Origin: a virus | IMG/VR virus record: IMGVR_UViG_3300021963_000421 | Location: 1-32,614 of that record | Reading direction: 5' to 3' (one strand) | Length of the DNA stretch: 32,614 nt | In this document: positions 1-32,614 of the stretch, piece by piece | Layout: the number at the start of each line of letters is the position of its first letter | How positions within the stretch are numbered: the stretch's first letter is position 1 | Made by a program: the position numbers and the translations under genes | Notes under the pieces: model-generated | The model's database searches: none | Seen by the model: the letters and a program-made list of their open reading frames with translations, nothing else | Told to the model about the DNA's origin: nothing

Positions 1-92
1 GCCAGGTGCTGATGGCAAGCGGGTTTATCTCCACCATCGCAGGCACCGCAACGGCCATCAACATTCGCGCTTCAGGGCGGGAGGTTAGCTAG
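1..92 (+). CDS. C-terminal part of a small virion protein (5' part is at the right end of the window)
   Basis: The frame opening at base 3 codes 29 residues (from QVLMASGF to SGREVS) and stops at TAG 90-92. No start lies inside the window. The frame at the right end (32380-32614) ends after the first base of a codon, and bases 1-2 complete it as GGC (Gly). The joined product is 108 residues with a continuous soluble beta-type character. Its place between the tail fibres and the ejection proteins suggests a minor structural protein. The stop overlaps the GTG of the next gene (TAGTG). Function is inferred from position only. Confidence 0.8.
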   Translation, partial: QVLMASGFISTIAGTATAINIRASGREVS

Positions 93-523
93 TGAAAGCC
101 GTAGCCAAACATGACGATATGCGGCAACGCGTAGAAAAGCTACAGTTTGAGGTTTCAAAGCTGCCGCAATACGAACCGCAAACCAAACATACTTTTCACG
201 GTGGTATGTATTGCCGTGAGGTGTGGCGACCGGCTGGCGTTTTAGTTATTGGTAAAGTCCATAAAAAAGAACATTTTTACGTCATTATGTATGGCACAGT
301 ACGCATAACAACAAATGATGGCGTGCAAAGCATTACCGGACCTTGTATACTAAGTAGCACGCCGGGAACAAAACGCGCCGTTTATGCGGAAACAGATGCG
401 CTATGCGCAACTTTTCACCGCGTGGATTCTTCTACGGTTGACGACGCAGAAATGGAATTGGTAGAAGACGATCCAAATTGTATGTACCTTGCGGGGAATG
501 CTGTTAAAGGAGTTTTATCATGA
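92..523 (+). CDS. Cupin-like phage protein (143 aa)
   Basis: Starts with GTG at 92, overlapping the stop of the previous gene. GAGG at 81-84 lies seven bases upstream, which supports this start. Residues about 40-110 look like a small cupin barrel: a run of short beta strands with HKKEHFYVIMYGTVRIT in the middle, the pattern of a double-stranded beta-helix with a glycine turn. The acidic C-terminus (DDAEMELVEDDP) is probably surface exposed. Such small cupin-like proteins occur in podovirus virion clusters, but their role is unknown. Position just before the ejection proteins suggests a virion or assembly function. I see no complete metal-binding triad, so an enzyme activity is not claimed. 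Confidence 0.6.
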   Translation: MKAVAKHDDMRQRVEKLQFEVSKLPQYEPQTKHTFHGGMYCREVWRPAGVLVIGKVHKKEHFYVIMYGTVRITTNDGVQSITGPCILSSTPGTKRAVYAETDALCATFHRVDSSTVDDAEMELVEDDPNCMYLAGNAVKGVLS

Positions 524-1302
524 CTTTTTGGGTAGCGGGAGCCGTAATAGGTTCAAGTCTAATAGGTTCTATGGGGGCATCTGACGCAGCCGACACCGCA
601 GCGCAAGCATCGGGTGCGGCTTCGGATGCGTCCATCGCCGAGCAGCGCCGACAGTATGACCTTAACCGCGCTGATTACGCGCCGTACATTACGTCCGGGC
701 AAAGCGCGGTCAACCAGCTTGCTGCTGGTTTAGCGCCAGGTGGACGGTTTGCATCTGCCACACCATTTGATTTCCGATACGACCAAAACACTGACCCCGG
801 TTACGGATTTAGATTTGACCAAGGAATGCGCGGCGTGAACGCTTCAATGGCTGCTAAAGGTATGGGCCTATCCGGTGCAGGTATCAAGGGCGCAACTGAG
901 TTTGGTCAAGGCATGGGTAGCCAAGAATACAACAACGCCTTTAACCGCTACGTGACCGGCTTTAACGCCAATACGGGCGAGCGTAACCAGCTATACAACC
1001 GATATGCGGGTGTAGCTGGGACAGGTCAACAGGCGGTTAGTGGCGTTACAGCACAAGGCGCGAACATGGCGAGTAACATCGGCAACGCCTACATGACCAG
1101 CGCAGCCAACACCGGCAACGCAGCGCTGGCAGCAGCGGGTCAGCGTCAGTCTGCTTTTGGTGGCGCGGGTAACGTGTTAGGCCGGATATATGGAAACCGA
1201 GGGTTCTCAAACCCGTTTGGTGGCAACGCAGACTACAATGACTATAACGCCACGCCGTATCAAAACGATCCGATATTCGCAATGAGTCAAGGCGGGGGAT
1301 AA
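520..1302 (+). CDS. Internal virion (DNA ejection) protein, P22 gp7-like position
   Basis: A 260-residue protein rich in Gly, Ala and Asn. It begins with a hydrophobic helix (residues 3-19, FWVAGAVIGSSLIGSMG), as in proteins often annotated as phage DNA transfer protein. ATG at 520 follows a strong AAGGAG seven bases upstream and overlaps the stop of the cupin gene by four bases. The body has low-complexity helices (AADTAAQASGAAS) followed by glycine-rich turns. It is the first of three genes of rising size, matching the P22 order gp7, gp20, gp16, which are packed in the capsid and released into the cell envelope to let DNA enter. Family call rests on composition and context. Confidence 0.65.
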   Translation: MTFWVAGAVIGSSLIGSMGASDAADTAAQASGAASDASIAEQRRQYDLNRADYAPYITSGQSAVNQLAAGLAPGGRFASATPFDFRYDQNTDPGYGFRFDQGMRGVNASMAAKGMGLSGAGIKGATEFGQGMGSQEYNNAFNRYVTGFNANTGERNQLYNRYAGVAGTGQQAVSGVTAQGANMASNIGNAYMTSAANTGNAALAAAGQRQSAFGGAGNVLGRIYGNRGFSNPFGGNADYNDYNATPYQNDPIFAMSQGGG

Positions 1303-1307
1303 AAATC

Positions 1308-3098
1308 ATGGCTGAACTTAACTTTGGACTACTGAACCCGCCCGGCTCGCAGAGCATAGGCAACGCGTTTGTGCAGGGCATGGATCAAGCAGCGGCGGCT
1401 AGGGCGCAGGAGAACCAGAACGCTTTGTCTCAGTACACGTTGGCTAAAGCCAAGCGCGAAGACGAACTGACAAACCAGATGTTGGCTGGATTGAAAGGCG
1501 CAACTACAATTGAAGAGCAAGCGGCGGTGTTGCGTAGCGTTGGTAAAGTTAAGGAAGCCAACGACCTTTTGACTTCTAATTTAACGCAACAAGAACTGCG
1601 AAACAAACTTGAGCTTCACCCCATCACGCTTGCCGGTGCAAAAGTTAAATTAGCTGAAGACAAAGTTAAACAGTCCCGCAGTATGTTGGAAGGCATTAAC
1701 CCCGCCGATTCTGGCGCGGCGCAACAATACATTACTTGGCACGAAGCCAATCATGCTGACCCTGTTCTTGGCCCGTTACTTGCAGCTCGGGGCGTAACTA
1801 TGGAGCAATCCCGCGCGCGGATCAACGCCGCGTTGCAACAGCCCGGTGGTTTAGCCCAACTTATCAACGAGTCCAGATTAGGCATAGAAAAATTTGCAGA
1901 ACTGAATAGGCCGCAAAACGTGCAGCAGTCTATGGGTGGCTCTGTTCGCACCTTGTCTATACCGGGGATGGGCGGCAACGCTACGGTGGTGCCGGGTAGT
2001 GTGGGCACTGTTACTCCCGGCCCCGGCACTGTACCCGCAATAAACCAAGCAGATATTGCTAGGGCGCGTGCAGTAGATGAAGGCATACCTGTCCCCGGCG
2101 CTGCACCCGCACCAGTAACACCGACGGCTGCGCCCGCGCAGCCTGGGGCGCCGGTAACACCGGCAGCTTTCCCCCGCATCCCGCCGCCAGTGCAGGCAGG
2201 AAGAAATCAAGACGCAACAACAATAAAGCAACAAGAACTTGTTAGAGAACAAACAAGCTTAGCGGCAGCAACGCAAAAGCTGGCGTCACAAGCAGCAGCA
2301 ACAGACCCTGACATACGCGCGTTTTACGAAAGGCAAGTTAAAGTACACACAGACAATATAGCTTCTTTAAATCAAGAGTTAGGGGTTAGAACTAATAATA
2401 TGCAGGGTGCGGCTGCGGCTACGGCTGCGGCTGCGCCGGTGGTTAATGCTTTGATTGAACGGTCACCTAAAGACCAACGCGATGCTAAAGTGGTTGCATC
2501 AACCACCACGGATAGCGCGGGCAATGTGCGGCGGTTTAATAAATTTGGCGAGCAAATAGGCGAGGTAAATAAAGGCGCGGGTAAACCTAGCGCAACATAC
2601 GAAAAAACTCAAGAGTTGCGAAAACAGCTTACTCAAGATTTGGCATTAACAATTAGAGAACTTGAAAGTGCCGTCAAGCCAAAAGGTTTAATTGAACAAT
2701 CTACCGGCAGCGGCGCGGGGGCTTTAGTGGACATAGGCATGGGATTTTTTGGCTCGTCTACCGCAGGCGCTCAAGCTGCTGCGGCGCTTAAACCTATATA
2801 CGACCGCGTGCTTAAACTAGTCCCACGTTTTGAAGGCCCGCAGTCTAATAAAGATACGCAATCGTATGAAAACGCCGCTGGACAATTAGCTAACCCCGCC
2901 GTGCCAAACGAAACTAAATTAGTAGCGGCCCGAGAAATATTACGCCTCATGAAAGCCCGGCAAGCACAATTTATTAGCCGAGATATGGTGGATTTACCCA
3001 ACGAACCGGCAGGCTCAACCGTGCCGCCCACCGCACCAGTCGATATGCCATCCGCAGCCGCCGCTGAAATTGCGCGTCGTGCGGCAGCTAAGAGGTAA
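1308..3098 (+). CDS. Internal virion (DNA ejection) protein, P22 gp20-like position
   Basis: A 596-residue largely helical protein. ATG at 1308 follows GGGGGA about ten bases upstream. Residues about 15-180 are charged helices with coiled-coil character. Residues about 235-300 are a Pro/Ala/Thr-rich linker (APAPVTPTAAPAQPG). Residues about 300-370 return to helices rich in Gln and Ala, and the C-terminus is Ala/Arg-rich (AAAEIARRAAAKR). There is no enzyme motif I can recognise. The second place in the three-gene ejection block, the size and the disordered linkers fit a capsid-internal protein that must unfold to leave through the portal, as P22 gp20 does. Function inferred from order and composition. 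Confidence 0.6.
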   Translation: MAELNFGLLNPPGSQSIGNAFVQGMDQAAAARAQENQNALSQYTLAKAKREDELTNQMLAGLKGATTIEEQAAVLRSVGKVKEANDLLTSNLTQQELRNKLELHPITLAGAKVKLAEDKVKQSRSMLEGINPADSGAAQQYITWHEANHADPVLGPLLAARGVTMEQSRARINAALQQPGGLAQLINESRLGIEKFAELNRPQNVQQSMGGSVRTLSIPGMGGNATVVPGSVGTVTPGPGTVPAINQADIARARAVDEGIPVPGAAPAPVTPTAAPAQPGAPVTPAAFPRIPPPVQAGRNQDATTIKQQELVREQTSLAAATQKLASQAAATDPDIRAFYERQVKVHTDNIASLNQELGVRTNNMQGAAAATAAAAPVVNALIERSPKDQRDAKVVASTTTDSAGNVRRFNKFGEQIGEVNKGAGKPSATYEKTQELRKQLTQDLALTIRELESAVKPKGLIEQSTGSGAGALVDIGMGFFGSSTAGAQAAAALKPIYDRVLKLVPRFEGPQSNKDTQSYENAAGQLANPAVPNETKLVAAREILRLMKARQAQFISRDMVDLPNEPAGSTVPPTAPVDMPSAAAAEIARRAAAKR

Positions 3099-3100
3099 GT

Positions 3101-5479
3101 ATGCCACCTGATCTGTCTAAGGTATCTGACGCGGAATTAAAAGCTATTGTAGCTGGCGATATGTCGTCGCTATCCGACGCCACATTAGCAATGATCGCGG
3201 GGTCGGGTAAACCCCCCAAAAAAGAACGCAGTTTTACACGTAAAGCGTTTGATGTAATGGGCAACATTGGGTCGGGCGTGGTGAAAGGCGCAACGGATAT
3301 TGGCGCCACAATCCTTGCGCCCGCAGATTATGTTGCGGGTAAGATTGCGGAAAAATATGGCGAAATTCCTTTTCTTACTGGCCGTTTAGATGACCGACGG
3401 CAACAAATCACCAACTTCTTAGCCAGCCAAGACGCGGATGTTAATTCGCTATCTTATGGTGGGGGCCGCCTTTTCAGTAACGTTGCTGGCACTGCGGGTT
3501 TGGGGCCGGTACTTGGCGCGGGATTAAAATTGGTTGCGCCATCCGCCGCGCCGTTAGCCGCGTCTATCAGCGCCGGCGGGTTTATACCCAAGTCCTTAAC
3601 CGCCACCGAACGTATAGCGGCAGGTTTGCCTGCGGCTACTATTCTTGAAAAGGCCACTAGGTTTGGCACTCGCGCTGCGGGTGGCGCGGTAGCCGGTGGG
3701 GCGGGCGCATTAGCAATCAACCCATCAGAAACGGGTACCGGCTCCGTTGTAGGCGCGTTAGTGCCTACCGTGGGCGCGGGTCTTGTATCGGAATTGGCGA
3801 AGAAATCAGGTTTTCTTTGGGACGCTATAACGGGAAAATTAGGCCCGGTAAAAGCCGCCGAAATAGCTAAGCAAGTAGCGGCGGGTGACGTTGCAGCTAT
3901 TCGCGCAGCTAGCGCTATTGCCGACCCGAGCCTTACCGCAGGGCAAGCTGCGGCGGGCGTTAATAATACCGCGTGGGCCGCGTTGGACGCATTGACTCGT
4001 AAACAAAACACGGGCGGTGTGTTTACTAAAAAAATTGACGCCAAAATCGCTAACAATGAAGCAACGCTAGATAGGTTAGCTGGCGGCCCCACCGCGCTGG
4101 AATCAAATATAGCGCGGGATCAGACTAAGGCCTCACTTAATACCCTTACCACGCCTATGCGTGAGGCGCCGCTTGAACGCGCCGGCGTGGCGGGCAAAGC
4201 AGTGCCTTTCTTGCAGCAAGTAGCCGCCAAAGGTGAAGCCGGGGCTACAAGCGCGGTTGCCGATGTGCGCCGGTTTACGGGTTTGATTGAACCCGCCGAT
4301 GATTGGGCGCGTACTTGGGCGCCTAGCGCCATGGCAGATGTTGATGCAGCAGGAAAATTTATACGCGGTGGCGATGTGCGTTTGTTAGGCATACCAAGAC
4401 AACCGCAAGCATCTACATACCCCGGCCAGTTAGCCGTGCGGGCTGAAGGCGCGGCTACCACGGCGGCTGAAGAATCATTGAAACTGGGTGCTATTGCACG
4501 CAACGCCAAAACAGCAATAGCTGACTTGGAAGCACAAGGACTGAAACCGCTTAAACCGGACAGCATTATAGCGTCTATAAAGTCTAAACTTACTGACCCA
4601 AGCATTGCGCTAAACGCCAATCTTGCGCCCGCGCTAAAACGGGTTACAGACATGTTGGGCGACTGGACTAACAAGTTTGGGGTTATCACACCTGAAGCAC
4701 TGTACGCCATACGTAAAAACGGCATTGCTGGCGTTATTCAGGATTTGCACCCTACCGCCACGCCAGACCAACGCCGCGCTTTTGCTCAAGCGGTTATGAC
4801 CGAAGTGCGCCCGTTGATTGATGACGCTATAGAAGCAGCGGGTGGCGCGGGCTGGAAAGCATACCTAAAAACTTTTGAGCAAGGTATGCAAGGTGTCGAA
4901 CAAAAACGAATGGCTGACGTAGCACGACAGCTATACAAGTCCGGCGACAAGCAAGGGTTCATAGACTTGGTCAAAGGTAGCAACGACAAGGCGTTGGGTA
5001 TAGTAGAAGATGTTTTTGGCCCCGGCAAAGTTAATTTTGTGCAGCTTATGGGCGGGCAACGGCCTAAAAGTCCCGCGTTGGAATATATGCGGATAGCCGA
5101 AGAAACCGCAAGAGACCTTAATTTGGCTAAACGCGCGGAAGAAGGCGGCGCGGAATTAGCCAAAATTATAGACCGCAACGCGTTAAAATTTAATTTTCCG
5201 CCGTCACTTAGCACTAAAATTGCCGTCGCGCGGCAGGGCATGAAAGAATTTGAAGGCAAGATAAACCGCGCCGCTATCGACGCATTGGAAAAAGGTATGC
5301 GTTCCGGTGCAAGTGCTAACGAAATGTTGGCTATGGTGCCCGCCGCCGAACGGGGAAAAGTGCTTAAAATTATGACTAATAGCGCCACATGGAGTCCGCT
5401 GCTAACAACGGGCGCTAGACAAGGCATGGTTAACCGACTAGCGCCGCAAGACAACCAAAACAGACTGGCGGCACCTTAA
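3101..5479 (+). CDS. Large internal virion (DNA ejection) protein, P22 gp16-like position
   Basis: A 792-residue protein. ATG at 3101 is preceded by GAGG five bases upstream and starts two bases after the previous stop. The N-terminus has short helices (LSKVSDAELKAIVAGDM), then residues about 120-240 are rich in Gly and Ala with several hydrophobic helices (AGGAVAGGAGALAINP, VVGALVPTVGAGLVSEL) that could insert in a membrane. The rest is long amphipathic helices. No lytic transglycosylase motif (Glu in an ES-type context) was found, unlike some podovirus ejection proteins. It is third and largest of the ejection block, matching P22 gp16. Function is inferred. Confidence 0.6.
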   Translation: MPPDLSKVSDAELKAIVAGDMSSLSDATLAMIAGSGKPPKKERSFTRKAFDVMGNIGSGVVKGATDIGATILAPADYVAGKIAEKYGEIPFLTGRLDDRRQQITNFLASQDADVNSLSYGGGRLFSNVAGTAGLGPVLGAGLKLVAPSAAPLAASISAGGFIPKSLTATERIAAGLPAATILEKATRFGTRAAGGAVAGGAGALAINPSETGTGSVVGALVPTVGAGLVSELAKKSGFLWDAITGKLGPVKAAEIAKQVAAGDVAAIRAASAIADPSLTAGQAAAGVNNTAWAALDALTRKQNTGGVFTKKIDAKIANNEATLDRLAGGPTALESNIARDQTKASLNTLTTPMREAPLERAGVAGKAVPFLQQVAAKGEAGATSAVADVRRFTGLIEPADDWARTWAPSAMADVDAAGKFIRGGDVRLLGIPRQPQASTYPGQLAVRAEGAATTAAEESLKLGAIARNAKTAIADLEAQGLKPLKPDSIIASIKSKLTDPSIALNANLAPALKRVTDMLGDWTNKFGVITPEALYAIRKNGIAGVIQDLHPTATPDQRRAFAQAVMTEVRPLIDDAIEAAGGAGWKAYLKTFEQGMQGVEQKRMADVARQLYKSGDKQGFIDLVKGSNDKALGIVEDVFGPGKVNFVQLMGGQRPKSPALEYMRIAEETARDLNLAKRAEEGGAELAKIIDRNALKFNFPPSLSTKIAVARQGMKEFEGKINRAAIDALEKGMRSGASANEMLAMVPAAERGKVLKIMTNSATWSPLLTTGARQGMVNRLAPQDNQNRLAAP

Positions 5480-5643
5480 TGGCGACTACCAACGAGCTGG
5501 ACGTTCGTCTGACCTCGCACGAAGCCGTGTGCGAGCTGCGCTACGACACTATCAGTGCCAGGTTAAAGCGCATCGAGCATATCGGTATCACTGTTGCCGG
5601 GTTCATCATTGCCTTACTTCTCCACATTGCCCTGAAAGGCTAG
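5479..5643 (+). CDS. Small membrane protein, XhlA/holin-accessory-like (54 aa)
   Basis: ATG at 5479 overlaps the stop of the previous gene (TAATG). Residues 1-34 are a charged amphipathic helix with regular Leu/Ile spacing (RYDTISARLKRIEHIG). Residues 35-52 form one membrane helix (ITVAGFIIALLLHIAL) and the C-terminus is short and basic. This one-helix layout, with a coiled region before a C-terminal membrane anchor, resembles the haemolysin XhlA family, which is found with holins in many phages. Location at the head of the lysis genes agrees. It could be a holin partner or antiholin; sequence alone does not decide. Confidence 0.6.
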   Translation: MATTNELDVRLTSHEAVCELRYDTISARLKRIEHIGITVAGFIIALLLHIALKG

Positions 5644-5645
5644 AC

Positions 5646-6167
5646 ATGAAACAGCTGCTCCTCCTCGCTCTAATGCCGATTAGTGTGTCTGCTGCTGACC
5701 TGATGATGTGCAACGGCGAATACGCGCTGTGTGCTGCGTCAGGCTCCACGCCTACGGGCAAGACAATAACGGTCAAAGGTAAAGTGTTTCAAGAGGGCAT
5801 GGCAGTCTGTCCCGTCCTGACGGGACGCAGCGTAGCAAACGGTGCATTGATGAATAACTCCTGCGATGCCCCTGCCGGTAAAGTGTGGAGCCTTTTTAGT
5901 ACTGTTAGCGAAGCGCCACAAGCGCCGAGCTGGGCAGTTGCGCCGCTGGTAAGTCGATCATTCACTCTCGGCAAAGATTCGGGTATGTCAAACCAGTGGT
6001 CATTCCTTTGCGATAAGCAAGCGAAGAAAACCAACGGGGTTACATTGGCATCCTGCTACGGCCCGATAAACGAATCACCGGCTACTAACGGGCATATCAA
6101 GCCGGGTGCAAAGATCATTACTGACGCGCCGGTAGGAGTGCTTAACCCGGTAGGAGGGAATTTCTAA
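5646..6167 (+). CDS. Secreted cysteine-containing phage protein of unknown function (173 aa)
   Basis: ATG at 5646 starts a clear Sec signal peptide, MKQLLLLALMPISVSA, with a signal-peptidase-I site before ADLMM. An open frame continues upstream, but only this start gives the signal peptide. The mature part is about 157 residues with six cysteines (after CNGEYALC, CPVL, NNSC, FLCDK, SCYGP), suggesting disulfide bonds in the periplasm. The repeated small beta segments and Pro/Gly content fit a compact secreted domain. It lies between the XhlA-like gene and the holin, so a role in lysis timing, envelope protection or superinfection exclusion is possible. No lipobox or spanin feature is visible. 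I recall similar unnamed proteins in environmental phages. Confidence 0.6.
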   Translation: MKQLLLLALMPISVSAADLMMCNGEYALCAASGSTPTGKTITVKGKVFQEGMAVCPVLTGRSVANGALMNNSCDAPAGKVWSLFSTVSEAPQAPSWAVAPLVSRSFTLGKDSGMSNQWSFLCDKQAKKTNGVTLASCYGPINESPATNGHIKPGAKIITDAPVGVLNPVGGNF

Positions 6168-6328
6168 TGGGCTGGTTAAAAGCAAGGTTTGGCGAGGCAT
6201 CTACGCTCGCTGGGTTGGGGGTTGTAATGATGGTAGCGTCTGCAATTGCGCCGCCGCAATATCAATTACTGATTCAAGGGCTGGCAGCGGCGCTGGGTAT
6301 CGGCGGGGTGGTGCGTCCTGAAAAATAA
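6167..6328 (+). CDS. Holin, two membrane segments (53 aa)
   Basis: ATG at 6167 overlaps the previous stop (TAATG). The protein starts MGWLKARFGEAST, a short amphipathic N-terminus, then has two hydrophobic stretches at about residues 13-28 (TLAGLGVVMMVASAIA) and 33-49 (QLLIQGLAAALGIGGVV) separated by the turn PPQY, and ends with RPEK. This two-helix hairpin just before an endolysin gene is the usual plan of small phage holins, which form lesions in the inner membrane so the endolysin can reach the cell wall. Its last 11 bases overlap the likely start of the endolysin gene, so the two are translationally linked. Confidence 0.75.
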   Translation: MGWLKARFGEASTLAGLGVVMMVASAIAPPQYQLLIQGLAAALGIGGVVRPEK

Positions 6329-6830
6329 CTTTGAAAAATCGCTGGAGCTAGTCTTGCAGCACGAAGGGAATTACGTCCACCACGCTTTAGACCCCGGTGG
6401 CAGGACGAATCTCGGCGTTACACAACGCGTGTGGGAGGATTATGTCGGACACTCAGTTGACGAGCAGGCAATGCGACAGCTCACGAAAGAAATGGTGGCT
6501 CCGCTCTACCGCAAGCAATATTGGAATGTTTGCCATTGCGACGATCTGCCTGCTGGGGTTGATTATCTTGCCTTTGATTTTTCTGTTAATGCTGGTGCTT
6601 TCCGCAGTATTAAAACTCTTCAACGTGCATTAAACATAACTGCCGATGGTGTCATTGGCCCCGTAACTTTAAAAGCTATTCAAGATGCAAATGCAGAAGA
6701 ATTTATCAACAATTTTACAAACGCTAAAGAAGTGTTTTATCGCAACCTATCTAACTTTCCGACTTTTGGCAGAGGTTGGCTTAATCGCGTTGCAGAAAGC
6801 AAGAGAATTGCCGAGGAAATGTTAGAGTAA
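6318..6830 (+). CDS. Endolysin: GH108-type lysozyme with C-terminal peptidoglycan-binding domain
   Basis: Cleaves the glycan strands of peptidoglycan at lysis. From a CTG start the product is 170 residues, the normal family size. The catalytic region is residues 5-90: the helix FEKSLELVLQHEG holds the expected catalytic Glu16, followed by DPGGRTNLGVT. Residues about 90-170 match the PG_binding_3 type domain (FDFSVNAG, LQRAL, DGVIGPVTL). No ATG or GTG exists in frame after the upstream stop at 6270-6272. Choices are CTG 6318, which keeps the conserved N-terminal helix, or TTG 6354, which has GGAG six bases upstream but leaves only three residues before the Glu. I prefer 6318 on domain grounds. 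A second frame is nested inside (6442-6633). Confidence 0.8.
   Translation: MKNNFEKSLELVLQHEGNYVHHALDPGGRTNLGVTQRVWEDYVGHSVDEQAMRQLTKEMVAPLYRKQYWNVCHCDDLPAGVDYLAFDFSVNAGAFRSIKTLQRALNITADGVIGPVTLKAIQDANAEEFINNFTNAKEVFYRNLSNFPTFGRGWLNRVAESKRIAEEMLE
6442..6633 (+). CDS. Possible nested membrane peptide inside the endolysin gene (63 aa)
   Basis: Lies in the +1 frame relative to the endolysin. ATG 6442 is preceded by GGGAGG (6433-6438), although the three-base spacing is short. Residues 1-26 are polar and basic (SSRKKWWLRS); residues 27-60 are strongly hydrophobic (IGMFAIATICLLGLIILPLI, then FLLMLVLSAVLKLF) with a Pro in the middle and an LS pair near the end. The plan of a basic N-terminus plus hydrophobic C-terminus is that of small lysis or antiholin peptides. 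Caution: T-rich codons of the conserved endolysin segment LAFDFSVNAG would by themselves give a hydrophobic +1 frame, so it may be a chance frame. Confidence 0.35.
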   Translation: MSDTQLTSRQCDSSRKKWWLRSTASNIGMFAIATICLLGLIILPLIFLLMLVLSAVLKLFNVH

Positions 6831-6831
6831 T

Positions 6832-7005
6832 TTATAGGACTGTAAATACTGCGAAGGTTTTATAACTATCTTGTTTTGCTTTTCTGAAATACCACCAGAC
6901 CAACTTTCTGTATCGTGCTTTCCACTGCGACTCGGTAAGAACTTTTTTGTATACGCTTTGGCGCTTTCTTATCGGCGCGGTTGACATCAGTCTGACGATT
7001 CTCAT
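6832..7005 (-). CDS. Small basic protein of unknown function (57 aa)
   Basis: Last gene of the leftward early operon. ATG at 7005 overlaps the stop of the gene before it (ATGA), and GGAG lies nine bases upstream. The product is very basic and aromatic (RKRQSVYKKVL, ARYRKLVWWYFRKAK), which suggests nucleic acid or membrane-surface binding. It ends one base from the end of the convergent endolysin gene. No family recognised. Confidence 0.6.
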   Translation of the reverse strand: MRIVRLMSTAPIRKRQSVYKKVLTESQWKARYRKLVWWYFRKAKQDSYKTFAVFTVL

Positions 7006-7196
7006 TTTAAGCACTCCTTCATCGCGGCGGTCAAACGCTCAATTCGCTGCTTGTTGTAAAGCACCATGCTTTCTGCGTAATCCCGCGCGGTTTCTGCTAA
7101 CAGCAAATCCCGCCTCGCCGCGTCCAATTCCCTCGCCATCAGTTCTTCGCAAGTCGCGGGGGTATACAGATGCCTAATCCATTCTAAGAATTTCAT
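7002..7196 (-). CDS. Small coiled-coil phage protein (64 aa)
   Basis: ATG at 7196 follows AGGAG with a five-base spacer, which decides this start over the in-frame Met further upstream. The N-terminus MKFLEWIRHLYTP may sit on a membrane surface. Residues 15-64 are one long charged helix (LDAARRDLLLAETARDYAES, then RIERLTAAMKECLK). I recall this plan (short aromatic N-terminus, helix ending in RIxRL) in many unnamed proteins of phages of proteobacteria. No function known. Overlaps the next gene by four bases. Confidence 0.65.
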   Translation of the reverse strand: MKFLEWIRHLYTPATCEELMARELDAARRDLLLAETARDYAESMVLYNKQRIERLTAAMKECLK

Positions 7197-7197
7197 T

Positions 7198-7344
7198 TTA
7201 TCTCCTAAGAATTTCAATCACTGACCAAGCCATCCCGCCAATGACCGCGAGCAAACTGATTGCCACTGCTTTCAACAAGTCTTTCAAAAAATCTTCGATA
7301 TTTGCCCCCGGCGCATCACCAGTTTCTTTAATTCGACTGTTCAT
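7198..7344 (-). CDS. Small membrane protein (48 aa)
   Basis: ATG at 7344 has GGAG seven bases upstream; the stop TAA is at 7198-7200. Sequence starts MNSRIKETGDAPGANIEDFL and then has one membrane helix (residues 25-43, KAVAISLLAVIGGMAWSVI) and a basic end. The stop lies one base before the start of the next gene. Its opening, MN-x-RI, resembles the two genes just upstream. Unknown function. Confidence 0.6.
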   Translation of the reverse strand: MNSRIKETGDAPGANIEDFLKDLLKAVAISLLAVIGGMAWSVIEILRR

Positions 7345-7369
7345 TTACATACTCCATATCGATTTTCCA

Positions 7370-7633
7370 TCATTCACTTCTTCTGATTGCATCAGCGCAT
7401 AACGTGCTGAGTGCAGACCTCCGGCTATCTGCCATTTCTTCGCACACTTTTGCGCACCGTTCACGCTCTTTTGCCACCGCTTCGGCAAGCGCGGCCTCAG
7501 CTTTTTCTGCGCGTTTCATTTCCGCGAGGAAAAGATGACGAACGAAAGCGAAGGCAAAGTGTTCGTCATCGCGGGCTGGCTCGCCACGCAGACGCAATAT
7601 TTCCGCAGCAAGTTCTTGAATTCGGTCGTTCAT
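7370..7633 (-). CDS. Small helical phage protein (87 aa)
   Basis: ATG at 7633 overlaps the preceding stop (ATGA). The product is almost all helix with coiled-coil heptads (EMKRAEKAEAALAEAVAKER) and ends with a Cys/Ser-containing segment (CAKVCEEMADSRRSAL). Proteins with this ERERCAKVCE pattern are common in early regions of phages and have no known function. The opening MNDRIQELAAEIL is like that of the 63-residue neighbour (MNKRIKKLARDAGL), suggesting related or shuffled N-termini. Confidence 0.65.
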   Translation of the reverse strand: MNDRIQELAAEILRLRGEPARDDEHFAFAFVRHLFLAEMKRAEKAEAALAEAVAKERERCAKVCEEMADSRRSALSTLCADAIRRSE

Positions 7634-7821
7634 TTTTCTACTCCAAAATGTTCTACTAGATCAACCCCATATAAGCATCGAGTTCCATCCTGCCGGTCAA
7701 TCCAATCAGCACATTCCTGCACAATCAAATCGGCGAACTTTTCTAGTTTGGTATGTTGTCCATCTGGATTGTAGACTAGTAATCCAGCGTCTCTTGCAAG
7801 TTTTTTAATTCGTTTGTTCAT
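7630..7821 (-). CDS. Small phage protein ending in HFGVEK (63 aa)
   Basis: ATG at 7821 with GGAG seven bases upstream. Begins MNKRIKKLARDAGLLVYN, continues with a helix FADLIVQECADWIDRQ and ends VEHFGVEK. This plan (MN-x-RI start, ECAxW, HFGVE end) is common among small phage early proteins with no assigned role. The 25 bases before this gene closely resemble the 25 bases at its own end, showing an old tandem duplication (see the remnant at 7818-7865). Confidence 0.65.
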   Translation of the reverse strand: MNKRIKKLARDAGLLVYNPDGQHTKLEKFADLIVQECADWIDRQDGTRCLYGVDLVEHFGVEK

Positions 7822-7865
7822 TCTTCAACTCCGAAATGTTTTGCAATTCTTCCGGTATCGCTCTC
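7818..7865 (-). pseudogene. 15-codon remnant tail (ESDTGRIAKHFGVEE), in frame after an amber stop
   Basis: Directly after the TAG stop (7866-7868) of the 64-residue gene, the same frame stays open for 15 codons to a TGA that overlaps the start of the 63-residue gene. The end AKHFGVEE matches VEHFGVEK at the end of that next gene. About 25 bases around the junction are nearly identical in both places (three differences). No start codon lies in the piece. It is most simply the 3' end of a deleted duplicate gene; amber readthrough giving an extended protein is a less likely alternative. Confidence 0.5.
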
Positions 7866-8060
7866 CTAGAAGAGTTTCATTAGTAGTTCCATTGTTCCTG
7901 CTTCCGTGGTGGTGAGCACGATCTGCTTGGTCTTGCGCCACCGTGCCCACGCTTTGCACGCAGGGCACCCTCGATGTTTTTCGCGACATGGGTGTCCCCA
8001 GTACTGCACCATCACTGACCTGCTCACCTCGACCTGCACCACATAAGTTTTAGTCCCCAT
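7866..8060 (-). CDS. Small cysteine/histidine-containing protein (64 aa)
   Basis: ATG at 8060 follows GAGGTG about seven bases upstream; a TTG two codons earlier is less likely. It overlaps the end of the previous gene by 11 bases. The middle segment HPCREKHRGCPACKAW holds three Cys and two His in a zinc-ribbon-like spacing, flanked by short beta strands (TYVVQVEVSRSVMVQYW, KQIVLTTTE). Possibly a small zinc-binding protein; no family recognised. It ends in an amber stop that is followed in frame by the HFGVEE remnant. Confidence 0.6.
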   Translation of the reverse strand: MGTKTYVVQVEVSRSVMVQYWGHPCREKHRGCPACKAWARWRKTKQIVLTTTEAGTMELLMKLF

Positions 8061-8283
8061 CGTCAAACACCTCTAACAATGCCTTCTTTGCTTTCTCCAT
8101 CCACCAGAGGGCTGTTCCCCCGTCAGATTTAGACGATGAGAAATACAGATTCCCGTGAAAATCTTCTCCGATAACCATGACATACGCAGGCTTGGCTTCG
8201 ATAGCTGCTTGCAGTACACGCTCCACATCCAAGTCCAGCGTGGTGATTACTGGAAGGACGGTTACGTTGTCGATGAGCTTCAT
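8050..8283 (-). CDS. Small conserved-looking phage protein (77 aa)
   Basis: ATG at 8283 overlaps the preceding stop (ATGA). Residues 1-50 look like alpha/beta with strand AYVMVIGEDFHGNLYFSSS, then KSDGGTALWWMEKAKKALLEV as a C-terminal helix and an acidic end (FDDGD). The pattern of a strand, xGYDxxGNxYFxSSxxDGG and WLxExAK is one I recall from unnamed early proteins in many phages. No function can be assigned. Confidence 0.65.
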   Translation of the reverse strand: MKLIDNVTVLPVITTLDLDVERVLQAAIEAKPAYVMVIGEDFHGNLYFSSSKSDGGTALWWMEKAKKALLEVFDDGD

Positions 8284-8492
8284 GTGTTCTCCTTCTCAAT
8301 CTCCACAGAGTCAATAAACTGCGCCAGCGCATGAACACACGGCAATATCAGGTCGCGGCAAATATCGTCGTTTACCTGCCGGTCAGTCATGCCCTGCGCT
8401 AACAGTTTAAGCGCCCCGATGCGCTCGCTGACCACCGTATCAAGCCGGTCAAAATCAAGACGTTTTACTGTTTCAATGTTTTTGTAGTTCAT
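8280..8492 (-). CDS. Small helical protein (70 aa)
   Basis: ATG at 8492 overlaps the previous stop by four bases (ATGA). Product is acidic and helical (DFDRLDTVVSERIGALKLLA, then CRDLILPCVHALAQFIDSVE). No motif recognised. It is translationally coupled on both sides inside the leftward early operon. Confidence 0.6.
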   Translation of the reverse strand: MNYKNIETVKRLDFDRLDTVVSERIGALKLLAQGMTDRQVNDDICRDLILPCVHALAQFIDSVEIEKENT

Positions 8493-8626
8493 ACATCCTC
8501 CGCTATTTTTTCCGCTTGCTTCAATATTTCCTTGATCTCAAGGCCGTCAGCATCGTTCTGCTGAGGCCAGCAATTTAGCCCGCGTTTGAGACAAGCGATT
8601 ACCGCCAACGTCAATTCAATTTTCAT
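8489..8626 (-). CDS. Very small early protein (45 aa)
   Basis: ATG at 8626, preceded by AGGAT about eight bases upstream, lies inside the end of the previous gene, with an 11-base overlap. The stop TGA (8489-8491) overlaps the start of the next gene. Sequence begins MKIELTLAVIACLKRGLNCW, has PQQNDADGLEI in the middle and ends in a helix ILKQAEKIAEDV. It is too short for a family call, but coupling on both sides supports translation. Confidence 0.55.
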   Translation of the reverse strand: MKIELTLAVIACLKRGLNCWPQQNDADGLEIKEILKQAEKIAEDV

Positions 8627-8756
8627 TTTGTATCCTTTTTTCGGCTAAGAACGCCTTCAATTGAAGCAATCCTAGAGCTACCGGAAAATCTGGATGCTGC
8701 TCTGCTGTGTTAAGCGCTTCACGCAGCGCTGCAAGTATTTTGTCATTGTTGCTCAT
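8616..8756 (-). CDS. Very small helical early protein (46 aa)
   Basis: ATG at 8756 overlaps the stop of the preceding gene (ATGA). Sequence starts MSNNDKILAALREALNTAEQ, continues HPDFPVALGLLQLKAFLAEK and ends RIQNEN. It is two amphipathic helices joined by a Pro-containing turn. No family recognised; support is from position, overlap and protein-like composition. Confidence 0.55.
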   Translation of the reverse strand: MSNNDKILAALREALNTAEQHPDFPVALGLLQLKAFLAEKRIQNEN

Positions 8757-8920
8757 TTTTCAATCCTCCCGTATTGAACCAGGCGGTATTTATCCAGCAA
8801 TCCACTCTGACGGCAGATACTCAATGCTGTGCGGCCGTCTTTGCGGCTTAATTTTGGATTGACGACTGGATACCAGCATCCATCATGCAACACTTCAACA
8901 ACCCATAATATTTTTGTCAT
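8753..8920 (-). CDS. Small early protein (55 aa)
   Basis: ATG at 8920 (MTKILWVVEVLHDG) is preferred over an upstream in-frame Met inside the previous gene because it falls just after that gene's stop at 8931. The Shine-Dalgarno sequence is weak. The middle DGRTALSICRQSGLLDKYRLVQYG resembles a small alpha/beta unit seen in other unnamed phage early proteins. No function assigned. Confidence 0.55.
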   Translation of the reverse strand: MTKILWVVEVLHDGCWYPVVNPKLSRKDGRTALSICRQSGLLDKYRLVQYGRIEK

Positions 8921-8930
8921 TTTTAGACTT

Positions 8931-9236
8931 TTAAAATTGTATTTCGTCGTCAATATCAGCAAAAGTCTTAAGCTCTTTTTTGGGTTCTGTTTTTTGCTCT
9001 ACGGGCTGCGATGCTTTTGCCAATTCCAAAACTTTCGCTTGAAACGCCGAATTGATATACGCGTGGTTCCAGTATTTGCCAGTAGCCGCATTCTTTGTGC
9101 TTGGCATGGAGACAAACTCGCCTTTCTGCGACTGCTGAATCCTGCAACCCTTCAATTCCAAGAACGCATCCTTGCCTTCCGACGAATGCAAATTGATGTT
9201 AAAACTCCGGTCGTGCCAGACGATTGAAATGTGCAT
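8931..9236 (-). CDS. Putative single-stranded-DNA-binding protein with SSB-like acidic tail (101 aa)
   Basis: ATG at 9236 overlaps the stop of the exonuclease gene (TAATG). Residues 1-70 form a small beta-rich domain (FLELKGCRIQQSQKGEFVSM, then PSTKNAATGKYWNHAYINSA), similar in pattern to SpoVG-like and other small phage DNA-binding proteins. Residues 75-90 are a charged linker, and the protein ends DIDDEIQF. Bacterial SSB ends in an acidic tip closing with Phe (DDDIPF type) that recruits partner proteins, so this end looks like a mimic. Location right after ERF and the exonuclease supports a role in recombination or replication. The fold assignment is inference. Confidence 0.6.
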   Translation of the reverse strand: MHISIVWHDRSFNINLHSSEGKDAFLELKGCRIQQSQKGEFVSMPSTKNAATGKYWNHAYINSAFQAKVLELAKASQPVEQKTEPKKELKTFADIDDEIQF

Positions 9237-9853
9237 TATTTAACCTTTTTGAGTTGAGATAACATTTTGTCTACAGTGTCCAAAAAGGCGACGACCGCAG
9301 TTTCCAGTTCAAGAATACGCGCTGAATCGCGTTTGAAACGAACAACGAACAATTGTAAATGTTCAGGCAAATCAGGACGAAAACTAACAAAATCGCACCA
9401 GTCCAGACCTGTGCAAGCCATCTGCCACATCATCTGATTTTTGTATCCTGCCGGGACTACTCCGGCAATCAAGTAAGCCAGATGCGTTGCCACCTTCGGG
9501 CACTTGATCTCTACCAGCCCCGAATTGCCTACCAAACCGTCAGGTGAGGCACCAGCGCGTTCGATGGTCGGATGGATACATAACCCCACCTCATCAACAC
9601 TAAACCCTGTCTCGGCCTCATACGCTGATCTAGCGAGGGGTTCGGTTTCGGTGCCGTATTGCATGTGGACGTTGGTATAGTCCGAACCTTGAGGCTTGCC
9701 GGTAAGGATTTCAGCGACGAGCTGTGCCTGGTAGTCCCGAAATCCCGCTGTTTCGGGCTTCATCAGGACGTTGGAAATCATGCTTGCTGTAACCCGTCCG
9801 GCACGAGCTGCGAGCCATTCCGGTGTCCCCTGAACTGCGTCTATAACTTTCAT
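9236..9853 (-). CDS. YqaJ-type (lambda-exonuclease-like) viral recombinase nuclease
   Basis: A 205-residue 5'-3' exonuclease of the PD-(D/E)XK fold that would resect double-stranded ends to make single strands for the ERF annealase. Motifs: GTPEWLAARAGRVTAS (residues 9-24) is the family opening, HMQYGTETEPLARSAYE (63-79) gives the first acidic site, SPDGLVG (103-109, Asp105) and LVEIKCPK (113-120, Glu115 and Lys117) form the D...ExK core. ATG at 9853 overlaps the ERF stop (ATGA), so the two are translated together. Length is normal for the family. Confidence 0.9.
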   Translation of the reverse strand: MKVIDAVQGTPEWLAARAGRVTASMISNVLMKPETAGFRDYQAQLVAEILTGKPQGSDYTNVHMQYGTETEPLARSAYEAETGFSVDEVGLCIHPTIERAGASPDGLVGNSGLVEIKCPKVATHLAYLIAGVVPAGYKNQMMWQMACTGLDWCDFVSFRPDLPEHLQLFVVRFKRDSARILELETAVVAFLDTVDKMLSQLKKVK

Positions 9854-10431
9854 GCTGCCGCCAATTCAACTTTGCGCTTGTTTTTAGCATTGGTAAGGGT
9901 TGCCATTGCCATCGAGTCCTGCCCCGTCTGAGCCGCTTTGTAGGCCGTTTTGAAGGCTGTTTGAAGATCATCAAGCGTGGCGGCAGCGTGGAATGCTGAA
10001 ATGTGGTCTGTGCAATCCATCGTCGGCTTGGGTTTTGCGGCGCTGGCTGCGTTGCCATCGTCGTCCTCAGGTGCCACTCCAACCGCAGCAGACAGGCTGT
10101 AGCGGCGAGCATAAGTAAGTGCGCTACCGTAGCCCTGCGCGTCAATCTTGCTTACCGGCAGGGACAGGATGCCGCAGGAAATCCATTCGCCGGATGAATG
10201 CAGCAGAGTTGTTTCAACGCGCACTTCGTCTTTGTCTGACGGCTCTACGGTCTGGATGTAACTCAGGCCATTGGCGCTAAACGCGGCTCGGATGGCTTCT
10301 ACAACGCTGGCAAGGTCGGCGTAGCGGCTTTTGAAAAATGGGTTTGCGGAGTCTTTAAGCGCTCCTTTCATTATGCCCTGAGCCTGAGCCAGTGCTGCTG
10401 CCAGTCCTGCTATTGATTCTGATTTTTTCAT
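9850..10431 (-). CDS. erf: ERF-family single-strand annealing protein
   Basis: A 193-residue recombinase that anneals complementary single strands; in P22 Erf is needed to circularise the linear genome after injection. Residues 1-130 carry the family domain: LAAALAQAQGIMKGALKDS, NPFFKSRYADLASVVEAIR, and the hallmark YGSALTYARRYSLSAAVGV with EDDDGN after it (about residues 100-126). The C-terminal part is Ala/Lys-rich. ATG at 10431 has GAGG seven bases upstream. It lies directly before the YqaJ nuclease and the SSB-like gene, giving a complete recombination set. P22 Erf uses terminal redundancy, in line with a permuted genome. Confidence 0.92.
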   Translation of the reverse strand: MKKSESIAGLAAALAQAQGIMKGALKDSANPFFKSRYADLASVVEAIRAAFSANGLSYIQTVEPSDKDEVRVETTLLHSSGEWISCGILSLPVSKIDAQGYGSALTYARRYSLSAAVGVAPEDDDGNAASAAKPKPTMDCTDHISAFHAAATLDDLQTAFKTAYKAAQTGQDSMAMATLTNAKNKRKVELAAA

Positions 10432-10438
10432 ACAATCC

Positions 10439-10531
10439 TCAAAGTGAAAACAAGAAAAACAAGAAAATCCACAGTCCCGCTGCTGTCAAAATAGTCCCGG
10501 CAACAGCCTCAACGATTTCAAGAAAACTCAT
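10439..10531 (-). CDS. Membrane micropeptide (30 aa)
   Basis: ATG at 10531 overlaps the previous stop (ATGA) and the TGA at 10439-10441 lies seven bases before the ERF start. The peptide MSFLEIVEAVAGTILTAAGL continues into a stretch of Leu and Phe (WIFLFFLFSL), giving one membrane helix. GGAGG lies upstream within the end of the previous gene. It is tiny, but the tight packing and good ribosome site make translation likely. Confidence 0.5.
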   Translation of the reverse strand: MSFLEIVEAVAGTILTAAGLWIFLFFLFSL

Positions 10532-10902
10532 ACTTCCTCCGCGTATTCAGCGGCAAGGTCTGCCACAATATCCGAGTTTTTAAAGTGCTTTTTAAGCATT
10601 TCTTTTATTGTTTCCTGCTCGCGCTGGATGCGGTCTGATACATCGCTTCCAGTAACGCAGCCGATATACATTTCAAGGAAGTAACTAGGGTCGCGTTCTT
10701 CCAGCAGGAAATCGTAAAGATCAAACTCTGATTTTTTGAATTTGCCTTTGACCGGTTGCGGCCACATTCCGCAGTCCATTACGGTTTCCACCACGCCTTC
10801 CAGCGCCAGCTCGTAATGCCGAGCCGTGGGCTTGGCAGGTTGGCCGGGGTAGCAACGCGGGCAATCTTCTGCTCCGCACATGCAGCGTTCGGGGGCGCTC
10901 AT
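10528..10902 (-). CDS. Small protein with N-terminal CxC...CxxC motif (124 aa)
   Basis: ATG at 10902 overlaps the previous stop (ATGA), which decides this start over the longer open frame. Residues 7-17, CMCGAEDCPRC, look like a zinc-binding knuckle of the type seen in many phage early proteins. The remainder is acidic and helical (LYDFLLEERDPSYFLEMYIG, then SDRIQREQETIKEMLKKHF). Function unknown; a DNA or protein adaptor is possible. Stop overlaps the 30-residue micropeptide gene. Confidence 0.65.
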   Translation of the reverse strand: MSAPERCMCGAEDCPRCYPGQPAKPTARHYELALEGVVETVMDCGMWPQPVKGKFKKSEFDLYDFLLEERDPSYFLEMYIGCVTGSDVSDRIQREQETIKEMLKKHFKNSDIVADLAAEYAEEV

Positions 10903-11318
10903 GCTGCCACCGCCAGCGTGACAACAGGTTGCACCGAAAACTGCGAGGTAAATTTCGAAACCGCTATGTCGCGCTGGTCGGGTGTCAGGCTCAATTGATC
11001 TTTGTCTGCATTGCCCCACGTTTCTGTTTTTGTCGCGTTAATCAAAAACCAGTCCGACGATCCGCGCTCGATTGTGTAGGTGTTGACAATGCGCGAATAT
11101 TTGTAAGCACTTGGCACATTACCACCGGACATGCCAGATGCTTTCGCACCAGCGCGGTCTTTTTTTGCGATGCCGAATTTTTCGAGACGCATTTCCATTA
11201 ACTCGGAAAGCTCAAAAATATGCTTGTCGTGCGCTGTGTGCGACAACGATTTGCCGTTGATTTCTCCGAGCAGGATGTTGATGGCGCGGCGGTTTGCTTC
11301 TACAATTTTGATTTTCAT
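10899..11318 (-). CDS. Early protein of unknown function (139 aa)
   Basis: ATG at 11318 follows GGAG with a six-base spacer; a TTG four codons upstream is less likely. The N-terminus is MKIKIVEANRRAINILLGEI. Residues 60-90 include GGNVPSAYKYSRIVNTYTIE and the middle to end is a mixed alpha/beta region (SDWFLINATKTETWG, LSLTPDQRDIAVSKF). I recall similar unnamed proteins near ERF genes. Being near the start of the leftward operon it is expressed very early; a role in recombination or host takeover is possible but unproven. Confidence 0.65.
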   Translation of the reverse strand: MKIKIVEANRRAINILLGEINGKSLSHTAHDKHIFELSELMEMRLEKFGIAKKDRAGAKASGMSGGNVPSAYKYSRIVNTYTIERGSSDWFLINATKTETWGNADKDQLSLTPDQRDIAVSKFTSQFSVQPVVTLAVAA

Positions 11319-11336
11319 TTCTATCTCCAAGTATTT

Positions 11337-11353
11337 GCCAGAGTCGCTCTGGC
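11337..11353 (-). other. Seven-base-pair hairpin in the early leader
   Basis: On the leftward strand GCCAGAG and CTCTGGC pair perfectly around a three-base CGA loop. It sits in the 82-base gap between the 61-residue and the 139-residue genes, just before the ribosome site of the latter. No U-tract follows, so it is not a normal terminator; RNA processing, stability or protein binding (nut-like) are options. Confidence 0.45.
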
Positions 11354-11400
11354 GGCGTATTCCGAAACCCCCGCGTGGGCAGGGGCAAAGGAATGATTAG

Positions 11401-11586
11401 TTAATTTAAAAAAGAAACTCCTGCTTCAACATACATGCGAAAAGTTGATTTAGCGCATTGCAATTTATTTTCTGCATCGCATGAATTGCCTATTGAGTTG
11501 GCGATTGCTTCAGCGCGGTCAAAACCAGCGGGAACAGTTAGCTGTTCTGCCCATACATAAAATTCTTTGCGTTCTTGATATGTCAT
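11401..11586 (-). CDS. First gene of the leftward early operon (61 aa)
   Basis: ATG at 11586 follows AGGA eight bases upstream and gives MTYQERKEFYVWAEQLTVPA; the longer open frame would run into the promoter region. The rest is helical (FDRAEAIANSIGN, ENKLQCAKSTFRMYVE). As the first gene after the divergent promoter it should be made earliest. No family recognised. It could be a host-takeover or regulatory protein by position only. Confidence 0.6.
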   Translation of the reverse strand: MTYQERKEFYVWAEQLTVPAGFDRAEAIANSIGNSCDAENKLQCAKSTFRMYVEAGVSFLN

Positions 11587-11610
11587 TTTGTTTATCCTGG
11601 TGGTGGTGCG

Positions 11611-11675
11611 TTTGCAAGCTGGTATGTAAAGGATTATAATGCGTCCAGCAGCATTTGCAACATTTATTTGCAAAT
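11611..11675. promoter_or_regulatory. Operator region with three TTTGCAA repeats
   Basis: TTTGCAA occurs at 11611-11617, 11654-11660 and 11667-11673; the last lies in the perfect palindrome ATTTGCAAAT (11666-11675). Two of the copies form the -35 boxes of the divergent promoters. The Cro-like protein encoded 45 bases downstream is the obvious candidate ligand. Binding by it is inference. Confidence 0.6.
11633..11660 (-). promoter_or_regulatory. Leftward early promoter
   Basis: Reading leftward: -35 TTGCAA (11660-11655), 16 bases, -10 TATAAT (11638-11633), a perfect -10 box. It would start transcription about 40 bases before the first leftward gene. Its -35 box is one of the TTTGCAA repeats, so a repressor bound there would block it. 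Confidence 0.7.
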
Positions 11676-11696
11676 AATATAAGATATATTTATATT
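11668..11696 (+). promoter_or_regulatory. Rightward early promoter for the cro-like gene
   Basis: -35 TTGCAA (11668-11673), 17 bases, -10 TATATT (11691-11696). The predicted start is about 15-20 bases before the ATG at 11720, which has AAGGG as ribosome site. The -35 overlaps the ATTTGCAAAT palindrome, matching the layout of the leftward promoter in mirror image. Confidence 0.6.
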
Positions 11697-11719
11697 TTAA
11701 TGAAATCAAAGGGTTACGT

Positions 11720-11914
11720 ATGAAAACTAACGACGTTCTAACGCATTTTGGTGGGAAACGAGCGACTGCGGAAGCGCTTGGGCTATCAACGCAGGCTGTT
11801 CAAGCGTGGAAAACGATCATTCCGCAAAAGCAGGCGTGGCGCATCGACCGGCTGACAAACGGGGTGTTGAAAATCGACGAGGCACTATATGCAACAGGCA
11901 GGAAATATGATTGA
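11720..11914 (+). CDS. cro: Cro-like transcriptional regulator (64 aa)
   Basis: A small helix-turn-helix protein of the Cro/YdaS type. The opening MKTNDVLTHFGGKRATAEAL is helix 1 and 2, GLSTQAVQAWK is the turn and recognition helix, and IPQKQAWRIDRLTNGVLKID closes the domain, all typical of P22-Cro-like proteins (the IPxxxAxxIxxLTxG ending). It is the first gene of the rightward operon, next to a divergent control region with TTTGCAA repeats, as expected for Cro. No CI partner is present, so it probably acts alone to turn early promoters down. Confidence 0.85.
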   Translation: MKTNDVLTHFGGKRATAEALGLSTQAVQAWKTIIPQKQAWRIDRLTNGVLKIDEALYATGRKYD

Positions 11915-12287
11915 TCTAAAAGACCAATTTGCTTTGGCGGCGATGGCTGCACTTTTACAGCGCACATCAAACTCTATTCCGGACTATGCTGATGTTGCAA
12001 ATTACGCTTGGCATTGCGCGGAATTTATGATGAGCGAACGGCAGAAACGTATTGATCTTGCTGCGCTGAACGAAAAAAGAAACAACAGCGACATGCGAAC
12101 GCTGAAGTTATCAACGAGGCTGCATTACGCTTTGCTGTCAGAGGATTTGTACACGATTGCAGACATCTGCGCTTACACCGAAAAAGAGATTCTGAAAATC
12201 CCAAACATCGGTCGCACACAGCTCGCGCATTTGATAGCGGCTTTGGCTGCCGTTGGTGAAAAATTGGCAGTGCCAGGTGAAAAATGA
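11907..12287 (+). CDS. Protein with RNA polymerase alpha-CTD-like C-terminal domain (126 aa)
   Basis: ATG at 11907 follows AGGA and overlaps the end of cro by eight bases. Residues 1-45 (MIDLKDQFALAAMAALLQRT, HCAEFMMSERQKR) are a helical unit common in phage early proteins. Residues about 65-120 (LKLSTRLHYALLSEDLYTIA, DICAYTEKEILKIPNIGRTQ) follow the pattern of the E. coli RNA polymerase alpha C-terminal domain, including its helix-hairpin-helix PNxG. Compared from memory, the residues equal to Arg265 and Gly296 are kept, but Asn268 and Lys298 are Tyr and Thr. It may redirect host polymerase or bind DNA. Confidence 0.7.
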   Translation: MIDLKDQFALAAMAALLQRTSNSIPDYADVANYAWHCAEFMMSERQKRIDLAALNEKRNNSDMRTLKLSTRLHYALLSEDLYTIADICAYTEKEILKIPNIGRTQLAHLIAALAAVGEKLAVPGEK

Positions 12288-12558
12288 CACGCACACTTGG
12301 CGGCTTACTGACTGGCGCGAATATCGAGACAAATGCAAAACAAACACGCAGGTATGCGTGAGGCATGTACCAGTTGGGCATAAATTCCTGCTGATACGCT
12401 CAAACGAAGAATTCATAATGATGCAAATCAGGCACAAAACACCATCAGGAACAGAATACGTGGTTAGAAGGATAGGGGAGACTATCGACAGAACCTTACA
12501 TCATTCCTGCCACGTAGTTTTGTTCGGAAAACAATGGACTGCCTCGGCTGCAACTTGA
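12274..12558 (+). CDS. Small basic protein of unknown function (94 aa)
   Basis: The start is uncertain: GTG at 12274 is in frame, and another GTG at 12253 would add seven residues. Both lie in a short direct repeat (GGTGAAAAAT) at the end of the previous gene, and neither has a strong ribosome site. The product is basic and beta-rich (VCVRHVPVGHKFLLIRSNEE, MMQIRHKTPSGTEYVVRRIG). No motif recognised. The end overlaps the next gene. Confidence 0.5.
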   Translation, partial: QVKNDTHTWRLTDWREYRDKCKTNTQVCVRHVPVGHKFLLIRSNEEFIMMQIRHKTPSGTEYVVRRIGETIDRTLHHSCHVVLFGKQWTASAAT

Positions 12559-12770
12559 TTGAAACCTCGCCGGTCACACTGCGCGACGGTCGCATCGTCT
12601 GCTCATCCTGCGAGTGCTGGCGGTTCGAGTGCGAGGCTCGGCATGTGCTAACAAAGCCGGACGTTGAAAAACGCGATTACCTGGAAGCCATCGGCAAGAA
12701 GCGTGGCGAGGCAGCGCGGCAGGAGCTGCGGGAAGAAATGATAGCTTTACACAAGATGAAAACTACTTAG
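12534..12770 (+). CDS. Small zinc-finger-like early protein (78 aa)
   Basis: ATG at 12534 overlaps the end of the previous gene. Residues 1-36 hold MDCLGCNLIE and CSSCECWRFEC, two CxxC-type pairs that look like a zinc ribbon. The rest is a charged helix (YLEAIGKKRGEAARQELREE) ending MIALHKMKTT. I recall similar CxxC...CxxC...R-x-YL proteins in phage early operons, with no known role. Its last 39 bases are repeated about 630 bases downstream, at the far side of the methyltransferase gene. Confidence 0.65.
   Translation: MDCLGCNLIETSPVTLRDGRIVCSSCECWRFECEARHVLTKPDVEKRDYLEAIGKKRGEAARQELREEMIALHKMKTT
12724..12762 (+). repeat. Direct repeat, left copy (39 bp)
   Basis: AGCTGCG at the left and ATGAAAA at the right bound a 39-base segment that matches 13352-13390 at 34 positions by hand count. 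Here it codes the end of the zinc-finger-like gene (ELREEMIALHKMK). It marks the left edge of the small methyltransferase segment. Confidence 0.75.
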
Positions 12771-12802
12771 ATGCGTAATTACTTTGATAAGAAGGTAGTG
12801 GG

Positions 12803-13369
12803 ATGAGAGTCTTAATAGCCTGCGAATATTCTGGCCGAGTCCGTGATGCGTTTATTGCACTTGGACACGATGCCATGAGTTGCGACCTTTTGCCAACGGA
12901 CACTCCTGGACCGCATTATCAGGGCGACGTATTCGATGTGATCGGCAACAACTGGGATTTGATGGTCGCACATCCACCATGCACACATTTATCTGTAAGT
13001 GGTGCACGTCACTTTATAGCTAAACAAGCCAGCGGCGTGCAACAAAAAGCCTTGGCATTTGTTGGCCGATTGCTTGTTGAGCCAATTCCAATGATTGCCT
13101 TGGAAAATCCAATCTCAATCATTAGCAGCCATTTCAGAAAACCCGACCAGATTATTCAACCATGGATGTTTGGTCATGGCGAAACTAAGGCCACTTGTTT
13201 GTGGTTAAAAGGATTGCCAAAGTTGACGCCGACTAACATTGTTGATGGTCGTGAGGCACGAATTCACAAGATGCCGCCAACCCCTGACCGTTGGAAACTC
13301 AGAAGCACAACATATCAAGGCATTGCTGATGCCATGGCTAACCAATGGGGAAGCTGCGAGAGGAAATGA
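12803..13369 (+). CDS. Small DNA cytosine-methyltransferase-like protein (188 aa)
   Basis: Looks like the short C5-methyltransferase-related family found in many phages. The opening MRVLIACEYSGRVRDAF is the cofactor-binding strand and helix (motif I position), CDLLPTD follows, AHPPCTHLSVSGAR (56-69) carries the Pro-Cys of motif IV (Cys60), and LENPIS (100-105) replaces the ENV of motif VI. There is no QRRxR motif VIII and no long target-recognition region, so activity and target are uncertain. The last residues, SCERK, are encoded by the right copy of a direct repeat whose other frame codes the end of the neighbouring gene, suggesting a recent insertion. Confidence 0.75.
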   Translation: MRVLIACEYSGRVRDAFIALGHDAMSCDLLPTDTPGPHYQGDVFDVIGNNWDLMVAHPPCTHLSVSGARHFIAKQASGVQQKALAFVGRLLVEPIPMIALENPISIISSHFRKPDQIIQPWMFGHGETKATCLWLKGLPKLTPTNIVDGREARIHKMPPTPDRWKLRSTTYQGIADAMANQWGSCERK

Positions 13370-13390
13370 TAGCTTTACACTGTATGAAAA
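13352..13390 (+). repeat. Direct repeat, right copy (39 bp)
   Basis: Pairs with 12724-12762. In the frame of the left copy it reads LREEMIALHCMK and then NAL and stop, with two synonymous codon changes (cgg/cga, gaa/gag). The methyltransferase ends inside it in another frame. The repeat also supplies the -35 box of the promoter at 13374-13402. Confidence 0.75.
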
Positions 13391-13402
13391 ACGCTTTATG
13401 AT
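13374..13402 (+). promoter_or_regulatory. Promoter for the replication genes
   Basis: TTTACA (13374-13379), 17 bases, TATGAT (13397-13402): five of six matches at each box and ideal spacing. It would give a leader of about 130 bases before the GTG at 13539, holding the long inverted repeat. Function inferred from sequence. Confidence 0.6.
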
Positions 13403-13454
13403 TTATCCGCGCTGTGACAAGCGCATAGAAACCGATAGAAACAGTCTCTTTTGG

Positions 13455-13522
13455 GCTGGCCTATCGCCCGTATCAAAACCCTAACGGGTGTCGGCTTCCG
13501 GAATTGTCACCGATAGGCCAGC
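13455..13522 (+). other. Structured leader: 12-bp stem closing a small hairpin
   Basis: GCTGGCCTATCG (13455-13466) and CGATAGGCCAGC (13511-13522) are perfect inverted repeats 44 bases apart. Inside, CCCGT (13467-13471) pairs with ACGGG (13484-13488), and further short pairing is possible in 13489-13510. The ribosome site AAGGAG (13527-13532) starts five bases after the stem. No U-tract follows, so it is not a terminator. It may control translation of the initiator, or act as a DNA cruciform near the origin. Confidence 0.6.
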
Positions 13523-13538
13523 ACCAAAGGAGACTGTT

Positions 13539-14318
13539 GTGTTTTATTTTCAGCATCACGTAGGCGATTACCGCCGCGACACAGGGCATCTAACCCTGCT
13601 GGAACACGGAATCTACCGACAACTAATCGATCTTTATTACATCACTGAAAAGCCGCTCGATGCGTCTGCAATGCGATTGGTATGCGTTCGCACTGCGGAT
13701 GAGGAGCAAGCATACAAACGTGTTCTTGCTGACTTTTTCCATGAACGCAAGGGCAAGTATTTTCACAAGCGGTGCGACTTTGAAATTTCCAAGTACAAAG
13801 ACAAGTCTAGCAAGGCAACTGATAGCGCTAGAACTAGATGGAATAAAATCAAAGACTTAGCTGATGCGGACGCATTGCCACCGCATTGCGATGATGATGC
13901 GGACGGTATGCTAACCAAAGAACCTATTAACCTAATAACCAAAGAACCAAAGAACCTACAAACCAAAGAACCTACAAACCTAAAAAAAGAAAAGTCAAAA
14001 GAAGAAAGCGCTACGCGCCCAACAAGATTTGAAGCCTGTCCTTTTCCTGATAAATGGAAAGCCTTTTGTCAGCATGAACGTCCTGAACTTGACGCGCTAA
14101 ATACTTTTGAGCAATTTTCAGATTATTGGGCTGGCGTACCGGGAACGAAGGGAAAGAAGCTGGATTGGAACGCTACTTGGCGGGTGTGGGTACGCAATCA
14201 AAAAGGGGGGGCCCAGACCAAAGGCAACTCACTTGCAGAACGTAACCAAGCCGTAGCTGCTTTGTGGCTTGCCGAACAGGATGCCAAAGATAAAGGGGTA
14301 GAGCATGAAATCAACTGA
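13539..14318 (+). CDS. DUF1376-type replication initiator (lambda O-like role), 259 aa
   Basis: GTG at 13539 follows AAGGAG with an ideal six-base spacer, so it is preferred over the in-frame GTG 51 bases upstream. Residues 1-90 form the DUF1376 domain (MFYFQHHVGDYRRDTGHLTL, then YRQLIDLYYITEKPL), which is found in phage replication proteins. Residues about 126-149 are three tandem 8-residue repeats (TKEPINLI, TKEPKNLQ, TKEPTNLK), coded by 24-base DNA repeats, then a Lys/Glu-rich linker. The C-terminal part (CPFPDKWKAFC to DWNATWRVWVRNQ) is a second domain typical of this group. Followed by a loader-like gene, it likely opens the origin and recruits host helicase. Confidence 0.8.
   Translation: MFYFQHHVGDYRRDTGHLTLLEHGIYRQLIDLYYITEKPLDASAMRLVCVRTADEEQAYKRVLADFFHERKGKYFHKRCDFEISKYKDKSSKATDSARTRWNKIKDLADADALPPHCDDDADGMLTKEPINLITKEPKNLQTKEPTNLKKEKSKEESATRPTRFEACPFPDKWKAFCQHERPELDALNTFEQFSDYWAGVPGTKGKKLDWNATWRVWVRNQKGGAQTKGNSLAERNQAVAALWLAEQDAKDKGVEHEIN
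13914..13985 (+). repeat. Three 24-bp tandem repeats in the initiator gene (likely origin iterons)
   Basis: Units start at 13914, 13938 and 13962, each opening ACCAAAGAACC and sharing AACCTA near the end. A purine-rich, A-rich tract (13982-14010) follows at once. In lambda the origin is made of iterons plus an AT-rich stretch inside gene O; the layout here is the same. That the repeats are an origin is inference. Confidence 0.6.
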
Positions 14319-14865
14319 CAAACAGCGGTTTTGTGAAATGCTGACCGGCTTGGGCGAATATTACGGCAAGCCGATATCCAAAATGATGATGGATATTTAC
14401 GCTCAAGGGCTGGCGAATTACGACATAGACGACATATCCAAAGCATTCAGCACTCATGTGCGAAACCCTGATAACGGGCAATTCATGCCGAAGATTGCAG
14501 ATGTTGAGCGGTCGTTAAATGGCAATTCAGCAACCAGAGCCATGCGAGCATGGAACAAAGTAACAAAGGCTGTGCAGGAAATAGGCACCTACCGCACCGT
14601 TAAATTCGACGATCCTTTAATAAACTCTGTAATTCAAGATATGGGCGGCTGGACTTGCATTGGGCAAATTACCGAAGATGAATTGCCTTTCCGAATAAAA
14701 GAGTTTGAAAAGCGTTACCAAGCGTATTTGCAGATATCGCCATCTGAGCCAGTAACCGCGCTGATCGGCGTATTTGAAAAACAGAACCGCACTGATGGGT
14801 ATTACGAGGATGAAACGGTATTGATAGGAAATTACAACAAAACTTTATCTTTGGAGGCAAAATGA
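14305..14865 (+). CDS. Putative helicase-loader / replication protein P-like (186 aa)
   Basis: ATG at 14305 lies in the end of the initiator gene, with GGGG six bases upstream. Residues 1-75 are helical with the pattern LTGLGEYYGKPISKMMMDIY, then NYDIDDISKAFSTHVRNPDN, GQFMPKIADVER, which is typical of phage proteins placed right after DUF1376 initiators and resembles lambda P/DUF6475-type proteins. The remainder is helical with a Trp-rich segment (DMGGWTCIG). By position it would load the host DnaB helicase. No Walker motif is present, so it is not a DnaC-type ATPase. Function inferred. Confidence 0.6.
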   Translation: MKSTDKQRFCEMLTGLGEYYGKPISKMMMDIYAQGLANYDIDDISKAFSTHVRNPDNGQFMPKIADVERSLNGNSATRAMRAWNKVTKAVQEIGTYRTVKFDDPLINSVIQDMGGWTCIGQITEDELPFRIKEFEKRYQAYLQISPSEPVTALIGVFEKQNRTDGYYEDETVLIGNYNKTLSLEAK

Positions 14866-15059
14866 ATCAATGCGAACAGCTTTTAGAGGCAATGAAACGC
14901 GGCGAACAATTAACGGTTGCCGAAGCGATGAGCCGGTATGGGGTTTACGCTTTGAGTCAAAGATGCGGCGAGTTAATTCGGCAAGGGCATCCTGTAAACG
15001 TCGAGACAATTAAAGTTCAATCTGGAAAACGAGTAGCCCGATACTCGATGACTTTATGA
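14862..15059 (+). CDS. Helix-turn-helix protein (65 aa)
   Basis: ATG at 14862 overlaps the previous stop, with GGAGG four bases upstream. The sequence MNQCEQLLEAMKRGEQLTVA, then EAMSRYGVYALSQRCGELIR, QGHPV is a winged helix-turn-helix like the HTH_39 family, in which the second helix set follows an LTxxEA motif and the wing carries a basic strand (VQSGKRVARYSM). Small proteins of this kind are frequent in phage replication operons and may regulate it. Stop overlaps the NinB gene (ATGA). Confidence 0.75.
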   Translation: MNQCEQLLEAMKRGEQLTVAEAMSRYGVYALSQRCGELIRQGHPVNVETIKVQSGKRVARYSMTL

Positions 15060-15391
15060 TCTGCAAAGTCTGCGAGGAACGCCGTAGCGCGTCTGCAAAC
15101 GCTGCGATGTGGCCTATCCTCAACGCGTGGTCAGAACAGCGCCAGTGGCCTATTAACGGCATCCTCAGCGATATTTCAGCGGATGAGTGGAAGGATATTC
15201 TTACCGCAGCCTTTGAAAACGATGTAAATCCTAGAATTGCGCCTGGATTGCATGGAGGGATGGTGATGCTCGGTCGGAGAACCAGCAGGTATGGGAAGAC
15301 ACGGTTTAGCGAATGGTTGGACTGGCTGAATGCGGAATCTCATCACGCAGGAATCAAAGTACCGGCACCTGCAAGCATGGAGGAATTTTGA
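15056..15391 (+). CDS. ninB: NinB-family recombination protein
   Basis: A 111-residue member of the NinB (Orf) family, a single-strand-binding recombination mediator that stands in for host RecFOR functions in lambda. The family core is plain: QWPINGILSDISADEWKDIL, TAAFENDVNPRIAPGLHGGM, VMLGRRTSRYGKTRFSEWLD, with WLNAESHHAGIKVPAP at the end. The N-terminus is shorter than in lambda and starts with MICKVCEERR, an extra CxxC. It is followed by a Ref-like HNH nuclease, as NinB is followed by other nin genes. Confidence 0.9.
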   Translation: MICKVCEERRSASANAAMWPILNAWSEQRQWPINGILSDISADEWKDILTAAFENDVNPRIAPGLHGGMVMLGRRTSRYGKTRFSEWLDWLNAESHHAGIKVPAPASMEEF

Positions 15392-15699
15392 CGAAAGAAG
15401 AAAAGAAATGGATGGCTGCGGTTGCTGACTTGGGCTGCATCGTCTGCCTGGATGACCATGGATTCGTGCCGTGTCACGTTCATCACATCCTGGTAAACGG
15501 CAAACGGTCAGGGCATCTCAACACCATCGGACTTTGCCCAACTCACCACGAATCAGGTATCAGAAACTCTACTGCGGTGTCCAGGCACCCGTTCCGGCGA
15601 GAATTTGAAGCGCGATACGGCACAGAATGGGAATTATTGTTAAAAACCAAGAGGTTAATATGCCCAAAGGATTTACAGGAAATTACGTTGACCACGTAG
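15388..15699 (+). CDS. Ref-like HNH nuclease (RecA-dependent nuclease type), 103 aa
   Basis: TTG at 15388 overlaps the NinB stop (TTGA) and has GGAGG four bases upstream; no better start exists. Residues 2-45 hold KEEKKWMAAVADLGCIVC, a zinc-binding CxxC, then CHVHHIL (the HNH histidines), SGHLNTIGLCPTHHE with the second metal pair, and FEARYGTEWELLLKTK at the end. This order matches P1 Ref and its relatives, which cut DNA at RecA-made displacement loops, and is close in role to lambda NinG/Rap. It sits with NinB. Confidence 0.8.
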   Translation: MTKEEKKWMAAVADLGCIVCLDDHGFVPCHVHHILVNGKRSGHLNTIGLCPTHHESGIRNSTAVSRHPFRREFEARYGTEWELLLKTKRLICPKDLQEITLTT

Positions 15700-15878
15700 T
15701 TCGGCTTGGAATTAAACGTGCGTTGCAAAACAAAAAACAGCGGGACAATAACTTGAATAAGCAAGCCGACGTTACGGAAATTCTTAGGCAATTATTAAAC
15801 TTAAAGGGTAAAAATGACACCAACGCAGCGCAGCCTGGCAGCTCTCCGCAAACTCGGTTACCTAGTCGAAGTGGTTGA
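15660..15878 (+). CDS. Small basic protein of unknown function (72 aa)
   Basis: ATG at 15660 has GAGG five bases upstream and lies in the end of the previous gene. The product is basic and helical (MPKGFTGNYVDHVVRLGIKR, ALQNKKQRDNNLN, then VTEILRQLLNLKGK). The last 22 residues are low complexity and overlap the next gene by 65 bases, which is unusually long. DNA binding is possible. No family recognised. Confidence 0.55.
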   Translation: MPKGFTGNYVDHVVRLGIKRALQNKKQRDNNLNKQADVTEILRQLLNLKGKNDTNAAQPGSSPQTRLPSRSG

Positions 15879-16122
15879 AAAATGGAATTCGTTTACCCGA
15901 ACGCGTAAAGACCTTTGGGGCTGGGCCGACCTGCTGGCAGTCCGGCGAGGCGAGGTGCTCGCGGTGCAGGTGACCGCCCAGGCCGTTGCTAACCGAGTTG
16001 CAAAGGTTACGGACAGCGAAACTATCGGCAGGGTGCGCGAGGCCGGGGTGCGAGTTGAAATTCACGGTTGGCGAAAAAATGCAAAGGGCCGGTATATTCA
16101 ACGAATTGTCGATTTATCTTGA
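15814..16122 (+). CDS. Small PD-(D/E)XK-like nuclease-fold protein (102 aa)
   Basis: ATG at 15814 follows AAGGG five bases upstream. The N-terminal helix SLAALRKLGYLVEVVEKWN, then RKDLWGWADLLAVRRGEVLA with VQVT is the pattern of small resolvase-like PD-(D/E)XK proteins: an Asp in WADLL and an acid in GEVLAVQVT. The usual Lys of the ExK motif is replaced (QVT), so catalysis is doubtful, although a family of phage proteins shares this Q-x-T form. It may be a Holliday-junction or modified-DNA binding protein. It closes this operon before a hairpin and promoter. Confidence 0.6.
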   Translation: MTPTQRSLAALRKLGYLVEVVEKWNSFTRTRKDLWGWADLLAVRRGEVLAVQVTAQAVANRVAKVTDSETIGRVREAGVRVEIHGWRKNAKGRYIQRIVDLS

Positions 16123-16136
16123 TTTGCGCCTATAAT
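16106..16136 (+). promoter_or_regulatory. Promoter before the ParB-like gene
   Basis: A perfect -10 box TATAAT (16131-16136) with TTGTCG (16106-16111) as a possible -35 box at a long 19-base spacing. Transcription would start at about 16143, right at the hairpin. The -35 is weak, so an activator may be needed. Confidence 0.5.
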
Positions 16137-16140
16137 TATT

Positions 16141-16170
16141 GTGGACTAACATCAAATTGCGTTAGTCTAC
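16141..16170 (+). other. Inverted repeat/hairpin in the ParB-like gene leader
   Basis: GTGGACTAAC (16141-16150) pairs with GTTAGTCTAC (16161-16170), one G-T pair, around a ten-base loop. No U-tract follows. It lies just after a -10 box, so it may be an operator or a 5' RNA stem. Confidence 0.55.
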
Positions 16171-16178
16171 GCAAGTGA

Positions 16179-16194
16179 TGTTTCACGTGGAACG
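16179..16194. promoter_or_regulatory. parS-like site
   Basis: The 16 bases TGTTTCACGTGGAACG match the bacterial parS consensus TGTTTCACGTGAAACA at 14 positions, and the known mixed form with GGAAC at 15. The palindrome core CACGTG is at 16184-16189. It stands seven bases before the ATG of the ParB-like gene and its right half overlaps that gene's ribosome site. Binding by host or phage protein is inference. Confidence 0.6.
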
Positions 16195-16200
16195 TTGTAA

Positions 16201-16698
16201 ATGAAAATTGAGCAAGTCAAAATCGACAAGTTGATTCCGTATGCCAGGAACAGCCGCACCCACAGCGACGCTCAAGTGGCCCAGATTGCCGCCAGTATCA
16301 AGGAATTCGGTTTCACAAATCCCGTTCTAATCGACGAGACGGGCAGCATCATTGCCGGCCACGGACGCGTTATGGCGGCGCGAAAGTTGGCGATTACTGA
16401 CGTTCCTAGTATCAGGCTCACGCATTTGACCGAGGCGCAGAAACGCGCTTACATAATTGCCGATAATAAGTTGGCACTCAACTCAGGTTGGGACGATGAA
16501 ATGCTGGCGGTGGAGTTGAATGACCTAAAGGACATGGGTTTCGACCTAGACCTGACGGGATTCACTTTGGATGAATTTCAAGCAATTCTTTCGATAGAAA
16601 ATTATCCTGAAAGCAGCGCAAAAGAGATAGACCCAGACGATTATAAAATGTCTGACACTTGCCCCAAATGCGGCTTTGAATTTAATGCAAAAACCTGA
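16201..16698 (+). CDS. ParB-like (ParB/Srx domain) protein, 165 aa
   Basis: ATG at 16201 with GGAA about eight bases upstream. Residues 1-95 form the ParB N-terminal domain: KIDKLIPYARNSRTHSDAQV, QIAASIKEFGFTNPVLID, and the nucleotide-binding box IIAGHGRVMAARKL (50-63), followed by the LTEAQKRAYIIADNKLA helix seen in phage members. There is no helix-turn-helix or dimer domain of chromosomal ParB. The C-terminus ends with CPKCGFEFNAKT, a single CxxC. In phages such proteins sit next to methyltransferases or terminases; here the ATG of a C5 methyltransferase overlaps its end. It may guide DNA modification, or cut or clamp DNA using CTP. Confidence 0.85.
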   Translation: MKIEQVKIDKLIPYARNSRTHSDAQVAQIAASIKEFGFTNPVLIDETGSIIAGHGRVMAARKLAITDVPSIRLTHLTEAQKRAYIIADNKLALNSGWDDEMLAVELNDLKDMGFDLDLTGFTLDEFQAILSIENYPESSAKEIDPDDYKMSDTCPKCGFEFNAKT

Positions 16699-17764
16699 TT
16701 GTGCTTGGAATTTATCAGACCTTGCCAGCGTGCCGCAAAACGGCATCAAAGTAATGAGCACCTTTGCCTGTGGTGGCGGCTCCAGCATGGGATACAAGCG
16801 TGCCGGGTGTGAAGTGATTGCTGCCAATGACATAGACCCAGAGATGGCGTGGCACTACAAGCTGAACATCAAGCCCAAGCAATATTTTCTGTGCCCCATA
16901 AATGAACTACTGACCAAAGAGCTGCCGCCTGAGTTGTTCGAGCTGGACATTCTGGACGGCTCGCCACCATGTTCCACATTTAGCATGGCCGGAAGCCGAG
17001 AAAAAGCGTGGGGGAAAGATAAGCACTTTCGGGAAGGTCAGGCAAAGCAAGTGCTGTCTGACTTATTTTTTGATTATCTTGATCTAGTTGGAAAGCTAAA
17101 GCCCAAGGTAGCTATTGCTGAAAACGTCAAAGGGATGATTCTAGGCAACGCCAAAGGCTATACAAAGCTGATAATGGCGCGATTCAAGGAGATTGGCTAT
17201 CGCCCGCAGTTGTTCCTGCTCAATGCAGCCGACTGCGGGGTGCCGCAGCGCCGCGAACGGGTATTTTTCTGCGCTGTGCGTGATGATATTGATGTGCAGC
17301 CGTTGAAGCTGGCCCCGACGCATAAATGGATTAGCGCAGGTGAGGCGACGAGTGATGTGCAGGTATTGACTGATGCGGAACAGGTAGAAACAAAACCAGC
17401 GCCAAATGATTTGAAATGCTGGCCTCACACATTGCCAGGGGATACTTATTCAACTTTTCTGATGAAATATGAAAAACGAAATGCTTGTTTTAATCAATAT
17501 CGTGTCAATGATAAAAAACCTTCAAACACATTATCATCGACAGTTGGTTTATACACGCATTGGTCAAAATGTCGAACTTTAACTTACCGTGAATGGAAGC
17601 GCTTAGGCAGCTTCCCAGATGACTACCAAGCCAAAACTGATAAGATAGGCAAGTACATGATTGGCATGAGCGTACCGCCTAAAATGACGGAAGTAGTTGC
17701 AAGGGCTGTATGTGAGCAATGGTTAAATGCTAAATCCTTGATTTCATTACAGAAAGCCGCGTGA
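16685..17764 (+). CDS. DNA (cytosine-5) methyltransferase, full length
   Basis: A 359-residue enzyme that moves a methyl group from S-adenosylmethionine to cytosine in DNA. All core motifs are visible: TFACGGG (26-32, motif I), GSPPCSTFS (92-100, motif IV, catalytic Cys96), ENVKG (146-150, motif VI), PQRRERV (187-193, motif VIII), a target-recognition region from about 205 to 300, then LTYREWKRLGSFPDDY (motif IX) and GMSVPPKMTEVVARAV (motif X). ATG 16685 lies in the end of the ParB-like gene (14-base overlap), so the two are coupled. There is no partner restriction gene, so it probably protects phage DNA from host restriction. Confidence 0.93.
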   Translation: MQKPDCAWNLSDLASVPQNGIKVMSTFACGGGSSMGYKRAGCEVIAANDIDPEMAWHYKLNIKPKQYFLCPINELLTKELPPELFELDILDGSPPCSTFSMAGSREKAWGKDKHFREGQAKQVLSDLFFDYLDLVGKLKPKVAIAENVKGMILGNAKGYTKLIMARFKEIGYRPQLFLLNAADCGVPQRRERVFFCAVRDDIDVQPLKLAPTHKWISAGEATSDVQVLTDAEQVETKPAPNDLKCWPHTLPGDTYSTFLMKYEKRNACFNQYRVNDKKPSNTLSSTVGLYTHWSKCRTLTYREWKRLGSFPDDYQAKTDKIGKYMIGMSVPPKMTEVVARAVCEQWLNAKSLISLQKAA

Positions 17765-17783
17765 TTTCGCTTCCTTAAAAAGA

Positions 17784-18131
17784 ATGTCATTTATCAAACC
17801 TCACCGTCCAACAGATAAAACAAGGCAACAAGCACAGAGTGCTTCAGGACTCGGCTTGCCTCAAGATCAGATCGCTGCTTTGATTGGGATTGCTCCTGAG
17901 ACGCTCCGTAAGCACTACGACTTAGAGCTAGGACTGGGCAAGGCTCAAGCCTCGGCAGCGGTGGCTAAGACTTTGTTTAACAAAGCCACAACGGGCGGCG
18001 ACACCACAGCAATGATCTGGTGGACTAAATCACAGATGAAGTGGTCGGAAACCGTTCGGCAGGAGTTGACCGGCAAGGACGGTGGCGGGATAGTAATCCA
18101 CATCAACAACCAGGACACTGATCTTGTTTAG
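17784..18131 (+). CDS. terS: Small terminase subunit (TerS), 115 aa
   Basis: Recognises the packaging start on the concatemer. Residues 20-58, ASGLGLPQDQIAALIGIAPE and TLRKHYDLELGLGKA, are a DNA-binding helix-turn-helix typical of TerS proteins. The middle AKTLFNKATTGGDTTAMIWW, with TKSQMKWSET, is the usual oligomerisation helix set. ATG at 17784 has a weak ribosome site. Its end overlaps the large subunit gene. Order (TerS then TerL) supports the call. Confidence 0.85.
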   Translation: MSFIKPHRPTDKTRQQAQSASGLGLPQDQIAALIGIAPETLRKHYDLELGLGKAQASAAVAKTLFNKATTGGDTTAMIWWTKSQMKWSETVRQELTGKDGGGIVIHINNQDTDLV

Positions 18132-19473
18132 TGCCACCGCAGCCCAAAGCAGAGCAACTGGGCTGATGACCGGCGATGCCAAGCATGTGATGCTGGTCGG
18201 TGGAAGCAGGTCAGGCAAGACGTTTGTGGCGCTGCGGGCGCTAATCATTCGCGCAACCCTGGCACCTAAGTCTCGGCACGTTGTGCTGCGGTTTAGGTTC
18301 AATCACGTTAAATCCTCAGTCATCCTGGACACCTTCCCAAAGGTCATGAGCTTGTGCTTCCCGCAGCTCACCTACGTGATCGACAAGACCGATTGGTATG
18401 CAACCCTTCCAAACGGCTCCCAAATCTGGTTTGGCGGGCTGGATGACAAGGACAGAACTGAGAAGATTCTAGGTCAGGAATACGCAACCATTTTTTTTAA
18501 CGAGTGCTCACAGATACCCCTTTCGGCTCGCAACATGGCCGTTACACGACTCGCACAGAACTGCGTGGCTACGGTAGGTGGTCAACAGCGGCAGATGCGC
18601 CTGAAGGCGTTTTACGACTGCAATCCTCCGTCGATGGCGCATTGGACGTACAAGATGTTTGTTAAGAAGATTGAGCCAGAATCGGGTAAAGCACTGTCTG
18701 ATCTGGTCAACTTCAGCATGATGACCATCAACCCCCGCGACAATCTGGAGAACCTGCCACCAGATTACATTAAGGAGCTGGAAAACCTGCCGACTCGGAT
18801 GCGCTTGCGGTTCTTGGAAGGCAAGTTCGCAGACATAGCCGCGGGTGCGCTCTGGAACGTGGAAATGATCGACACGTACAGGGAAACAACCAATTTGCCA
18901 GACATGCTGCGGGTTGTCGTGTCTGTTGATCCTTCCGGCAGCGGCGACACCGATAACGCCGGTAACGACGAGATTGGAATTGTTGTGGCTGGCCTCGGCA
19001 TTGACGGTCGGGCTTACGTGCTGGAAGATTGCACGATGAAGGCTGGCCCAAGCGTTTGGGCGAATGTTGTGGCAACTGCTTACGACCGCCACGCCGCCGA
19101 TCTGGTGGTGGCTGAGAAGAATTATGGTGGCGAAATGGTGCGTCATGTGATAAAAAGCGCCAATCCTTACCTAAAATGCGAGTTAATCAACGCATCGAGA
19201 GGCAAAGCGGTGAGAGCAGAGCCAGTGTCAGCACTGACAGAACAGGGCAAGATTCGGTTTGGCGGCACGTTTCCCGAACTTGAGGACGAGCTTTGCTCGA
19301 TGACGACCAACGGGTACATGGGCGACCGCAGCCCGAACCGCGCTGATGCTTTTGTGTGGGCAATGACTAAGCTATTCCCCGGCATTATCAAAACCGATGC
19401 CAAATCTCAGCGCAAGCACGTGATGCCGACTCAAAACATTAACCGCGGTGCAACTAGCTGGATGGGTGCTTAA
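18124..19473 (+). CDS. terL: Large terminase subunit (TerL): packaging ATPase and nuclease
   Basis: A 449-residue motor that pumps DNA into the prohead and cuts it. The ATPase part has Walker A GGSRSGKT (26-33) and Walker B ATIFFNEC (121-128). The nuclease part has VSVDPSGSG (267-274, Asp269), LVVAEKNYGGE (Glu331) and NRADAF (Asp408), the three acidic sites. The start is TTG at 18124 with AGGA upstream and an eight-base overlap with TerS; the next in-frame ATG is 14 codons on. The protein resembles the terminases found next to P22-type portals. Headful packaging is likely and fits the permuted ends of the window. Confidence 0.93.
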   Translation: MFSATAAQSRATGLMTGDAKHVMLVGGSRSGKTFVALRALIIRATLAPKSRHVVLRFRFNHVKSSVILDTFPKVMSLCFPQLTYVIDKTDWYATLPNGSQIWFGGLDDKDRTEKILGQEYATIFFNECSQIPLSARNMAVTRLAQNCVATVGGQQRQMRLKAFYDCNPPSMAHWTYKMFVKKIEPESGKALSDLVNFSMMTINPRDNLENLPPDYIKELENLPTRMRLRFLEGKFADIAAGALWNVEMIDTYRETTNLPDMLRVVVSVDPSGSGDTDNAGNDEIGIVVAGLGIDGRAYVLEDCTMKAGPSVWANVVATAYDRHAADLVVAEKNYGGEMVRHVIKSANPYLKCELINASRGKAVRAEPVSALTEQGKIRFGGTFPELEDELCSMTTNGYMGDRSPNRADAFVWAMTKLFPGIIKTDAKSQRKHVMPTQNINRGATSWMGA

Positions 19474-19622
19474 TGAAAAACGGACTGTATGCCAACATTA
19501 ACGCCAAACGCGACCGAATAGCGGCTGGTAGCAAAGAGAAGATGCGTAAGCCTGGTGCTGCTGGCGCACCAACGGCCAAAGCGTTTAAGCAATCGGCTAA
19601 AACCGCAAAAAAAGGCAAATAA
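19473..19622 (+). CDS. Tiny conserved basic protein after TerL (49 aa)
   Basis: ATG at 19473 overlaps the TerL stop (TAATG). Sequence MKNGLYANINAKRDRIAAGS, then KEKMRKPGAAGAPTAKAFKQ with a basic end is a pattern I recall next to terminase or portal genes of many podoviruses (GLYANI...KRxRIAAGSxEKMRKPG). It is very basic and probably binds DNA or the portal. No function is known. Confidence 0.75.
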   Translation: MKNGLYANINAKRDRIAAGSKEKMRKPGAAGAPTAKAFKQSAKTAKKGK

Positions 19623-19759
19623 TGCCACTCGTCAAGTCACCTAGCCCGATGGCCTTCCGCAAGAACATCAAGGCCGAGGTTGCCGCCGGAAAGCCCGTGA
19701 AACAAGCGGTGGCAATAAGTTATGCTATTAAACGCGCGACGGCGAAGAAGAAGAAATAG
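19622..19759 (+). CDS. Tiny conserved basic protein (DUF6496-like), 45 aa
   Basis: ATG at 19622 overlaps the previous stop (TAATG). The segment AFRKNIKAEVAAGKPVKQAV with AISYAIKRATAKKKK matches small phage proteins of the kind FxKNIKxExxAGKPxKQAVAIAYxxKR. Basic throughout. Its stop overlaps the GTG of the portal gene (TAGTG). Likely DNA-binding or structural; unproven. Confidence 0.7.
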   Translation: MPLVKSPSPMAFRKNIKAEVAAGKPVKQAVAISYAIKRATAKKKK

Positions 19760-22020
19760 TGGCCTATCACGACACAGGCATTAACGAAGCGGGCGCAGTC
19801 TCGTCAGGCGGCACGAAGTCCGACCGTGACAACGGCGAGATGCTGGCGACCATGCGGACGCGCCTGACGATGGCGATTGCTGCCTACTCGGATAGCCGCG
19901 AGGACGAGCTGGACGACCTGCGCTTTCGTGCTGCAAGCCCTGACAACCAGTGGCAGTGGCCTGCCGACGTGCTGGCGACACGCGGCTCGGTGCAAGGGCA
20001 GACGATCAACGCTCGACCATGCCTGACCATTAACAAGCTGCCGCAGCATGTGCTGCAAGTAACCAACGACCAGCGGCAGAACCGGCCATCGGGCAAGGTG
20101 ATACCGGCTGACGACAAGGCTGACGTTGAGGTAGCCGAGATATTCAACGGCATCGTGCGGCACATCGAGTATATCTCGGACGCTGACGTAGCCTACGACA
20201 CCGCCTGCGACAACCAAGTGACGTTTGGTGAGGGTTATTTCCGCATCCTGACCGAGTATTGCGACGACCAGAGTTTTGAGCAAGACCTGCGGATTGGGCG
20301 TATCCGTGACTCGTTTAGCGTCTACATGGATCCGACGATTCAAGACCCCTGCGGTTCGGATGCCGAGTGGTGCTTCATCAATCAGGAAATCACCAAAGAC
20401 GCGTACGAGCGTGAGTTTCCTGATGCAGCACCGCTGTCCAGCCTCGCTTACGGCGTAGGCGACGGGCAACTGAACGCGTGGATCAATCAGGACACGGTGC
20501 GGATTGCTGAGTATTTCTACATCAAGCACGAATCCAAGAAGCTAAACCAATACCCCGGTGGGATGACCGCAATGGCGGGATCACCGGAGGCCAAACAGAT
20601 TGAAATGATGGGTTTGGCTGCGACAAAAACTAGAGATGTAGACGTTCGGACAGTCAAATGGTGCAAGACCAACGGCTTTGAGGTGCTAGAAGAACGCGAT
20701 TGGGCGGGCAAATACATCCCCGTAATCCGCGTAATCGGCAACGAATTTGAGATTGATGGCCGGATGTACGTTAGTGGCTTAGTCCGCAATGCGAAAGACG
20801 CCCAGCGTATGTATAATTACTGGGTTAGCCAAGAAGCAGAGATGTTAGCGCTCGCTCCGAAAGCACCGTTTATTGGTTACGGCGGGCAATTTGAAGGATA
20901 CGAGACTCAATGGAAAACGGCTAACATCAACAACTGGCCGTATCTGGAAGTCAATCCTGATGTGACCGATGGCGCTGGTGGCGCGTTGCCGCTGCCGCAA
21001 CGCGCACCGCCACCGTTGGCTCAAAATGGCTTGTTGCAGGCCAAGATGGGTGCTGCTGACGACATTAAAGGCACAACTGGGCAATACGATGCCAGCCTCG
21101 GCTCACAGAGCAATGAAGTTTCTGGAAGGGCTATTTTAGCTCGTGAGAGGCAGGGGGACACCGGCACCTATCACTTCATCGACAACCTTGCCCGCGCAAT
21201 TAGATACGCCACGAGGCAGCTTGTAGATATGATTCCCAAAATCTACGACACGCAACGAGTAGCTCGCATCATTGGTCTTGATGGCGAAACAGATCAAGCC
21301 ATGATTGACCCGACGCAACCCGAAGCGGTGAAAAAGATTGTAGACCAGCAAACTGGCGCAACCATCAAGAAGATTTACAACCCCAATGTCGGCAAGTACG
21401 ACGTTGCGGTCACCACTGGCCCAAGCTACATGACGAAGCGTCAAGAAGCACTTGATGCCATGTCTCGCCTCCTGCAAGGCAACCCAAACCTGTGGGCTGT
21501 AGCTGGAGACCTGTTTATCAAGAACATGGACTGGCCTGGGGCGCAGGAAATGAGCAAACGCTTTGCCAAGACCATTGACCCCAAGTTGATGGACGACTCT
21601 GAAGCCTCACCAGAACTAGCGCAGGCGCAGCAGCAGATGCAGGCGATGGGGCAAGAAATGCAGCAGATGCACCAAATGCTGCAAAATGTCAGCCAGTCGA
21701 TGGAAGCGCAGACGCTAAAGGTCAAGGAGTTTGATAGCCAGGTCAAAGCCTACGACGCCGAGACTAAACGTATTAGCGCGGTGCAAGCCGGGATGTCGCC
21801 AGAGCAAATTCAAGACATTGTTATGGGCACCGTCCACGGCATGATTACTTCGGGCGATCTGATTAACGAGATGCCAGGGCGTGACCAAGACATGATGCCT
21901 CAAGACATGATGCAGAACATGCCTCACATGCAACAGATGCCGCCGGACATGCAGCAGATGCCGCCACCTGAAATGATGCCTATGGAACAAATGCCGACAC
22001 CGCAAGGGATGCCACAGTGA
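19759..22020 (+). CDS. Portal protein, P22 type (753 aa)
   Basis: Forms the twelve-subunit ring at the capsid vertex through which DNA enters and leaves. GTG at 19759 overlaps the previous stop. Length (P22 portal is 725 aa) and order agree. The family stretch RPCLTINKLPQHVLQVTNDQ, RQNRPSGKVIPADDKADVEV and the core QVTFGEGYFRI, SFSVYMDPTIQDP are plain. The region 400-470 contains the GQYDASLG...SNEVSGRAILARERQ pattern. Residues about 610-660 and 700-753 are Gln/Met-rich (QQQMQAMGQEMQQMHQM), a low-complexity tail that replaces the P22 barrel. It follows the terminase genes and precedes scaffold and coat. Confidence 0.92.
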   Translation: MAYHDTGINEAGAVSSGGTKSDRDNGEMLATMRTRLTMAIAAYSDSREDELDDLRFRAASPDNQWQWPADVLATRGSVQGQTINARPCLTINKLPQHVLQVTNDQRQNRPSGKVIPADDKADVEVAEIFNGIVRHIEYISDADVAYDTACDNQVTFGEGYFRILTEYCDDQSFEQDLRIGRIRDSFSVYMDPTIQDPCGSDAEWCFINQEITKDAYEREFPDAAPLSSLAYGVGDGQLNAWINQDTVRIAEYFYIKHESKKLNQYPGGMTAMAGSPEAKQIEMMGLAATKTRDVDVRTVKWCKTNGFEVLEERDWAGKYIPVIRVIGNEFEIDGRMYVSGLVRNAKDAQRMYNYWVSQEAEMLALAPKAPFIGYGGQFEGYETQWKTANINNWPYLEVNPDVTDGAGGALPLPQRAPPPLAQNGLLQAKMGAADDIKGTTGQYDASLGSQSNEVSGRAILARERQGDTGTYHFIDNLARAIRYATRQLVDMIPKIYDTQRVARIIGLDGETDQAMIDPTQPEAVKKIVDQQTGATIKKIYNPNVGKYDVAVTTGPSYMTKRQEALDAMSRLLQGNPNLWAVAGDLFIKNMDWPGAQEMSKRFAKTIDPKLMDDSEASPELAQAQQQMQAMGQEMQQMHQMLQNVSQSMEAQTLKVKEFDSQVKAYDAETKRISAVQAGMSPEQIQDIVMGTVHGMITSGDLINEMPGRDQDMMPQDMMQNMPHMQQMPPDMQQMPPPEMMPMEQMPTPQGMPQ

Positions 22021-22379
22021 AATGCACCGACTTTATGGGGATGCTGTTCTTAGCGCGAGATGTGGCGCACAGCGTCCACCTCAACACCCGCAGCTACTCC
22101 AAGCACGTAGCCTTGAACATCTTTTACGAGCGTATCGTAGGTGCTGCCGACGACTTTGCCGAAGCATACCAAGGGCGGCATGGTCTGATTGGCCCTATCT
22201 CGCTCATGTCAGCCAAGAAAACCGCCAACATTATCGAGTTTCTGGAAGATCAGTTGAAAGAAATTGAAGCGTGCAGATATGAGGTGGTGGATAAGTCGGA
22301 CAGTTCGTTGCAGCAACTTATCGACAATATCGTAGAAGTCTACTTACGCACGCTCTACAAACTTCGATTCTTAGCTTGA
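22017..22379 (+). CDS. Small helical protein after portal (120 aa, DUF5856-like)
   Basis: GTG at 22017 overlaps the portal stop. Almost wholly helical: MLFLARDVAHSVHLNTRSYS, HVALNIFYERIVGAADDFAE, AYQGRHGLIGPISL and a C-terminal helix. Regular His, Asp and Glu in the first helices (AHSVHL, FYERIVGAADDFAE, YQGRHG) resemble the ferritin-like DUF5856 proteins often found beside portals. A virion or assembly role is possible. No enzyme activity is claimed. Confidence 0.65.
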   Translation: MKCTDFMGMLFLARDVAHSVHLNTRSYSKHVALNIFYERIVGAADDFAEAYQGRHGLIGPISLMSAKKTANIIEFLEDQLKEIEACRYEVVDKSDSSLQQLIDNIVEVYLRTLYKLRFLA

Positions 22380-22387
22380 GGTCAATC

Positions 22388-22660
22388 ATGTCAGCCACCT
22401 ATGAACGTATCACCGCAACTCATCAAATTAAAGTTGGGTTTACGGTTTTAAAAGGCATTTTTATTAGCGCTGCAAGCGCAACGCCAACCATCACAATTTA
22501 CGATTCCGGCACCGCAAGCACTGGTGACCCGATCATAATAGGCGTGTTTACACCCGCAGCGGCAACTAATCACACCTTTACCGCAAACGGCATAACGGCA
22601 AGCAAAGGACTTTACGTCGTCATATCGGGAACGGTAGCAGCGACCCTATTTTTTGAATAA
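22388..22660 (+). CDS. Small beta-rich virion protein (90 aa)
   Basis: ATG at 22388 follows GAGG by six bases and is preferred over an upstream in-frame ATG at 22376. Sequence MSATYERITATHQIKVGFTV then LKGIFISAASATPTITIYDS and a C-terminal VVISGTVAATLFFE: seven or eight beta strands with Thr/Ala turns, as in small phage decoration or structural proteins. The opening MSATYERxxATHQxKVGFTVxKG is one I recall from many tailed phages. Location between portal and scaffold supports a head role. Confidence 0.7.
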   Translation: MSATYERITATHQIKVGFTVLKGIFISAASATPTITIYDSGTASTGDPIIIGVFTPAAATNHTFTANGITASKGLYVVISGTVAATLFFE

Positions 22661-22683
22661 CCGCACTGGCGCGGAACGCCAGG

Positions 22684-22697
22684 GATTCCAAGGAATC
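22684..22697 (+). promoter_or_regulatory. Hairpin covering the ribosome site of the scaffold gene
   Basis: GATTC and GAATC pair around the loop CAAG, so the AAGGA ribosome site (22690-22694) lies in the loop and 3' arm. A second stem (CTGGCG/CGCCAG at 22666-22682) lies just before it. P22 scaffold limits its own synthesis after transcription, so a structured site here is of interest. Confidence 0.5.
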
Positions 22698-22702
22698 AAG
22701 CC

Positions 22703-23464
22703 ATGTCTGAAGAAGTACTAGCGGAAGTACCCGCGCCGGAACAGGTCGCTACGGCAGCACCTGAGCCTGAGATAGCAGCGCCGGAAGCAGCACCCGAAGT
22801 TGAGCCTAAAGTATTCACACAAGAGGACTTGGACGCAGCCATCGGTAAACGGCTTGCAAGAGAACAAAGAAAGTGGGAGCGCGAAGCAAGGCAGGCCGAA
22901 GCACCAAAGCCCGTCCCTGTAGAGCATGTTAAGCCGGAACAGTTTACGACGACCGAGGAATACGTTGATGCGTTGACGACTTCCAAAGCCGCGCAGATTG
23001 TCCAGCAGCAACAGTTTGCGAAACAGCAACAGGATTTGTTGGGGAACTATCACGACAAGGAAGAAGATGCGCGGAGTAAATACGAGGACTTTGAACAGGT
23101 CGCGTACAACCCCAAGCTACCGATTACTAACGTGATGGCTCAGACAATTCAAGCCTCGGATAACGGCCCTGATATTGCATACTATCTCGGCACGAACCCC
23201 AAGGAAGCTGACCGCATTTCTCGACTTGAACCGTTCTTGCAGGCTAAAGAAATAGGAAGATTGGAAGCGAAAGTTGCTTCTGAACCCGTAACAAAACGTA
23301 CATCCAGCGCACCTGCGCCGATTTCACCTGTTACCGCTCGCGGAGGTCACTCCGGCGGTTTTGATACCACAGACCCAAGGTCAATTAAAACCATGACCAC
23401 AAGCCAGTGGATCGAAGCTGATAGAGCAAGACAAGTGAAAAAGCAGGAAGCGAGGAACCGCTAA
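22703..23464 (+). CDS. Scaffolding protein (253 aa)
   Basis: Assists coat assembly and leaves the prohead before packaging. ATG at 22703 has AAGGA nine bases upstream. The N-terminus is acidic and Pro/Ala-rich (EVPAPEQVATAAPEPEIAAP), then EDLDAAIGKRLAREQRKWER starts a long charged helix; residues 85-130 are a Gln-rich helix (IVQQQQFAKQQQDL), and the C-terminus is basic (EADRARQVKKQEARNR), which is the part that binds the coat in P22. The place between portal and coat and the acidic, helical, disordered build are typical. Hairpin over the ribosome site suggests regulated translation. Confidence 0.85.
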   Translation: MSEEVLAEVPAPEQVATAAPEPEIAAPEAAPEVEPKVFTQEDLDAAIGKRLAREQRKWEREARQAEAPKPVPVEHVKPEQFTTTEEYVDALTTSKAAQIVQQQQFAKQQQDLLGNYHDKEEDARSKYEDFEQVAYNPKLPITNVMAQTIQASDNGPDIAYYLGTNPKEADRISRLEPFLQAKEIGRLEAKVASEPVTKRTSSAPAPISPVTARGGHSGGFDTTDPRSIKTMTTSQWIEADRARQVKKQEARNR

Positions 23465-23484
23465 CTACTTTAAGGAGTTTTTTC

Positions 23485-24696
23485 ATGGCTAATAGCCTGC
23501 TTACCATTGATATGATTACCCGGAAGTGCCTCGAAATTCTTGAGAACAACCTGGTTATTTCGCGCAATTGCAACAAAGAGTATGACGACAGCTTCGCTGT
23601 TGAAGGTGCCAAGATCGGTTCGACCTTGCGGATTCGTCTGCCGGATCGTGCCTTGGTGACTGACGGTGCCGCCCTGCAAGTTCAGGACGACAACGAGCAA
23701 TTCACTACGCTGACGGTTTCTAGCCAGAAACACATCGGCATCAACTTCACCAGCGCCGAGCTGACAATGCAGTTGGATGACTTTGCGGAACGTGTTCTGA
23801 AGCCGCGTATCAGCCAATTGGCGTCGAGTGTGGATGCTGACGTTGCTAACGCCTACAAGTCTATTTTCAACACCGTAGGCACTCCCGGCACCACGCCTGC
23901 CACCGCTCTGGTTCTGCTGCAAGCGCAACAGAAGCTGAACGAGTCGGCGGCTCCCATGTCGCCGCGCTACGCAACAGTAAACCCTGCCGCTAACGCTGGC
24001 CTGGTCAACGGTATGACCGGTTTCTTTAACCCGACGGGCACGATCTCCCGCCAGTTCAAGACCGGCATGATGGGTGAAGGTGTTCTTGGCTTTGACGAGA
24101 TGAATATGTCTCAGTCAATTGTCAACCACACCACGGGCAGTCGTGCAGGCACCATTTTGGTGAACGGTGCGGTTAGCACGCAAGGGCAAGCCACCATCAG
24201 CATTGACGGACTTACCGGTGCAACTGACACGGTAACTGCGGGTGATGTGTTTACCATTGCTGGCGTCTATGCGGTCAACCCGCAGACCCGTCTTAGCACT
24301 GGTAGCCTGCAACAGTTTGTTGTGACGGCGGCACAAACGGGTGCTAGTAATGCTTTGGCAAACATGGCTATCTCGCCGCCCATGTACACGTCTAGTAACG
24401 CGTTGGCAACCATTGACGCGTTTCCCGCTGACAATGCTGCGGTGACGTTCGTGGGAACCGCGTCAACCGTGTATCCGCAAAACTTGGTGTATCACAAGAA
24501 TGCGATCACGCTGGCTACGGCTGACCTCTTGCTTCCGCAAGGTGTCGATATGGCTTCGCGTCAAGTGCATAACGGTATCTCGATGCGGATTGTGCGTCAG
24601 TACGACATCAACAACGACCGTATGCCCTGCCGTGTCGATGTGCTGTATGGTTTCAACACCATTCGCCCACCGATGGCCTGCCGTATTTTTGGTTAA
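23485..24696 (+). CDS. Major capsid (coat) protein, P22 gp5 type (403 aa)
   Basis: ATG at 23485 with a strong AAGGAG. It has the family start MANSLLTIDMITRKCLEILE, NNLVISRNCNKEYDDSF, AKIGSTLRIRLPDRALVTDG, and AERVLKPRISQLASSVDADV. Residues about 215-330 are a beta-rich insertion domain (TQGQATISIDGLTGATDT, AGDVFTIAGVYAVNP), as in the P22 coat I-domain. The end NDRMPCRVDVLYGFNTIRPP matches coat proteins of this family. It folds as the HK97 capsid fold. Length is close to P22 gp5 (430 aa). It should be the most heavily made late protein, consistent with its good ribosome site. Confidence 0.93.
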   Translation: MANSLLTIDMITRKCLEILENNLVISRNCNKEYDDSFAVEGAKIGSTLRIRLPDRALVTDGAALQVQDDNEQFTTLTVSSQKHIGINFTSAELTMQLDDFAERVLKPRISQLASSVDADVANAYKSIFNTVGTPGTTPATALVLLQAQQKLNESAAPMSPRYATVNPAANAGLVNGMTGFFNPTGTISRQFKTGMMGEGVLGFDEMNMSQSIVNHTTGSRAGTILVNGAVSTQGQATISIDGLTGATDTVTAGDVFTIAGVYAVNPQTRLSTGSLQQFVVTAAQTGASNALANMAISPPMYTSSNALATIDAFPADNAAVTFVGTASTVYPQNLVYHKNAITLATADLLLPQGVDMASRQVHNGISMRIVRQYDINNDRMPCRVDVLYGFNTIRPPMACRIFG

Positions 24697-24704
24697 TAGA
24701 ACCG

Positions 24705-24723
24705 CTCCCGCCTAGCGCGGGGG
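24705..24723 (+). terminator. Weak terminator-like hairpin after coat
   Basis: CTCCCGC (24705-24711) pairs with GCGGGGG (24717-24723, one G-T pair) around a five-base loop. The T-run comes only eight to thirteen bases later (TTAATTTTTAGG), so it is a poor terminator. It may lower downstream expression or protect the coat RNA end. Confidence 0.4.
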
Positions 24724-24749
24724 CATCTTAATTTTTAGGAGAAACAATC

Positions 24750-25172
24750 ATGGCACTTCCCTCAGTTGGTGGCGGCTATCAGAACACTGATGGCAATCAA
24801 AGCGAACAAACAATTGGCGTCCAAGCCGCGCAACAAACGGCAACTGCAACCGCAACTTTGACTGTTGCTCAAGTCACGGGTGGGATTTTGGTGGGCAACC
24901 CGTCTACAACGGCGGCGTCCTACACTCTGCCGACGGCGGCGTTGATTGACGCAACGATGACCAACATGAAAACCAACAGCACGTTTAAGCTGACGGTAAT
25001 CAATCTTGGCACCAGTACTGGCCTTATCACGGTGGTTGTTGGCACCGGCATTACTGCGGTAGGCAACTTGGTTGTTGCTATTACTGGCAGTGCGGCGGGT
25101 GTTAGCGGCGCGGCTGAGTTTCTGTTCCGCAAAACCGGCGACGCAGCGTACACCGTTTATCGCGTAGCTTAG
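24750..25172 (+). CDS. Beta-rich virion protein after coat, possible decoration protein (140 aa)
   Basis: ATG at 24750 with AGGAG seven bases upstream. The protein is rich in Thr, Ala, Val and Gly and has no charged core: ATATLTVAQVTGGILVGNPS, TTAASYTLPTAALID, STFKLTVINLGTSTGLITVV, VAGVSGAAEFLFRKTGDAAY. This beta-sandwich look and its place directly after the coat gene suggest a head decoration or small structural protein. A strong terminator follows at once, so coat and this gene end one transcript. No family name is certain. Confidence 0.65.
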   Translation: MALPSVGGGYQNTDGNQSEQTIGVQAAQQTATATATLTVAQVTGGILVGNPSTTAASYTLPTAALIDATMTNMKTNSTFKLTVINLGTSTGLITVVVGTGITAVGNLVVAITGSAAGVSGAAEFLFRKTGDAAYTVYRVA

Positions 25173-25178
25173 TAACAA

Positions 25179-25212
25179 CACCTCGCGGCGTAACAACCGC
25201 GAGGTGGTTTTT
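25179..25212 (+). terminator. Strong intrinsic terminator
   Basis: CACCTCGCGG (25179-25188) and CCGCGAGGTG (25197-25206) pair perfectly over ten bases with an eight-base loop, followed by GTTTTTA. This is a classic Rho-independent terminator. It separates the coat/decoration unit from the head-completion and tail genes, so part of the late transcript should stop here. Confidence 0.85.
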
Positions 25213-25224
25213 AAGGATTAAAAT

Positions 25225-25398
25225 ATGGTCATCTACCTGCGCCACCCCGTCCACGGCAGCAAAGTTGCTATTGCAGAGGCCGAAGCTGAAGCTGACGAAA
25301 AAAATGGCTGGGAGCGTTACGAACTTGGCGCGTTGTTAACGCCTGTAAACGAACTGGCTAAACCTCGCGGCAGACCGCGTAAGGAGCTTGAAGAATGA
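25225..25398 (+). CDS. Small protein with AT-hook-like end (57 aa)
   Basis: ATG at 25225 with AAGGA about eight bases upstream, just after the terminator. Sequence MVIYLRHPVHGSKVAIAEAE, AEADEKNGWERYELGA and an end with KPRGRPRKELEE. The RGRPRK stretch is an AT-hook core. The opening YLRHPVHGxKVAxxExEAExDxxxGW is a pattern I recall for tiny proteins before gp4-like genes in podoviruses. It may bind DNA at head completion. The stop overlaps the start of the next gene (ATGA). Confidence 0.7.
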   Translation: MVIYLRHPVHGSKVAIAEAEAEADEKNGWERYELGALLTPVNELAKPRGRPRKELEE

Positions 25399-26108
25399 CC
25401 ACCACGGCTGGCGATCAGATCAACGGGGCGTTACGGCTGATTGGTCAATTAGCCGAAGGTGAAACACCATCGGCGGCAACGTCAGCCGACGCGCTGACCG
25501 CAATGAACCAGATGCTTGATAGCTGGTCGTCTGAGCGTCTGTCCGTGTTCTCAACGCAAGACCAGGTATTTACTTGGCCTGCTAATACCGCAACACGCAC
25601 TCTTGGGCCAACGGGCGATTTTGTCGGTAACCGTCCGGTATTGGTGGACGATTCAACGTATTTCCGCGACCCATCAAACAATATCAGCTTTGGCATCAAG
25701 CTCATAAACCAAGCGCAATACAACGGCATTGCGGTAAAGACCGTTACCAGCACCTACCCGCAGGTCATGTTTGTAAACATGACAATGTCCAATATAGAAA
25801 TGACGATTTATCCGGTGCCAACTAAAGCGTTGGATTGGCATATTGTCAGCGTCAACGAGCTGGTCGAACCGGCTACGCTGGCGACCACGTTAGTGGTGCC
25901 GCCAGGCTACGTGCGAGCGTTTCGGTTCAATCTAGCGTCTGAGATTGCCGCCGAGTTTGGCGTAGAGCCGCCGCCCCAAGTGCAGCGAATTGCCATGTCG
26001 AGCAAACGCAACATCAAACGCATCAACAACCCCGATGACGTAATGAGCTTGCCTTACAGCATCGTGGCGACTCGCCAGCGGTTTAACATTTACGCAGGAA
26101 ATTACTAA
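25395..26108 (+). CDS. Head-completion / tail accessory factor, P22 gp4-like (237 aa)
   Basis: Plugs the portal after packaging and serves as the first tail ring. ATG at 25395 overlaps the previous stop. The N-terminal helices AGDQINGALRLIGQLAEGET and DALTAMNQMLDSWSSERLSV are the family mark, followed by beta strands (FTWPANTATRTLGPTGDF) and helices (VPPGYVRAFRFNLASEIAAE). The end LPYSIVATRQRFNIYAGNY is also typical. Length is larger than P22 gp4 (166 aa), because of the extra beta part. Order after coat agrees with P22. Confidence 0.85.
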   Translation: MTTTAGDQINGALRLIGQLAEGETPSAATSADALTAMNQMLDSWSSERLSVFSTQDQVFTWPANTATRTLGPTGDFVGNRPVLVDDSTYFRDPSNNISFGIKLINQAQYNGIAVKTVTSTYPQVMFVNMTMSNIEMTIYPVPTKALDWHIVSVNELVEPATLATTLVVPPGYVRAFRFNLASEIAAEFGVEPPPQVQRIAMSSKRNIKRINNPDDVMSLPYSIVATRQRFNIYAGNY

Positions 26109-26109
26109 C

Positions 26110-26715
26110 ATGGCTAATATCGCAATTTCTGCTCTCCCCGTTGCCACTTCTCAAGCTGGCGCTGATGTGCTGCCAATCGTGCAAGCAACGACCAGCACGA
26201 CGAAACAACTGTCAGTGACCAATCTGTTTACCAGCCCGACGTTTGTTACGCCCGCGCTGGGAACGGTTGCCAGCGGCAATATTAGTGCTTGCACCAGCAC
26301 CAGCCAAGTTTTGACCACACCTGTAATTGGTGCGGCAACCGGCACCAGCCTTACTGCAACCGGCACGATCGTATCTACCGGCACTGCGGGTGTGGGATAC
26401 GCCACGGGCGCGGGCGGGGCGGTAACACAAATAACTAGCCGCACTACAGGCGTGACGCTAAACAAAACGGCTGGCGCAATTACTTTGGTGAGTGCAGCGG
26501 GGTCAGCTACTGCTGCCACGTTTACCGTGACCAATAGCACCGTGGCGGCAACGGATGTAATCATCCTAAACCAAAAGTCCGGCACAGACCTTTACGATTT
26601 GATGGTCACCGCGGTGGCTGCGGGTAGCTTTAACCTTACGTTTCGCACAACGGGCGGCACCACCACAGAAACCCCAGTTTTGAATTTTGCGGTCATCAAA
26701 GCAGTTGCGGCGTAA
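26110..26715 (+). CDS. Thr/Ala-rich tail-associated protein with fibre-type N-terminus (201 aa)
   Basis: ATG at 26110 starts two bases after the previous stop. Residues 1-42 carry ISALPVATSQAGADVLPIVQ and TTKQLSVTNL, a short conserved opening also present in the gene at 31556. The rest is low-complexity beta (TGTSLTATGTIVSTGTAG, SGTDLYDLMVTAVAAG). Such proteins lie near tail genes of many phages and may be small fibre or needle-like proteins. The position between gp4-like and gp10-like genes fits a tail hub part. Function unproven. Confidence 0.6.
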   Translation: MANIAISALPVATSQAGADVLPIVQATTSTTKQLSVTNLFTSPTFVTPALGTVASGNISACTSTSQVLTTPVIGAATGTSLTATGTIVSTGTAGVGYATGAGGAVTQITSRTTGVTLNKTAGAITLVSAAGSATAATFTVTNSTVAATDVIILNQKSGTDLYDLMVTAVAAGSFNLTFRTTGGTTTETPVLNFAVIKAVAA

Positions 26716-28353
26716 TTGAAAACGCCCATCCTTGGCGGCAGCTATGTCGCTCGGTCAATCAATGCGGCAGACAATCGCATAGTCAACCTTTTTGCGGAAG
26801 CGATACCAGACGGTAGCGGCGGGAAAGAGGCGGGCTTTCTGCTGCGGTGTCCTGGCCTGCGTCTGCTTGCAACCGTTGGTGATGGCCCAATCCGTGGGTT
26901 GTGGGTCACCAATGGCATAGCCTATGTGGTGTCAGGCAGTGAGTTCTACAGCCTGACCACAAGCTACACGGCTACCCTGATCGGTTCTGTAACCGGCACC
27001 GGGCCGGTCAGCATGGCAGACAACGGCACCCAGATATTCATTGCCTGTAACCCTGATAGTTACATCTACAACGTATCCACGTTGGCGTTTGCACAGATTA
27101 CCGACGTAGACTTCCCCGGTGCGGGATCGGTTGGCTACCTAGACGGTTACTTTGTATTCAACGAGCCGGACTCGCAAAAGTTTTGGGTAACCAGCCTGCT
27201 GGACGGCACAGCCATAGACCCGTTGGACTTTGCCAGCGCGGAAGGCTATCCCGACGATGTGGTTGCCTTGATCGTAGATCACCGCGAGATATTTTTGTTC
27301 GGCAACACCAGTGTTGAAGTCTGGTATGACGCAGGAACGCCTGACTTCCCATTAGCGCGGATTCAAGGCGCGTTTATGGAAGTGGGCTGCGAGGCTGCGT
27401 ATTCGGTAGCCAAGCTAGACAACAGCGTGTTCTGGCTGGGTTCGGATGCTCGCGGGCGCGGAATAGTCTACCGGGCTAACGGCTACACGCCTGCGCGTAT
27501 TTCGACCAACGCGGTGGAATATGCCATCCAAAGCTACGGCAACATCACCGATGCCATCGGCTACACCTACCAGCAAGACGGGCACCCGTTCTATGTGCTG
27601 ATATTCCCGTCTGCCGAAGCTACATGGGTTTATGACGTATCCACTCAGTTGTGGCATGAACGCGCTGGGTTTGAAAGCGGACAATTTGTCCGGCACCGTA
27701 GCAATTGCCAGATGTCGTTCAATGACGAGATTGTCGTAGGCGACTACGAGGACGGGCGGGTCTATGCCTTTGATCTTGATGTTTACGCTGATGACGACCA
27801 GATTCAGAAGTGGCTGCGGTCATGGAGAGCGTTGCCAACAGGCCAAAACAACCTGAAACGCACCGCGCACCACTCGTTGCAATTGGATGCCGAAACAGGC
27901 GTTGGGCTGAATGCCTATCCCGCTTACGATGGCGAAGACCTAGCCACTGAATCCGGTAACATCATAGTGGCTGAGTTTGTGCAAGGCTATTTGACCACGC
28001 AAGCCGGTGACCAGTTAGTCACCGAGGCCGGTGACGGGAATGAACCGCTGGTGACCCAAGTGCAGCCTGCCGAGGATTACAACGGCTATGCGCTGGAAAC
28101 CGAAGCCTACACTGCGGCACCGGGTTACGACCCACAGGTCATGCTGCGCTGGTCTGACGACGCGGGGCATACTTGGTCAAACGAACACTGGAACTCAATG
28201 GGTAAGCTAGGGGCTTATGGCACCCGCACCATCTGGCGGCGACTCGGCATGACCGAGAAAATCCGCGACAGGGTTTATGAGGTGTCAGGAACAGACCCGG
28301 TCAAGATTGCCATCATGGGCGCTGAATTGTTTGTCACGCCAACGAGTAGCTAG
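26716..28353 (+). CDS. Packaged-DNA stabilisation / tail hub protein, P22 gp10-like (545 aa)
   Basis: TTG at 26716 follows the previous stop directly; there is no ATG near. The opening KTPILGGSYVARSINAADNR, IVNLFAEAIPDGSGGKEAG is the hallmark of the phage stabilise family (P22 gp10), as is the beta-propeller-like body with repeated strands (GDGPIRGLWVTNGIAYVVSG, REIFLFGNTSVEVWYDAG, NSVFWLGSDARGRGIVYRAN). Length is close to P22 gp10 (472 aa) with an extension. The C-terminus includes RWSDDAGHTWSNEHW, common in this family. It forms a ring on gp4 that closes the head and holds the fibres or needle. Confidence 0.88.
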   Translation: MKTPILGGSYVARSINAADNRIVNLFAEAIPDGSGGKEAGFLLRCPGLRLLATVGDGPIRGLWVTNGIAYVVSGSEFYSLTTSYTATLIGSVTGTGPVSMADNGTQIFIACNPDSYIYNVSTLAFAQITDVDFPGAGSVGYLDGYFVFNEPDSQKFWVTSLLDGTAIDPLDFASAEGYPDDVVALIVDHREIFLFGNTSVEVWYDAGTPDFPLARIQGAFMEVGCEAAYSVAKLDNSVFWLGSDARGRGIVYRANGYTPARISTNAVEYAIQSYGNITDAIGYTYQQDGHPFYVLIFPSAEATWVYDVSTQLWHERAGFESGQFVRHRSNCQMSFNDEIVVGDYEDGRVYAFDLDVYADDDQIQKWLRSWRALPTGQNNLKRTAHHSLQLDAETGVGLNAYPAYDGEDLATESGNIIVAEFVQGYLTTQAGDQLVTEAGDGNEPLVTQVQPAEDYNGYALETEAYTAAPGYDPQVMLRWSDDAGHTWSNEHWNSMGKLGAYGTRTIWRRLGMTEKIRDRVYEVSGTDPVKIAIMGAELFVTPTSS

Positions 28354-29624
28354 TGAACATCACCAACATCCCCGCGCCTCGGGTGCCGTTCATCGACGAG
28401 CGCACCGGCCTTATGGCGCGGGAGTGGTATCGGTTTTTTCTTAATCTGTTCGTTCTGACCGGTAGCGGCAACAACCCTATCACGCTTGAAGAACTGCAAC
28501 TTGGGCCGCCCAACCAGCCTGACCTGACCGAGCTGCTAATCCAGATCAATAAAGACATTGCGCCGCAATACGAAGATCAATCGGGCGACTTTCTAAAGAC
28601 CCTCGACACCGCGCAATTGATGTCGATGATGTCGCAGTTTGCAAATGCAGAAGCGGCTATCCAAGGGGCTTACCTTCAGCCGGTTGTGCAGACCGGCACC
28701 ATTGCCAACTACAACCTGGACGGTAGCCCAACGGCGGGTGGCGTGGCCTACGGCACCGGCCCTGCGCTTGCGGTCAGTGCGGCAGGCACAGTGGGACAGG
28801 TACTGACCAGTGCTGGCGCGGGCGTTCCGACTTGGACAACACCAACGACGGGCACAGTAACCTCGGTTTCTGTGGTGTCAGCCAACGGGCTGGCGGGAAC
28901 CGTTGCAAATGCAACAACTACCCCAGCAATTACGCTTTCAACGTCTATTACCGGAGTGCTGCTAGGCAATGGCACTGCTATCAGTGCGGCCACCAGCGGC
29001 ACCGATTATGCCCCGGCAACCAGCGGCACCTCGATCCTGTATGGCAACGGGGCTGGCGGGTTTAGCAACGTCACGATAGGAACCGGCGTTGCCTTTGCTG
29101 GCGGCACCTTGTCGGCAACCGGCTCAGGCGGCACAGTCACCAGTGTAGCGGCGCTGACGCTCGGCACGACTGGCACTGACCTGTCCAGCACTGTTGCAAA
29201 CGGCACGACCACGCCGGTCATCACGCTGCAAGTTCCAACCGCTTCGGCAACTAATCGCGGGGCTTTGAGTGCTGCCGATTGGACGACTTTTAACAGCAAA
29301 CAGGCTACTTCGGCACCAGTTACGGTTACAACAAATTCAAGTGTTGGCGCAACAGATTCGTGGATTATTAACAACAAATCTGGGTCAACTTTAACTTTAA
29401 CTCTACCTGCCCCCGCTAGTTACAGCGGGCGGGTGCTTAATATTCAAACTTACCAAGCGCAAACGGTAGTGTCTGCGTCATCAAATGTTGTGCCACAAGC
29501 CGGAGGATCAGCGGGTGCAGCGATACTTGCCGCATCTATTGGTGACCACGCTACGTTGGTTTCTGACGGAACTAACTGGGTAATGACGCAATACAACTCG
29601 TTTAACAATCTTTTGCTGGAGTAA
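28353..29624 (+). CDS. Tail fibre protein (423 aa)
   Basis: GTG at 28353 overlaps the previous stop (TAGTG). Residues 1-75 are the attachment part (IPAPRVPFIDERTGLMAREW, YRFFLNLFVLTG), a motif shared by fibre proteins of many podoviruses. Residues about 140-310 are repeated Thr/Ser/Gly units (TGTVTSVSVVSANGLAGTVA, SITGVLLGNGTAISAATSGT) forming a beta shaft; a typical NRGALSAADWTTFNSKQ occurs near 310-330. The end is a beta knob (SDGTNWVMTQYNSFNN). It is probably a trimeric host-binding fibre. No intramolecular chaperone was recognised. Confidence 0.8.
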   Translation: MNITNIPAPRVPFIDERTGLMAREWYRFFLNLFVLTGSGNNPITLEELQLGPPNQPDLTELLIQINKDIAPQYEDQSGDFLKTLDTAQLMSMMSQFANAEAAIQGAYLQPVVQTGTIANYNLDGSPTAGGVAYGTGPALAVSAAGTVGQVLTSAGAGVPTWTTPTTGTVTSVSVVSANGLAGTVANATTTPAITLSTSITGVLLGNGTAISAATSGTDYAPATSGTSILYGNGAGGFSNVTIGTGVAFAGGTLSATGSGGTVTSVAALTLGTTGTDLSSTVANGTTTPVITLQVPTASATNRGALSAADWTTFNSKQATSAPVTVTTNSSVGATDSWIINNKSGSTLTLTLPAPASYSGRVLNIQTYQAQTVVSASSNVVPQAGGSAGAAILAASIGDHATLVSDGTNWVMTQYNSFNNLLLE

Positions 29625-29628
29625 AAAA

Positions 29629-31554
29629 ATGGCCGTGAATCTCTCCCTTCTTGGCGGCGCAGGTTGGCAGTTCTTTGACAACAATGGAATTCCTTTGGCT
29701 GGCGGTTTGCTTTACACATACGAAGCAGGCACAACAACTCCCGCAAGCACTTACACCACCAGCGCGGGAAATGTTTCAAATACTAACCCGGTTGTTTTGA
29801 ATTCCGCTGGACGGGTTGCGGAAGCAATTTGGCTAACGCAAGGAACGAGCTATAAGTTTGTGCTTAAAACTTCTGCGTTGGTAACGCTTGGCACGTATGA
29901 CAATATTACCGGCGCGTCAGACCCAGCAGACATTTACGCGGCTCTTGCGGCTTCTTCGGGTTCGTCACTTATTGGCTTCTTGCAAGCCGGAACAGACGCT
30001 GTAGCCACCACGGTGCAAACTAAGTTGCGTCAGACTGTAAGTGTTCTGGATTTTGGTGCGGTAGCCGATGGCAATTTAGCTCTTGATACAGGGACAAATA
30101 ATTCAACCGCGTTTAATCTTGCTCTTGACTATGTGGGGTCACTTACGCTGGGGTCTAGTGAGGCTGGCGCAGTCTATGTCCCTAATGGCGTTTATAAACT
30201 AAATACTGTGATCACTATTCCAGAGGGAGTAACTCTGCGTGGCGCAGGTCGTCACTGCACAACATTGTTTGCTCCAGCATCTTTTAACACTACCGGGGGA
30301 ATAGTTGCGTTTGGTGCCGGAACAGTGTCGCATGGCATTTGTGATCTGGCACTTCTTGCGCCTCCCGGCGGTGTAACTGGAACCGGGACATCGGGTGTCG
30401 GCATTTACGCCGCAAGAAACGGCACGTTTATTGAACGTGTGTGGGTGGCTGGATATAACATCAACATCCTACTGGCGAACACTGATATCTTTGTGCTGGA
30501 CTCAATCATAGAGGAATGCACAACCGCAGGGATCGGCATTGATATGAATGCCTCTGCAAATGACATAACTATTGCAAACTGTGAAGTCTTTGCTTGCGCG
30601 AACACTAGTATCCGTATCAAGGACACAACAAACACTGATGGAACGATCAACATCAGCAACGTCAGAATGTTAGATGTACGAACCACTGGGATTCAGGTAA
30701 TTGATAGTTCATGTCCAGTGCAAATCTCAAACTGCTCTGCTGCTGGCCTTTCTGAAGTTACTAACGTAACTGGTGCTGGGATAGCAATAGACAATGCAGA
30801 CAATGTAGCAATTTCTAATTTTGTTTGTCGTGTTGGTTCGGGTGGTAAAAGCACCACTGGTTGCGGAATACTAATCAGCAACTCTTCCACCAATGTCACT
30901 ATCGTTGGCGGTGAGATTCAAGCTATGTTAGACGGAATTCAATCAACTGGCAGTAACGAAATAGTAATTACCGGAATAAATTGTTCCTCCAATGGACGAA
31001 GGGGAATTTACTTTAATGGCGGTGGTAGGGTTACAGTTACCGGGGTGCATTGCTATGGCAATGGCACTGCGGGTGGAACTACCGATGCTGGCATATTTGA
31101 CACCAACAATACTGCGAACGCAGAACATCTATTTACTGGATGCCACTGCTCTCAAGATGGTAGTGGTGTGCAAGACTATGGTTTCTATATAGATATTGGC
31201 GCGGCATCTTGCATTACATATCTCACTGGTTGCATGGCGGAAAATAACAATACCGCAAACTTTAGCAAAAATGGAGTAACGGCAAACATCAGCCAAGTTG
31301 ACGCAATTATCAATGTATCAGGATCAATCACCGCAAATGGCGGCACTGCAATACCTGCTGGAGGAACGCTAAGTACTGGATTGCTTGTAAGTAGCACTGC
31401 GAATTTTGGCGTATTTTTTGGTTCTGGTGCGCCAAGTATTTCAGCAGCCAAAGGATCGTTGTATTTGCGATCTGACGGAAGCGGCGTTGGTAATCGTGCT
31501 TACATTGCCACTGACGCTGTAGGTACTTGGACTGCTGTTACGACAGCATCGTAA
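29629..31554 (+). CDS. Tailspike with right-handed beta-helix, probable polysaccharide-degrading enzyme (641 aa)
   Basis: ATG at 29629 follows GGAG seven bases upstream. Residues 10-70 (WQFFDNNGIPLAGGLLYTYE, TTTPASTYTTSAGN) are the common N-terminal attachment domain of phage spikes. From residue 134, LRQTVSVLDFGAVADGN starts a pectate-lyase-type beta-helix, with GAVYVPNGVYKLNTVITIPE and GVTLRGAG. Turns rich in Asn and Val repeat for about 350 residues (DNVAISNFV, TNVTIVGGEI, NEIVITGINC). C-terminus is a beta end domain (GSLYLRSDGSGVGNRAYIAT). It likely trims capsule or O-antigen; catalytic residues cannot be named from sequence alone. Confidence 0.85.
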   Translation: MAVNLSLLGGAGWQFFDNNGIPLAGGLLYTYEAGTTTPASTYTTSAGNVSNTNPVVLNSAGRVAEAIWLTQGTSYKFVLKTSALVTLGTYDNITGASDPADIYAALAASSGSSLIGFLQAGTDAVATTVQTKLRQTVSVLDFGAVADGNLALDTGTNNSTAFNLALDYVGSLTLGSSEAGAVYVPNGVYKLNTVITIPEGVTLRGAGRHCTTLFAPASFNTTGGIVAFGAGTVSHGICDLALLAPPGGVTGTGTSGVGIYAARNGTFIERVWVAGYNINILLANTDIFVLDSIIEECTTAGIGIDMNASANDITIANCEVFACANTSIRIKDTTNTDGTINISNVRMLDVRTTGIQVIDSSCPVQISNCSAAGLSEVTNVTGAGIAIDNADNVAISNFVCRVGSGGKSTTGCGILISNSSTNVTIVGGEIQAMLDGIQSTGSNEIVITGINCSSNGRRGIYFNGGGRVTVTGVHCYGNGTAGGTTDAGIFDTNNTANAEHLFTGCHCSQDGSGVQDYGFYIDIGAASCITYLTGCMAENNNTANFSKNGVTANISQVDAIINVSGSITANGGTAIPAGGTLSTGLLVSSTANFGVFFGSGAPSISAAKGSLYLRSDGSGVGNRAYIATDAVGTWTAVTTAS

Positions 31555-31555
31555 T

Positions 31556-32359
31556 ATGTCCAATAGTAAAATATCCGCATTAACCTCCGCAACGACACCG
31601 TTAGCGGGTACGGAAGTTCTTCCAATTGTTCAAAGTAGCGTAACAAAACAAGTTTCTGTTGCTAATTTGACTGCTGGTCGCGCTGTATTAGGCACTAGCT
31701 TTAATGGCTCGACGTTAGCTAATGCTACGCGCCAAGTTTTTTTAAGCGGCACAAGTGCAACTTACACTACGCCCGCAAACGTCAGGCAGATTCGTGTTTC
31801 TTTGTGGGGCGGGGGCGGTGGCGGTGCTGGAAGTGGCAGCACCGGCCCTAATAACGGCAGCGCGGGTGGCGACAGTATATTCAATTCTGTTAACGCTGCT
31901 GGCGGGTCGGGAGGAAGCAACGCTCTTGGCGGGGGCGGCGGCACTGGCGGCAGCGGGACAGCGTCAACAAGGTTGCCTGGCGCTCGTGGGCAGACGAACT
32001 TGACAGTATTAGCCAGCGGGGTGAACGCCTATTATATTGGCGGTAACGGCGCGGGTAATGGCGGCGGGGTAGGTGGCGGGGCTGGCAGCAGCGGATCGGC
32101 GGGGAGCGCCGCCGTTGCAAATGGCGGGGGTGGTGGTGGTGGTGGAGGCGTGGCGCAAGCCGCGTTCGCAATAATTGCTGCTTACTACCAAGGTGGTGGC
32201 GGCGGTTCAGGCGAATATGTTGAATACATTATCAACTCACCAGCCGCAACTTACACTTACACGGTTGGCGCTGGCGGTGCTGCCGGAAGTGCAGGAACAA
32301 GCGGCGCGGCAGGCGGCGCGGGTGGTAGTGGTTTAATTGTAGTTGATGAGATTTATTAG
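31556..32359 (+). CDS. Glycine-rich tail adhesin with fibre-type N-terminus (267 aa)
   Basis: ATG at 31556 starts one base after the spike stop. Residues 1-40 carry ISALTSATTPLAGTEVLPIV and SVTKQVSVANLTAGR, the same anchor as the gene at 26110. After a linker, TYTTPANVRQIRVSLWGG starts a domain with long runs of Gly (GGGGGGAGSGSTGPNNGSAG, NALGGGGGTGGSG, NGGGGGGGGGVAQAAF), ending GAAGGAGGSGLIVVDEIY. Such Gly-rich stretches build polyglycine-II sandwiches in phage adhesins (for example the S16-type tip). It probably sits on the spike or fibre as a receptor-binding tip. Variation of the loops would change host range. Confidence 0.75.
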   Translation: MSNSKISALTSATTPLAGTEVLPIVQSSVTKQVSVANLTAGRAVLGTSFNGSTLANATRQVFLSGTSATYTTPANVRQIRVSLWGGGGGGAGSGSTGPNNGSAGGDSIFNSVNAAGGSGGSNALGGGGGTGGSGTASTRLPGARGQTNLTVLASGVNAYYIGGNGAGNGGGVGGGAGSSGSAGSAAVANGGGGGGGGGVAQAAFAIIAAYYQGGGGGSGEYVEYIINSPAATYTYTVGAGGAAGSAGTSGAAGGAGGSGLIVVDEIY

Positions 32360-32379
32360 CACAATACAAGGATATTAAA

Positions 32380-32614
32380 ATGACAGTTACCGTAAAAACA
32401 CTTATCCCCGCCAAGACCGCTGAGTCTAGCCAGACTACGCAATACACAGCGACGAACGTCACCACAATCATTGACAAGTTTACCGCGACCAACTACAGCG
32501 CAACGGCGGCAACGCTCAGTGTGAATCTGGTCACTGCTGCTGACACGGCGGGCAATCAGAACTTGATTACCAAGACCAAGACGCTGGCGGCCAGCGAGGT
32601 ATATACTTTCCCTG
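32380..32614 (+). CDS. N-terminal part of a small virion protein (3' part is at the left end of the window)
   Basis: ATG at 32380 has AAGGA seven bases upstream. Residues 1-78 (MTVTVKTLIPAKTAESSQTT to the last full codon, in EVYTFP) run off the window edge in frame. Joined to bases 1-92 it makes 108 residues ending SGREVS and stop, with a sensible continuation YTFPGQVLMASG. The product is small, Thr-rich and beta-like (VTTIIDKFTATNYSATAATL). Placement with fibre genes suggests a minor virion protein. Confidence 0.75.
   Translation, partial: MTVTVKTLIPAKTAESSQTTQYTATNVTTIIDKFTATNYSATAATLSVNLVTAADTAGNQNLITKTKTLAASEVYTFP

Follow-up and report, generated by a model that had tools for sequence, protein, structure and literature searches.

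A 39-bp direct repeat that brackets a small DNA methyltransferase gene in a viral genome probably marks a join left by mosaic exchange among related tailed phages, at which the end of a neighbouring gene was kept twice so as to preserve a promoter. The sequence analysed here, referred to below as the window, is a virus record of 32,614 bp that encodes a P22-type portal and a terminase. Comparison with relatives shows that the end of their DUF7696 gene overlaps a promoter-like sequence of the replication operon, followed by a hairpin leader and the DUF1376 gene. In the window, the methyltransferase lies between the DUF7696 gene and this predicted promoter; one DUF7696 end completes the gene and the other carries the promoter-like sequence. 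The features concerned are summarized in Table 1.

Table 1. Location of the repeat, the flanking genes, and associated elements in the window
Feature	Coordinates	Strand	Remarks
YqaJ-type exonuclease and ERF single-strand-annealing protein	9236..10431	-	PF09588, E=9.7e-28; PF04404, E=4.4e-26
DUF7696 small Cys-rich protein gene	12534..12770	+	PF24751, E=1.4e-18; phrog_11642; 3' end is the repeated segment
Left copy of 39-bp repeat	12724..12762	+	3' end of DUF7696 gene, L001-like
Junction DNA	12763..12802	+	Likely methyltransferase ribosome-binding site; no significant similarity to leader start or class-2 intergenic DNA
Small DNA (cytosine-C5-like) methyltransferase	12803..13369	+	phrog_757, E=1.5e-69; codons 1-183 family-like
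Right copy of 39-bp repeat	13352..13390	+	Second DUF7696 gene end, detached from any DUF7696 gene
Frame remnant LREEMIALHCMKNAL-stop in right copy	13354..13401	+	Native DUF7696 end, as in single-copy relatives
Promoter-like TTTACA-17-TATGAT	13374..13402	+	-35 inside repeat, -10 across native stop; predicted
Leader RNA	13403..13538	+	Two hairpins, a small one at the 5' end and a long one with arms 13440-13466 / 13511-13538; fold z=-6.1
Replication gene (DUF1376, primosomal-protein-like), GTG start	13539..14318	+	PF07120, E=1.2e-24; phrog_3992, E=8.7e-33
Octamer repeats coding TKEPxNL hinge	13913..13991	+	Right-hand seam at about 13998/14003

The Repeated Gene End

The two copies agree at 34 of their 39 positions, which confirms the coordinates and the count given in an earlier note on this DNA. 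Read in the frame of the upstream DUF7696 gene, both encode LREEMIALHxMK, also as that note had it; of the five differences between them, two are synonymous (CGG/CGA and GAA/GAG) and three are confined to codon x (AAG/TGT). The note took the synonymous changes to mean that each copy was once coding DNA. The two changes are real, but two sites say little by themselves, and it is the relatives described below that carry the case. The right copy was further proposed to be a real gene end, and it does run on to the relatives' native stop: it ends ...MKNAL-stop, where the native C-terminus in near relatives is ...K(N/K)(A/D/N)L-stop and the gene of the closest relative, L001, ends LREEMIALHRMKNDL-stop. 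The left copy instead ends ...MKTT-stop, giving the DUF7696 protein of the window the C-terminus LHKMKTT-stop, as against LHxMKN(A/D)L-stop in relatives.

Mismatches between the left copy and L001 cluster at 12753-12755, beside the junction. True homology of the left copy may therefore end near 12752, in which case the ATGAAAA that follows would be a short chance match or microhomology. No extension of the left copy past 12762 was detected when 12763-12803 was aligned to the right side (shuffle p=0.73), and the similarity of the same segment to class-2 intergenic DNA was not significant (alignment p=0.27).

The window is a metagenomic virus record, and a repeat in such a record could in principle be a product of chance or of assembly. 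Under an independence model, however, only about 6e-7 pairs this good are expected by chance in the whole window, and the same structure is present in a separate contig (L129; JAURGS010000028.1) from a Rhodoferax metagenome-assembled genome (MAG), with 100% identity there and 38 mismatches elsewhere. This contig belongs to the same virus (99.75% identity over 16.6 kb), and its differences from the window are confined to three places: the vicinity of its right end, positions 16772-16773, and its first 334 bases. Since a separate contig is identical over the insertion region, an assembly error confined to one record does not account for it; taken with the chance expectation, this refutes an artefactual or accidental origin, to which we assign next to no probability. 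Most of the mismatches cluster at positions 23847-24267 of the window. Its assignment to a Rhodoferax MAG hints at a Rhodoferax-like host for the virus.

The Methyltransferase Gene

The last five codons of the methyltransferase (184-188, SCERK) and its stop are supplied by the right copy, read in a frame other than that of DUF7696; codon 184 begins at 13352, the first base of the copy, in accord with the proposal that these residues were borrowed. Because 51 of 80 homologues stop 0-3 residues past a conserved QW(G/S/A) motif, the extra residues SCERK are best attributed to the copy that was joined on. Searches of Pfam, NCBIfam, and the PDB with the protein sequence gave no meaningful match. 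A confident AlphaFold model (pLDDT 88.8), however, resembles C5-cytosine methyltransferase domains, its best PDB matches being DNMT3 and M.HaeIII (TM-score approximately 0.45-0.59 on the query); fold and phrog_757 profile both place the protein with phage C5-type DNA methyltransferases, the enzymatic activity being putative. Homologues up to 84% identical sit in phages with other neighbours, and the sequences upstream and downstream of them are unrelated. Searches of viral contigs with both exact junction patterns returned no match; neither a donor with matching flanks nor a parent with DUF7696 followed by this methyltransferase was found among these contigs, which counts against the exchange proposed below.

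Relatives with a Single Gene End

A search of viral contigs with the DUF7696 protein yielded 20 loci. Six close relatives without the methyltransferase (L001, L002, L003, L005, L006, and L008) have one copy of the gene end running directly into the promoter and leader, and the two flanks of the window overlap on the DNA of these relatives, by exactly 39 bp on L001 (4191-4229) and by 38 bp on L003. Further contigs were retrieved with a pattern built on the 3' hairpin arm of the leader, and a 5'-arm pattern added only L130 to them. About 10 more distant relatives found with the leader pattern share the single-copy layout: one DUF7696 end stands before each true leader. Of three matches of this pattern in genome_contigs, L125 and L127 look like chance matches to its 20 bases.

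No second copy was found in the relatives examined, in which the best second 39-mer matches at 19-24 of 39 positions, compared with 34 of 39 in the window. The single-copy relatives examined, very diverged ones included, also have no methyltransferase at this site. The earlier note had predicted that relatives lacking the gene would show one copy joined straight to the leader, and this is the layout of the six close relatives and the distant ones alike; methyltransferase-free relatives that keep both copies, which it had named as evidence to the contrary, were absent among the relatives examined.

A Predicted Promoter within the Gene End

TTTACA (13374-13379), 17 nt, and TATGAT (13397-13402) form one of the best sigma-70-like matches in 11400-15000; the right copy was thus correctly said to supply the -35 box of the next promoter, which is itself a prediction. 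Leader-bearing relatives have a -35-like hexamer in the last DUF7696 codons and a -10 at or just past the stop. The spacing is 17 nt in nearly all of them and 18 in L130; the match in L112 is weak (TTGCGT-17-CATGAT). The position of the -35 hexamer relative to the codons varies among clades, with three registers represented, a sign that selection acts on the DNA of the box and not on the protein alone. In a codon-recoding test of the -35 box, P ranged from 0.035 to 0.37 per sequence and was individually low (0.035-0.057) in the near clade only, which is modest evidence that codon choice in the relatives favours the box.

In the predicted fold of the leader, the long hairpin covers the Shine-Dalgarno sequence of the replication gene (AAAGGAG, 13526-13532). 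The hairpin is kept in 16 aligned contigs with three compensatory pairs in the consensus, and the leader is also present in L130; no Rfam match was obtained at E values up to 1. A small frame (13398-13484) starts at the ATGA that overlaps the native DUF7696 stop and extends into the hairpin of the leader; its counterpart in L006 and L008 continues into the replication-gene frame.

Mosaic Structure and a Proposed Exchange

The closest relative changes along 11700-15700. Just before and into the left copy (12660-12739) the window is 99% identical to L001, whereas the leader is 98% identical to L006 and L008 and about 80% identical to L001. The N-terminal part of the replication gene (13542-13915) is 94-96% identical to L002, L003, and L005, and from 14003 onward identity is 88-92% overall to L007, L009, and L010, reaching 95-96% in the DUF6475 gene; only these last three match the second half of the replication gene and the DUF6475 gene. 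Homology to L003 stops at 13998 and homology to L009 begins at 14003, where the octamer hinge repeats lie. TKEPxNL-like hinge repeats also occur in L001, L002, and L003, and the halves of the replication gene on either side of them differ among relatives.

These changes of closest relative suggest that the repeat marks one of several seams between parental phages. Because 13352-13998 resembles other relatives than does the sequence after 14003, the right copy could just as well record the arrival of a promoter-leader-replication segment beside the methyltransferase; the join at 13351/13352 is the same if a leader-bearing phage received the methyltransferase or if a methyltransferase that already followed DUF7696 received the leader segment. 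In the exchange that we propose, a molecule carrying DUF7696 and the methyltransferase would have been joined, at the last codon of the methyltransferase, to the DUF7696 end of a relative, and the promoter, leader, and replication gene would have been carried along intact by that join. If the predictions hold, an insertion between DUF7696 and the leader that spares both functions requires the gene end on both sides or a new promoter, because the promoter lies in the gene end. A shorter join would have lost the -35 box, and selection for transcription of the replication gene would have kept the partial duplication.

The likely catalyst is the phage's own pair of ERF and YqaJ recombination genes, a kind that tolerates diverged sequence. 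Phage Rad52-like recombinases, including Erf of phage D3, recombine diverged sequences (PMC3945230), which fits the presence of the pair in this genome. A third recombination-related gene, a RecA-dependent nuclease (Ref-like, PF16786), is found at 15391-15696.

Source of the Second Copy

The source of the second copy is the point on which recombination between relatives, the favoured reading and that of the earlier note, competes with local duplication. Template switching or a similar event at methyltransferase insertion could have copied the DUF7696 end twice, the copies diverging afterwards; this is a variant of the same seam that departs from the preferred explanation solely in the origin of the second copy, and we give it a substantial though minority share of the probability. 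LREEM and ATAGCTTTACAC occur together in both copies and in L001 only, each copy matches L001 at 36 of 39 positions, and the right copy is largely free of coding constraint, so that faster change would be expected there. A duplication younger than the split from L001 should, however, leave copies that differ from each other no more than from L001. Compared with L001, the left-side DNA has 2 differences in 94 positions (12660-12753), whereas the two copies have 5 between them in 39, an excess that is not significant (Fisher p 0.11-0.24); over the right copy and promoter, 4 of 56 positions differ from L001. Recombination would be needed anyway, the adjoining leader being of another type (that of L006 and L008). 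Recombination with a relative, as originally claimed, is favoured as the more probable origin; the substitution counts do not separate it from local duplication.

Two other accounts change more than the source of the copy. Were the two copies and the methyltransferase ancestral, recombination across the repeats would have removed the gene from the relatives. Direct repeats this long could recombine, and the single copy of L001 resembles the left copy at the two synonymous sites but the right copy from codon x on, the pattern expected of an excision product, although few sites are involved. All other single-copy relatives examined, in contrast, have their own native gene end, none has the methyltransferase at the site, and the L001 leader is only 80% identical to that of the window; loss is accordingly improbable. 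Still less credible is movement of the methyltransferase as a transposon-like or homing unit with the repeat as its target-site duplication. The insert is bounded by a direct repeat and members of the family occur in unrelated neighbourhoods, but 12763-13351 contains no transposase, homing endonuclease, or terminal inverted repeats, and the unrelated sequence on both sides of the homologues also speaks against such a unit. A repeat of 39 bp with 13% difference is, moreover, atypical of target-site duplications.

Comparison with Known Systems

The window provides a clear example of a known route of gene gain in phages. In mycobacteriophage Island3, gene 68 has a 60-bp 3' end in common with gene 67 upstream of it, and Brujita has a single recombinant copy; recombination between the copies was proposed (Pope et al. 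2011, PMC3029335). The likeness lies in an extra gene beside a repeat of the upstream gene's 3' end (approximately 60 bp there) and a gene-free relative with one copy. Here, too, repeats of the neighbour's 3' end bound the extra gene, and gene-free relatives are single-copy. The single copy of L001 has the pattern of a left/right recombinant, but at few sites. In Island3 the extra gene and the upstream gene agree in their C-terminal residues, whereas here the methyltransferase reads the copy in another frame. The window adds a promoter-like sequence in the copy and a larger set of single-copy relatives, and while no direction could be assigned in the Island3/Brujita case, the many single-copy relatives here favour gain. 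This case offers a specific explanation for the partial duplication of a gene at a phage mosaic seam: the upstream gene contains the predicted promoter of the next operon, so that both functions must survive the join, such overlap of regulatory and coding DNA limiting which joins are viable. Its direction can also be argued from many relatives, unlike that of the published mycobacteriophage case.

Boundary-sequence and relaxed homologous recombination models of phage mosaicism (PMC3029335, PMC3233612, PMC3945230) likewise invoke short shared sequence at module borders and Rad52-like recombinases, Erf included, that exchange short diverged sequence; in the window, by contrast, we identified no homology able to guide the methyltransferase-side junctions. 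The promoter-stem-loop (PeSL) cassettes of T4-type phages (Arbiol et al. 2010; Comeau et al. 2014), as they are cited in PMC4503421, resemble the locus in placing a conserved promoter and stem-loop at a seam by exchangeable genes. As described there, PeSL is a promoter-terminator motif with many copies per genome in T4-type phages; the locus studied here combines a predicted sigma-70-type promoter inside a gene end with a long leader hairpin that spans a ribosome-binding site, and it occurs once, in a phage with a P22-type portal. Assignment to a mobile regulatory cassette of the PeSL type, with several shuffled loci per genome, was rejected: the window record has no second copy of the leader, the extra matches being its own hairpin arms.

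It is conceivable, though we hold it only tentatively, that the promoter-bearing gene end, the leader with its hairpin, and the hinge that the octamer repeats encode in the replication gene constitute an exchangeable replication-start cassette with two joining points, every import of which leaves a partial-gene scar. Import of such a cassette beside a new gene would have to leave a partial gene copy, because the promoter is hidden in the upstream gene.

Other Arrangements at the Locus

At four of the DUF7696 loci (L004, L007, L009, and L010), DUF7696 is followed by another small gene that has a promoter-like sequence of its own, and the leader is absent. In L009, a 273-amino-acid gene (1199-2020), PAPS-reductase-type by eye, lies between ORF101 and DUF7696; neither flank is duplicated, making it a nearby insertion without a scar. 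In L130, the DUF7696 C-terminus has been replaced (5499-5651, reverse-complement coordinates), yet TTTACA-18-TATGAT is found at the gene end before the leader, and a second kind of DNA-methyltransferase-like gene lies just upstream.
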